DNA of 43,971 nt. Source: Armatimonadota bacterium (GTDB lineage Bacteria > Armatimonadota > Fimbriimonadia > Fimbriimonadales > Fimbriimonadaceae). Under the pieces are notes generated by a model, which saw nothing but the letters and a program-made list of their open reading frames with translations, ran no database searches and was not told where the DNA came from. The stretch spans positions 1 through 43,971 of the forward strand of contig JAGQUX010000022.1 in NCBI GenBank assembly GCA_020438215.1, in the 5' to 3' direction. Positions 1 to 43,971 of the stretch are shown piece by piece (position 1 is the first letter of the stretch; every line of letters starts with the position of its first letter). The translations under genes were made by a program, and so were the position numbers.

Positions 1-811
1 TGAAGACAGGTGTGATTTCGATGAGGAACTCGTTATATCCCTCAATATTCACGTTTTGCCACTCATCATCATCATAGGCTTCGCGGTTCTCCATAGCTTG
101 AATACGTTCGAAGACTTGGTTTGCCACGTAGTCGCTGAGCGTAATCGGGTGTTGAAAGTCAGTTACCTGATTTTTGACCCACTCAACATCCGCTTTGGAT
201 GCTTTAGGATGAATCAGAACTGCGTGATATCGCTCTAGTAAATCGACGCAAGAACCAAATTGCACCGCGAGTGACATTTGCTCGTTATCAGACTTGATAT
301 GCTGCAGAAACTCGGAGGATATCTCCATCGCTTTCCGGGCTTCTGAAAGATCTCCATCCAGAAGCTTTTGCCGTGCGTATTGATCGAGCCCATCCAGGAA
401 AATGGAAGTTGTTCGAGATCGAGCGATCTCCAAAATGTCTCGTTCGACTAGAGGTATTAAGCCTTCTTTGGGAATCGCACTCAGAACTTCTTGGTATGCC
501 TCAGGTTTTGTGGCGATCGTCTGCATAATGACCGTGCCGTCTCGAGAAGAAACAGCTGCATTGATGTCCGGTTGACTCTCAATTGCGCGGTCATAGACAG
601 AGACCTCCTCTCCCGTATTGGGAGTGGAAGGCGCCATGACGTAGCCAGCGGTCTCAACCGCCAACGAATTCGCCTTGAGCGCTTTGAGGGCAGCACCGTA
701 TTCCTTACTCTCAAGCGCTTTTGCTTTGACAATCCCCGGGCCACGAACCACAGCGAAAGAGAGGGCAGTAACTCCCAAAATACCAAGCAAAACTTTGCGA
801 AACGTCGTCAT
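1..811 (-). CDS. Exported/membrane-anchored protein of unknown function, C-terminus cut by window edge
   Basis: The frame is open from the ATG at 811 to the window edge, giving about 270 residues with no stop, so the gene is partial. The N-terminus (MTTFRKVLLGILGVTALSF) is a short basic segment followed by a hydrophobic stretch, fitting a signal peptide or N-terminal anchor. The rest is hydrophilic, helical-looking and acidic, with a Lys/Ala/Glu-rich part near residues 30-50; I recognise no domain. A good ribosome binding site (GAGGAGG) lies about 11 bases before the ATG. The gene starts 23 bp after the stop of the ATPase at 835-2103 and is probably co-transcribed with it, so a role in the same envelope or pilus process is possible. 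That link is inference from position only. Confidence 0.7.
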   Translation of the reverse strand, partial: MTTFRKVLLGILGVTALSFAVVRGPGIVKAKALESKEYGAALKALKANSLAVETAGYVMAPSTPNTGEEVSVYDRAIESQPDINAAVSSRDGTVIMQTIATKPEAYQEVLSAIPKEGLIPLVERDILEIARSRTTSIFLDGLDQYARQKLLDGDLSEARKAMEISSEFLQHIKSDNEQMSLAVQFGSCVDLLERYHAVLIHPKASKADVEWVKNQVTDFQHPITLSDYVANQVFERIQAMENREAYDDDEWQNVNIEGYNEFLIEITPVF

Positions 812-834
812 ATCAAAGAGCCTCCTCAGGCAAA

Positions 835-2103
835 TTAGTCGATCGCTTGGGTGAGAACGGCCTTGGCAACTTCATCTGGAGTTGTCAAACCACGCAGAAC
901 CTTTTGTTTCCCATCTTCCATCATTGTATGGAAGCCCTGATTCCGAGCAGCATTCAGCACGTCTTCGTACGATCCACCTGCCGCAACTACATTTTTGAAC
1001 TCTCGGTTCCCGGTAATCAATTCAAAGACACCAATTCGACCTTTGAAGCCAGTTCCGCGGCAGTTCTCACAGCCCTTGCCTTTCAGCAAAGTTGCGCCCG
1101 GCATATCCGCCCCGGAAATACCAAGAGTCTCGAGTTCTTCACGCGGGTAAGGGAATGGCTCGGCGCATTTCGGACAGTTGCGACGGACAAGTCGTTGCGC
1201 CATGATCGCAACAATAACCGCACTGACCAAGTACGACTCGGCATCCATATCCACCATACGACCAATCGCTTCAATCGCGTTATTGGTGTGGAGCGTGGAC
1301 ATAACCAAGTGTCCGGTGAGACCCGCTTGAATCGCAATAGCGAGCGAATCTGGGTCGCGGATTTCACCAACCATCATAACATCAGGGTCTTGACGGAGGA
1401 ACGCACGCATGACGCGTGGGAACGGCATTTTTTCCGTTACACCAACCTGGGCGATATTGTTATCAAATTCGTATTCGATTGGGTCTTCAACCGTCACGAT
1501 GTTTCGCGTCTTGGAATCTAGCTGGTTCAGCGATGCGTAGAGCGTGGACGTCTTACCGGAACCGGTTGGACCGGTAACAAGGATCAATCCGTAAGGGACT
1601 CCAATCGCTTCGCGCCACTTTGCCTCGACTTCCGGGATCATCCCGAGGTCGGCAAGATTGACCTTCATAGATTCAGGGTCGAGAAGACGCATGACGAACT
1701 TCTCACCATTCAAACACGGCACACACGAAGCACGAGCGGAAAGCCGTCGCCCGTTGTACTCCATGTCAATTCGTCCGTCTTGAGGCTCGCGCTGCTCATC
1801 AATACGCATACTCGCTGCGAGCTTGAGACGAGCCAAGACGTTCTGAGCTTGTTCTGGAGGAAGCTGACCGTTGTCATGCAGTACACCGTCCTGACGGAAG
1901 CGAATACGAAGCTGATCGCGTTCCGGCTGGAGGTGGATGTCGCTCGTTGCGGTATCGAGCGCGTTCATCATGATGTTGTCAACAATGTTGACGGCGAGAG
2001 AGACTTCTTCGCCCCCCATCTCGCGCATTTGCCCTTGTTCGCGGATAATGAGTCGGAACTTCTTTGCCGCTCCCCAGTTGCCAGTTTCCTGCGTGACGTC
2101 CAT
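835..2103 (-). CDS. GspE/PilB-family secretion or pilus assembly ATPase, short form lacking the N-terminal domain
   Basis: This 422-aa protein carries the motor core of type II secretion/type IV pilus assembly ATPases. Visible landmarks are TSDIHLQP near residues 53-60, Walker A GPTGSGKT at 178-185, the Asp box around VEDPIEYEF at 205-213, Walker B with VGEIRD at 245-250, the His box STLHTN at 269-274, and a C4 zinc motif (C310, C313, C345, C348). The C4 motif is found in GspE/PilB and is absent from PilT retraction ATPases. Family members usually have about 500-570 residues; this one lacks the roughly 100-residue N-terminal domain that docks to the inner-membrane partner. It lies far from the main secretion operon (27583-39509), which has its own 518-aa GspE. 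It may drive a second pilus or competence system, or act as an accessory motor. Confidence 0.9.
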   Translation of the reverse strand: MDVTQETGNWGAAKKFRLIIREQGQMREMGGEEVSLAVNIVDNIMMNALDTATSDIHLQPERDQLRIRFRQDGVLHDNGQLPPEQAQNVLARLKLAASMRIDEQREPQDGRIDMEYNGRRLSARASCVPCLNGEKFVMRLLDPESMKVNLADLGMIPEVEAKWREAIGVPYGLILVTGPTGSGKTSTLYASLNQLDSKTRNIVTVEDPIEYEFDNNIAQVGVTEKMPFPRVMRAFLRQDPDVMMVGEIRDPDSLAIAIQAGLTGHLVMSTLHTNNAIEAIGRMVDMDAESYLVSAVIVAIMAQRLVRRNCPKCAEPFPYPREELETLGISGADMPGATLLKGKGCENCRGTGFKGRIGVFELITGNREFKNVVAAGGSYEDVLNAARNQGFHTMMEDGKQKVLRGLTTPDEVAKAVLTQAID

Positions 2104-2181
2104 AATCGTGAACCTTCATCATACAATAACTTGCTTCAGATTCAAACGAATTGAAAGATGAATCCAGGGAAATTTAGCGGG

Positions 2182-3111
2182 TTATCGTGCGTCGGGGGGA
2201 AGTGGCGGCCCTGCCTTCGGGCAGAAAAGCACCTTAGCAAACATCGCCGCCTTGCTACGGAATCGCTTGACTAGCCCGAGAGTTAAGATCGTAGCCAGCC
2301 CCCAGATTTCCATGCGCTTTTTGGCACCCATCCGATTCCAGAATAGACACCAGCGGCGGGGCCATTCTCCGTGATGGAGTTGGAAGTAAAGCTCCTTTCC
2401 GCGGTTATAGCGAGCGATCGATTCCCAGCGGGTCGCGGTGGAGCTTGCGCCGAGTTCATGGACGAACTCGGCTTCTGGGGCATACATGATCTTGCCGTGC
2501 TTTGCCAGCCGATGGCACAGTTCAGTGTCCTCGCAATAGAGGAAGAACTGCTCGTTGAACCGCTCGACAGGGCGGAGCATTAGGCAGGCACCCATCACCT
2601 GAGCGACTTCATGGGGGCCATTGCCTTGTGCGGCGAGGCGACTAGAAATCCAATACGGTGAGAACAGTTTGGAGTTTGGGAAGATTTTCTCGAGCCAGGT
2701 TTGCTCACAGAACACCGCCCAAAGCGTGAGTGGGTTACAGGCTGATTCTTGAATACGACCATCGGGGAAGAGGAGTTTTCCTCCGCAAGCGATCACCGAT
2801 TCATCTTCCATCACTTGCGCGAGTTTGGCGATGGCCCCCGGCTTGGGGCGGGCATCACTGTTCAAGAGAAGGGCAACGTCGCCGGTCATCGCATCCATTC
2901 CTTGATTGTTTGCGGCACCAAACCCTCGGTTCTTGTTGTTGCGAATGAGCTTGACATTCGGAAAATCGGACTCGATCATCTCCGGGCTACCGTCTTTGGA
3001 GGCGTTGTCAACGACGATCACCTCGTGAACATCCTCAGATGCTAACGCCTGCAACCCCTGCCGAAGTAGGTCGCTCGTATTATAGGAAACAATGATTACG
3101 CTAACTCGCAC
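2182..3111 (-). CDS. Family 2 glycosyltransferase (rhamnosyltransferase-like)
   Basis: This 309-aa protein has a GT-A fold N-terminus: VSVIIVSYNTSDLL at residues 3-16, VIVVDNASKDGS near 32-43, a nucleotide/metal-binding region ending in LLLNSDARP near 81-89, and the acceptor-region motif FFLYCEDTELCHR near 190-202. This arrangement is typical of COG1216-type transferases that add rhamnose or similar sugars to cell-surface polysaccharides. The acceptor is unknown. The C-terminus contains a moderately hydrophobic stretch (ATILTLGLV) that may touch the inner membrane. The start is GTG at 3111, preceded by AGG. It is divergent from greA with a 44-bp gap and is the first gene of a minus-strand run toward the orphan ATPase, 78 bp away. 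Confidence 0.9.
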   Translation of the reverse strand: MRVSVIIVSYNTSDLLRQGLQALASEDVHEVIVVDNASKDGSPEMIESDFPNVKLIRNNKNRGFGAANNQGMDAMTGDVALLLNSDARPKPGAIAKLAQVMEDESVIACGGKLLFPDGRIQESACNPLTLWAVFCEQTWLEKIFPNSKLFSPYWISSRLAAQGNGPHEVAQVMGACLMLRPVERFNEQFFLYCEDTELCHRLAKHGKIMYAPEAEFVHELGASSTATRWESIARYNRGKELYFQLHHGEWPRRWCLFWNRMGAKKRMEIWGLATILTLGLVKRFRSKAAMFAKVLFCPKAGPPLPPDAR

Positions 3112-3155
3112 AACGAACCTGCCGTATTTTATCGCTAGAGTAAAATGAGGTTTCC

Positions 3156-3623
3156 ATGTCGGATGAAATGATCTTGTCCCCTGAGGGGCTGGAAAAGCTC
3201 AAAAAGGAGCTGGAATTCTTGAAAGGTGATGAGCGCCAGCGCATCGCGGAAAATATTCGCGAGGCAAAGTCGCACGGTGACCTTCGAGAAAACGCAATGT
3301 ACCACGAGGCAAAACTGAATCAGACTCGTTTGGAAAGCCGCATTGCCGAAATTGAGGCGGTTTTGAACCATGCTAAGGTCATTGAAAAACCAGAAGGCTT
3401 TACGGGAATCCACCTGGGAAGCATGGTCAAATTGCTCGACAAAGAGTTTGGCGATGAGTTGAGCATCGAACTTGTTGGTGCATTTGAAGCCGACCCGACT
3501 ATGGACAAAATATCCGTTTCTTCACCAATGGGCGCCGCCCTAATGGGGAAGGAAGCAGGTGATGAGATCGAATTTGAAACGCCGGGAGGCACCAATCGCT
3601 TCAAAGTTCTGGAAATTAGCTAG
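3156..3623 (+). CDS. greA: Transcription elongation factor GreA
   Basis: GreA enters the secondary channel of RNA polymerase and stimulates cleavage of backtracked transcripts. The 155-residue length is normal (about 155-160). The N-terminal coiled coil runs to about residue 75 and includes LEKLKKELEFLKGDERQ and the acidic tip area GDLRENAMYHEAK, which holds the conserved D and E that coordinate catalytic Mg. The C-terminal FKBP-like domain ends in the conserved VSSPMGAALMGKEAGDEIEF. A GAGG ribosome binding site precedes the ATG. The last 62 bases overlap the start of the downstream lipoprotein gene in another frame, suggesting translational coupling. Confidence 0.97.
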   Translation: MSDEMILSPEGLEKLKKELEFLKGDERQRIAENIREAKSHGDLRENAMYHEAKLNQTRLESRIAEIEAVLNHAKVIEKPEGFTGIHLGSMVKLLDKEFGDELSIELVGAFEADPTMDKISVSSPMGAALMGKEAGDEIEFETPGGTNRFKVLEIS

Positions 3624-4260
3624 CGGCTGTTTTGTTGCAATTGCCTTCGTCGGGTGTGGAAGTAGCGAGATTGCCCAGATCGAAGGGGAAGAAAAAGCAG
3701 CCCCTACGATTGAGAACATCGCGCTGAGCCCGACCGATCTTGCATCTCCATTTGCGCTGTATTACGATGATGTGACGATCCGACCCGGTATGCCGCTGGA
3801 CGTTGCCCTGAGCGGATCGCTGGCAAAGCCAGACACAGCAACCTCGCTGACGGAAATCCCTCCCAAGTTTAGTAAGAACTTCAAGGTGCTGGGATGGGAA
3901 ACCCCCGAGCGCACAGTCGTCGCTCTTGGGAGCCGCGATGGTCTCGTATTGGCGATGGATACGCGGGAGAAGATCAAGATTGATGAGGCGCGAAATGAGA
4001 TTGAGGCTTATACCGTGCAGTACGGTAAGCCACTCACGATCACCAGCCAGCACTCCACCTATGCTTTCTGGACAGATGGCAATATCCGTCTCATGGTGCT
4101 GGATTTTGAAGATACTGTTTCCGGGAACCGGAGCATGACCACCGCACTTGGACACACCTGGTGCATGGATGCTCTGCGAATGTCGCCCGAGGCCGCGCAC
4201 AACGATGCTAACTTAGCCGAAAAACTTTTGAAAGATCGGGAAGCATCTGGAAACGAATAG
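3562..4260 (+). CDS. Predicted lipoprotein of unknown function, overlapping greA
   Basis: This 232-aa protein starts at an ATG inside the 3' end of greA (62-nt overlap, different frame), with a purine-rich GGAAGCAGG just before it. A basic n-region (NLKRRE...KFWK) leads into a hydrophobic stretch ending in the lipobox F-V-G-C (Cys at residue 32), then Gly-Ser-Ser. Cleavage and lipidation by the Lgt/Lsp pathway are therefore likely. Asp is not at position +2, so outer-membrane sorting is plausible. The mature part looks beta-rich and has no motif I recognise; it contains repeated hydrophobic strands and an Ile/Glu-rich linker after the Cys. The pairing with greA is probably genomic rather than functional. 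Confidence 0.75.
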   Translation: MRSNLKRREAPIASKFWKLASGCFVAIAFVGCGSSEIAQIEGEEKAAPTIENIALSPTDLASPFALYYDDVTIRPGMPLDVALSGSLAKPDTATSLTEIPPKFSKNFKVLGWETPERTVVALGSRDGLVLAMDTREKIKIDEARNEIEAYTVQYGKPLTITSQHSTYAFWTDGNIRLMVLDFEDTVSGNRSMTTALGHTWCMDALRMSPEAAHNDANLAEKLLKDREASGNE

Positions 4261-4274
4261 CCCGACTCCTTCGT

Positions 4275-4494
4275 TATAATAGGCAGGCGCGCAGTTCTGA
4301 AACACGGATTGGGCGTCAAATCTTAACCCATAGGAGGTGGTGCTAGATAAATGATTAATCGTAAACGCCTCCCGGGAAGTCGCGGGTTTTAGTCAACCAG
4401 CTGACAACAGTTTGGTTCGATCATGAACCAGACCTCTCGGGAAAAATCGAAACAACCCTCGCGTTGCATACTGCGGCCCGGGGGTTTTGATTTT
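4275..4494 (+). ncRNA. Candidate structured RNA or long leader upstream of the small-protein operon
   Basis: The 307-bp gap 4261-4567 is not empty. TATAAT at 4275-4280 could be a -10 element, though no clear -35 was found. Downstream are GTCA/TGAC (4392-4405) and TGGTTC/GAACCA (about 4413-4430) hairpins. They are enclosed by a possible 8-bp long-range stem between 4369-4376 (CTCCCGGG) and 4477-4484 (CCCGGGGG, one G-T pair), followed by a T-rich stretch (TTTTGATTTTTG). This resembles a self-contained RNA of about 200 nt with an intrinsic terminator, or a cis-regulatory leader of the operon at 4568-5896. No known family (6S, tmRNA, SRP, RNase P) was recognised. The alternative pairing CGCAGT 4289-4294 with ACTGCG 4470-4475 competes with the long stem. 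Confidence 0.3.
4351..4392 (+). CDS. Possible 13-residue basic leader peptide
   Basis: An ATG at 4351 opens a 13-codon frame (MINRKRLPGSRGF, stop TAG at 4390). It is preceded by the strongest Shine-Dalgarno match in the area, AGGAGGTG, ending about 11 bases before the ATG, which is longer than ideal. Five of the 13 residues are Arg or Lys. The frame sits inside the possible structured leader and covers one side of its 8-bp long-range stem, the layout of a translation-sensing leader peptide. It could equally be chance, since a frame this short has little coding evidence. Confidence 0.25.
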   Translation: MINRKRLPGSRGF

Positions 4495-4567
4495 TGTTGG
4501 GAATGAAATGTGTTTCGGAGTTGTTGGGAACAGTGTGGGTGAGCATCAGTCCTTTCAAGAGACACCA

Positions 4568-4900
4568 GTGAAGAAGGATCGCCGATTGCCGATCATCGGG
4601 TGCATTGCGTTTTTAGCACTCTTTCTTCTCGGCCCAGCTTTTTCTGACTATATCAACCAGCGCCGGAAGATTGTTGTCGTCGTAAATGATCTCCCTACGC
4701 CTGTGCAATTCAAGTCATCAGTTGTGGGTTGGAAGGAATTTCAACACGGAGATTATTTATCCAAGCGGACGCTCTGGCCTGGCTCGGCTAGTTTCCGCGT
4801 GAAGATTGATGGCAAGGACATGAAGGTGAACTGCACGAAGAATGGGAAATGGCAGGATGATGATCTTTGTCAGGTCTTGCTGAGCGAGGTTTCGCCGTGA
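4568..4900 (+). CDS. Small membrane-anchored protein, first of four coupled exported genes
   Basis: The frame is open from 4487, but the segment before 4568 has no signal-like character. GTG at 4568 gives MKKDRRLPIIGCIAFLALFL, a textbook basic-plus-hydrophobic anchor, with AAGAGA upstream. The product is 110 aa: an N-terminal membrane segment (residues 8-24), then a small beta-rich extracytoplasmic domain starting KIVVVVNDLPTPVQF and ending in a short hydrophobic strand (CQVLLSE). Two cysteines lie in the last third. Its stop overlaps the next start as GTGA. The same anchor, N-containing strand and terminal hydrophobic strand recur in the next three genes, suggesting divergent paralogues. Function is unknown. 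Confidence 0.65.
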   Translation: MKKDRRLPIIGCIAFLALFLLGPAFSDYINQRRKIVVVVNDLPTPVQFKSSVVGWKEFQHGDYLSKRTLWPGSASFRVKIDGKDMKVNCTKNGKWQDDDLCQVLLSEVSP

Positions 4901-5250
4901 GGTGGTTGGGATTCTTTGCACTGGCAACGTGTTTTTTGGCTTTGTCCGGGTGTAGTTGGATCAGCCCAGCTTACATTCTCAATTTGACTGGCGAAACGCT
5001 ACGGATCGGAGGGAGTACTGAGGCGTCGGGAGAGGTTTTTGAACCTGGCAAAGCATATTTAGGGCATGCATGGTGTAGCAAGGATATTGAATTTGTTGTA
5101 TGGACAAAAGATTCTCAGTATGAGTTTCGGTTGGAAGAAATAGAACGTTTTGAGGTTGGGAGTAGAGACTACTATTTGGTTTTGATTCCGGAGAGCTTGA
5201 ATCCAGACCCAGCGAAGCGGAAGTTCGGGCGAAACGCGAGGAAAAGGTGA
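4897..5250 (+). CDS. Small predicted lipoprotein, second of four coupled exported genes
   Basis: The start is GTG at 4897, inside the GTGA overlap with the upstream stop; this begins just before a clean signal (VRWLGFFALATCFLALSGCSW). An in-frame ATG at 4867 would need a 34-nt overlap and is less likely. The lipobox L-S-G-C places the lipidated Cys near residue 19. The 117-aa product continues with a small beta domain starting AYILNLTGETLRIGG and ending DYYLVLIPE plus a basic tail. It is translationally coupled on both sides. I recognise no family; its resemblance to its neighbours is in layout more than in identity. Confidence 0.7.
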   Translation: MRWLGFFALATCFLALSGCSWISPAYILNLTGETLRIGGSTEASGEVFEPGKAYLGHAWCSKDIEFVVWTKDSQYEFRLEEIERFEVGSRDYYLVLIPESLNPDPAKRKFGRNARKR

Positions 5251-5552
5251 GCAAACAAAGCCCTTTGGTCACTTCCTTTTTCTGGCTTTTAGTCATTTCT
5301 GGAGTGGCGGTGGTTGCCGTTTTCTTCCTCACAAACACACGCTCCATCGTCTTCGCAAACCCGACCAGTGATGCCGTTTCCGTCCGCTACAAAGGCGAAC
5401 AGTTCACTGTGCCAGCAAAGGATATTTATGTTCAGCGCGCCCAAGTGAAGGACATGATTCGCTACGAGGTGAATGGCGTTTCCAAGGAGGATGATGCTGA
5501 TAAATCGAAGGTTGGCAGTGACTATCTCATCATGCTCGGAGGGGAGGAATGA
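5247..5552 (+). CDS. Small membrane-anchored protein, third of four coupled exported genes
   Basis: The product is 101 aa from GTG at 5247, again in a GTGA overlap with the preceding stop. One strong membrane segment (about residues 10-29, FFWLLVISGVAVVAVFFL) is followed by an exported beta-rich domain starting SIVFANPTSDAVSV and ending DYLIMLGGEE. The lack of a Cys after the membrane segment suggests it stays as an N-terminal anchor rather than a lipoprotein. This gives the operon an alternating order: anchor, lipoprotein, anchor, lipoprotein. Function is unknown. The coupling implies similar amounts of all four proteins and possibly a complex. Confidence 0.7.
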   Translation: MSKQSPLVTSFFWLLVISGVAVVAVFFLTNTRSIVFANPTSDAVSVRYKGEQFTVPAKDIYVQRAQVKDMIRYEVNGVSKEDDADKSKVGSDYLIMLGGEE

Positions 5553-5896
5553 GGCTGATCGCCCTCATATGCTTTTGCCTCGTGTTCTTCGCGGGGTGTA
5601 GCCGTTCAACTACCCAGATGGTGATCAATCTGAGTGACCACGAAGTCACCATCGCAGACTATGAAACGAGAGGCAAGCTTTGGACGGAAACCATAAGAGT
5701 CAATGAAGCCACGGGAAGCAGCACGCTTCATTTCCTTTGGAGGAGGACAGGCGCCAAAGTGTATCAAGGGATCAATCCGAGGTTGGGAAGTGACACCCTG
5801 CTTCACCATAATTCCGGCGATTTGAAGGTTTGGGTGATCACCAATCAGTCATTCGAATCTTCGGAATCCGAATCAGATAGTAAGAACTCCGAATAA
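5549..5896 (+). CDS. Small predicted lipoprotein with acidic tail, fourth of four coupled exported genes
   Basis: The product is 115 aa from ATG at 5549, in an ATGA overlap with the upstream stop; GGAGGGGAGGA precedes it as a strong ribosome binding site. The signal MRLIALICFCLVFFAGC has a lipobox F-A-G-C with Cys near residue 17. A beta-rich domain follows (QMVINLSDHEVTIADYE ... LKVWVITNQ), matching the layout of the three preceding proteins. The C-terminus is a Ser/Glu/Asp tail (ESSESESDSKNSE). The last 52 bases overlap, on the opposite strand, the end of the convergent SpoU methyltransferase gene, whose own tail is also Ser/Asp/Glu-rich. Confidence 0.75.
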   Translation: MRLIALICFCLVFFAGCSRSTTQMVINLSDHEVTIADYETRGKLWTETIRVNEATGSSTLHFLWRRTGAKVYQGINPRLGSDTLLHHNSGDLKVWVITNQSFESSESESDSKNSE

Positions 5897-6531
5897 TCTG
5901 CTTCTGGTATTTGGAGGAGCTTCCGGCTGGCATTCCGAGCGGGCTCAAACTGAGGATGAGCCCGGCGATACGCCTCTACCATTCGATCAATCGTGATTGC
6001 GGCGGCACTATACACATTGAGTGAAGTCGTGAGTCCGTACATGGGGATTGCGATGCACTCATCACATTTCTGCTCCATGATTGACGGCAAGCCCTGAAGC
6101 TCACGCCCGAGAATGAGTGTGGCGGGGAACAGCCAATCAATCTCTTGCACCGGAACCGCGCGGTCACAGAGCGTGAGCCCATAGATTTTGCGCCCGGCGG
6201 CCTTCTGCTTATCAACCTCCGTGTACACATCACCAAACTGCCAGTCGAGCCATTGCTGGGCACCCCGGACGCCGGACATATCGAAGGTGTCATCTTCTTC
6301 TGCCTCGAACATCAGACTTTCGAGCCGGTACGCCTCAGCGAGTCGAATGAGCCCACCGTGATTGGCCGCTTTGTTCATCCGGCAAGCAACAATCTTGATC
6401 GGAGCGCGGGGAAGAGTCTCGTACGCTTCTTTGAGCCCAGGATCACTCTGAAAAGCCCGCGCCGCTTTCCATGCTGCATTCATCGCTTCATGGAGCCGCT
6501 TTTTGCGCTGGGGGTGGCGAAGTCTTCTCAT
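5845..6531 (-). CDS. SpoU/TrmH-family RNA 2'-O-methyltransferase
   Basis: The 228-aa product is read from ATG at 6531. The frame is open further upstream to 6927, but that part shows no domain and runs antisense through the small gene at 6627-6842. The three SpoU signatures are present: N-KAANHGGLIRLAEA (motif 1, with the catalytic-type Asn/Arg), LILGRELQGLP (motif 2) and IPMYGLTTSLNVYSAAAI (motif 3). These form the trefoil-knot AdoMet site that methylates ribose 2'-OH in tRNA or rRNA. The target nucleotide cannot be told from sequence alone. A positively charged N-terminus (RRLRHPQRKKRLHE) fits RNA binding. The C-terminus ends in SDSDSEDSND and overlaps the convergent lipoprotein gene by 52 nt. 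Confidence 0.9.
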   Translation of the reverse strand: MRRLRHPQRKKRLHEAMNAAWKAARAFQSDPGLKEAYETLPRAPIKIVACRMNKAANHGGLIRLAEAYRLESLMFEAEEDDTFDMSGVRGAQQWLDWQFGDVYTEVDKQKAAGRKIYGLTLCDRAVPVQEIDWLFPATLILGRELQGLPSIMEQKCDECIAIPMYGLTTSLNVYSAAAITIDRMVEAYRRAHPQFEPARNASRKLLQIPEADYSEFLLSDSDSEDSND

Positions 6532-6626
6532 GGGTTTCTCAGGAATCCTAGTAATTCTGTACGGACGAGGCCAGTAATTTTCTCCGAATATGAGTTCATA
6601 CCCAAGGATTGGGTTGAGGTGCACGG

Positions 6627-6842
6627 ATGGCACGCAAACACTTGAAAGTCGTGCGGTTGTTGGAGCCGGAACTCTGTATGGAGTGCCGTTTTTCGCAGAC
6701 CGCCAATGTGGAACTCGCCGACGGCACGTTCCAGCGGATGATCCATTGCCGCCGCAAAGACTGCGATAACTGGGATTACCAGAGCGCAGAGAATGCGAAG
6801 TCTTTGCAATCGGAAGATCAATCGCTGGATGATGCCGCTTAG
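6627..6842 (+). CDS. Small four-cysteine protein, possible zinc-binding domain
   Basis: A 71-aa frame with a convincing upstream GAGGTG. Four cysteines (C17, C20, C41, C46) fall in two clusters, CMEC and HCRRKDC, separated by about 20 residues, which suggests a small zinc ribbon. The N-terminus is basic (ARKHLKVVR) and the C-terminus acidic ([13 protein letters not shown]). It is divergent from the SpoU gene (95-bp gap) and converges with trmFO, overlapping it by 4 nt. No signal peptide is visible, so it is probably cytoplasmic. The function is unknown; a nucleic-acid-binding or regulatory role is only a guess. Confidence 0.6.
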   Translation: MARKHLKVVRLLEPELCMECRFSQTANVELADGTFQRMIHCRRKDCDNWDYQSAENAKSLQSEDQSLDDAA

Positions 6843-8170
6843 GTGAGTTGATCTTTCCAAGATTGGAAGGCCACTCTTGCCGCGTCAAGCTTCTTTTGAC
6901 GCCGCTCATCCTTCTTGCGCGGAGCATCTGGCGGGTCAGGGAAGAGACCCCAGTTGATATTCATCGGGGCGAAATCACGCTCGGTTTCATCTTGCAGGTG
7001 GCTGACAAGGCTGCCGTATGCGCTGGGCCGGGAAGGCACGGCAGGCTCCAACCCCTGTGCTCGACGAGCCAAAGTGATCCCTACATAGATCCCCATTGCG
7101 GCAGATTCCACATAGCCTTCGACACCGGTGAGCTGCCCGGCTACAAATAGCCCGGGGTGGTCACGGAATTCTAGCCAAGGGGTCAAAGCTTTGGGTGCTT
7201 CGATGTAGGTGTTCCGGTGGATGACGCCAAGGCGCACGAACTCGGCATCCCTGAGCCCAGGAACCATCTGCAGAACTTCCTTCTGAACACCCCATTTCAG
7301 GCGGTTTTGGCAAGCGACGAGGGAGTAAAGCGTCTTTTCTCGGTTTTCCGGGCGGAGTTGGAGAGCCGCCCATGGACGACGATCCGTCCGAGGATCGGTG
7401 AGGCCAACCGGCTTGAAGTTTCCAAACCGCAGAGAATCATGCCCTTTGCGAGCGATCTCCTCGATTGGCTTGCATCCTTCAAAGTAGATGGCTTTCTCGA
7501 AGCCTTTGAGAGGCACTTGTTCCGCGGCGACAAGTGCTTCTACGAACGCATCGTATTCTTCCTTATTGAATGGACAGTTGAGATAGTCATCACCGCCGCC
7601 TTTGTCGTAGCGGCTTTGGGCAAAGATGATGTCCATGTCCAGGGAGTCGGCTTCCACAGTCGGGGAAACTGCATCATAGAAATAGAGGTGCTTCCGACCA
7701 GTCAGATCAGCGAGCCACTGACTCAGAGGATCGGTTGTGAGCGGACCGGTGCAAATGGCAAGCTGTCCACCATTGGCTAGGTGAGCCTGCGCCATCTCGG
7801 GGGTGAATTCTTCTCGTTTGACCGTGATGAGAGGGTGATCTTCGAGCGTCTTGGTGACTTCTGCAGCGTAGTTTTCGCGATCAACGGCGAGGGCGGAACC
7901 ACCGGGGACAGAGTGCTTTTGTCCGGTGGGAATGACGAGCGAGCCGAGGGCCGTCATCTCGGTTTTGAGCTGCCCGGCGGGGGTATCGGGATCTTGCGAT
8001 TTGAAGCTGTTGGAACAAACAAGCTCCGAGAAATGACCTGTCTGGTGAGCGGGAGTCATCTTGACCGGGCGCATCTCGTAAAGAGTGACGGGCACTCCCC
8101 TCGACGCACACGCCCACGCACATTCAGAGCCAGCGAATCCGGCTCCGACGATGATGATTTCTTGGCTCAT
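6839..8170 (-). CDS. trmFO: Methylenetetrahydrofolate-tRNA-(uracil-54-C5)-methyltransferase TrmFO
   Basis: TrmFO makes m5U54 in the T-loop of tRNA using methylene-THF and FADH2 rather than AdoMet. The 443-aa product is close to the usual size (about 435-450). It has an FAD-binding [10 protein letters not shown] at residues 9-18, the family signature YEMRP at 31-35, [11 protein letters not shown] around C52 (the region of the catalytic cysteine), and [13 protein letters not shown] in the second half. The start is ATG at 8170, in an ATGA overlap with leuB; a longer frame from 8185 is open but would overlap leuB by 19 nt. Its presence suggests the organism uses the folate-dependent route to ribothymidine instead of TrmA. 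Confidence 0.96.
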
Positions 8171-9243
8171 TCTTGAGTGAGGCACTCAGCGACGGCGTTA
8201 CCCATCTCGGAGGTTGAGACAATGTTGGTGCCGGGTTCAAAGATGTCGGCAGTGCGGAGACCTTGCCCCAGCGCTTTCTCAACCGCATTGTCAATTCGCG
8301 CGGAGGTGCCGTCGTCACCGAATGAGTATTTAACCATCATAGATGCGCTGAGGATGGCCGCAAGCGGGTTAGCCCGTCCTTGACCAGCGATATCCGGTGC
8401 AGAGCCGTGAACCGGCTCGTAGAGGCCAAAAACGTTATCGCCTTTGGCATCGCTGAGGCTCGCCGATGGTAGGAGCCCGAGCGAACCAGTAATCATGGAT
8501 GCTTCATCGCTGAGGATGTCGCCGAACATATTCTCGGTGAGGATGACATCGAACTGGCTTGGATCGCGGACGAGCTGCATCGCGCAGTTATCCACAAGCA
8601 TGTGCGAAAGGGAAACCTTCGGATAATCCTTTGCCATTTCGTCCACAACTTCGCGCCAGAGTCGGCTTGTTTCCAGGACATTCGCTTTGTCCACGCTGAC
8701 AAGGTGCTGGCGGCGGGACATTGCGACTTCAAAGCCGCGTTTGGCAATGCGCTCAATTTCTGAGCGGGAGTAAACCATGGAGTCAATCGCGGTGTTGCCG
8801 TTGTCGCGGCGTTCGCGGGGCTCACCAAAGTAGATGCCTCCGGTCAACTCGCGCACAACCATGAGATCAATGCGGCTTCGCCCTTCTTTAAGTGGGGAAG
8901 CATGGAGAAGTGCTTGCAGAGTCTTCGCTGGTCGTAAATTGGCAAAGAGGTTGAGCTCTCGGCGGAGGGGAAGTAGGCCGCCAATTTCTGGTCGCTTGGT
9001 GATTGGTTGGACATTGTCCCACTTCGGCCCACCGACGGCACCCATCAAGACTGCGTCGGATGCTTTGCATAGATCAAGGGTTTTTGGCGGGAGCGGGTCG
9101 CCGCATTCATCGTAGCCGGCACCACCAAAAGCGGCAAACTCGTATTCACCATCGAAGCCAGCGGCTTTAAGAACTTTGATGGCTTCATCAATAACTTCGG
9201 GCCCAATCCCATCACCGGGAAGTACAGCGACCTTGAAAGACAT
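8167..9243 (-). CDS. leuB: 3-isopropylmalate dehydrogenase
   Basis: LeuB oxidises and decarboxylates (2R,3S)-3-isopropylmalate to 4-methyl-2-oxopentanoate with NAD+, the third step of leucine synthesis in the cytoplasm. The 358-aa length is typical. Landmarks are [13 protein letters not shown] at the N-terminus, AVGGPKWD near residues 70-77, REL.GGIYFG near 131-139, the catalytic Tyr/Lys regions ([13 protein letters not shown]), and the metal/NAD region [19 protein letters not shown] followed by [14 protein letters not shown]. The start is ATG at 9243. No other leu gene lies in the window; it is coupled to trmFO by a 4-nt overlap. Confidence 0.97.
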
Positions 9244-9259
9244 GCTGGGATTATGGCAT

Positions 9260-9673
9260 TCACTTTTTGTTCTGCGGGGACAGAAGCAGGATGCCCGCCA
9301 TCACACTGAGTCCAGTGAAGCTGAGCGGCGCGAGTTCTGGTGGGGCTGGGTAGCCATTTTTCTCCAGCAAGACTTGGGAGTAATCATCCTGAATCAAATG
9401 CACAAGATGAGAAAAATCCCCGCCGTGGTGGAAGTAGAAACCAGCCAGCCCTGAGAGGGAGAGGAGGAGCATGGTGACTCCTAATCCTTTGGAGGCTTTC
9501 TTTCCAACGAACATTCCCACGAGGCAGATGAGAAAACCAAGGGCGGCAGTAATGATAGGAGTCCAGGCGACCGGCTTATAGGGAGTGATTCCGGCATGGA
9601 AGTACCGCACTTCGATGCCCATTGTCAGAAATGCACCCGCCAGGATAAAAAGCAGTAGCTTGTTGGTTTTCAT
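9260..9673 (-). CDS. Integral membrane protein of unknown function (about four TM segments)
   Basis: The 137-aa product starts at ATG 9673, in an ATGA overlap with the upstream J-like gene. Hydrophobic segments lie near residues 5-22, 38-57, 64-82 and 115-132, with a His/Asp-containing loop ([19 protein letters not shown]) between segments 3 and 4. It is last in the tight run that includes the class II aldolase, hisS and three envelope or J-like genes, and is followed by leuB after 16 bp. No family is recognised. The His-rich loop could bind metal, but this is speculation. Confidence 0.75.
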
Positions 9674-10104
9674 TCGATTTCGAGTGAGCGGAATCGCTTC
9701 TCTGACTGACTGACGTTTTTCGTCAGGAAGTTGTACGCCCAAGTGGCTTTACGAAGAAGCTCGGCGGCGTGTTCCTGTTCTGCACTGCCTTCTTTGAAAT
9801 TGTCTGGTTGTGATCGCTTGTGGATTTTCTCGTAAGCTTTGCGAATCTCGTCGAAGTCGGCCTTTGCCGTCACGCCAAGGATTGTGCGAGCCGTGGCTTC
9901 AAAATCGTTTGCGGTTCGATTGGCGGGGTTGGTTGGGTCGCTCAAGCTGGAATCAGCATTCTGCTCAGAAGTTGATGTGGACTTAGGAGCAGAGCTGGGC
10001 TCATCAAGCTCGCGCCACGCATCCAGATCGACATTTTTGATGCGATCCCATTCGCGATTGACATAGGAGCGGAGGATATTGTAGGCGCGTTTGGCTTCAC
10101 TCAT
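9670..10104 (-). CDS. Degenerate J-domain (DnaJ-like) protein with QPD in place of HPD
   Basis: The 144-aa product has an N-terminal helix (residues 4-24), a Ser/Thr/Pro/Asn-rich linker (about 35-65) and a C-terminal J-like domain at about 70-128: ARTILGVTAKADFDEIRKAY, then KRSQPDNF, then a last helix ending in WAYNFL. The invariant HPD tripeptide that stimulates DnaK ATPase is replaced by QPD at 99-101, so Hsp70 activation is doubtful; J-like proteins of this kind may act as anchors. It overlaps the upstream coiled-coil gene by 8 nt and the downstream membrane gene by 4 nt. Confidence 0.75.
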   Translation of the reverse strand: MSEAKRAYNILRSYVNREWDRIKNVDLDAWRELDEPSSAPKSTSTSEQNADSSLSDPTNPANRTANDFEATARTILGVTAKADFDEIRKAYEKIHKRSQPDNFKEGSAEQEHAAELLRKATWAYNFLTKNVSQSEKRFRSLEIE

Positions 10105-10636
10105 TGTTTCTTACGTTCAAAGTTTGATCGATTTCGGTGTACGAATTGTTGATATTTTCAAGACGCGAGATGAGGGCGTCGAAGTTGTCATCGTTTTCGG
10201 GGACAACTGATTCTACAAAGGAATCGGCGAATTTGAGCTTGAGTTCGTCGATTGTGTTGGTTGCCTCATTGACTTTATCCTGAATTCGGTCGAGGATGGC
10301 ATCGGCGCGACGGTTTGCCTCTCCACTTTTTGCGGGGCTACTCCGCAGTTGATCGGCGACCAAAGCGTACTTGAGGGATTCGTTGTATAGGGTGTTGGCT
10401 GTTTCTAGAGCTTGCTTGCCAAGAATTGGGATGCCGGTTCGATCTTCGTGCGCTTTGAGGAGCTTTTCCAGTGATTCAATCGACTCTCGCAAAGGGCGGA
10501 CAAGGCTCCTGGATTGTGGGGAGAGCTCAGCTGGGTGGACTTCGTTGCTTTTCAGTTTTCTGGTTAGCATCCAAATGAGTGCCGCTCCAATACCGAGAAG
10601 CGGCAAAAACATTATCAATATCCATGTGAGTGTCAT
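10097..10636 (-). CDS. Membrane-anchored coiled-coil protein of unknown function
   Basis: The 179-aa product has one N-terminal membrane segment (about residues 4-24, WILIMFLPLLGIGAALIW) followed by a basic stop-transfer stretch. The rest is a long, almost entirely helical and charged region with coiled-coil-like spacing (for example DAILDRIQDKVNEATNTIDELKLK within 110-135). It begins immediately after the stop of the beta-rich protein gene (TAA then ATG, no gap) and overlaps the J-like gene by 8 nt. A scaffold for the neighbouring J-like and membrane proteins is possible. No family is recognised. Confidence 0.75.
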   Translation of the reverse strand: MTLTWILIMFLPLLGIGAALIWMLTRKLKSNEVHPAELSPQSRSLVRPLRESIESLEKLLKAHEDRTGIPILGKQALETANTLYNESLKYALVADQLRSSPAKSGEANRRADAILDRIQDKVNEATNTIDELKLKFADSFVESVVPENDDNFDALISRLENINNSYTEIDQTLNVRNNE

Positions 10637-11512
10637 TTAGAGTTTCACCCGGAAAGTCACGCCCAGATCACGGAGGCGTGTGCCATCGAACCGCAGATAA
10701 GGTTGGTACGACATCTTGTGATCAATGAAGAAATCACCTTCAAGACGCATCAGATCAACGCGGTTGTCCCACCCGTGCGCCCACCCAAAGCTGAGTGTGT
10801 CTTGTGAATCGGGAAGCACGAAAATCGCTTTGACATCGCTGATGTCGCGGTTCTCATCGGCAGGAGTTTCGCCCCCTCGGAGGGACAGCCACTCCGCTTT
10901 GATCGTTGCCGATGCCGCATTGATCGTGAAATCAAAGCCCCAGGCGGTTTCCCAGCCACGGCCCTTGCCGAGACCTTCGCTGGGAAGTTGGAGGGGTGTC
11001 AGGTCGGTGCTCTGAATACCGAAGTGGTCGCCAGAAGCTACGCTAAACCCGGCACGTTCATCCCCAATCCGAAAGACAATGCCGCGTGTTCGACTTTCCC
11101 CAAAATCGCAAACGGCAAATACGATGGGAAGGTCTTCGACCAAAAGGCGGGTATCAACGCGCGCGGCAGGAACCGTTGAGTTGATCAGATTACGGGTGCC
11201 AAATGGGATCACCTGTTTCCCAACACGCCAAACCCCTGTATCTTCAATCCACCATTCATGGATGGAATCTGGGTCGCCACTCCCGGGCATGCGCTGAAAT
11301 CGCTGATTGATGAGAATGCGATTCCCGTTTTCCAGCTTGATTCGGAACCCTACAAGGCTCGGTTGACCATTCGGGTTGCTCCATCGGAAAACCCACTTGG
11401 ACTCCTTCTCATAGAGTAGCGACGGGCGGAGATCGGTATAGAACGCGATCTCTGACTGAGCGTGAGCCAGCGTTCCGAGAGCCAGAGTTGAGAGGATCAG
11501 AAGTCGTTTCAT
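10637..11512 (-). CDS. Secreted beta-rich protein, possible outer-membrane protein
   Basis: The 291-aa product has a clear signal peptide, MKRLLILSTLALGTLAHAQ, with cleavage after AHA. The mature part alternates hydrophobic and polar residues, is rich in aromatic and Gly residues, and ends in LGVTFRVKL, compatible with an outer-membrane barrel or large periplasmic beta-sandwich. The segments SFGWAHGWDNRVDLMRLEGDF and YLRFDGTRLRDLGVTF read like successive strands. The ATG at 11512 lies in an ATGA overlap with the end of hisS, and the next gene abuts its stop. Confidence 0.7.
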   Translation of the reverse strand: MKRLLILSTLALGTLAHAQSEIAFYTDLRPSLLYEKESKWVFRWSNPNGQPSLVGFRIKLENGNRILINQRFQRMPGSGDPDSIHEWWIEDTGVWRVGKQVIPFGTRNLINSTVPAARVDTRLLVEDLPIVFAVCDFGESRTRGIVFRIGDERAGFSVASGDHFGIQSTDLTPLQLPSEGLGKGRGWETAWGFDFTINAASATIKAEWLSLRGGETPADENRDISDVKAIFVLPDSQDTLSFGWAHGWDNRVDLMRLEGDFFIDHKMSYQPYLRFDGTRLRDLGVTFRVKL

Positions 11513-12783
11513 TGCGCCAGTTTTTCGATCAGCTGATCTTGGGGGATGGTGGTCTGTTCTCCGGTCGCCAACTCTTTGATTGTGTAGGTGTTTTCGCGCA
11601 TTTCATCTTCGCCAAGGATGACGGCATACCGCGCTCCAAAACGATCTGCTTGCTTGAACTGTTGCTTCATTTTCTTGTCGTCGATATCGTATTGGACGGT
11701 GTAGCCCTCTGATCGGAGCAGACGCGCCAAATCCCGTACGGGTTTCCGGGCATCATCGGTTGCGGCAATGAGGAATGCGTCCGGCGCATCGGGGTTGGGG
11801 ATCAGATCGAGGCTGGTGAGGACGAGGAGCAATCGCTCTATGCCTATGCCAACGCCAACGCTGGGAGTCGGTTGTCCGCCCATCTGTTGTATAAGTTCGT
11901 CATAACGACCGCCACCACAAAGAGCTAGCTTTTCATCGAGTGCGCTTGTGGTGAATTCAAAGACAGTATCTGTATAGTAATCCAGTCCCCGGACGACGCC
12001 TTGATCAACTTCGTAGGTGATGCCAGATTCTTCCAAATACGAGCAGACCCCTTCGAAGTGGGATTTCGCCCGGTCGTCCAAGTAGTCTTGGATTTGCGGA
12101 ACGCCGTCCAGAGCTTCGATGAGCTTAGGGTTCTTTGTGTCAATCAGGCGGAGAGGGTTCTTGCGCGCTTTCTCTTGCTCTTCTGCCTCTTGATCTTTGA
12201 GCCAGCCAGAGAGATGCTTCAGAATTGCCTCACCGTAAGCCGCGCGATCGGCAGGGCGACCAATACTGTTGATACTGACTTTGAGTTCATCAATCCCGCA
12301 GCGGTTATAGAATTCGTGGGTGACGGCAATGATCTCCGCATCGGCTTGGGGAGATTCTGAGCCGATGAGCTCCATCCCGAATTGGTGAAGCTGGCGGTAG
12401 CGACCTTGGCCCGGGCGTCCGTATCGGAAGCACTCGACTTCATAAGCGAGGCGTGTGGGGTGCCCAAGATTGCCGATTCCATGTTCCAGGTAGGCGCGCA
12501 TGACTGGGGCTGTCCCTTCTGGGCGAAGGGCGATATGCCGTTCGCCTTTGTCATAGAAATCGTACATCTCCTTTTGCACGATGTCGCTAGTTTCGCCGGA
12601 GGAGCGAAGGAACAGATCAATATCTTCGAAGATCGGGGTGCGGATTTCTTGGTAACCGTATTGCGAGACGGTTTCCCACCAAAGGATCTCGGCCCACTGC
12701 CAACGGTGAACTTCAAACGCCTTCTCTTTTGTGCGTTCTATCGGGAGGATGTCGTTAGTACCGCGCGGAGCTTGGTATTTCAT
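11509..12783 (-). CDS. hisS: Histidyl-tRNA synthetase
   Basis: HisRS charges tRNA-His in the cytoplasm. The 424-aa length is normal (about 420-430). It starts YQAPRGTNDILP, has motif 2 with RPEGTAPVMRAYLEHG and FRYGRPGQGRYRQLHQFG, the histidine-specific VVRGLDYYTDTVFEF, and motif 3 with GGGRYDELIQQMGG ... GVGIGIERLLL. The C-terminal anticodon-binding domain is complete to the stop. It lies 3 bp after the class II aldolase gene and overlaps the following exported-protein gene by 4 nt, so a housekeeping enzyme shares a transcript with envelope genes. Confidence 0.97.
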   Translation of the reverse strand: MKYQAPRGTNDILPIERTKEKAFEVHRWQWAEILWWETVSQYGYQEIRTPIFEDIDLFLRSSGETSDIVQKEMYDFYDKGERHIALRPEGTAPVMRAYLEHGIGNLGHPTRLAYEVECFRYGRPGQGRYRQLHQFGMELIGSESPQADAEIIAVTHEFYNRCGIDELKVSINSIGRPADRAAYGEAILKHLSGWLKDQEAEEQEKARKNPLRLIDTKNPKLIEALDGVPQIQDYLDDRAKSHFEGVCSYLEESGITYEVDQGVVRGLDYYTDTVFEFTTSALDEKLALCGGGRYDELIQQMGGQPTPSVGVGIGIERLLLVLTSLDLIPNPDAPDAFLIAATDDARKPVRDLARLLRSEGYTVQYDIDDKKMKQQFKQADRFGARYAVILGEDEMRENTYTIKELATGEQTTIPQDQLIEKLAQ

Positions 12784-12786
12784 CGG

Positions 12787-13425
12787 TTAGTCCAGCTTCC
12801 CCGTGAGAGCATTTTCGAGCAGGTAGTCAAATGCGTAATCCGGCATGGGGCGTGGCGCACCAATCACCTTAGCGTGTTGGATGACATTCGCTACTCGTTC
12901 CAGCGTCTCCATGCGATAGAGAGCATCGTAGACGTCTTTGCCCATCGTCACCGCTCCGTGATGTGAGAGCAGGAAGGTCTTGTGATCGTGGACAAGCGGC
13001 TCAATGGCTTGAGGGACTTCGTCCGTTCCCGTCAACGCGAAGGGAACAGTTGCAACGCTCCCCAGCACAATCGCCGCCTCGGGCAGGAGGTTGTCCGGGA
13101 TGTCTTCGCCAGCGAGGGCAAATCCGGTGGCAACAGGAGGGTGAGCGTGAACCACCGCCATGCAGTCCTCGCGGTGCTGATAGATTGCGGTGTGTAGCTT
13201 GATCTCGCTGCTGGCCTTGCCATCTTTGACGGGGATGCCTTTGAGGTCAGTCACGACAAGATCGTCGGGGCGCATGTGACCCTTGCTCAACCCGCTTGGT
13301 GTAACGAGAAGTTGGCGGGCACTGAGTCGGCAAGAGATATTGCCTTCAGTTCCTCCGACCAAGCCAGTCTGCCAGAGGCGGCGTCCGACTTCACAAATTG
13401 CGGCACGGAGTTGGAGTTCGGTCAT
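12787..13425 (-). CDS. Class II aldolase/epimerase family protein (FucA/AraD-like)
   Basis: The 212-aa length matches L-fuculose-phosphate aldolase and related enzymes. Visible features are the phosphate-binding GTEGNISCR at 25-33 and VTPSG at 41-45, the catalytic Glu in SSEIKLHTAIY (E74), the zinc ligands in HAHPP (H93, H95), and the third ligand in LLSHHGAVTMG (H155). These enzymes split or epimerise sugar phosphates by a zinc-stabilised enediolate. Fuculose-1-P, rhamnulose-1-P, ribulose-5-P and methylthioribulose-1-P are all possible substrates, and sequence alone does not decide. It is first in the hisS-containing run, with AAGGG upstream of the ATG. Confidence 0.88.
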   Translation of the reverse strand: MTELQLRAAICEVGRRLWQTGLVGGTEGNISCRLSARQLLVTPSGLSKGHMRPDDLVVTDLKGIPVKDGKASSEIKLHTAIYQHREDCMAVVHAHPPVATGFALAGEDIPDNLLPEAAIVLGSVATVPFALTGTDEVPQAIEPLVHDHKTFLLSHHGAVTMGKDVYDALYRMETLERVANVIQHAKVIGAPRPMPDYAFDYLLENALTGKLD

Positions 13426-13478
13426 GTCAATCCCTTGCAGGGATTATGCCTGAGACACCGTACTGATTTGGGTCGGAA

Positions 13479-15599
13479 TCAGGCGACAGAACCTTCGCCG
13501 GGGATTGAAGTTCCCACCGGGTTGGGTTGACCGTTGGTGATCTGACCAACGAATTCCACATTCGCCTGCGCCGAGACTTCGTTGTAAGCCACGATCGGGA
13601 GATCGATGCCATTTCGTTCCAGCAACCTTCGGAGCGGGAGCCGAACCTGAGTCGAGCAGATCAATATCGGAGTATGACCCGCGGCGGCGGCAGACTCCTG
13701 GTTGTCTTTAATCTTTGTGATGACATCGCGGGAGATGTCCGGAGCAAGGCTGAGAACGGATCCACCAGCGGTGACCTGAATCGCTTCTTGGAGGACATTT
13801 TCCATTGCTGGCTCAATGGTCAGACAGTGGAGAGAGCCTTCCTCATCCAAATATTGACGAGTGATAGTGCGGGCAATGGCGGAGCGCACAAGTTCACCCA
13901 TTTGCTCCATCTCTTTCACTCGACCAGCAAAGTCCACGATCGTTTCAAGGATGGTAACCATATCGCGGATCGGCACTTTCTCACGGAGAAGGTGTTGCAA
14001 GACCTTTTGAATGTCGCCAGTGGTGACGTTATTCGGCTCGAGTTCATTGACGACCGCTTGATGCGTTTCGCGGACATTATCGACAAGCTGACTGACCTCT
14101 TGGCGGGTGAGAAGCTCCGCCGCGTGGGTTTTGATGACTTCACCCAGGTGGGTGGTCATCATGGAAGCTGGCTCGACAACGGTATATCCGGCGCGCTCAG
14201 CGGTTTCTCGAAGGCCGGGTTCGATCCAGATCGCATCAAGACCGAAAACGGGTTCTTTCGTGACTGCGCCATGTACCGGGTTGATCACCATGCCGCTATC
14301 GATGGCAAGCAGTTGATCGGGGATGGCTTCGGCGCGAATGACTTCTTCGCCTCGGATTTTGAAAACGTACTCGGTAGGTTTGAGAACAGCGTTATCACGG
14401 ATGCGGACGCTCGGCATGACATAGCCAAGGTCAAGCGCGATTTGCCTCCGGGTAGCGGCGACGCGATCAGCAAGGTCGCCTCCAGCGCGGGCATCGGCGA
14501 GTCGGGTGAGTGAGTAGCCAATCTCGATTTCAATGGCATCGACATTCACCAGGCTCATGACAGCTTCGGGGCCAGAGGGCATGACCGGTGCTTCTTGGAT
14601 GGGAGCCTCTTCATCCGGTTGTTCTCCGCGTAGTTTCGAAGTGATTCCCGGATCCTTGTTGATCAAGCGGCTGAGGAAAATCAGTGTTCCGCCTAAACCG
14701 AGGAAAATGATGGTGGGGAAGCCAGGCACGAAAGCAAAGATTCCGAGAGCAATACCCGTGGTCATCAGAACTCTCGGCTGGGAGAGAAGTTGCCCGAACA
14801 TCGTGCCACCCATGCCGGTTTCTTGACCGTTCCGGGTGACAAGCAAACCGCTCGCCGTACTGATGAGCAGGGCAGGAATCTGGCTGACCAAGCCTTCACC
14901 AACCGAAAGCAGAGCATAGGTGCTGAGGATGTCCATTGCGTTGCCTTCGCCGCGCATGAACCCCATCACAAAGCCACCAATGATGTTGATTGTGATGATG
15001 AGTAGGCTGGCAATGGCATCGCCTTTGACGAACTTACTTGCACCATCCATCGAACCGTAGAAGTCGGCCTCTTGCTTGACGGCTTTTCGGCGTTTCTTTG
15101 CTTCGCGCTCATCAATCAATCCGGCGGCAAGGTCGGCGTCAATCGCCATCTGCTTACCTGGCATTGCATCCAAAGTAAAGCGAGCAACAACTTCGGAAAC
15201 CCGCGTCGCACCGTTGGTGATAACGATGAACTGCACGATCATCAGAATCAAGAAGCTAATAAGACCAACAACGAAGTTTCCGCCGAGGACGAACTCACCA
15301 AACGTTTGGATAACGTGACCCGCGCTTCCTGAACCCAGGATCAGCTTCATCGCCGCGATACTGAGCCCAGCGCGGAAAAGCGTTGTGACGATGAGGAGTG
15401 AAGGGAAGACGCTAAAGTGCAGCGGCTCATCACAGTTCACTGCGGTGAGAAGGACAATGACCGCAGTGGCAATGGCAATGACTAGCCCAAAGTCGAGAAC
15501 GAACTCGGGGAGAGGGAGAATCAGCATCCCGACCATCAGGATCATGCCCATGCCGAGCATGAGGTCCGTATGCTTGAACAACCGATTGAGGAACGCCAT
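13479..15599 (-). CDS. flhA: Flagellar biosynthesis protein FlhA (export gate component)
   Basis: The 706-aa length fits FlhA (about 690-710). The N-terminal half has about eight membrane segments and the family core FSVFPSLLIVTTLFRAGLS, followed by GNFVVGLISFLILMIVQF and the FHIPEP-loop region with ARFTLDAMPGKQMAIDADL and GSMDGASKFVKGDAIA. The cytoplasmic C-terminal half includes LKPTEYVFKIRGEEV, DAIWIEPG and the VTTGDIQKVLQHLLREKVPIRDM segment typical of the export-ring domain. Type III secretion SctV proteins are close relatives; the sequence pattern favours FlhA, but no other flagellar gene is in the window to confirm it. It lies 53 bp upstream of the aldolase gene. Confidence 0.92.
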   Translation of the reverse strand: MAFLNRLFKHTDLMLGMGMILMVGMLILPLPEFVLDFGLVIAIATAVIVLLTAVNCDEPLHFSVFPSLLIVTTLFRAGLSIAAMKLILGSGSAGHVIQTFGEFVLGGNFVVGLISFLILMIVQFIVITNGATRVSEVVARFTLDAMPGKQMAIDADLAAGLIDEREAKKRRKAVKQEADFYGSMDGASKFVKGDAIASLLIITINIIGGFVMGFMRGEGNAMDILSTYALLSVGEGLVSQIPALLISTASGLLVTRNGQETGMGGTMFGQLLSQPRVLMTTGIALGIFAFVPGFPTIIFLGLGGTLIFLSRLINKDPGITSKLRGEQPDEEAPIQEAPVMPSGPEAVMSLVNVDAIEIEIGYSLTRLADARAGGDLADRVAATRRQIALDLGYVMPSVRIRDNAVLKPTEYVFKIRGEEVIRAEAIPDQLLAIDSGMVINPVHGAVTKEPVFGLDAIWIEPGLRETAERAGYTVVEPASMMTTHLGEVIKTHAAELLTRQEVSQLVDNVRETHQAVVNELEPNNVTTGDIQKVLQHLLREKVPIRDMVTILETIVDFAGRVKEMEQMGELVRSAIARTITRQYLDEEGSLHCLTIEPAMENVLQEAIQVTAGGSVLSLAPDISRDVITKIKDNQESAAAAGHTPILICSTQVRLPLRRLLERNGIDLPIVAYNEVSAQANVEFVGQITNGQPNPVGTSIPGEGSVA

Positions 15600-15700
15600 A
15601 GCCTAGTAAAAATCCGGGGCGCAGTTGCGGCCCATTGGATGTATCGGTATTTTTGCCGGGAGCTTTAGGGTGATTTGAGGGTGAAATTCGTTCTTAGTAT

Positions 15701-16099
15701 TCAGGCAAGGCGTTCTACATTCAATACGCGAATGTTTGTCAACTCTGCAAGCTTGTGAGTGAAAGCTTTGCCCCTTCGGCATGAGTCAATCTGGAAAATT
15801 CGATCTTTGAAGCGGATTTCAATCCAAACATTGCGCCTTCCTTCCTGGTTCTCTGAGTAGACCTCAATGGAGATGCATTCATTGAGGGGAAGTTGGGTGT
15901 TTTGATAACGGCTTGTGACATTCAACTCTTCGGGATAGATTTCGAATTCGCGCGGTTCTTTTCGGAGAATGCGGAATGACAGCCAGAAGAATACGATGAA
16001 TCCAATGCAGAAGGTGATCGTAGCTGGCAGGGAATTCGTATCAAACTGGCTGAAGCGAGTAGCGAAGATGATGGCAATCAATTGGTATGCGCCGTACAT
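15701..16099 (-). CDS. Small membrane protein of unknown function
   Basis: ATG at 16099 follows AAGGGGTG, a good ribosome binding site. The frame is open to 16342 but would then run antisense through the tRNA, and those extra residues are a known artefact pattern. The 132-aa product has two hydrophobic segments (about residues 3-15 and 27-46) and a C-terminal soluble region starting REFEIYPEELNVTSRY that looks like a small beta domain resembling a membrane PH-type fold (INVWIEIRFKDRIFQID-like strands). The family assignment is tentative. Confidence 0.6.
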   Translation of the reverse strand: MYGAYQLIAIIFATRFSQFDTNSLPATITFCIGFIVFFWLSFRILRKEPREFEIYPEELNVTSRYQNTQLPLNECISIEVYSENQEGRRNVWIEIRFKDRIFQIDSCRRGKAFTHKLAELTNIRVLNVERLA

Positions 16100-16227
16100 C
16101 ACCCCTTGATTGGTGTAGCCTTCATCGAACCTGGCGATGGCCCTGTTTTTATTCTCCCTGTTACTCACAAACGGAGTATGCCAGGTTTGGTTTCCCCAAA
16201 GTCCGAGGGGAGAGCGAGGAGCAGGGG

Positions 16228-16233
16228 TATATT
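16228..16233 (+). promoter_or_regulatory. Candidate -10 element of the tRNA-Arg gene
   Basis: TATATT ends 12 bases before the first base of the tRNA. This is a plausible -10 with a start site just ahead of the mature 5' end. No recognisable -35 lies 16-18 bases upstream. Confidence 0.35.
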
Positions 16234-16245
16234 TCTTGTCCTGAC

Positions 16246-16321
16246 GCGCTCGTAGCTCAGCGGATAGAGCACCAGCTTGCGGAGCTGGGGGTCGGAGGTT
16301 CGAATCCTCTCGAGCGCGCCA
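16246..16321 (+). tRNA. tRNA-Arg (anticodon GCG), CCA encoded
   Basis: A full cloverleaf is visible. The acceptor stem GCGCTCG (16246-16252) pairs perfectly with CGAGCGC (16311-16317). The D stem is GCTC/GAGC with GG in the loop. The anticodon stem CCAGC/GCTGG (16272-16276/16284-16288) holds loop TTGCGGA, anticodon GCG at 16279-16281. The variable loop has 5 nt. The T stem GGAGG/CCTCT encloses TTCGAAT. Discriminator G is followed by encoded CCA. It reads CGC (and CGU by wobble) as Arg. Most bacteria use an ACG tRNA with A34 changed to inosine for these codons, so the G34 form is notable. Confidence 0.96.
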
Positions 16322-16377
16322 TTTTTGTTTAAGCCCTGGCAACCTTCTTCATCTCACAGCAGTAGACTCGGGTAGCG

Positions 16378-16650
16378 ATGTGGTTCTGGCGCAAGCTCGA
16401 TGATGAAATGCGGAGAAGCAGCGTGCCCAAGCAACCCGTTTGGCGCTGGTTCTACTTACTTTGTTTGATTGCGCTGTGCTATCCGTTGGTTGTGAATATC
16501 ATCGGTTTCGCAAAGGCAGAAATCATCCCTTTTTATGGTGAGGGAGTCCTTCAACATGGAGACGAGGCGAGGCTCGCGGCAGCAATCCATGTAGTTTTAT
16601 TATTGATAGTTCAGCTAGTGATGTTTCTGAAGTGGCGTGGGTTTGACTGA
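16378..16650 (+). CDS. Small two-TM membrane protein, hypothetical
   Basis: The 90-aa frame has a basic N-terminus and hydrophobic segments at about residues 22-42 (WRWFYLLCLIALCYPLVVNII) and 68-85 (AIHVVLLLIVQLVMFL), joined by an exported loop of about 25 residues. The ribosome binding site is weak. It lies 56 bp after the tRNA and is followed on the same strand by another membrane protein gene. There is no recognisable family; the membrane pattern is the main reason to call it a gene. Confidence 0.5.
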   Translation: MWFWRKLDDEMRRSSVPKQPVWRWFYLLCLIALCYPLVVNIIGFAKAEIIPFYGEGVLQHGDEARLAAAIHVVLLLIVQLVMFLKWRGFD

Positions 16651-16701
16651 GTTTCAGTGAGTTCCGTCAGAAGTTGTTGAAATAGGGAGTAAGGAACAAG
16701 A

Positions 16702-17133
16702 GTGAGATTCAGCCCAGAGTATGTGACGACTCTCAAACTGATCGGCATAGTGATCGCCCACTTGATTCTTGTTGCAGGGATTAAAGTAATCGAGATATCT
16801 TCTGTCGAATCGGAGAAAAATCCTCAAGCAATTGTTGATCCTGGAATGGGGTGTGTCCCTTTGCCTTGGATGGGCTTGATGCTTTTCGGAGTCATTGCTT
16901 TGCCGCTCTATTTCTTTCAGGGCAGTTTGAATCCTCACGCACCTTGGTTCATTGGCACTTTGTGGGCGGTCTGGGCATTGACCCTTGTTGTCGTTGGGCT
17001 GGCTGTGCCTTGGTGGAAGAAGGAATATATTTCCTCACCTGGTATCTGGAAGATTCGCCGGAATTATGGGGTGGGTTATGTTGCCTTCAGTTTTCTTGCG
17101 GGTTACCTGATCGTGTTGCTTTCGAGAAATTGA
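16702..17133 (+). CDS. Integral membrane protein of unknown function (about four TM segments)
   Basis: The 143-aa product starts at GTG 16702, with TAAGGAA about 9 bases upstream. Four hydrophobic segments lie near residues 11-31, 56-73, 83-104 and 122-139, with Trp/Pro-rich loops (VPLPWMGLM, NPHAPWF, VPWWKKEY). No family or motif is recognised. It follows the two-TM gene by 51 bp and may share its transcript. Confidence 0.6.
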   Translation: MRFSPEYVTTLKLIGIVIAHLILVAGIKVIEISSVESEKNPQAIVDPGMGCVPLPWMGLMLFGVIALPLYFFQGSLNPHAPWFIGTLWAVWALTLVVVGLAVPWWKKEYISSPGIWKIRRNYGVGYVAFSFLAGYLIVLLSRN

Positions 17134-17167
17134 TCTTGGATACAAACACTGAATGACTGCGTTTTTG

Positions 17168-17173
17168 TAAAAT
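17168..17173 (+). promoter_or_regulatory. Possible -10 element before the 273-aa hypothetical gene
   Basis: TAAAAT lies 13 bases before the ATG at 17187, which would give a very short leader. There is no convincing -35 at normal spacing, so support is weak. Confidence 0.2.
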
Positions 17174-17186
17174 CTAAGTTACTGAA

Positions 17187-18008
17187 ATGTACTACTCCAT
17201 CCTCTTGTTTCTTGCCGTGCCGCCGCTCCGGATAGAGGTGGAGCATCCGAATGGGATGAGCATGACGTGGGGCCGTTTCAATGTAAGTACCGGGGAGCGT
17301 TATCTCTCGGAAGTGCGCTATGGGAACATGGTGCATCGGGCACCTGGATACTTCAATATGGATTCAATCCCCACAATCAGTGCGGATGTGGATTATTACC
17401 CGATGCCACCACACGGCAAGTGGCTTGAATTTGTCAACAAGACTGGTGAAGTGATCCAATTAGATGAACGGGTGCCTATCGCCATGGAGGTATGGGACAC
17501 AGTCATGTCGGGCAATGCTTACTTTCTGACTCATTCTGTTCCCATGAGGCATGGTCGAGATCTGGGCTTCATCAAGTCGGAGATGAAAAAATGGACGAAA
17601 GTGCATTCTTACGACATCAAGGAGGAGTCTCTCGAAGCAATTGGGAGTCTGTACGAAATCGGAGCACCACTATTTCCTCTGGGGGATGGTCGTGCTCTTT
17701 TTGTCCGCTGGATTTCGGATGAAGAACATGACAACCGCATATCGCTTGAGTTAGTCGAGCGTGATACTCAGCTCAATTATGTTCGCACTTATCACACGAA
17801 GGAAAGAGACGAACTTCTTTGGAAGTATTCCCTTTTCAGGTCGCCATATCGTGTTTGGACTGAAGTGGAGCCCGATGTTTGGGATTCATACGCCTTTCAT
17901 GGAAGCTATCAGAATCCCGTAAAAGTCAAAATTGACCGGAAGAGAGGGCTCTTTTTTACAGAAATTGGCCCTGATCGTAAGGAAGATGATTGGTGGACTC
18001 GGGGGTAA
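17187..18008 (+). CDS. Hypothetical protein, possibly exported
   Basis: The 273-aa product begins MYYSILLFLAVPPLRIEVEH, a short hydrophobic N-terminus that may be a signal or a membrane-associated helix. The body is rich in aromatic and charged residues (DYYPMPPHGKWLEFVNKTGE, a Trp-rich last third ending in EDDWWTRG) and looks like a globular beta-containing protein. I see no catalytic motif. It precedes the 593-aa exported unknown by 36 bp on the same strand, so the two may function together. Confidence 0.65.
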   Translation: MYYSILLFLAVPPLRIEVEHPNGMSMTWGRFNVSTGERYLSEVRYGNMVHRAPGYFNMDSIPTISADVDYYPMPPHGKWLEFVNKTGEVIQLDERVPIAMEVWDTVMSGNAYFLTHSVPMRHGRDLGFIKSEMKKWTKVHSYDIKEESLEAIGSLYEIGAPLFPLGDGRALFVRWISDEEHDNRISLELVERDTQLNYVRTYHTKERDELLWKYSLFRSPYRVWTEVEPDVWDSYAFHGSYQNPVKVKIDRKRGLFFTEIGPDRKEDDWWTRG

Positions 18009-18044
18009 CCCTCTTTTGATGGATTGAATCTAAATACTCAGATC

Positions 18045-19826
18045 ATGCTGAGTTCGCTCTCTCTAGCCGCCGTGCTGATTTCTGCTCAGTCCGAGCCGGA
18101 ACTCAAGCTCACGACGCTTAAGCAGTATGTGGTCGAGGTGGTGCAACCTAACTGTGATACTCAGATCACGGTCTACCCAAGCCTTGAGAATTTCCCCGTG
18201 GTCTACTACTGGAATGGGAGAAAGTTTGACAACGAGGACTTGGATATCATCGCCTTTTCTACGAGATTGAAAGGTGAACTGCGGGAAGGGGAGTTTGCAT
18301 TTACTGGCCTTGCTTACCCGGAAGTTGATGATCGGATGACCTACATCAAGAGGGCACTTGCGAAATTTAGGGTGGATATTCAGCCGTATTTGAAGATGAG
18401 TGCGGAGGAACTGGGAAAACTCTTTGCCGAGACACTTCCCGTAGATCCAGAAGCCAAGTTAGATGATCACACGCTCCGAGAACTTCGGCTCATTTACGCG
18501 GCAGGATCAACCTATGGTCGCATTCTGACCGAGCATATCCTCACACAGGATTTTGATCAATTGGCGAGCGAAATCTATCGATCTGGTTTTGCTTTTGATC
18601 AAGTTCCGCTCAACTCAAATGGAGAAAAGATCGCAGAAGAAATCATAAAAAACAAAGATCGTTCTCGAATTCTGGTTGATAGGCTGGAGAGCTTCAGGAG
18701 ATTTCGCTATAGTAAGCCCGATATCGAAAAGAGTATTGTGGACAGCCGGGACAAACTGTCGAGCCACATTGGATTTGATGTTGGGAGTTTTGCGTCCGCA
18801 GAGTCGGGCCTGTATATGCAGATTTTTGGTACCAATAATGATGAACTCAATAACATCAGTGTTTCTCTTTTCTTCCCACCCGAGAAATTCACTCACCTGA
18901 CAAGAGAATCAGCAAACCCGATTGATGAAAAATGGAACATTACAAAACCGGGGACATACCTTTACAAGCGCTACCAAAAACATCCTGATCCAGAGTTTCC
19001 TGACTTGTTTTTCGCTGTTCATAAGGCCGCAGTAGGTGGTATCGCCATTGATCGGAAAATGAGTTATGTTGGCCCGTACTTCAAGGGCTTTGTATCAGTA
19101 CAGCGAGATTGGTCAAGTCAGAAGTTGAGCGTTGCGGCACCTGAATTGAGTGTTCGCAACGAAAGAGACTGGGTGATTGTAGAACATCAAAAACCAGTGG
19201 AATTTGATACGCGTATGGACTGGGAGAAGCTGTTGAAGCAAGTCGGAAAATACAATTCGCTTCAGACATATCGGGAGCTACGCGATTTTGCGTATGATAT
19301 GACTCCTGAAGAAATGAACCAGTGGATCAACTTGATCAATTGGAGTGGGCACAATTGGAAGTCAGGCATCTTTGAATTTTGGACTGCAATTGCTATGTGT
19401 CTGAATACAATGCCGGAAGAGGACTTAGATAGAAAGTACGGCGATCTGAAATTCCGGCTAATTGCTGATTCCAGCATATTACACCGTCCACAAAATTCGA
19501 AGTTTTGGAGTCATATGAGCAACTCGTTGACTATCTACGGCATTACTCCTAGGGAACGTTGGCTACCCCAGGAGTATCGAGACAATATGGGGTTCATTTT
19601 GAGTACGGGGGAATCAAAGGAGGGTGAAGATGGATGTACTGTTTCGTTTTATCGTCCGGAATACGGCACTCGAGAAGAATCTGCCGTGATTGGAAACTAT
19701 TCAGTTTCCTTTGGGATGGATATTGATTTGTTGAGCGCTCATATGCGTGGCTACTGTGGTGTCGGTTTGGGTGCCGCCCAGTTGGCGGCACCCAGTCAAT
19801 CACTTCTCATCCAAGAGGATTTTTGA
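18045..19826 (+). CDS. Large exported protein of unknown function
   Basis: ATG at 18045 gives MLSSLSLAAVLISAQSEP, a plausible signal peptide; an in-frame TTG at 18024 would extend it by seven residues. The product is 593 aa and mostly hydrophilic with many aromatic and charged residues. Two or more segments follow an E-W/F-D-x-R pattern (KPVEFDTRMDWEKLL), and an alpha-rich region near residues 405-460 has conserved-looking Trp residues (MNQWINLINWSGHNW). I recognise no domain. Its last 27 bases overlap the convergent selenoprotein gene. Codon use appears richer in A/T-ending codons than nearby housekeeping genes, by eye only. Confidence 0.7.
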   Translation: MLSSLSLAAVLISAQSEPELKLTTLKQYVVEVVQPNCDTQITVYPSLENFPVVYYWNGRKFDNEDLDIIAFSTRLKGELREGEFAFTGLAYPEVDDRMTYIKRALAKFRVDIQPYLKMSAEELGKLFAETLPVDPEAKLDDHTLRELRLIYAAGSTYGRILTEHILTQDFDQLASEIYRSGFAFDQVPLNSNGEKIAEEIIKNKDRSRILVDRLESFRRFRYSKPDIEKSIVDSRDKLSSHIGFDVGSFASAESGLYMQIFGTNNDELNNISVSLFFPPEKFTHLTRESANPIDEKWNITKPGTYLYKRYQKHPDPEFPDLFFAVHKAAVGGIAIDRKMSYVGPYFKGFVSVQRDWSSQKLSVAAPELSVRNERDWVIVEHQKPVEFDTRMDWEKLLKQVGKYNSLQTYRELRDFAYDMTPEEMNQWINLINWSGHNWKSGIFEFWTAIAMCLNTMPEEDLDRKYGDLKFRLIADSSILHRPQNSKFWSHMSNSLTIYGITPRERWLPQEYRDNMGFILSTGESKEGEDGCTVSFYRPEYGTREESAVIGNYSVSFGMDIDLLSAHMRGYCGVGLGAAQLAAPSQSLLIQEDF

Positions 19827-20327
19827 AGCACGTTCGATATCTCCGTTCGCCAGATCAACAACACGGATTTTTCCGGTGCGGTCAATCAGAACGTAATCGG
19901 GGAAGGAATCGCAACCCAGAGTTTTCATAAACTCGCCATTTTCAATAGCAACGGGGTATTTCATGCCCGTTTCTTTGACGGCGGTTTTGCCTTTTTCGGC
20001 ATCGGGGTCACTATGGATGGCGAGAATCACCAGCCCATCTTTGGAGTATTTCTCGTGAAGTTCGTTGAGCTTCGGCACGGAAGCTCGGCAGGGGCCTCAC
20101 CAGTGAGCCCAGAGATCAATGAGAACGACTTTGCCTTTCAACTTGTCCCAACTGAGGGGGAGATTGGAAGGGGTATTGATCCAAGCCGATGCCTTCAAAG
20201 CCGGGGGCGCTTTGCCTTCCCAGCTATTTTTGAGTTCATCGTTCTTGCCGCTTCGCTCTCGCTTGAAATCATCTTGGATTGGCGCAACGGCAAGCAGAGC
20301 CGCCATTGCTAATGCGAATGCTTTCAT
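19800..20327 (-). CDS. TlpA/thioredoxin-like selenoprotein, in-frame TGA read as selenocysteine (U77)
   Basis: Read through one TGA (20097-20099), this frame encodes a 175-aa thiol-disulfide oxidoreductase of the TlpA/ResA type. The signal peptide is MKAFALAMAALLAVAPIQ; GGAG lies just before the ATG at 20327. The core reads KVVLIDLWAHW-U-GPCRASVPKL, so TGA stands exactly where the first active-site Cys of CGPC is expected and C80 is the partner. The rest is intact: AIHSDPD, MKYPVAIENG, and a cis-Pro region SFPDYVLIDRTGKI. Both halves are in the same frame with no other defect, and a SECIS-like hairpin follows. Such proteins reduce or isomerise disulfides outside the cytoplasm. The alternative, a pseudogene with one nonsense change, is less likely given the exact position. 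It needs selA/B/C/D elsewhere in the genome. Confidence 0.85.
20067..20099 (-). promoter_or_regulatory. Bacterial SECIS candidate: UGA plus downstream hairpin
   Basis: On the minus strand the TGA (20099-20097) is followed by 10 nt. Then comes a perfect 7-bp stem GAGCTTC/GAAGCTC (20086-20080 and 20073-20067) with the loop CGTGCC. The apical loop begins 17 nt after the UGA and has G as its second base. These values agree with published bacterial SECIS rules (small loop, G among the first two loop bases, loop about 16-37 nt from UGA). SelB would bind it with Sec-tRNA. Confidence 0.75.
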
Positions 20328-20399
20328 AGCGACTCCATTATGCGGAAGGTCATCATCAAAATGCGAATTTGAGAGAATTGCTGGCTTTTGCAGATCGGC

Positions 20400-20428
20400 T
20401 TGTCAGAGGGCACGAAATTTGATACTCT
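20400..20428 (+). promoter_or_regulatory. Sigma70-like promoter with nearly leaderless transcript
   Basis: TTGTCA (20400-20405), a 17-bp spacer and TACTCT (20423-20428) form a good housekeeping-type promoter. The start site would fall near 20435, only about 5 bases before the ATG at 20440, and no Shine-Dalgarno precedes that ATG. Confidence 0.55.
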
Positions 20429-20439
20429 AGATACGTATC

Positions 20440-20715
20440 ATGCTGACTACCGCACTCTTTGTTTTTGCCGCCGCTCCCACATGGACAGTTGACTCAGTTC
20501 ACACTACTTTGGTGCACACCAGCCGACGAGGCCCTGCTGTGACTCAGGCAGTGACTCTTTCAAACGGTTCGGAGACAATGGAATTGACGGTCAAGAAGTT
20601 CCACATGCGATTTGATGGAACAGAAGGCTTACAAAAGGGCTTCAAAGTGACCTTCCTTAAAGAAGTCAAGTCAGGAGGATCTGTGACCCTCTCTGACCTG
20701 AAAATTGTGCGATAA
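20440..20715 (+). CDS. Small secreted protein of unknown function
   Basis: The 91-aa product begins MLTTALFVFAAAPTWTVDS, a short signal-like N-terminus. The mature part is a compact, probably beta-rich region of about 75 residues ending GGSVTLSDLKIVR. It has a recognisable promoter but no ribosome binding site, consistent with leaderless translation. It diverges from the selenoprotein gene (112-bp gap) and converges with the barrel-like gene at 20723-21346. No family is recognised. Confidence 0.6.
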   Translation: MLTTALFVFAAAPTWTVDSVHTTLVHTSRRGPAVTQAVTLSNGSETMELTVKKFHMRFDGTEGLQKGFKVTFLKEVKSGGSVTLSDLKIVR

Positions 20716-20732
20716 CCGCTTCCTAGAAGCGG
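20716..20732. other. Short perfect hairpin between convergent genes
   Basis: CCGCTTC-CTA-GAAGCGG forms a 7-bp stem with a 3-nt loop directly after the plus-strand stop codon. The loop is the stop codon (TAG) of the minus-strand gene. No T-run follows on either strand, so it may protect 3' ends rather than terminate. Confidence 0.5.
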
Positions 20733-21346
20733 AATCCGTAGGCAACCGAGAGCGAATGCGTTCTCGGTTCGCTTTTTTGGTTCGGGAAGAAAACTGCTCC
20801 ATTGAGCGTAAATCCCGACCCCAAGTCGTACCAAGCGCCAACCGAGGTGGAGCCCATGCTTCCAGCGATGTGATCGGCCCCCAGAACAACTTTTTCGTTC
20901 ATTGTCCAGTCAACTCCAAAGAATCCCTGGCGATCTCCCTCTACTTCTTGAATTCCGGCGTGGACATTGAAGACATCAAACGCTTTCCGAGCGGAGAAGA
21001 ATGGCGATGACTTCATCCCTGGGCCAACACCTTGGAGTCCAGCACCGAGAGCGAGTCCGCTCCTTTCGTTTTGCCAGAAGTTCCACTTGAAGCCCCAGCC
21101 CGGATCAGCGGCAAAGTCGGTTCCGACCGCGATCTCCCAAGAATTCAGTGGTCCAAATAGAAAATACGACGATGACCCGTACCGTGAATTGAAGTTTGCG
21201 TTCATGGAAGTGAGGGCGTAGCCCAGCTCTCCTTCTCGCTCACCGATGACATCAGCGGTGGGAATCGAAACGTTCCCAGTAACTTGGCCGAATGCAAATC
21301 CGGCAATTGTAGTGCATGTTAGTAATGTATAGACACGAAAACCCAT
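20723..21346 (-). CDS. Outer-membrane beta-barrel-like protein
   Basis: ATG at 21346 gives MGFRVYTLLTCTTIAGFAFGQ, a signal peptide with AAAGGCG upstream. A longer frame from 21394 adds a basic stretch without signal character. The 207-aa product has alternating polar and aromatic strands (for example SGLALGAGLQGVG, KVVLGADHIAGSMGSTSVGAWY) and ends in YGFRF. A terminal Phe is the usual recognition signal for BamA-dependent barrel insertion. The gene end doubles as the plus-strand terminator region. The transported or bound substrate is unknown. Confidence 0.7.
   Translation of the reverse strand: MGFRVYTLLTCTTIAGFAFGQVTGNVSIPTADVIGEREGELGYALTSMNANFNSRYGSSSYFLFGPLNSWEIAVGTDFAADPGWGFKWNFWQNERSGLALGAGLQGVGPGMKSSPFFSARKAFDVFNVHAGIQEVEGDRQGFFGVDWTMNEKVVLGADHIAGSMGSTSVGAWYDLGSGFTLNGAVFFPNQKSEPRTHSLSVAYGFRF
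20744..20778 (+). terminator. Intrinsic terminator of the small secreted protein gene
   Basis: AACCGAGA (20744-20751) pairs with TCTCGGTT (20762-20769) as an 8-bp stem with a 10-nt loop, followed by CGC and six Ts (20773-20778). It lies 29 bases past the plus-strand stop and wholly inside the 3' coding part of the convergent gene. Confidence 0.65.
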
Positions 21347-21425
21347 TTCGCCTTTGCCCCGGATTCTTATTCCTTTCCGTAAGTGGCTTTCCACTACGAA
21401 GAATACGGGTATTCAATGGAGATCC

Positions 21426-21453
21426 CCCCAAGGCCACAAGGAGGATCTTGGGG
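21426..21453 (-). terminator. Weak terminator or hairpin after the 374-aa lipoprotein gene
   Basis: CCCCAAG and CTTGGGG form a 7-bp stem with a 14-nt loop, 17 bases past the minus-strand stop at 21470. No clear T-run follows. Confidence 0.3.
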
Positions 21454-21469
21454 AGAGATAAATGGCTCC

Positions 21470-22594
21470 TTAGAGGGTTACGGCAATGTCGAAGTCATCC
21501 TGCATTCCCGTTCCGAAGAAGAAGCTGACTCGGTAAGTCAATGTGGTTGCCGTGAGCGTATGTGCCCAGACCCTTACATTGCCAAAGTTCGTCGAAGCTC
21601 CTTCAAACGTAAATTCCGACGACGGTATAGCCGTGTTGAGAACGATGCTCTCCGTTCCATCCGGGTGGGTGATGTTGAGCCGTGCTTCCGTGCGCTGTCC
21701 ATAGGCTTGGATACCCTGATGGAAATCATTGAGCACACGCACGAGAACAAGGCTTGATGTTCCCGATGATCCATTGTGCATGAAGCTACCAGCCAGAGTT
21801 CGGTTGTGAATCGTACCGCCGGGATTATTGAAGAGAGCTTCTTGCTGGACAACCGTATCGTTTGCTTGTGATGGATTGAGCAAGGCAACCTCAACGTCTT
21901 CTTTTCGGATGGTTGGAGAAGTGTCGTCCGGGTTCGGCCAGTTGAATTGCACGTCGGTGTCTGGATAGGCAATTTCTACCGTCGAGGTGGACGATGTTCC
22001 AATTTTGAATCGGCAGAATTCGCCCGGCGACAATAGTTGGTCCAAATTGATGGTGAGCGTGTGATCCCCGAGAGTTGGAGATTGGTTGACTGTCGTGACG
22101 TTGAAATCCTTGAGAACTTGTGTCGAAGCGGCCACAGAAGTGATGCTGTAGAAAATCTCTGCAGTACCGAAAGAATCGTCGGCGACCCCACTGAATACAG
22201 CTTGAGCACGGAATGAACCACTTGCCGCACCATTGCCAGAATTGGCGACCAGCGGGATGCTCATTGAAACTGTAGTTCCTGATGCTGGCGGAGTTACCGT
22301 AACATCCGGAATAGTCTGGAAGTTGCTTCCTATTTCAGAGAAGCGAATCGCATCGGGGAATCCGACAGTATTCGTGCCCGAGAGATCAATTGTGATGTAG
22401 AGCGATGATGTCGTTCCCCAAGTCGTGCTAATGGAAGGGGAACCCAAAGCTCCGTTGTGTTTGAGGTCAATGGTGCCTTCTTGTCCAATTCCGGTCGGAA
22501 ATCCTCCTGCGCCTCCACAGCCAAGGATGACGATAATCAAAGTTGCCCAGAAAAGCTTAGCCGGCAACGATAAGCGGTTTATAAAAGAGCGCAT
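21470..22594 (-). CDS. Predicted lipoprotein of unknown function, beta-rich
   Basis: The 374-aa product begins MRSFINRLSLPAKLFWATL and reaches a lipobox I-L-G-C with the lipidated Cys at residue 26, followed by a Gly-rich linker. The mature protein is Ser/Thr/Val/Asn-rich with many probable strands and Pro/Gly turns (VTVTPPASGTTVSMSIPL, HTLTINLDQLLSPGE), resembling tandem immunoglobulin-like or adhesion-type sandwiches. It has only one other Cys (in EFCRFKIG). It is probably displayed on the outer membrane. No catalytic motif was seen. Confidence 0.7.
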   Translation of the reverse strand: MRSFINRLSLPAKLFWATLIIVILGCGGAGGFPTGIGQEGTIDLKHNGALGSPSISTTWGTTSSLYITIDLSGTNTVGFPDAIRFSEIGSNFQTIPDVTVTPPASGTTVSMSIPLVANSGNGAASGSFRAQAVFSGVADDSFGTAEIFYSITSVAASTQVLKDFNVTTVNQSPTLGDHTLTINLDQLLSPGEFCRFKIGTSSTSTVEIAYPDTDVQFNWPNPDDTSPTIRKEDVEVALLNPSQANDTVVQQEALFNNPGGTIHNRTLAGSFMHNGSSGTSSLVLVRVLNDFHQGIQAYGQRTEARLNITHPDGTESIVLNTAIPSSEFTFEGASTNFGNVRVWAHTLTATTLTYRVSFFFGTGMQDDFDIAVTL

Positions 22595-22748
22595 AAACTG
22601 AATTATTCAAATAAACACGGATGGTTGTCAAATAATTCCTTTCAATCCGGACATTGTCACGCTCGTTCGAACCTGATGATCGAATGGTGGCTCTTTCTTG
22701 ATGAGCATTGATTTTGGGACTCATTCCGCAAGATTTGTAACACGGCTC

Positions 22749-22770
22749 GCCATTGGTCGTTCACAATGGC
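22749..22770. promoter_or_regulatory. Dyad upstream of the M48 peptidase gene
   Basis: GCCATTG (22749-22755) and CAATGGC (22764-22770) form a 7-bp inverted repeat with an 8-bp centre, 30 bases before the chosen start at 22800. It could be an operator or a 5' UTR hairpin. The rest of the gap 22595-22799 is A/T-rich and shows no other feature. Confidence 0.3.
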
Positions 22771-22799
22771 AGGAGTCATCCGATTTTTTGGTTTTTGAT

Positions 22800-24614
22800 A
22801 TGAATCATTCTTGTTTGCGCATGGGAGCAACTTGTGTTGCCCTGCTGAGTTTTTGTTCCGCCTTTGCGGAATTTACAATGAGCGATCTGGAGAAGATGGT
22901 CGCTGAGCTAGATTCCCACCTCCCACACTACAAAGAGTATCAATATCCGATTCTTTGTGAAATTCGTACAACTGATGTTGTTAACGCTTCTGCCACAGTA
23001 GTTCCTATTGAAGATGGCGATAAGAAGTGGCAAGCAAAAATGGTTGTCAATACCGGGCTTGTTGAATTTTGTAAAGGCGATATCAAGCTGATTCGGGCCG
23101 TAGTTGCCCACGAACTCGCTCACCTGAGCAAGGGCCACCCAACGAGTGGTCGTTTCAAGCCAGGCGATCTGAATGCCCTCTTTCTCCGCCAGTTGGAGCT
23201 AGAAGCTGACGCTGTTGGAGCGGCGGCAATGATTGCGGCGGGATTTGATAAAGCCGACATGATCAAACTTCTCCGCAAGTTGGATGAAAGCGGCAAAGAG
23301 TCCCCATTGATGCACAACATTGGGGCTGATCACCCGACCGGATTTTCCCGTGCGGCAGCAGTGGATGATAACCCGATGGTTTGGCGCTCGCTCGCTGAGT
23401 TCCAACTCGGGAACGCCTTCATGGAGAATCGGCGGTATGCGGCCGCCGCTGCGGCATACGACCGGGCAATTGAGAAGGAATCTAAGCTCAAGGAGGCGTA
23501 CACCAATAAGGCACAGGCTTTGCTGATGGATTACTATGACAAGCTTCCTCAGCGGATCAAGCAGCAGTGGTTTCGACCAGATTTTGGGCCGGTGATTCAG
23601 GATTCGCCACTAGGAAGTCGCGCAATCGTTTTGGAAGATGCGGATCGAGCACGCCACGCGAAAGCAGTTGAGGCGATCAACCTTGCGGCAACCAAGAACT
23701 CGGATGACAATCGCGTAAAAGATTTGAAAGCACTCTCGCAGGTTCTTGATCCAGACGGCAATGCCACGACTGTCGCAGCTGGCATTACAGCTTACGAAGG
23801 CTTGATGAAGAAGGCAATGACCGATGCCGACAAGCTCCGCTACGCCAACAATATGGCGATTGGATATCAACGTGCCAACGAACTCACCAAGGCGATACAG
23901 GTGATGGCGAAGACACAAGAGCCGATCTCGGTTTACAACCCGTATCTTGCCCTCAATATGGGGTCGAAAGGAGCGACACAGGTCACTCAAGATATTGCCA
24001 GCACCGCCGTTTCGGTTATCCAAACATGGTTGCAAAACTCTAGCCGTGCGCATCCCGATTACGCGGCGATCAAGAAGAGCTACGAAGACCTTTGTAAGAA
24101 GTACGGCTACAAAGTCGCCGATCTGACACCGTTCCCCACCTATCTTTGTCAAGCAACCACGCTGGTCGTTGGTGACGATGAATTCTCGCTGTTCGAGCCC
24201 ATCCGTAAGGCGATTGATGTCTTTGGGTCGGCAACAAAAGCGTTCTTCTTCAACGAAACCTATAAGGATGTAAAGGAATACATCTGGAATGACCAGCAAT
24301 TGCATATTCTGGGTGTGCTTGACCAAGACCTTGGCATCTACCGCGTGACGAGCTATGGCGAGGGAAGCAAAGTCATCCTGAAGCCACGCGATGGTGCTTT
24401 GGACAAAGACTATGTCATCCAGGTCGGAATGTCGAAGAGCGAACTCGAAGGCATCTTGAATCTGAAAGGTTCGGTGGAAGTACCGTTTGTGCGATCTGGT
24501 TCGCTGGAAACATGGAACTACTGGCCGAACCTCATGATGGGTGTCTGTTTGAAAGATGATCAGGTGATCGGAGTGACTGTTTCGCCTTATGATTGGGATA
24601 AGATTCCTCGTTAG
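22800..24614 (+). CDS. Secreted M48-family zinc metallopeptidase with TPR-like region
   Basis: The frame is open from 22698, but ATG at 22800 places a signal peptide (core GATCVALLSFCSAFA, cleavage before EFT) at the N-terminus of a 604-aa protein. The zinc site is AHELAHLSKGHP (HExxH at 104-108), with the third ligand in ELEAD (E133-D137), then DHPTGFSRAAA, as in M48 peptidases of the BepA/LoiP type. Residues about 185-240 look like tetratricopeptide helices, as in BepA, which acts in outer-membrane protein quality control. The C-terminal 250 residues are unassigned. The caspase-like gene begins 3 bp after its stop, so the two form an operon. Confidence 0.88.
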   Translation: MNHSCLRMGATCVALLSFCSAFAEFTMSDLEKMVAELDSHLPHYKEYQYPILCEIRTTDVVNASATVVPIEDGDKKWQAKMVVNTGLVEFCKGDIKLIRAVVAHELAHLSKGHPTSGRFKPGDLNALFLRQLELEADAVGAAAMIAAGFDKADMIKLLRKLDESGKESPLMHNIGADHPTGFSRAAAVDDNPMVWRSLAEFQLGNAFMENRRYAAAAAAYDRAIEKESKLKEAYTNKAQALLMDYYDKLPQRIKQQWFRPDFGPVIQDSPLGSRAIVLEDADRARHAKAVEAINLAATKNSDDNRVKDLKALSQVLDPDGNATTVAAGITAYEGLMKKAMTDADKLRYANNMAIGYQRANELTKAIQVMAKTQEPISVYNPYLALNMGSKGATQVTQDIASTAVSVIQTWLQNSSRAHPDYAAIKKSYEDLCKKYGYKVADLTPFPTYLCQATTLVVGDDEFSLFEPIRKAIDVFGSATKAFFFNETYKDVKEYIWNDQQLHILGVLDQDLGIYRVTSYGEGSKVILKPRDGALDKDYVIQVGMSKSELEGILNLKGSVEVPFVRSGSLETWNYWPNLMMGVCLKDDQVIGVTVSPYDWDKIPR

Positions 24615-24617
24615 GTC

Positions 24618-27521
24618 ATGCTCCGACGACTCATCACCCTTATCACTGTTCTGACCACGCTTGCCGTGGTCAGAACCGCTTATGCCCAAAGCGACGTCTC
24701 ATTTTTTGCCCCGAATCGCTGGGCGATTGTCATAGGTGCGAGCGATTACCCCGATCTTGGATCACTGCCCTATGCCGCATCAGATGCGGAAGCATTTTCT
24801 CGCGCACTGGTGGAGGATTACAAGTTTCCAGTCGGTAATGTCCGGACTCTCACGGATAAGCGCGAAAGGGCGGAAGAGAAGCCCACCGTTGAGCAGATCA
24901 ACAAGACGCTCGATCAGGTTCTAGCAAACCCTGCGCTTTCCAAGGGTGATCTACTTGTGTTTTACTTTTCCGGGCATGGATTGGGAGTGAAGGGGACCGA
25001 CCTGTTACTTCCCACCGATGCCAAGTTTGAATCTGCCGAGAAGGATGGCCTCGCCGTCAAATCGGTGATTGACCGGATCGTGAAATCCGGAATCAAGAAC
25101 GTAGTTTTTGTGATGGATGCTTGCCGGAGTGGGCAGAAGAATCCGTTTGGAACAGAGTTAGTTCGGTTGGGGATTGACACGAACATTGCCGTGATTCTTG
25201 GATGCGAGCCAGGCGGCAGGAGTTATGAGCTTCCACAGTTTGGGCAAGGTGCGCTTACTTATATGCTCGTTCAAGCCATGAAAGACGAGAACTTGGTGGA
25301 TCCTCTTTCCGGGGCACAGTGGATTTCCACGATTGCCGATGCGGCGAAGAAGTCAGTTGAGACTCTCACTGCGCGGGAGCAAGGTCAGGATGACCGTCAG
25401 GTTCCGGCAGTTTGGTGTCAAAAGAACCAGGATATCTTGATGGGGGCGTTCGGAGGCAAGGGAAGTCTTAAGCCAGAGATTATCAAGTTCATGGAGTCTC
25501 AGCGAGAGAGCCTGGATGCCGATGTTTACTCTCAGCGGCTGTTTCAACTTGCCGTTCAGGCAGCGGAAGAAGGGAAGTCGAACATGGCAATCGGGTTCCT
25601 CCGTACAATTCGCCAGCTTGATAAGAGCTGGGGGGCATCCTTGGCTTTGGAAGCTACTCAGCTTGATAACGTAGGTCAGGTTGAGGAAGCAGAGCAGGTT
25701 TACAAGCTGATGGTGACGAAGTTTCCCGACCAGTACCATTCGCTTCTCTACAAGTCGCTGAATACGTCTGACCCCGAAGCGCGGATTGTCAACTCCAAAG
25801 CGTTCTGGGAGAAAGCCAAGACCGTTGATGCGGGGATGGCGTACTTTTTGAGCTACTTCCGAAACCCCGCCAAGACGGATCAGGATAAAGCAAAGGTTGC
25901 TCAGGAGATTGCCAAAGGTTTTGAGCAAGAGACTGGCCCGTGGGCGTTCTTCAGTGCATTCTCGCTGACTTTCTTGCTGGATCCGGACGTTGTTTACAAC
26001 GAGTTTGAGCTAGTCGAGATTGATGACGTTCGGATTGAATATGTTCAACTACTAGGCTATCTGATCGCTGAGCGGACAAAAGATCCGGCAAAGATCATGA
26101 CGATGCTGGAGCAATGCCAGCAAACCGAAGTTTCTCGCACGAACTGGCAGGTGATTGAACGGAACTATGTTTTCTCAAATTTGAGCCAGGAAAAGAGGTT
26201 TGCTTTGGCCCCTCATTTCCTGGCAAATGATGGAACAGGAGAGCGTCTTTGGACAGCAACCAGGTGTTGGGGTGACCGCGCGGGTGAACATTTTGAGGAA
26301 ATCAAAGCGGCGGCAGAGAAGTATCCATTCAGTTTGCGCGCACAACAGTCAGTGCTCTTTGCAACACTAATGAAGGATTTGCCAGACAAGTGGAAAATCT
26401 CCGATGAACTGGACGCCCTTGGTATGTATCTGGTGGATTACCGCGCCGAGTTCTATGCTGCAATCTCTCAAGCAGTACTAGAATCGACTTCCGGCATTGT
26501 TGATATTGCCGCCAGCGGATGGAATCAATCAATGCTTGTTGACTTGCTCAGGATCAACAAGCCTGCTTCAGGTCAGTGGAGGAATGCAGTTGTTTACGCG
26601 GCTTACTCCATTGGTCGTGATGATGTTCTGGCGTTTGTAGCTGAGCGTGAGATCAAGCGCGGTAAGCCATCGGTGGATATGATCGAGATTTGGCTTTCCC
26701 ACTGCGCTAACAATGCGAAATGGGATGAGGTGGTCAAGTTCATGAAGGATCTTCAGTCAGATATGCCTCTGGTTGCTCTTGATTTTAAGAAAGAAGTTTT
26801 TTGCGCACTTTTAGTACATGGAAGGACAGAACTCGCTAATCAGGTCAAGTCAATTGTAGGTGTTGAATCTTCAAATTGGCAGAACATTGCCAACGCTTAT
26901 CAACATATTGTCAAGGGCGAGAACTCTCAAGCCCGTGAGAGCCTTTCCAAGGTCGAGAACCCGATCTACGGTCAAGTGATGGTTCAATTCCTTTGTGAAT
27001 ACCTTCTTGGTGATCACGATAAAGAGACCTTGAAAGAGGTCATCTCGAATGGGCATGCCAACTACAAATGGGCACACGCGGCACTTGTCGCGCAGTTAGC
27101 CAAGGTTGCAGAGCCAGAAGACATTGACTGGCTCCTTGGGGCGATTATCAGCCAGTCTAACGGTGCGTATGATGTTCCGCTTCCGAAGAGATACGCCTAC
27201 GATAAGAAAGGCGAGGTCAAGCTGAATGGGAACGCCTTCTATGGCGATGACCCAATGAAGCCGATCTCATTCGACATCACATGGGATGCGGGGAAGGCAA
27301 CGGTCAAAGTGACGGTGGATGGAAAGACGACAACATTTTCCGGCACGATCAACTCTAGCGGTGTTTTGGATGTGAAAGGTGATTTCCTCGGTAAGCCGAG
27401 CACTCTCCGCATGCGTATGGCACCTCTTGATTGGTGGAAAGAGCATCCTCAAGATGGCCCTTTGTTCCGTTTCCTGCGTGAGGACGGGATGTGGGCTGAC
27501 GGCTTCGCATCCATCAAGTAG
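24618..27521 (+). CDS. Secreted caspase-like (C14) peptidase with long helical C-terminal region
   Basis: The 967-aa product has a signal peptide with cleavage after AYA (residue 23). The caspase-fold domain spans about 34-275: RWAIVIGASDYPD, FYFSGHG with catalytic His120, and VMDACRSG with catalytic Cys169. This is the His/Cys dyad of clan CD peptidase C14/metacaspases. The following roughly 600 residues are helical, repeat-like segments (TPR or HEAT-like spacing). The last 100 residues form a small beta domain (SFDITWDAGKATVKVTVDG ... TFSGTINSSGVLDV). A secreted caspase coupled to a secreted M48 peptidase suggests extracytoplasmic protein processing. Targets are unknown. Confidence 0.88.
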   Translation: MLRRLITLITVLTTLAVVRTAYAQSDVSFFAPNRWAIVIGASDYPDLGSLPYAASDAEAFSRALVEDYKFPVGNVRTLTDKRERAEEKPTVEQINKTLDQVLANPALSKGDLLVFYFSGHGLGVKGTDLLLPTDAKFESAEKDGLAVKSVIDRIVKSGIKNVVFVMDACRSGQKNPFGTELVRLGIDTNIAVILGCEPGGRSYELPQFGQGALTYMLVQAMKDENLVDPLSGAQWISTIADAAKKSVETLTAREQGQDDRQVPAVWCQKNQDILMGAFGGKGSLKPEIIKFMESQRESLDADVYSQRLFQLAVQAAEEGKSNMAIGFLRTIRQLDKSWGASLALEATQLDNVGQVEEAEQVYKLMVTKFPDQYHSLLYKSLNTSDPEARIVNSKAFWEKAKTVDAGMAYFLSYFRNPAKTDQDKAKVAQEIAKGFEQETGPWAFFSAFSLTFLLDPDVVYNEFELVEIDDVRIEYVQLLGYLIAERTKDPAKIMTMLEQCQQTEVSRTNWQVIERNYVFSNLSQEKRFALAPHFLANDGTGERLWTATRCWGDRAGEHFEEIKAAAEKYPFSLRAQQSVLFATLMKDLPDKWKISDELDALGMYLVDYRAEFYAAISQAVLESTSGIVDIAASGWNQSMLVDLLRINKPASGQWRNAVVYAAYSIGRDDVLAFVAEREIKRGKPSVDMIEIWLSHCANNAKWDEVVKFMKDLQSDMPLVALDFKKEVFCALLVHGRTELANQVKSIVGVESSNWQNIANAYQHIVKGENSQARESLSKVENPIYGQVMVQFLCEYLLGDHDKETLKEVISNGHANYKWAHAALVAQLAKVAEPEDIDWLLGAIISQSNGAYDVPLPKRYAYDKKGEVKLNGNAFYGDDPMKPISFDITWDAGKATVKVTVDGKTTTFSGTINSSGVLDVKGDFLGKPSTLRMRMAPLDWWKEHPQDGPLFRFLREDGMWADGFASIK
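24648..24676 (+). promoter_or_regulatory. 12-bp perfect inverted repeat in the caspase signal-peptide codons
   Basis: GTTCTGACCACG (24648-24659) and CGTGGTCAGAAC (24665-24676) are perfect inverted repeats around the 5-nt loop CTTGC. They cover codons 11-20 of the caspase-like gene. The mRNA hairpin would be very stable and close to the start codon, so it may slow translation or be a site for RNA cleavage. Confidence 0.55.
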
Positions 27522-27531
27522 ATAAAGAAGA

Positions 27532-27559
27532 AAAGCCCGGTTCAAATGAACCGGGCTTT
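27532..27559. terminator. Bidirectional intrinsic terminator
   Basis: AAAGCCCGGTTCA (27532-27544) and TGAACCGGGCTTT (27547-27559) form a long GC-rich stem with a tiny loop, flanked by A and T runs on both sides. It lies between the convergent caspase gene (end 27521) and the LTxxQ gene (end 27583), ending both operons. Confidence 0.88.
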
Positions 27560-27582
27560 GACTTTTGTGAGTTGTACGGAAT

Positions 27583-28335
27583 TTAGTTTCCGCCGCCGCC
27601 GCGTCGACCTTGGTTCGGATCAGCTTTGAATTCCGGGCCCTTCATGTCGGCGAAGACTTTCTTTTGATCATCGTTGAGAACTTTCATCAGTTCTTCGTCC
27701 ATGATCTTGTTGTTCTTTTCCATAAGAGGGCCAACGTCTTCGCGTTGGATTTCTTGGTCTTGAACACGGCGCATCACTTCTTGCATTGCTTGCTGTTGCT
27801 TAGCGCGAAGATCTTCGATCTTCTTCTTTTGATCAACAGAAAGCTTGAGTTCGTTCTGAATCTTATTGTCCATCAGGGCGCGTGCGCCTTGAAGTTGAAC
27901 TTTGATTTGGGTGATGCGAGTCTTTTGCTCAGCAGTCAGAACAGCTTCGACTTTCTTGTCGATGTCTTCCTGCATCTTTTGGAATTGGCTCATCATGGCT
28001 TGGCGATCGCCGCCACCACCACCGTTGCGCATTTCCTCGAACATAGCTTGTCGCTGTGCTTGAGCGTCGGCATTGATCTTTTCGATCTTGGTCTTTTGTT
28101 CGTCGGTGAGCTTGATGTCTTTTTGAACATCAGCGCGACCCACGAGCTGCGCAACAGATGCGCCACCACCCATCATGCCGCCGCGTTGTCCGCCAAATCC
28201 GCCACCTTGGCCGCGTCCTTGACCACCGCCACCTTGTTGACCGCCGCCTTGTCCGCGACCTTGTGCGCTAGCCGGAGCTACCGCGCCAATCGCTAGGACT
28301 GAGACAGCAATGAGAGTAAGAAGAGTTTTTTTCAT
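27583..28335 (-). CDS. Gly-rich periplasmic LTxxQ (Spy/CpxP-like) protein, last gene of the secretion operon
   Basis: The 250-aa product has a signal peptide (MKKTLLTLIAVSVLAIGAVAPASA), then a Gly/Gln/Arg low-complexity stretch of about 30 residues. A helical domain follows with four LTxxQ-like repeats: LTDEQKTKI, LTAEQKTRI, LSVDQKKKI and LNDDQKKVF. This repeat marks the Spy/CpxP group of periplasmic chaperone or stress proteins. The C-terminus is again Gly/Arg-rich (RRGGGGN). It starts 4 bp after gspD and is the last gene before the terminator, so it is co-expressed with the secretion machine and may chaperone the secretin or substrates (inference). Confidence 0.82.
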   Translation of the reverse strand: MKKTLLTLIAVSVLAIGAVAPASAQGRGQGGGQQGGGGQGRGQGGGFGGQRGGMMGGGASVAQLVGRADVQKDIKLTDEQKTKIEKINADAQAQRQAMFEEMRNGGGGGDRQAMMSQFQKMQEDIDKKVEAVLTAEQKTRITQIKVQLQGARALMDNKIQNELKLSVDQKKKIEDLRAKQQQAMQEVMRRVQDQEIQREDVGPLMEKNNKIMDEELMKVLNDDQKKVFADMKGPEFKADPNQGRRGGGGN

Positions 28336-28339
28336 GCGA

Positions 28340-30748
28340 TTATTTCCCTGGTTGTTTCGGGCCTTTTTTGACCCCAGAATCAGCCGATTGTTTCTCTCCT
28401 TTCTTGATTGTGCTATCGATAGCTTTTTGTGAAGGTTCGCTCAATTTCGACTGCTCTGTTTCGCGTAGACGCTGAGCATCTTCCGGAGTTCGGACGATTT
28501 TTGGCGTCAGGAAGACGAGAAGCTCGGTTTTGATATCTTGCTTACTTCGGGACTTGAAGAGTTCGCCGAGAAGCGGGATATCGCCGAGGATCGGTAGCTT
28601 GCGAGTGTTGGTTGTGACCGTGCTTCGCATAATGCCGCCGAGGATGATCGTATCGCCATCTTGGACGCTGACGGTTGTAGACGCCTGACGTTGATTGACG
28701 ATAGGAGCATTGAAGTCTGTGAAGCCTTGCAGATCGTTAGCGGTCTGCGAGACATCGAGAGTGACGATGCCGTTATTGGAGATGCGCGGAGTGACCGTCA
28801 AGACGATGCCGACATCTTGGAAGGCATAGTTGAAGGTCAGGTTGCCGTTGGCATCTTCACGGGAGCTCAAAACATACGGAACGCTTTGGCTGATGTTGAT
28901 TTCCGCCTCAACGTTGTTGGACGTAAAGATTCGTGGAGTGGAGAGCACCTGGAACTTATCATCCGACTGCAGAGCATTCATGAATGCGGTGAGGTTGCCG
29001 CCGCTCAGTGTGTAGCGGAAACCTTGCAGAGCCGGATTTGCGTTTTGCAATCCGAACTGAGTTGCCGCTGTTCCGGTTGTTCCGGAGTTACCGAACGCCT
29101 TCGCTTGAACCAAGTTCCACTCAACTCCCATCTTCATGGACTTGTCGAGGGTGGCTTCCACGATCATTGTTTCGATCATCACCTGTTCTGGGATGCGATC
29201 AAGTTGTTCAATGATCTGCTTGAGAAGCTCAAGGTTTTCCGGGTCGGTGACCACGATGACGCTGTTCGTGTTTGGATCAGGAATGATGGTGACGTTTCCG
29301 CCAAGATCGCGGATATTGACCAAGCGACCATCTTGACCACGACCGCTACCGCCACCTTGCTGAGTACCACCAAATCCGCGGAAATTCTGTCCGGTTCGGA
29401 TTTGGGTCATCAGTTCTTCATCGGTGAAATCTGGACCCTCTTCGGTAAAGAGTTCGAGGTTGGAGCCGTCATCGCTAACGCGACCACCGCCGAAGCCTCC
29501 GCCGCCGTTTCGTCCGCCACCGCTAGTATTGCGGTTACGGTTGTTGTTATTGCCGCGACCTGTGTTTCCGAAACCACCGAATCCTGTGTTTCGGTTGGTT
29601 CCACCCGTGTTTCGGTTGCCAAATGCGGATTGGAGTAGGGAAGCCAAAGAATCAGCGCGCGCATTCGCAAGTGGGATCACGAAGGTGCTGTTTTCGATCT
29701 TAACTTCCTTATCAAGCTGAGCAATGACATCTTTGACAACAGCATGGTTGTCATCTGTTGCCGTTACGACCAGGCTGTTGGTGTAAGAATCAGCGACAAC
29801 TGTACCGAAGGCGGCATCAAAGCTACCTGTTCGAAAAGCCAGACCAAATCGCTGACCGTTGCTTACGTTTGATTGTGCATTGGCACCCCTTCCGGTTGGG
29901 GAAGAGGAAGTCAGGACGTTTTGGATAGGAGCCACAAGATTCTGTGCATCGGCGAACTGGAGTTCGTAAACGATGGTTTTTTGTGGCATATCCGTTTGCA
30001 CGTCGATCTGTTGCAGGAGGTCTTCGACTTCGATTTGCTTATTACGATCGGCGTAGACGATGATGCTGTTGCTGTAATCGTCCGCTGAGGCGCGAACATT
30101 TGCCCCGGAGGATTGTTGCCCGAAGGAACTCATGCTGAAACCACCGCGAGTTCTACCTCCAAAGCTCCGACCAAAGTTCTGGAACGGGTTTCCGCCGGAT
30201 TGCTGAATTTGGAAGACTTCGTTGATTGTGTTGGCTACATTGGATGCACTTGCGTACTTGATCTTGTAGACGCGGAGTTCGCCTCGATCTTGGCTTTGAC
30301 CGCCACCCATCATTTGAGCAATCTGCTCAGGTGTCATGTTGCCAAAGCCACCGCGATCATTGTTTTGGCGCTTTGCCTTAATCACCAATACATTGCCTTC
30401 CTTTGACATCTCGAAGTTACGCACGCTCAGCGCGGCGTTCAAAATTTCAAAGGCTTGGTTGATTGATACAGGTTTCGGGCTACTGAGGGTCAGAGGCTCC
30501 CGGAAATTTGGATCGCGGATGATCGTAATGCCGGAGACGCGCATATACAGATCAAGAACGAGGTCAACATTCGCATTACGGAAGTTGAGCGACATTGTCT
30601 TCTTCGTGTCGAACTTGAACCCTTCCCACGGCTTGGACGAGCCACCTTGACGGCTTCCTCCCGTATCGAATTGGGCGACGACCGGGGTCACCGCGCTCAT
30701 CATAACGACAGCGCAGAGTGCGGTTCGCAGAGTTTTATTGATTTTCAT
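28340..30748 (-). CDS. gspD: Type II secretion/type IV pilus secretin (GspD/PilQ)
   Basis: The secretin forms the outer-membrane channel. ATG at 30748 (preceded by GGAG) gives a signal peptide MKINKTLRTALCAVVMMSAVTPVVA and an 802-aa protein. An N0/STN-like domain (LNFRNANVDLVLDLYMRVSG near residues 40-60) is followed by several N1-type domains (VYKIKYASASNVANTINEVF; YELQFADAQNLVAPIQNVL; FVIPLANARADSLASLLQSAF). The C-terminal secretin domain contains VGIVLTVTPRISNNGIVTLDV, DGDTIILGGIMRS and KTELLVFLTPKIVR. Two Asn/Gly/Arg-rich low-complexity inserts lie near residues 376-426 and 454-474. There is no lipobox. Confidence 0.95.
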   Translation of the reverse strand: MKINKTLRTALCAVVMMSAVTPVVAQFDTGGSRQGGSSKPWEGFKFDTKKTMSLNFRNANVDLVLDLYMRVSGITIIRDPNFREPLTLSSPKPVSINQAFEILNAALSVRNFEMSKEGNVLVIKAKRQNNDRGGFGNMTPEQIAQMMGGGQSQDRGELRVYKIKYASASNVANTINEVFQIQQSGGNPFQNFGRSFGGRTRGGFSMSSFGQQSSGANVRASADDYSNSIIVYADRNKQIEVEDLLQQIDVQTDMPQKTIVYELQFADAQNLVAPIQNVLTSSSPTGRGANAQSNVSNGQRFGLAFRTGSFDAAFGTVVADSYTNSLVVTATDDNHAVVKDVIAQLDKEVKIENSTFVIPLANARADSLASLLQSAFGNRNTGGTNRNTGFGGFGNTGRGNNNNRNRNTSGGGRNGGGGFGGGRVSDDGSNLELFTEEGPDFTDEELMTQIRTGQNFRGFGGTQQGGGSGRGQDGRLVNIRDLGGNVTIIPDPNTNSVIVVTDPENLELLKQIIEQLDRIPEQVMIETMIVEATLDKSMKMGVEWNLVQAKAFGNSGTTGTAATQFGLQNANPALQGFRYTLSGGNLTAFMNALQSDDKFQVLSTPRIFTSNNVEAEINISQSVPYVLSSREDANGNLTFNYAFQDVGIVLTVTPRISNNGIVTLDVSQTANDLQGFTDFNAPIVNQRQASTTVSVQDGDTIILGGIMRSTVTTNTRKLPILGDIPLLGELFKSRSKQDIKTELLVFLTPKIVRTPEDAQRLRETEQSKLSEPSQKAIDSTIKKGEKQSADSGVKKGPKQPGK

Positions 30749-31496
30749 TTTGAGTCTCCGGTTTGGTTGCAGGTGCAGCCGGCCCATAGTTACCCTCGGG
30801 CATTGGCAGAACTTCTGCATCGTTTGAGGATTCGTTGATCGGTCCCTCAATTGGTGCTAAAGAAACGGCGTTGGGGTCGAAGGCGGGAAGCCCGCGTCCA
30901 CCACGATTTGCATTGGCTTGTGCGTTCGGGGCGGGTAGCGATCCGACCATTGGATTGAATGGTTCATTTCCGCTCGGGCCATCGTTGATCGGGTTGAAAT
31001 CGAGCAGCTTGAGTGTCTTGCTCAGCCCTTCGCCTGAAATATCAACGGTGGTTGGAGTGATTTTGCCAACAGTGACATTTCGGAATTTTTGCCCGACTTT
31101 GTAATATTCGCCTTGACCAGTCGCTCGATTTTCAAAGAGCGCCATCGGAACTTGATTAATGACTGCGGTTCCGGTGTAGAACCAGGTGGTTTCGCCGTCC
31201 ACCAAGATCGCCGGGATTTGGTTGGCCATCTCGCTAGATTTCTTGCTTCCGAGTCGCACAACAGAAGGCTTGAATGCGTTGTTGACATCTCCATCCAAGC
31301 GGACGAATTGGGCTTTTTCGTCTTCTTCGGTGAATGTGGTGTCTTTCTTGGAGCTAGAAACGTTGGTTCGTGGCTTGGTGTTATTCTTCTTGAATGCGCT
31401 TCGGTCTGGGGTTTCGCCGCCCGAAAGAGCATAGGCCACCCCAAGAACCAGGACGCCTCCATACAGTAAATATCGCTTGTTCGACTGCTTAGCCAC
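30735..31496 (-). CDS. GspC/PilP-like inner-membrane component of the secretion system
   Basis: GTG at 31496 has GGAGAG about 10 bases upstream; an in-frame TTG at 31514 is an alternative. The product is about 253 aa with one N-terminal membrane segment (YLLYGGVLVLGVAYALSGG). A Lys/Thr/Ser-rich linker follows, then a small beta domain with TAVINQVPMALFEN, FRNVTVGKITPTTVDISGEG. The last pattern recalls the HR domain of GspC and the PilP beta-sandwich that bind the secretin N-domain. The C-terminal 90 residues are Pro/Asn/Gly-rich. Its place between PilO-like and secretin genes matches pilP in pilMNOPQ. Sequence similarity is weak, so the call leans on context. Confidence 0.65.
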   Translation of the reverse strand: MAKQSNKRYLLYGGVLVLGVAYALSGGETPDRSAFKKNNTKPRTNVSSSKKDTTFTEEDEKAQFVRLDGDVNNAFKPSVVRLGSKKSSEMANQIPAILVDGETTWFYTGTAVINQVPMALFENRATGQGEYYKVGQKFRNVTVGKITPTTVDISGEGLSKTLKLLDFNPINDGPSGNEPFNPMVGSLPAPNAQANANRGGRGLPAFDPNAVSLAPIEGPINESSNDAEVLPMPEGNYGPAAPATKPETQNENQ

Positions 31497-32076
31497 TTGT
31501 CTTTTGCTCTCCAACTTCTGATTTCACTTGTTGCGGTGCCAAATCGATTTCCGGGCTGGCATAGGCAACGATTCCGACGGTGAGGTTCACCTTGTCAGAT
31601 TCGCCATCAGAAGAGGCCATCTGTATAAGATAAACGCCGAAAGGCACTCCAGGTTCATCGGCAGCCCGCAAAAAGGCCATGACATTAGGGAAATCGCCCT
31701 CACAAAGCACAACGAAGTTCATTCGGGTGACATCCGCACCAGTTTCGGGGCGTTGTGGGCGGAAGCTTTTGACCTTCACCTTGGTCATCGCTGCGAGCGT
31801 GTTGACTTCCTTGAGTGTTTGTGGAGCAAGATTCTCGCCTTCGTTTGCGGTGATAAAGCTTGCAATTTCAGAATCGATCTTGGCGTACCGCTCCTCGTCT
31901 TGACGGAGGTCACGTCGAAGATCGTTTTGCTTTTGGATTTCCTTCTTCTTTGCGTCGATTGCGCTCGGAATCGGAGTGACGAAATCGTAAACCACCGTGG
32001 CAACCAGCGCAAGGAGCGCCAGAGCACAGACGATATTCCAGGTCATCACGTTATTGCCGAATTTGATATTGTTCAT
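31489..32076 (-). CDS. PilO/GspM-like inner-membrane assembly protein
   Basis: The 195-aa product has a short cytoplasmic N-terminus, one membrane segment (about residues 12-31, NIVCALALLALVATVVYDF), a coiled coil (SAIDAKKKEIQKQNDLRRDL) and a C-terminal ferredoxin-like domain (MNFVVLCEGDFPNVMAFLRAAD), the typical PilO layout. PilO or GspM links the cytoplasmic platform to the periplasmic parts. It overlaps the gspL-like gene by 4 nt (ATGA) and its stop overlaps the start of the GspC/PilP-like gene. Confidence 0.8.
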   Translation of the reverse strand: MNNIKFGNNVMTWNIVCALALLALVATVVYDFVTPIPSAIDAKKKEIQKQNDLRRDLRQDEERYAKIDSEIASFITANEGENLAPQTLKEVNTLAAMTKVKVKSFRPQRPETGADVTRMNFVVLCEGDFPNVMAFLRAADEPGVPFGVYLIQMASSDGESDKVNLTVGIVAYASPEIDLAPQQVKSEVGEQKTSG

Positions 32077-33341
32077 CGTGATGCCTTCTTCTTATCGGGT
32101 TCGGCGAGGGGGTAGTTGCCGATGACGTGGGCAGTGATAGAGAACTGCACTACAGGGACTTCTTCAATCAATGCGTCGTTGCTGAAGACGAGCCGCACAT
32201 CGCGGAGGCGACTGCTTGCGGAAAGGTTCTGGACGTAGGAACCAACTTGAAGACTGTTCTTAGCCGTCCCTTGAATTTGGAGTGGGCGTCCTCGTTGGAG
32301 GCTCATTCCGGTAATCCAGACTTCAGCGGGCAGAGCGTTGGAAGCAGTCGAGATGACATCGCTGAGGTGTTGTTTGGGTTCAAAACCATCCACAACAAAA
32401 GCGTGCTTTTCGTCAACGTTGGAGTACTTTTTGGTGAGGGCATCCATGCGGTTGGTGAGCCGCTTGGTTTCCGAGGAAGTCTTATCAATCTCCTTCTTGA
32501 CCGCTTTGGCTTGATCATCTCGGGACATTGTAATCATCGCGATTCCAGCAATTGCCGCACAGACCAGAAGCATCGCCAATCGCCGTCGATCATTGACTTT
32601 CTTTTCTGCAAGCTTGTTGACCTGCTCAGGGAGCTTGATGTCGATTTCGGATAGAACGCTACGGAGATGGCTTGCCGACGTGCCGCGAACTGGGAGCGGT
32701 GCATCAGGAAGGCTTACGCTCAGGCCGCTGACAACAGGAAGCTCTGCCATGCCCGCCGTTTGGAAGGTTCTCGCGATCTCCGAGTGAATTTGTTGTGGAT
32801 CAACGCTGTGATGGGCGACCCGGGAGTAGACCAGCTTGCCATTCTCAACGATATCCAGTGTGATGCCTTGAGCGTTTTCTTGGACTACGATGGCACTGGA
32901 TTGACCTACTTCGCGCGCCATTTGAACTGATCCGAGCGCGACCGGAGTCACAGCAACGACTTTCAATCCAGCGGATTTGGCCGCGGCTAAGGCATCGCGG
33001 AGGATATGTGCCGGGGTTGCGTAAGCAACTGCGATTCGTCCTTCGGTTGTGGTCTCATCGGTGAACTCGAAGTCCATCGCGATATCGAGCCCCTGGAGAG
33101 GGAATAGCTCTTGAGTTCGGAGAGCAAGAATCTTCCTTGCTTCCTCCTTGGGGATATTGGGAAGCGCGACCTTCTTTTCGAAAACCTGGCGGCGACCCAG
33201 CCCGAGTACAACTGCGCCACTAACGTTTGCATCGCGCGCAACATCAAAGAGCGAAGATCCTTCGTGGGTTTTGCCAGCGGAATCGGTGATTCGCACTAGC
33301 TCCGGTGACCACTCGACGATGGGATGAGTGTAATCCGGCAT
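32073..33341 (-). CDS. gspL: GspL-like protein with PilM-type actin-fold and PilN-type C-terminus
   Basis: The 422-aa product combines two roles. Residues about 1-230 form a PilM/GspL cytoplasmic actin-like domain (RKILALRTQELFPLQGLDIAMDF; SAIVVQENAQGITLDIVENG). A membrane segment near 256-274 (LAMLLVCAAIAGIAMITM) is followed by a coiled coil and a periplasmic ferredoxin-like domain (VWITGMSLQRGRPLQIQG) like PilN. GspL itself has this composition, and it recruits the GspE ATPase to the membrane. The gspK stop and its start overlap as TAATG; its stop overlaps the PilO-like start by 4 nt. Confidence 0.85.
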   Translation of the reverse strand: MPDYTHPIVEWSPELVRITDSAGKTHEGSSLFDVARDANVSGAVVLGLGRRQVFEKKVALPNIPKEEARKILALRTQELFPLQGLDIAMDFEFTDETTTEGRIAVAYATPAHILRDALAAAKSAGLKVVAVTPVALGSVQMAREVGQSSAIVVQENAQGITLDIVENGKLVYSRVAHHSVDPQQIHSEIARTFQTAGMAELPVVSGLSVSLPDAPLPVRGTSASHLRSVLSEIDIKLPEQVNKLAEKKVNDRRRLAMLLVCAAIAGIAMITMSRDDQAKAVKKEIDKTSSETKRLTNRMDALTKKYSNVDEKHAFVVDGFEPKQHLSDVISTASNALPAEVWITGMSLQRGRPLQIQGTAKNSLQVGSYVQNLSASSRLRDVRLVFSNDALIEEVPVVQFSITAHVIGNYPLAEPDKKKASR

Positions 33342-34582
33342 TATTGAGCCTCCATCAACGTTGTGTCGGTGGTGGATTCATCAGCCCATCCCCATTGGTC
33401 AACAGTGACGCTCGCGGGGAGGCGGCGAATTTTCAAGACTTGGCTCCGGTTTTCTTCATTGAGGGTAATCACTGCTTCAATCGTGACGGTCGCGTTGTTG
33501 TACTTTCCTTGTATACGCGCAATAAATGCAGACGATCCCACGGTGAAATAGTCAGCAATATCTTGGAGTACCTGTGCGGTGACGCCAGGAATCTCCGCAA
33601 GTTCGCCTAAAGATACAAAAGACCCTTGGCGAGAAAGGATGGCTTCCGTGATGTCCGTGGTCATCTCGGGGATGGAATTCAGAACGGCTTCGCTCGCCGT
33701 ATTCAGGTTGATTTTTCCTTTGACCGTCGGCTCAGCTGTGGTCGTAAGATTGCTCAGAATTGCCGAGAGGTCTTGCTGTTGAAGATTTTGTGTTGCAAAG
33801 ACCTCGCCAATGCCTTCAAAAGTGCCTTGCGTGTTGCGACGCTGGATGATCGCTTGCGCAGTTTGCGCTTGCAGACCAGCTTGAATCAGCTGCCCCAAGC
33901 CTACAGTGTTCACATTGACCCGGGCGGTGCCATCTTCGCGCTGGTTGAGGGAGGCAGAGTCGGTGGTCAGGAGCTCGTAGAGGGCGGGTTGTTCGGCGAC
34001 ATCGCCTGGGACGAGAAGCTCTCCAGAGACATCTTCTTGAACTTGATAGAGGAGGGCGGGAGTGAACCCTTTCACCAAAAGTAGCTCGTCGACAGAATCG
34101 AAATTGCGGAGCTTGGCGTTGTAAGGCGTGGTGAGGGTGTTATAGAATTCATCCTTTGCGCCAAGGGCACGGGGTTGGAGCTGCTCTTCTCGCCAGTCGA
34201 GAAGAGCAGAAATCAACTCGTCTTGGATGTTCATCCGTTGGAGTTGCTCTTCACTCACTGAGTTCAAATTGACGAACGCTCCGGCATCTAGGATTTGAAT
34301 TCGGAAAGAACCGTTTCCAACCAGGAAGTTCTCATCGCCGTTTTGTCCAAGTGCAACCCAGTCATCGGTAGTGGTTGTATACGGCGTGGTGAGGAGCTCG
34401 ATATTGAGCCGCGCCTGCGCAATTCCGCTTTCCGCCATTGAAAAAGCAGCGCGTTGATCGTTGCGAGTCGCCTCGGTGCGGATGTGGCTCCCGATCCGCA
34501 TCCCGAACGATGTGACTACGAGGATCATCACCAGAGTGAGTGCCAGCGACATGATGAATGCTGAACCGCGTTGCTTTCTCAT
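33341..34582 (-). CDS. gspK: GspK minor pseudopilin with helix-hairpin-helix segments
   Basis: The 413-aa product begins MRKQRGSAFIMSLALTLVMILVV; GspK proteins have this longer hydrophobic start without the strict GFTLIE processing motif. An alpha domain follows, with GGASERQ-like low-complexity regions and helix-hairpin-helix elements (INLNTASEAVLNSIPEMTTDITEAI; LAEIPGVTAQVLQDIADYF). GspK caps the pseudopilus tip together with GspI and GspJ. Length and order between gspJ and gspL support the call. Overlaps: 4 nt with gspJ, and TAATG with gspL. Confidence 0.88.
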   Translation of the reverse strand: MRKQRGSAFIMSLALTLVMILVVTSFGMRIGSHIRTEATRNDQRAAFSMAESGIAQARLNIELLTTPYTTTTDDWVALGQNGDENFLVGNGSFRIQILDAGAFVNLNSVSEEQLQRMNIQDELISALLDWREEQLQPRALGAKDEFYNTLTTPYNAKLRNFDSVDELLLVKGFTPALLYQVQEDVSGELLVPGDVAEQPALYELLTTDSASLNQREDGTARVNVNTVGLGQLIQAGLQAQTAQAIIQRRNTQGTFEGIGEVFATQNLQQQDLSAILSNLTTTAEPTVKGKINLNTASEAVLNSIPEMTTDITEAILSRQGSFVSLGELAEIPGVTAQVLQDIADYFTVGSSAFIARIQGKYNNATVTIEAVITLNEENRSQVLKIRRLPASVTVDQWGWADESTTDTTLMEAQ

Positions 34583-35295
34583 GGTTGCTGACCGTCCGTG
34601 CCAATAGTCAGCGGGTTGGCGACAGTGATGTCACTCCCTGGGAGTCTGAAAACAAAAACAACTGGTCGGTCGTCGCCATCTAGAGTGAATCGCATACGGA
34701 CGGCGGCCGGAATGCGGCGTTGGCCGGTGATGGAATCCCAGGTTGTAGTCCATTCGATGCCATCCCAGAACTCATATTGTGCGTCAATCACCCCTGGATA
34801 AAGGAGTTGCTCGGTTCCTCCCTGAGTAGGGTCGCCGTCGGCAGGATTTTGAATGCGGATAAAGAGCCCGTCACCTTGCGCTTCGCTCCCTACTGGATTG
34901 AGGGAAAGGCTGACCTCCGCCACGCCCCCTTGTGGCCCAAATTGGTCGTTGAGAGTTTCGAAATCTGTTTCCTCGCTTCGGAGGAATGCCCCGTCTACTG
35001 TTTTCCCGAGGGAAGTGAAGACTAGGGTGTTCTGATCGGAAGTCTGCAAACTTTCGGTGTTGTAAAGGAAATACGTCAGGCGATCAGTGTCGTCGTTGTT
35101 GAGGAACGCCGCAGTGACATAGCGCTCCAGAAGTGTTTTCACCCGGACTTTTGCTTGATATTCATCCAGACGTTCTGGGGTGGTTTTCACGTAATCCAAA
35201 GTAGAGGAGTAGACAATGGCAATCCCGAAAAGCACGAGTACGGACATTGCGAAGACGGTCATCAGCTCAATGAGGGTGTAGCCGCGTTGTTTCAT
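34579..35295 (-). CDS. gspJ: GspJ-like minor pseudopilin
   Basis: The 238-aa product starts KQRGYTLIELMTVFAMSVLVLFG, a prepilin-type signal with G before the processed aromatic residue and Glu at +5. Prepilin peptidase would cleave after the Gly and methylate the new N-terminus. The remaining region is a beta-rich globular head (FWDGIEWTTTWDSITGQRRIPAAVRMRF). Order and the 4-nt overlaps with gspI and gspK fit GspJ. Confidence 0.85.
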   Translation of the reverse strand: MKQRGYTLIELMTVFAMSVLVLFGIAIVYSSTLDYVKTTPERLDEYQAKVRVKTLLERYVTAAFLNNDDTDRLTYFLYNTESLQTSDQNTLVFTSLGKTVDGAFLRSEETDFETLNDQFGPQGGVAEVSLSLNPVGSEAQGDGLFIRIQNPADGDPTQGGTEQLLYPGVIDAQYEFWDGIEWTTTWDSITGQRRIPAAVRMRFTLDGDDRPVVFVFRLPGSDITVANPLTIGTDGQQP

Positions 35296-35678
35296 GCCCC
35301 GCCCTCACCTTCTTGTGGTGGTTCGTAGATGACGGTCTCTGCGGTGGCAGAACCCTTTGAATTGCTTTGCACTTGCACACGCACACCAATCAGGCTTGCT
35401 GTGCCGGTATTGACGACTTCGGCGGTCCAGGTGTAGTCAGAGTACCGCTCGTCATCAAATGAGCCGCCAGCTTGGGTTGAATACTCTTCTGTGGCGATCA
35501 GTTCTTCTAACTTTTCATAAGCTAAGCGGGTGACGATCTCTTTTTCACCGACCGCACGCTCCGCGCGGATGAGACCGGTGATGGCGGACATCATCGCGGT
35601 GATCGCGACTCCGAGGACAAATACGGAGACGAGAACTTCAACAAGGGTGAATCCGGATTTAGCCGATGCGTTGTTCAA
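35292..35678 (-). CDS. gspI: GspI-like minor pseudopilin
   Basis: The 128-aa product has the prepilin signal SAKSGFTLVEVLVSVFVLGVAIT and a small head domain with YTWTAEVVNTGTASLIGVRVQVQ. The start appears to be TTG at 35678, supported by GGGAGG about 11 bases upstream; this overlaps gspH by 20 nt. GspI nucleates the pseudopilus tip with J and K. No prepilin peptidase (GspO/PilD) gene is in the window, so processing must come from elsewhere in the genome. Confidence 0.85.
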   Translation of the reverse strand: MNNASAKSGFTLVEVLVSVFVLGVAITAMMSAITGLIRAERAVGEKEIVTRLAYEKLEELIATEEYSTQAGGSFDDERYSDYTWTAEVVNTGTASLIGVRVQVQSNSKGSATAETVIYEPPQEGEGGA

Positions 35679-36261
35679 TTTGCCCGGCCTCCCAGGATTC
35701 TTGTTCGAGGTCGTCGAGGGTGCCCGGAATCACGCGCGAAGATCCTTGCGCAGGATCAATAATCCAGATGTAGGATGCGCCGTCTTGCTCAAATTCAAGG
35801 GCTGACCGATCGGCGGTGCCATCGGGATAGAACCCGGCTTCCCAATCTTGCTGAGTAATGCGTTCATCAGCAACTTGAAAATCGACTAGGGAAGTGCCCT
35901 CAGGCATGGGGATGCTGGTCAGCATCGCGGGGCGGACATTGTCGGATGTGGAAGTGACTGGCCCTTCTTGTTCTTGTGTTGTTTGCCCGAACGGCACATT
36001 GGCAGGATCGACAGTTGCCTGGAGTTGGATTTGTCCATCATCGCTGATGTTGATCAGCATGTTGTTTTGCCCTTCGAGGGAAAGGCGACGCGCTTCTTGG
36101 GCGATGGTGTCGAGGGAGAGCCGAAAACCGAGGGCTTCCTGACTTCTTTGTACGGCCCGAAGCCAAGGGGTGGCGAGTGCGGCCATGAGTGTGATGACAA
36201 ACACCACCACACTCACTTCCACAAACGTGAATCCACCCTTTCGGATTCGGCCTTTCATCAT
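35659..36261 (-). CDS. gspH: GspH-like minor pseudopilin
   Basis: The 200-aa product starts MMKGRIRKGGFTFVEVSVVVFVITLMAALATP, a prepilin signal with GFTFVEV and a long hydrophobic helix. A globular head follows with QNNMLINISDDGQIQLQ and ALEFEQDGASYIWIIDP strands. It lies between gspG and gspI as expected for the minor pseudopilin H, with 18 bp separating it from gspG. Length is slightly above typical GspH (about 170). Confidence 0.82.
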   Translation of the reverse strand: MMKGRIRKGGFTFVEVSVVVFVITLMAALATPWLRAVQRSQEALGFRLSLDTIAQEARRLSLEGQNNMLINISDDGQIQLQATVDPANVPFGQTTQEQEGPVTSTSDNVRPAMLTSIPMPEGTSLVDFQVADERITQQDWEAGFYPDGTADRSALEFEQDGASYIWIIDPAQGSSRVIPGTLDDLEQESWEAGQIEQRIG

Positions 36262-36279
36262 GTTTCTACCTAGTGATGG

Positions 36280-36723
36280 TTACTCGCCGGCAACAATGAT
36301 GTCTTCGTTATCGCCTTCGCCGCCTTCTTGTCCATCTTTGCCGAAGCTGAGAAGGACATAAGATTCATCACCATAGGGGCCGGGCCACTCGTAGTAGTAT
36401 TCGTTGCCCCAAGGATCCGCAGGGATCGGCTTGGTGGTATAGGGTCCGCGCCATCCATCGGCATCACCGGGTTGATCGCGGAGTGCGTAAACGCCTTCTT
36501 CTGATGATGGATAGCGACCGACATCAATGCGGAAGGTTTCGATCATTTTATTCATCGCTTCCAGGTCGCCCATTGCTTTGGCAACTTTGGCTTGCTCAGT
36601 TCGTCCGACGATTTTCGGAACGATCATAGCCGCCAGGATCGCGATGATCAAGATAACGACAAGGAGTTCGATAAGCGTAAACGCTCGTCGAAGAGTTGTG
36701 TGCTTCTTGTTTGGTAGTTTCAT
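36280..36723 (-). CDS. gspG: GspG major pseudopilin
   Basis: The 147-aa product has the classic prepilin start RRAFTLIELLVVILIIAILAAMIVPKI. Note the residue before Phe is Ala rather than the usual Gly. The GspG-specific head contains GRYPSSEEGVYALRDQPGDADGWRGPY, DPWGNEYYYEWPGPYG and LLSFGKDGQEGGEGDNEDI, which is the calcium-binding loop of GspG. It forms the pseudopilus shaft. It follows gspF by 2 bp. Confidence 0.93.
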   Translation of the reverse strand: MKLPNKKHTTLRRAFTLIELLVVILIIAILAAMIVPKIVGRTEQAKVAKAMGDLEAMNKMIETFRIDVGRYPSSEEGVYALRDQPGDADGWRGPYTTKPIPADPWGNEYYYEWPGPYGDESYVLLSFGKDGQEGGEGDNEDIIVAGE

Positions 36724-36725
36724 GA

Positions 36726-37946
36726 TTACTTCACCAAGTCTTGCGCCGAGAAGATGGGAAGCAAGACAGAGAGGACGACGAAGGCGACAAATCCACCCAT
36801 CACGAGAACGATGACCGGCTCTAAGGAGGAGGTCAATCGACGGAGGGATTGTTCGACTTCGAAATCGAGGCTTGTGGAGACGCGATTGAGCATCTTAGGG
36901 AGGTCGCCAGTTTCTTCACCAATAGCGACCATGTGGGTGAGAACAGGAGGGAATGCTCCCGTATCTTCCATAGATTGGGCGATACCGCGTCCTTCACGGA
37001 CATCGTTTTGGACTTGGTCGCTGGTGGAGGAGAACACTTTGTTACCACTGGCGAGCCCAGCAAGTCGGAGCGCTTCCAGAATCGGTACGCCGCCATAAAC
37101 CAGAGTGCCAAGAACACGCGCATAGCGACTGACCACAGCTTTCTTCACGATGGGGCCACCCATTGGGAGGTTCATGAGAAGGCGGTCTTTTGCAACGGCA
37201 CCAGCTTCGGTTGCTGACCAGATTCGCACTCCAACAACGAGAGCCACGATACCAACGACGATGGCCACCCAGTTTCCGGTGATAAAGCTAGTCACACCCA
37301 GGAGGATCTTGGTGGGGGCGGGAAGGCTATCGCCGAGCCCATCAAAGACCACTTGAAGGCGGGGAACAACGAATGTCAAGAGGAAGACGACAACGAAAAC
37401 GGCAGTGGCAGAGAGCACTGCCGGATAAACGAGTGCACTGACGACTTGTGAGCGGCGAGCCACCTCGTTTTCGAGGAGATCGGCGAGGCGTTCTGCCGAT
37501 TCTGGAAACTGCCCGGATGCTTCACCTGCGGCGAGGGTTTGACAATACACATCGCTGAAAAGTTTTGGGTGCTTGGAGAGGGCATCTGAGATTGCCATCC
37601 CCCCGCGGACATCTTCCAGAACGTCCTCCGTCGCATGGACAAGGGGTAGTGCCTCGGTCTGTTCCGCCATGACGGCGAGCACCCGGTCAAGAGGAAGGCC
37701 AGCGGCGGAGAGGTCGCTCATCCGGCGAGTGTAGAGAGCCAGATCGTGTTTAGTCGACTTGTTCTTCTTCTTTTCGCCCGAGGAGGTTTTGCGTTGCTGA
37801 GAAACCGCTGCCGATTGCTCAATCTCAGTGACGTATCGCCCTTCAGCCAAAACCGCAGCGATTGCGGCTTTTTCATCATTCGCTTCCACCAGCCCGGTTT
37901 TGCGATTCCCGGCGGTATCAACGGCTGAGTAGCTGAACGTAGGCAT
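36726..37946 (-). CDS. gspF: GspF inner-membrane platform protein
   Basis: The 406-aa product begins PTFSYSAVDTAGNRKTGLVEA, the usual GspF/PilC N-terminus. Two GspF domains follow (DLALYTRRMSDLSAAGLPLDRVL near 65-90; ARVLGTLVYGGVPILEAL near 275-292), and three membrane segments lie near 170-190, 220-242 and 378-400. It anchors the ATPase and pseudopilus base in the inner membrane. Spacing is 6 bp after gspE and 2 bp before gspG. Confidence 0.95.
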   Translation of the reverse strand: MPTFSYSAVDTAGNRKTGLVEANDEKAAIAAVLAEGRYVTEIEQSAAVSQQRKTSSGEKKKNKSTKHDLALYTRRMSDLSAAGLPLDRVLAVMAEQTEALPLVHATEDVLEDVRGGMAISDALSKHPKLFSDVYCQTLAAGEASGQFPESAERLADLLENEVARRSQVVSALVYPAVLSATAVFVVVFLLTFVVPRLQVVFDGLGDSLPAPTKILLGVTSFITGNWVAIVVGIVALVVGVRIWSATEAGAVAKDRLLMNLPMGGPIVKKAVVSRYARVLGTLVYGGVPILEALRLAGLASGNKVFSSTSDQVQNDVREGRGIAQSMEDTGAFPPVLTHMVAIGEETGDLPKMLNRVSTSLDFEVEQSLRRLTSSLEPVIVLVMGGFVAFVVLSVLLPIFSAQDLVK

Positions 37947-37952
37947 AGAAGG

Positions 37953-39509
37953 TTAGATATCCTCTCTTTGACAAACGCGGAGCACTTCTTCGGCAGTGGA
38001 GATTCCTTCCAGAACGGCAAGGCGGCCCTCACCGAGGAGCGTCCGCATGTTCTGCACTTTCAATGCGTGATCTTTGATCTTGCTGGCGGCTTCGCGCTCA
38101 ACCGTCATTCGGCGGACTTCTTCATCTACCGTCATGAGTTCGTAAACACCGCGACGACCGCGATATCCGGAGCCACCGCATTTTTCACAGCCGGCGCCGT
38201 GTCGGAATGGCGGGTTGTTGACATCGTAATGCGATTCGTTCAAGCCAAGCGCGATGAGCGCATCTGGTTCGGGCATATACGGCTCAACACAATCCGGGCA
38301 GTTGCGACGGATGAGTCGTTGAGCCAAGACGCCGACAATCGAGCTAGCGGCTAAGAACGGTTCTACGCCCATATCCAGCAATCGGGTGATGGCGCTGGGG
38401 GCATCATTTGTGTGCAACGTGCTAAAGACAAGGTGACCAGTGAGCGCCGCGTGGATCGCGATTTCCGCGGTTTCATGGTCGCGGATTTCACCGACCATGA
38501 TGACGTCCGGGTCTTGACGGACGATTGAGCGGAGGCCGTTAGCGAATGTCAAACCGATGTTCGCACGAACTTGAATTTGTCCAATGCCAGGGACTTGATA
38601 TTCCACCGGATCTTCGATGGTAAGGATGTTGCGCTCTGGAGAATAGATTTCCTGCAGAGCGGCATAAAGCGTAGTGGACTTACCCGAACCAGTCGGACCA
38701 GTGACCAAGATCATCCCGTAAGGGATAGAGATGACCTTGCGCATGATCTCCAGGGTGTCGGCGCGCATCCCAAGCTGTTCGAGCGTGAGGATGGACGTGC
38801 CTTTGTCCAGAATACGGAGAACCGCACGTTCGCCTTGGACGGTGGGAACGATAGAAACACGGACGTCAATCTGTCGGGAACCAAGGGTGAGTTTGATACG
38901 ACCATCTTGGGGAAGGCGTCGCTCAGCGATGTTGAGTTCAGCGAGAATCTTGAGGCGACTGATGAATGCCGCGTGCATCCGGCGCGGCGGGGACATTGTG
39001 TCCTTGAGAATCCCGTCTACACGGAAACGAACTTTGAGTTCCTTTTCGTAAGGCTCAATGTGGATGTCAGATACGCCATCGCGGACAGCTTGGGCGAACA
39101 TGACGTTCACCATTTGAACGACTGCCGCTTCGCCAGCTAGCTTGGTGAGGTCAGCAAGGTCATCAACATTGTCGCCATCAGGGATTGCATCTTCCTCGGT
39201 AGGAAGGTCGGACATCATCCCCTGCAGGAATCTTGCTTCAAGGCGATCACGAATCAGATTCGGATCGGCAATGGAAATCTCAACGGTCTTATTGATCAGG
39301 ATGCCAAGGTCATCAGCGGCGGTGAGTTGCTCCGGAGAGCCGATAGCGACCTTGATCGAGCCGTTTTTTGCACCGAGGGGAAGGATCTGGTGCTTGATGG
39401 CGTATTCACGGGGAACAAGGCTAATGGCATCGTCGTCTGGCTTGGTTTCTTCCAGATCGACGAATGGAAAGCCGTACTTTTCTTGGCTAGAGTTATTGAT
39501 ATCAGACAC
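37953..39509 (-). CDS. gspE: GspE secretion ATPase
   Basis: The 518-aa product starts at GTG 39509, with AGGGAG upstream. It has the full N-terminal domain (LVPREYAIKHQILPL near 31-45), SDIHIEP near 147-153, Walker A GPTGSGKS at 271-278, the Asp box near 297-304, Walker B IMVGEIRD at 337-344, the His box STLHTN and a C4 zinc motif (C404, C407, C441, C444). It powers pseudopilus assembly in the cytoplasm. It is first in the 12-gene operon that ends at 27583. Confidence 0.96.
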   Translation of the reverse strand: MSDINNSSQEKYGFPFVDLEETKPDDDAISLVPREYAIKHQILPLGAKNGSIKVAIGSPEQLTAADDLGILINKTVEISIADPNLIRDRLEARFLQGMMSDLPTEEDAIPDGDNVDDLADLTKLAGEAAVVQMVNVMFAQAVRDGVSDIHIEPYEKELKVRFRVDGILKDTMSPPRRMHAAFISRLKILAELNIAERRLPQDGRIKLTLGSRQIDVRVSIVPTVQGERAVLRILDKGTSILTLEQLGMRADTLEIMRKVISIPYGMILVTGPTGSGKSTTLYAALQEIYSPERNILTIEDPVEYQVPGIGQIQVRANIGLTFANGLRSIVRQDPDVIMVGEIRDHETAEIAIHAALTGHLVFSTLHTNDAPSAITRLLDMGVEPFLAASSIVGVLAQRLIRRNCPDCVEPYMPEPDALIALGLNESHYDVNNPPFRHGAGCEKCGGSGYRGRRGVYELMTVDEEVRRMTVEREAASKIKDHALKVQNMRTLLGEGRLAVLEGISTAEEVLRVCQREDI

Positions 39510-39553
39510 CTATGGATGCTCCCTATTGACCGCTCGAACCGGCTCAGACGGCG

Positions 39554-39574
39554 AACTGAACGTTAGGTTCAGTT
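39554..39574. promoter_or_regulatory. Hairpin upstream of the gspE operon
   Basis: AACTGAAC (39554-39561) and GTTCAGTT (39567-39574) form an 8-bp stem with loop GTTAG, 45 bases upstream of the gspE start. It could be a 5' UTR hairpin or an operator dyad. TATACA on the minus strand just beyond it is a weak -10 candidate. Confidence 0.4.
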
Positions 39575-39616
39575 GAATGTATACAAAAATGGACTTTTGT
39601 CCGCTTGATCTACGGT

Positions 39617-40153
39617 CTAGTTTTTGTAAACGTCAGCCTGGAACAGAGAGCGGCCGGTTTCATCTCGTCCGAAAGATCGCCGCAAGTGGCAACCGTGTCC
39701 ACCATTCCTCTCGAAGTAATGCTGGTGATAGTCTTCGGCGGGCCAGAAGGTTTCTAGCTCGGTGATTTCTGTGACGATGGGATTATTGAAAAACTGTTGT
39801 GCCCAAGACTTGCTTCCTTCCGCGATCATCTGTTCCTCGGTGGAGGAGTAGTAGATTGCTGATCGATATTGGGTGCCGACATCAGGGCCTTGGCGATTGA
39901 GAGTGGTGGGGTCGTGGATTTCCCAGAAGATGTGCAATAGTTCGCTGTACGAAACTTTGCTTGGGTCGTACTCAACCTCCACGACTTCTGCGTGACCCGT
40001 GAGTCCCGAGCAGACTTCCTTGTAGGTCACATTTTTGACATGACCACCCATGTAACCGCTGGTTGCGTCAATCACTCCGGGGACTTTGCGGAAAAGGTCT
40101 TCAACCCCCCAGAAACAGCCGCCGGCAAGGTAAGCCTTCTTTGTTGCACTCAT
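39617..40153 (-). CDS. msrA: Peptide methionine-S-sulfoxide reductase MsrA
   Basis: MsrA reduces methionine-S-sulfoxide in proteins, a repair step under oxidative stress. The 178-aa product has the catalytic AGGCFWG with Cys13, then GYMGGH, GHAEVVEVEYDP, FWEIHDPTTLNRQGPDVGTQYRS, and FWPAEDYHQHYFERN. Near the C-terminus, GHGCHLRR provides a possible resolving Cys. No signal peptide, so cytoplasmic. It is divergent from the BNR-repeat gene and separated from the gspE start by about 107 bp. Confidence 0.96.
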   Translation of the reverse strand: MSATKKAYLAGGCFWGVEDLFRKVPGVIDATSGYMGGHVKNVTYKEVCSGLTGHAEVVEVEYDPSKVSYSELLHIFWEIHDPTTLNRQGPDVGTQYRSAIYYSSTEEQMIAEGSKSWAQQFFNNPIVTEITELETFWPAEDYHQHYFERNGGHGCHLRRSFGRDETGRSLFQADVYKN

Positions 40154-40244
40154 AAAATCACTTTATGCGGTTTCGGATAGGAAAATTCCACGGGCCTAGT
40201 GAGATTTCTCGCGAAATTGGGCAGTGCTTCGTCAGAATAGAGTG

Positions 40245-41492
40245 ATGTTTACTGCCATTGCCGCTTCCATTGTCCTGGCTACACAAAGCACGAATTGGGA
40301 GGATCCGGTTGTCCTTGGCAATGGCGGGGAACCAACTCTTGCCCTTACCGAAACGGGCAAAGTTCTGGTGACAAGCCACTTGCCAACGCAGGTCTTTGCA
40401 TCCTCGAACAAAGGGGTGAGCTTTAGCTTGCTGAATACTTTCCCTGAATCGCTTGGCGATACTATTGTTGTTCCGCTCAAGAAAGAAGACATGCTGGTGG
40501 TTTTCATGCCTCCTCAGGTCAATGGTTTGATGACACGCTTATCAGAAGATGGTGGGAAATCGTGGACTAAAGGGATTGGCATCATGGGTCGGCCGCTGGA
40601 TCGGGAGTGGTGCGTTATGCTCCCTGATGGCACTCTCCGAATGACTTATAGCGACGGCTATATCGGAGGCCCGAAATCGAAAGGCGTCTTTCTTTCCGAG
40701 TCGCGCGACAAAGGATTAACTTGGAAGGAGATCAGCAAGGTTGATCGCGAACCGGAAGGAAGCTATGCGGTTGATCCGGGAATCGTTGTGACAGAAGATG
40801 GCGGCATCCATGTGATGTGGGCGGCAACAGAAGATTACGACACGGTTTCTGCTTACAAAGTGGCTTCCAGCCACGACGGAGGAAAGACATTTGATGCCCC
40901 GATCACGCTCAGTGCCGTCGTGAAAACCGAAGGGGATACGCAGGAGCGATGGATGCTCGGCGGGCTTGCAAATCACGGGAAATCAACGGTCACTGCTTAC
41001 TATCTGCGATACAAAGACTACGCAGAAGGGAAAGTGTTGGAATGCCGATATCGCACAAGCACAGACTCAGGCAAGACATATGGCGAAGAGAAAACTCTGA
41101 TGCCAGAAAAGGAACGTGCAGCGGCGATGTCGGCTTATAAGAACATCGGTTCAAAGGGCGCAGCGGTGAACCACTTTGTCCAGTGCCTGACTTGGGCAGA
41201 TTACGATGATTACGGTCGATTGCACTTCATCTGGTTTGATAATCGGATTGGGCAGGTCGATAATCCGGCACTGAATGTTTGGGGTCTCCGGCACATGATG
41301 GTTGGCGATAAATCGAGCGTGCTTGTCAATACGCCGTTCCGATGTGTTCGCCCGCCACTTGACTTCATCGCTTGTCTGGCGACGAAGGACTATATCTATG
41401 CCACTTGGTCAGAAACTCCGGGGAGCACGAACGCATGGAATTTCACTGGAAAACTGATGGTTGCTCGAAAGGCCCTGATGCCCCCGAAATAA
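40245..41492 (+). CDS. Secreted BNR/Asp-box repeat (sialidase-fold) protein
   Basis: ATG at 40245 gives a signal-like MFTAIAASIVLATQS and a 415-aa protein; the in-frame GTG at 40224 is a longer alternative. Four Asp-box (BNR) motifs are visible: SEDGGKSWTKG, SRDKGLTWKEI, SHDGGKTFDAP and STDSGKTYGEE, spaced as in six-bladed beta-propellers of exo-sialidases and related lectins. I could not confirm the arginine triad needed for sialidase activity, so a carbohydrate-binding or other glycosidase role is equally possible. The ORF also contains FIWFDNRIG and IYATWSETPG. Confidence 0.82.
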   Translation: MFTAIAASIVLATQSTNWEDPVVLGNGGEPTLALTETGKVLVTSHLPTQVFASSNKGVSFSLLNTFPESLGDTIVVPLKKEDMLVVFMPPQVNGLMTRLSEDGGKSWTKGIGIMGRPLDREWCVMLPDGTLRMTYSDGYIGGPKSKGVFLSESRDKGLTWKEISKVDREPEGSYAVDPGIVVTEDGGIHVMWAATEDYDTVSAYKVASSHDGGKTFDAPITLSAVVKTEGDTQERWMLGGLANHGKSTVTAYYLRYKDYAEGKVLECRYRTSTDSGKTYGEEKTLMPEKERAAAMSAYKNIGSKGAAVNHFVQCLTWADYDDYGRLHFIWFDNRIGQVDNPALNVWGLRHMMVGDKSSVLVNTPFRCVRPPLDFIACLATKDYIYATWSETPGSTNAWNFTGKLMVARKALMPPK

Positions 41493-41543
41493 TGGAGCGG
41501 GTTCGGTAATATCAGCCGGAATCTGGGAAGGCGGACGGAACAG

Positions 41544-42659
41544 TTGAAAGCACATTTATTCCTCACCGACGGCACGCACTTAGAAGGACAGCTTTTAGGA
41601 GCGGAAGGTGAGCGATTTGGCGAGATCGTTTTCAACACCGGAATGACTGGGTATCAGGAAGTTCTCACCGATCCCAGCTATGCCGGTCAAATGGTGATCT
41701 TCACCTATCCGATGATCGGGAATTACGGCATCAACGACGACGACTTTGAGTCAGACCGGATTCAGCCAGAGAGCATCATCGTTCGGGAAGCGTGTCACGA
41801 GCCGAGCAACTGGCGTTCCAGTCAATCCATCCACGAGTTGCTTGTTTCGCGTCAGATCACGGCTATTGAAGGGTTAGACACACGCGCCCTCACCAAGCGA
41901 ATTCGGAGCGAAGGGGTGACGATGGGTGTGATTACCACCAATCCTGAAGGGGCTGTGGATCGCCTTAGATCACATACCGACTATGGAGTTCAGGATTATG
42001 TTGGTCGCGTTTCAACTCCCGAGCGATACTCTTGGGGATATGAAGGGAGGCGCGGATTTGACGAATCGGAAGGGAGGTACAAAGCACGGATTGCGGTGAT
42101 TGACTGTGGCTTGAAATACAATATCCTCCGTCGATTTGCCGCTCTCGGTGTGGAGAGCTTTGTGTTCCCATCTACTGTCGAAGCCAGAGAAATCTTGGAT
42201 TTCAATCCGGATGGAATTCTGCTTTCGCCTGGCCCTGGCGACCCGGAGCGACTTGATCACGTAGTAAACACAGTCAAGACACTTCTCGGTCAAAAGCCGA
42301 TTTTTGGGATTTGCCTCGGGAATCAGATTCTCTGCCGAGCCGTTGGTGGCTCTACTTACAAGATGAAGTTCGGGCACCGGGGCAGCAATCACCCGGTCAA
42401 GGATTTGCTCGATGACTCTGTGACGATTACATCGCAGAACCACGGCTATGCGGTAGATCCCGAGTCGCTCGTCGGCACTGAAGCAGAAGTCACTCAGATC
42501 AATCTGAACGATGGCACAGTTGAAGGTATCCAGGTGAAGGGCGCGAACGCACGGAGTATTCAATACCACCCAGAGGCAGCGCCTGGCCCATGGGATTCGC
42601 GCAAATATTTTGTCCAGTTTGTTGAAGAGATGACAGGGGAATTGGCAGGTTCAAAATGA
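41544..42659 (+). CDS. carA: Carbamoyl-phosphate synthase small (glutaminase) subunit
   Basis: CarA hydrolyses glutamine and passes ammonia to CarB for carbamoyl phosphate, used in pyrimidine and arginine synthesis. The start is TTG at 41544 (product KAHLFLTDGTHLEG), with GGACGGAA upstream. The 371-aa length fits (about 360-380). The N-terminal part has GEIVFNTGMTGYQEVLTDPS, and the class I glutaminase part has LLSPGPGDPE, GICLGNQ with nucleophile Cys257, TSQNHGYAV and IQYHPEAAPGP with His342/Glu344. carB is not adjacent. The following epimerase gene overlaps by 4 nt. Confidence 0.96.
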   Translation: MKAHLFLTDGTHLEGQLLGAEGERFGEIVFNTGMTGYQEVLTDPSYAGQMVIFTYPMIGNYGINDDDFESDRIQPESIIVREACHEPSNWRSSQSIHELLVSRQITAIEGLDTRALTKRIRSEGVTMGVITTNPEGAVDRLRSHTDYGVQDYVGRVSTPERYSWGYEGRRGFDESEGRYKARIAVIDCGLKYNILRRFAALGVESFVFPSTVEAREILDFNPDGILLSPGPGDPERLDHVVNTVKTLLGQKPIFGICLGNQILCRAVGGSTYKMKFGHRGSNHPVKDLLDDSVTITSQNHGYAVDPESLVGTEAEVTQINLNDGTVEGIQVKGANARSIQYHPEAAPGPWDSRKYFVQFVEEMTGELAGSK

Positions 42660-43624
42660 AGATTCTGATTATTGGGGGAACGCAGTTTGTTGGCCGCGCT
42701 TTGGTTGTGGAACTGCTCAGTCGCGGGCATGAGGTGACACTATTTCACCGCGGCAAGACCGGTTCTGATCTTTTTCCGGAAGTCGAATCTATCCTTGGGG
42801 ATCGCGACTCCGATCTCGATCGGCTCGCTGGTCGTAAGTGGGATGCAGTAGTTGATACTTGCGGCTACTACCCTCGGCAGGTGGATGCCTCCTGCAAGGC
42901 GTTGCTCGATTCGGTTGATCGCTATCTGTTTATCTCAACCATTTCGGTTTATGCTGACCGCGATAACAACACTCTTTCTGAAGACACAGGCACTCTCCAT
43001 CCCGCGATGCAAGATGCGGATGATCTGAGCAATGAAACCTATGGTCCGCTCAAAGTGCGATGCGAAGAGGTTGTGCGCGAGTATTTTGGAGACCGGGCAA
43101 CGATTGTTCGCCCTGGTTTGATTATTGGTCCGCATGACCACACGCACCGATTTGTCTATTGGACGGTTCGCGCAGAAGAAGGAGGCGATATTCTGATTCC
43201 GGATACGGAGGAGCCGATCACTGGTATTGACGTCCGAGATTTGGCCGCATTTCAAGCGCACTTGCTGGAGCAAGGAACTCCAGGAACATTCAATGGTGAC
43301 AACCCTGGATTCAATTGGCGCGATCTGAAAGAAGTTTTGGCAAACGCATTGGGAGATCGCGGGAAACTCATTGCGGTACCTGCTGAATTCTTGGTGGAAA
43401 ATGAAATTCGAGTCTGGACAGGACTCCCGTGCTGGACGAATGGAACTGTTGGTCAAGTGCCTGTCATCAAAAGTGTTGCCGCAGGATTGACTCACCGTAG
43501 TTTGGCGGAATCTTTCCGCGACACGCAGACTTGGGCCGCAGATTGCGGGCTGAAACGACCGTTGAAAGCCGGTCTGACTTCAGAGCGCGAACAAGAATTG
43601 CTCGACAAATTCCAGAATTCCTGA
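42656..43624 (+). CDS. NAD-dependent epimerase/dehydratase (extended SDR)
   Basis: The 322-aa product begins KILIIGGTQFVGRALVVELL, an extended-SDR Rossmann motif (GGTxFxG), then VTLFHRGKTG and the active-site area FISTISVYAD. Catalytic-type Ser/Tyr/Lys occur around the 100s, with YGPLKVRCEE holding the Tyr and Lys. The C-terminal half has VRPGLIIGPHDHTHR and ITGIDVRDLAAFQAHLLE, typical of sugar-nucleotide or isoflavone-reductase-like members. The substrate is not clear. It is coupled to carA by an ATGA overlap. Confidence 0.88.
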   Translation: MKILIIGGTQFVGRALVVELLSRGHEVTLFHRGKTGSDLFPEVESILGDRDSDLDRLAGRKWDAVVDTCGYYPRQVDASCKALLDSVDRYLFISTISVYADRDNNTLSEDTGTLHPAMQDADDLSNETYGPLKVRCEEVVREYFGDRATIVRPGLIIGPHDHTHRFVYWTVRAEEGGDILIPDTEEPITGIDVRDLAAFQAHLLEQGTPGTFNGDNPGFNWRDLKEVLANALGDRGKLIAVPAEFLVENEIRVWTGLPCWTNGTVGQVPVIKSVAAGLTHRSLAESFRDTQTWAADCGLKRPLKAGLTSEREQELLDKFQNS

Positions 43625-43643
43625 CCTGATTGGCCTCATCAGG
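43625..43643 (+). other. Hairpin after the epimerase gene
   Basis: CCTGAT and ATCAGG form a 6-bp stem with a 7-nt loop directly after the stop codon. No T-run follows, so it is a weak terminator or an mRNA end-protecting structure. Confidence 0.35.
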
Positions 43644-43660
43644 CGTCAAACTGTTTGGTC

Positions 43661-43971
43661 ATGAAGAGTTGTCGCGCGTTGATGTTTGTCCCTGTTTTGG
43701 CATTGGGTGCCATTGCTCAAGCGGCGGACTACAGCATCAAGTTGAACCCAGATCAAAACAATTTGACTGTTCGAGTGAAGGTTTCTCAAAAGTCGAACTT
43801 TTTCCGGATGCCAGCTTGGGTTCCTGGCGATTACGAGCTTTTCAATTACGGGCGACAGGTCAAGAGCTTTCAGTTTTATCAGGGCGGGAATCCTGTGCCT
43901 GCCCTGGCTAAAGATGTAAACACTTGGGAAGTGCGAGCGGGGGCGGATGAGGTCGTCATGACGATCCAGCC
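43661..43971 (+). CDS. M61-type peptidase, N-terminal part (cut by window end)
   Basis: The frame is open from ATG 43661 to the window edge (103 codons). It starts with a signal peptide (KSCRALMFVPVLALGAIAQA) and then the N-terminal beta domain typical of M61 glycyl aminopeptidases: IKLNPDQNNLTVRVKV, FFRMPAWVPGDYELFNYGRQV. The pattern PAWxPGxY with a following Arg is the family hallmark. The catalytic HExxH domain would lie beyond the window, so activity cannot be judged. It is likely secreted or periplasmic. Confidence 0.75.
   Translation, partial: MKSCRALMFVPVLALGAIAQAADYSIKLNPDQNNLTVRVKVSQKSNFFRMPAWVPGDYELFNYGRQVKSFQFYQGGNPVPALAKDVNTWEVRAGADEVVMTIQ

Follow-up and report, generated by a model that had tools for sequence, protein, structure and literature searches.

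The window considered here is the whole 43,971-nucleotide stretch of DNA that was analysed, and it belongs to genome G000 (2.64 Mb, 119 contigs, 99% complete). On its minus strand, a reading frame runs from an ATG at 20327 to a terminal TGA at 19802-19800, and the sole internal stop in this frame is a TGA at 20099-20097, codon 77 (Table 1). Read-through translation of the active site gives ...LIDLWAHW-U-GPCRASVPKL...DSFPDYVLIDR... (W-A-H-W-U-G-P-C-R). The first-pass annotation of this DNA had placed the TGA exactly at the first Cys of C-G-P-C in a TlpA-like frame (W-U-G-P-C-R) and had described the rest of the frame as intact; both statements agree with the translation, which retains the second Cys and the cis-Pro (Pro143) and has a hydrophobic N-terminus. 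It had also said that a gene caller would split the gene, and the standard-code ORF list holds exactly these two fragments, at 20097-20327 (76 aa) and 19800-20078 (92 aa, GTG start). The gene that standard annotation had cut in two is now corrected. A 600-codon ORF (TTG start) at 18024-19826 on the plus strand overlaps the 3' end of the gene tail-to-tail by 27 bases.

Table 1. Features of the candidate selenoprotein gene (window coordinates) and of selenocysteine-related genes elsewhere in genome G000 (contig and locus coordinates)
Feature	Position	Strand	Basis
Whole TlpA/ResA-like candidate selenoprotein gene, 175 aa, Sec = residue 77	19800..20327	minus	Read-through translation, Pfam Redoxin, AlphaFold2 model, orthologues
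UGA for predicted selenocysteine, first Cys position of CGPC	20097..20099	minus	TGA in 11 genomes, TGC in G009
Putative bacterial SECIS hairpin GAGCTTC-CGTGCC-GAAGCTC	20067..20086	minus	Re-coding score; stem pairing retained in G037 and G043
Probable N-terminal export signal (MKAFALAMAALLAVAP...)	20276..20327	minus	Sequence inspection; hydrophobic N-termini in orthologues
Shine-Dalgarno-like GGAG 5' of ATG (CCGCATAATGGAGTCGCT before ATG)	20333..20337	minus	Sequence
tRNA-Sec, anticodon TCA	C25:17782-17872		71.9 bits (cut-off 47)
SelB	C24:36335-38134		361.7 bits
SelA	C29:7854-8996		447 bits
SelD	G000:C64:49067-49978 (L027:1498-2490)	plus	351 bits
Second TlpA-like TGA frame, G-F-W-U-S-T-C	C31:222240-222602 region (L023:1468-2070)	minus	TGA at first active-site Cys

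In a Pfam search, the read-through protein matched Redoxin (PF08534; 69.9 bits, E 2.7e-19, residues 57-161) and AhpC-TSA (PF00578; 52.4 bits), both above their cut-offs and both across the TGA. The AlphaFold2 model of the full-length protein had a mean pLDDT of 90, and the nearest solved relatives by sequence and fold were ResA, DsbE/CcmG-like proteins, TlpA, and the C-terminal domain of DipZ. The marks of a TlpA/ResA-like protein are found together here: a thioredoxin fold of the Redoxin/AhpC-TSA kind, a UxxC motif, and a cis-Pro, P143, that is invariant. Signal-like N-termini were also seen in the orthologues by eye. Scores against the curated models were well below cut-off for ResA proper (NF002854; 65.5 bits vs 170), TlpA proper (NF047696; 51.4 vs 230), DsbE proper (TIGR00385; 52.4 vs 123), and the WAxxUGC selenoprotein NF041054 (44.3 vs 300; the motif here is UGPC). 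Given that every NCBIfam cut-off was missed, the protein apparently belongs to an unnamed subfamily. A protein scan of named genomes recovered distant thioredoxin-like relatives from other phyla only.

A search of the genome for the selenocysteine machinery had been proposed as a check on the first-pass annotation, and tRNA-Sec, SelA, SelB, and SelD were all found in G000, each over its curated cut-off. The SelD gene has its own in-frame TGA at the catalytic position (SCAG-U-ASK), which we take to be the usual Sec position of SelD; judged by its sequence, SelD is itself a selenoprotein gene. A Sec-containing formate dehydrogenase was sought with a molybdopterin-binding family search, and the one frame that matched contained no stop.

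Orthologues were compared across 113 genomes of the order Fimbriimonadales. Besides G000, 10 of the 113 genomes carry an orthologue interrupted by one TGA, whose codon position is identical in all ten. These orthologues share 34-59% identity over the matched part and span two families and ten genera other than that of G000; in nine of them both halves around the TGA are conserved. All 11 TGA genomes contain tRNA-Sec. SelA is present in 10 of the 11 against 50 of the 102 others (Fisher p 0.0096, with kinship ignored), an association that is only supportive; the TGA genome lacking a SelA match is G011, which is 74% complete and has tRNA-Sec. The alignment of homologues, another check that had been proposed, also returned a sole Cys orthologue (TGC), in G009, a genome 99% complete in which neither tRNA-Sec nor SelA was found. 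The same alignment column is Cys in the paralogues. In the protein tree, G009 lies inside a group with three Sec orthologues (support 100/98), and this nesting fits a Sec-to-Cys change plus loss of the trait.

Mutation of a Cys codon to TGA, or its misreading in sequencing, would leave a pseudogene or an apparent one, with the protein truncated at residue 76. Recent nonsense mutations do typically show up as one frame with a lone stop, but this account is very improbable next to an identical TGA in ten further genomes, each of a different genus, conservation of both halves in nine of those ten, and a complete Sec machinery in G000; the conservation of the TGA in independent genomes refutes it. 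Further frame damage in relatives, which the first-pass annotation had named as a sign against its reading, is confined to one case, with the frame otherwise sound in 10 of the 11 TGA genes. The exception is the G006 orthologue (C125:11296-11619; L039), in which the UGPC half is kept and similarity ends at about residue 113, possibly through a frameshift, an assembly error, or decay of the copy.

The distribution of the gene within the order is patchy. SelA scored over its cut-off in 60 of the 113 genomes, and the gene content of the order shows what appears to be a wide use of selenocysteine. No close orthologue was found in seven genus mates of G000 (G086-G092), all seven of which have SelA, and sporadic loss or gain is therefore indicated. 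Within about 8 kb of the gene in nine relatives, no conserved neighbour was found that would name a substrate (the G003 contig is 4.3 kb).

A reassigned code or suppression, in which UGA would be read as another amino acid such as Trp or Gly, has a very slight chance of being correct. The frame does remain open whether TGA is taken as W or as G, but TGA is an ordinary stop in this genome, ending 7 of the 21 long ORFs in the window as well as the candidate selenoprotein gene itself. G009 and the paralogues have Cys at the homologous position, the TCA anticodon was found on tRNA-Sec, and the Trp tRNA found has CCA; this reading was rejected. Among the 21 AhpC/TSA-family frames of G000, two are interrupted, each by one TGA where the active-site Cys belongs, and none of the 21 contains an internal TAA or TAG. 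The second TlpA-like frame, whose family match spans C31:222249-222602, looks like a lipoprotein and has a 7-bp hairpin (GGAGCTC-GGT-GAGCTCC) after its TGA.

It is equally hard to credit that two proteins are made, a short secreted peptide of 76 residues and a fragment of 92 residues starting from the GTG at 20078, as the standard caller lists them, since this split runs through the active site of the Redoxin domain, the UGPCRAS between the fragments is among the most conserved residues of the family, and the full-length model folds with a pLDDT of 90; conservation across the TGA disfavours it. Because both halves form one Redoxin domain and ten orthologues share the TGA codon, the read-through frame is not a chance reading.

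In bacterial SECIS elements, which lie directly past the UGA, the apical loop is small and contains a guanosine (PMC1088965). In the window gene, a hairpin with a 7-bp stem and a 6-nt apical loop, in which G is second, begins 10 nt past the UGA and has its loop 17 nt past it. Its score was equalled by 0.2% of synonymous re-codings. All seven pairs are kept in G037 (one as G-U) and in G043, where both partners of two pairs differ (C-G has become A-U, and U-A has become G-C); these compensatory changes in G043 also replace Ala with Glu and Lys with Thr in the protein. A shuffle control on the three sequences (G000, G037, and G043) was modest (43 of 500). The second TlpA-like gene and SelD likewise have hairpins whose loops contain a G. 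Of the other eight TGA orthologues, six had either no hairpin that fitted the SECIS pattern or an unremarkable one only, and the common stem returned by a structure search on these eight was an invariant 3-bp GGC/GCC without covariation.

We consider, with a probability of roughly 96%, that the product of this gene is an exported TlpA/ResA-like thiol:disulfide oxidoreductase in which selenocysteine would be the active-site nucleophile (U77-G-P-C80). At the sequence level, the Sec machinery, the conservation of the UGA, the exchange between Sec and Cys, and the fold are observed. The first-pass annotation had called the protein a probable selenoprotein, and at this level that proposal is upheld by the presence of the Sec machinery, the retention of TGA in relatives, the Cys where the machinery is gone, and the SECIS-like hairpin. 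Sec-tRNA would be made by SelA, SelD, and tRNA-Sec and delivered by SelB at the UGA, probably under the guidance of the downstream hairpin, and Sec would thereby actually be incorporated. Following the predicted export, the U77 selenolate would attack a substrate disulfide outside the cytoplasm, and C80 would resolve the resulting selenenyl-sulfide. Electrons to restore the reduced form would then come from the DsbD-type membrane reductase of the genome (C59, a 556-residue frame), the likely donor. By analogy with its family, a role as an exported thiol:disulfide reductase is likely.

A broader evolutionary account is offered tentatively, at somewhat less than even odds. The protein would represent a TlpA-like subfamily specific to this lineage, with Sec as the ancestral active-site residue and Cys as a secondary one that arose upon loss of the Sec machinery (G009); most orthologues would use an atypical SECIS, and the selenoproteome of the order would be undescribed. 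The comparison of G009 with its relatives offers a clean natural Sec/Cys contrast for the benefit of selenium in an extracytoplasmic thiol:disulfide reductase.

Both the mechanism and this class of protein were known beforehand, and the protein is of an ordinary bacterial selenoprotein type. Trx-like and Prx-like selenoprotein groups have been catalogued (PMC2398784; PMC1088965), and the catalogued UxxC selenoproteins include a thiol-disulfide isomerase-like protein (cd02966), a Redoxin family protein (PF08534), and a Prx-like thiol:disulfide oxidoreductase (PF00578) (PMC13188914 Table 1). A literature search returned no paper joining selenocysteine with Armatimonadota, and those naming both selenocysteine and Armatimonadetes apparently concern other subjects, judging by their titles and abstracts. 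The present protein shares with the UxxC thioredoxin-like selenoproteins a thioredoxin fold, Sec as the first residue of UxxC, and widespread Cys homologues, but differs from them, on the basis of their descriptions, in forming its own orthologous group within one order. This group is marked by a DDFKRERGG-like N-terminus and by DSFPDY...VVDLAN in the C-terminal half. With ResA, TlpA, and DsbE (CcmG) (4nmu, 3gl3, 1st9, and 1jfu), it has the fold and the active-site layout in common, whereas it carries Sec in place of the first Cys and scores far under their curated cut-offs. The NF041054 family also has a ResA-like domain in which Sec sits within a WAxxU sequence (44 bits for the present protein), but its model has 354 positions and a UGC motif, as opposed to UGPC and 175 residues here. 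The best fold match by E-value was the C-terminal domain of DipZ (2hyx and 5cyy); DipZ is larger and uses Cys, whereas the present protein is free-standing and would use Sec. The protein probably represents a lineage-specific subfamily of the UxxC TlpA-like selenoproteins.

Follow-up and report, generated by a model that had tools for sequence, protein, structure and literature searches.

The hairpin that follows an in-frame TGA in a TlpA/ResA-like thioredoxin-fold gene is very probably a bacterial SECIS element, a reading drawn from four features of the sequences compared: a conserved in-frame UGA, a covarying hairpin, a full selenocysteine (Sec) machinery in the host genome, and Cys-containing relatives that are free of the hairpin. 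The gene is located in a 43,971-nt stretch of DNA from an Armatimonadota bacterium (GCA_020438215.1, contig JAGQUX010000022.1), referred to below as the window, which denotes the whole stretch of DNA analysed (Table 1).

In the proposed mechanism, the C-terminal winged-helix end of SelB would bind the mRNA hairpin 11-30 nt past the UGA, and SelB, with its GTP and Sec-tRNA-Sec, would thereby reach a ribosome at this codon, where Sec insertion would compete with termination. The product would probably be exported and would act as a disulfide reductase of the TlpA/ResA-like kind, its active site formed by a Sec-Cys pair (UGPC). That SelB binds, that Sec is inserted and that the protein is exported and works as a reductase is presumed here from established bacterial Sec biology.

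Table 1. Features of the putative selenoprotein gene and the Sec machinery genes of the same genome
Feature	Position	Strand	Evidence or score
Putative TlpA/ResA-like thioredoxin-fold selenoprotein gene	19800..20327	(-)	Redoxin/AhpC-TSA profile matches; conservation on both sides of the TGA
In-frame TGA, predicted to be read as Sec, first Cys of CxxC	20097..20099	(-)	Position shared by 30 distinct sequences; Cys forms have TGC/TGT
10-nt spacer, UGA to stem	20087..20096	(-)	Length kept in compact-type relatives
Probable SECIS hairpin: GAGCTTC (20086-20080), loop CGTGCC (20079-20074), GAAGCTC (20073-20067)	20067..20086	(-)	Geometry, chance estimate, covariation
Terminal TGA, read as stop	19800..19802	(-)	Ends of aligned relatives
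tRNA-Sec, anticodon TCA	C25:17782-17872		71.9 bits
SelB, with C-terminal SelB winged-helix domain	C24:36335-38134		361.7 bits
SelA	C29:7854-8996		447 bits
SelD, with its own in-frame TGA	C64:49067-49978		351 bits

The gene and its predicted product

The gene spans 175 codons, with Sec predicted at residue 77 (U77) within the motif WAHWUGPC, and its product begins with a hydrophobic, signal peptide-like N-terminus. The translated sequence matches the Pfam Redoxin (2.6e-19) and AhpC-TSA profiles, both above their cut-offs, and the ResA structure 4nmu (4.7e-28); its top NCBIfam match is ResA, with a score under the ResA cut-off. It combines a Redoxin/thioredoxin fold with a CxxC-type motif, as in TlpA/ResA-like reductases. 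Residues upstream and downstream of the TGA are conserved across relatives, and the aligned relatives terminate within about two residues of the window's terminal TGA, beyond which the frame yields unrelated sequence. A plasmid search returned nothing beyond TlpA/DipZ-like proteins of less than 60% identity. The 3' end of the gene is overlapped by a 600-codon open frame on the plus strand (18024-19826), for which there was no Pfam or NCBIfam match.

Hairpin geometry and chance occurrence

The original prediction described a perfect 7-bp stem with a 6-nt loop, placed 10 nt past the TGA and carrying G as its second loop base. Exactly this is found on the minus strand, with 7/7 Watson-Crick pairs, a TGA-to-loop distance of 17 nt and a folding energy of -9.0 kcal/mol for the stem-loop alone. 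The consensus bSECIS model specifies a loop of 3-9 nt, a stem of 4-16 bp, a G at loop position 1 or 2, a spacing of 16-37 nt and an MFE of at most -7.5 kcal/mol (PMC13188914); the hairpin shows no departure from it, as had been claimed, in any constraint that sequence alone can show, and a U follows the loop G. An Rfam scan of positions 19500-20700 gave chance matches only.

Synonymous-codon randomisation with the window's codon usage produced the exact Watson-Crick stem in 0.24% of cases, and any stem of at least 7 bp starting at +3 to +20 in 0.38%. Across the coding frames of the window, such a stem stands at +8 to +12 behind 0.21% of codons and at +3 to +20 behind 1.1%. The hairpin is unusual at a place named in advance and not rare genome-wide, and it is covariation that provides the decisive evidence.

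A second hairpin of the window, with an 11-bp stem and a 5-nt loop (19768-19794, minus strand), directly follows the terminal TGA and, at -25 kcal/mol, is stronger than the SECIS hairpin. Its loop lies ~16 nt past the stop, a SECIS-like spacing, but neither of the two leading loop bases is G; the hairpin sits at the meeting point of two convergent frames and is probably terminator-like. Because so strong a hairpin can stand at a SECIS-like spacing behind a TGA that is presumably not a Sec codon, geometry by itself proves little.

UGA-form and Cys-form relatives

Relatives were sought in 113 genomes of the order, 291 of the phylum, genome contigs and 392 Planctomycetota-side genomes. Twelve UGA-form places were found across 11 genomes of the order, and the contig and Planctomycetota-side scans added more. 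After duplicate removal, the compared set held 30 distinct UGA sequences (the window's included), drawn from the window's phylum and Planctomycetota, and 15 Cys homologues; the UGA invariably occupies the position of the first Cys of the CxxC motif. The structure after the codon exceeds that of synonymous shuffles in strength in UGA forms (mean z -2.1, n=30) but not in Cys forms (mean z -0.4, n=15). One of two structures, compact or extended, is present in 29/30 UGA forms and 1/15 Cys forms, for which synonymous shuffles predict 4.9 and 0.5, a contrast that is descriptive, as the thresholds and the compact/extended grouping were chosen after the data had been seen.

Covariation of the compact hairpin

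The compact stem occurs at identical columns (11-17 paired with 24-30, counted from the UGA) in 12 of the 30 UGA sequences. Compensatory changes, named in the original prediction as the check to make in homologues, are present in this set: 92.9% of cells are paired, with changes on both sides at three of the seven pairs and seven double-change cells, a count that exceeds the number of independent compensatory events because the compact-type sequences fall in few clades. The covariation score of 0.377 was reached by 0/500 shuffles, and slid-register controls were 29-55% paired. A single mismatched pair is found in 6 of the 12 sequences. The RNAalifold consensus of the 12 retained just the inner four stem pairs, together with three long-range pairs; it dropped the outer stem pairs because some of them mismatch, and a fixed-structure count was used in its place.

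The stems themselves diverge considerably, from GAGCTTC/GAAGCTC in the window to GAGCTTC/GAAGCTT (one G-U) in L021, GAGAGTC/GACTCTC in L022, GAGGTGC/GCACCTC in L166 and GGGGTGC/GCACCTC in L076 and L171. Between the window and L022, the codons change from GCT to GAG and from AAG to ACT (A to E and K to T), and two adjacent pairs are restored. Both residues are altered while both pairs are kept, so pairing is preserved at the protein's cost. The loop bases G19 and T20 are unchanged in all 12 compact-type sequences; since CGTGCC also encodes part of a conserved S-V-P, this conservation is partly a coding effect.

None of the 15 Cys homologues carries the compact hairpin. Twelve of them could be compared column by column with the UGA forms: pairing is at chance level (42.2% paired versus 41.2% shuffled for both tested helices; 21% for the compact stem alone), and there is no consensus fold. 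Compensatory pairing is present in Sec forms and the hairpin absent from Cys forms, with 17 UGA forms structured differently. The original prediction had named two findings that would speak against it; stem changes lacking compensation were not the pattern observed, covariation being found instead, whereas Sec-codon homologues without a hairpin at this place do, taken literally, exist in the 17 UGA relatives, which carry other structures instead.

The extended type and its second hairpin

The compact stem is missing in 17 UGA relatives, among them L017 and L019, which make up the sister clade. Most of the 17 have a longer stem-loop that starts ~11-13 nt after the UGA, as in L018 (GCGTCGAT...ATCGACGC); its register shifts between clades, and it was therefore not scored as a single covarying helix. 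All 17 (L017, L018, L019, L023, L024, L052, L053, L057, L075, L077, L156, L161, L165 and L167-L170) have a second hairpin at columns 52-60/64-72 after the UGA, past the published SECIS range, exemplified by AAGGACCAA-GGT-TTGGTCCTT and AAGGACCAG-GGT-CTGGTCCTT. This hairpin is 94.8% paired with 13 double-change cells (0/500 shuffles), and its codons are matched across the stem, TTG invariably answering CAA, and CTG the codons that end in G. Neither structure is present in one UGA form, L162, where a 7-bp stem closes a 3-nt loop and the register is shifted. A single compact-stem mismatch is found in each of three compact-type sequences (L079, L174 and L175), and two of them, L079 and L174, retain most of the second hairpin; the three may be intermediates between the compact and extended types. 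The original interpretation is upheld and needs correcting in one respect: as read from these alignments, the compact hairpin is the putative SECIS of several Planctomycetota and of the clade that holds the window, while other members do without it.

A parallel arrangement is seen in SelD. In 15 UGA-containing SelD genes of the order, the window genome's included, a hairpin at a similar place is directly followed by another (e.g. GGCGGAG-GTT-CTCCGTC), with varied stems, a descriptive result read from the folds; the Cys SelD L203 of the same set is without both hairpins. In the window genome's SelD (L158), the TGA is near the N-terminus (CAGUASKL) and a strong hairpin follows 7 nt later. The SelD of the order is mostly itself a predicted selenoprotein (L158; SelD loci L191-L216).

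These observations would fit an alternative in which the UGA encodes Sec and a larger structure is the signal, with the compact hairpin either a mere component of that structure or incidental to it. The longer stem-loop and/or second hairpin of the 17 relatives, the SelD tandem hairpins, and an extra GGC/GCC mini-stem beside the UGA and a downstream fold, both predicted in the window, all point this way. We regard it as unlikely, though the best of the alternatives: in the window's own clade the second hairpin does not form, L016, L021 and L022 making 2, 5 and 6 of its 9 pairs, and the 7-bp stem is the part that covaries.

The Sec machinery and the remaining alternatives

The window's genome (2.64 Mb, 99% complete) encodes SelA, SelB, SelC and SelD. 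Among genomes of the order, SelB over the cut-off was found in 10/11 with a UGA form versus 47/102 others (Fisher p 0.008). The UGA-form genome without it, G087, is an 88% complete draft and has a UGA-containing SelD. In six genomes checked from the contig scan, SelB over the cut-off was present in 4/4 UGA-form and 0/2 Cys-form genomes. The Cys-form genome G001 has neither SelB over the cut-off nor SelD, and the protein tree nests its gene within the clade of UGA forms, a pattern consistent with Sec-to-Cys replacement. Two UGA-form TlpA-like genes occur in G029, one compact (L021) and one extended (L156), so that in this genome a single SelB probably handles the two kinds of signal.

It is very improbable that the TGA is a true stop or an assembly error in a broken gene, with the hairpin a product of coincidence and conserved coding. 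For a single sequence, the chance of the hairpin given the protein (~0.2-0.4%) is small and not nil, but the same TGA recurs in 30 sequences from two phyla, protein conservation continues past it, the Sec machinery is complete, and covariation overrides the amino-acid sequence. Least credible of all is a UGA read as another amino acid (e.g. Trp) with no SECIS, which would explain the apparent translation of an in-frame TGA, but TGA ends 8/21 long ORFs of the window, the codon alternates in relatives with Cys and not Trp, and a tRNA-Sec with a TCA anticodon is present.

Evolution, known systems and significance

A protein tree built from 45 rows unites the window with L021 and L022 in one clade (98/92), which joins the extended-type L017 and L019 (97/97). 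The tree requires at least five changes between compact and extended types among UGA forms, a number that is approximate because many deep branches are weak. Whether one Sec codon of one protein family has been served by two RNA signals, the compact 7-bp hairpin and the longer stem-loop with second hairpin, which took each other's place five times or more in two phyla, with the second hairpin functional, previously undescribed and paralleled by the SelD tandem, is in our judgement evenly balanced.

Similar proteins have been reported in environmental surveys. Trx-like 1 (COG0526) of the GOS selenoproteome (PMC2398784) shares with the window protein a thioredoxin fold, Sec as the first residue of UxxC and the existence of Cys homologues, and the thiol-disulfide isomerase-like UxxC proteins of the Sargasso Sea set (PMC1088965) likewise share fold, Sec position and Cys homologues; both likenesses are at the level of published description. 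A ResA-like fold with Sec at the redox motif is also common to NF041054 (ResA-like, WAxxUGC motif), although the window protein (P0001), with UGPC, scores 44.2 bits versus a cut-off of 300 and is not a member. No description of a Sec-containing Trx/TlpA-like UxxC protein from the window's phylum was found in the open literature searched, and the literature searched yielded nothing relevant on bacterial SECIS elements with two or tandem hairpins or on selenoproteins of this phylum. According to the bSECIS review, some bacterial SECIS elements deviate from the consensus model and could make up classes of their own (PMC13188914). The class of element is known and the window's member is new within the scope searched; the parts that could be new are the second hairpin and the way in which two types of signal alternate at a single codon.

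The window contributes a bacterial SECIS with good support from a lineage with almost no selenoprotein work in the literature searched, with RNA pairing maintained despite its amino-acid cost. Orthologous UGA codons with two interchangeable signals amount to a natural experiment in which the structural requirements of SelB become testable. Should the second hairpin have a role, any SECIS predictor that stops ~40 nt beyond the UGA overlooks some of the signal.

Longer TlpA-like frames of ~330-390 codons, each with one in-frame TGA, were also seen in the same order (G092:C39, G049:C1:1200525, G089:C3, G013:C178, G034:C9 and G035:C13), and these are possibly a second Sec-containing family.
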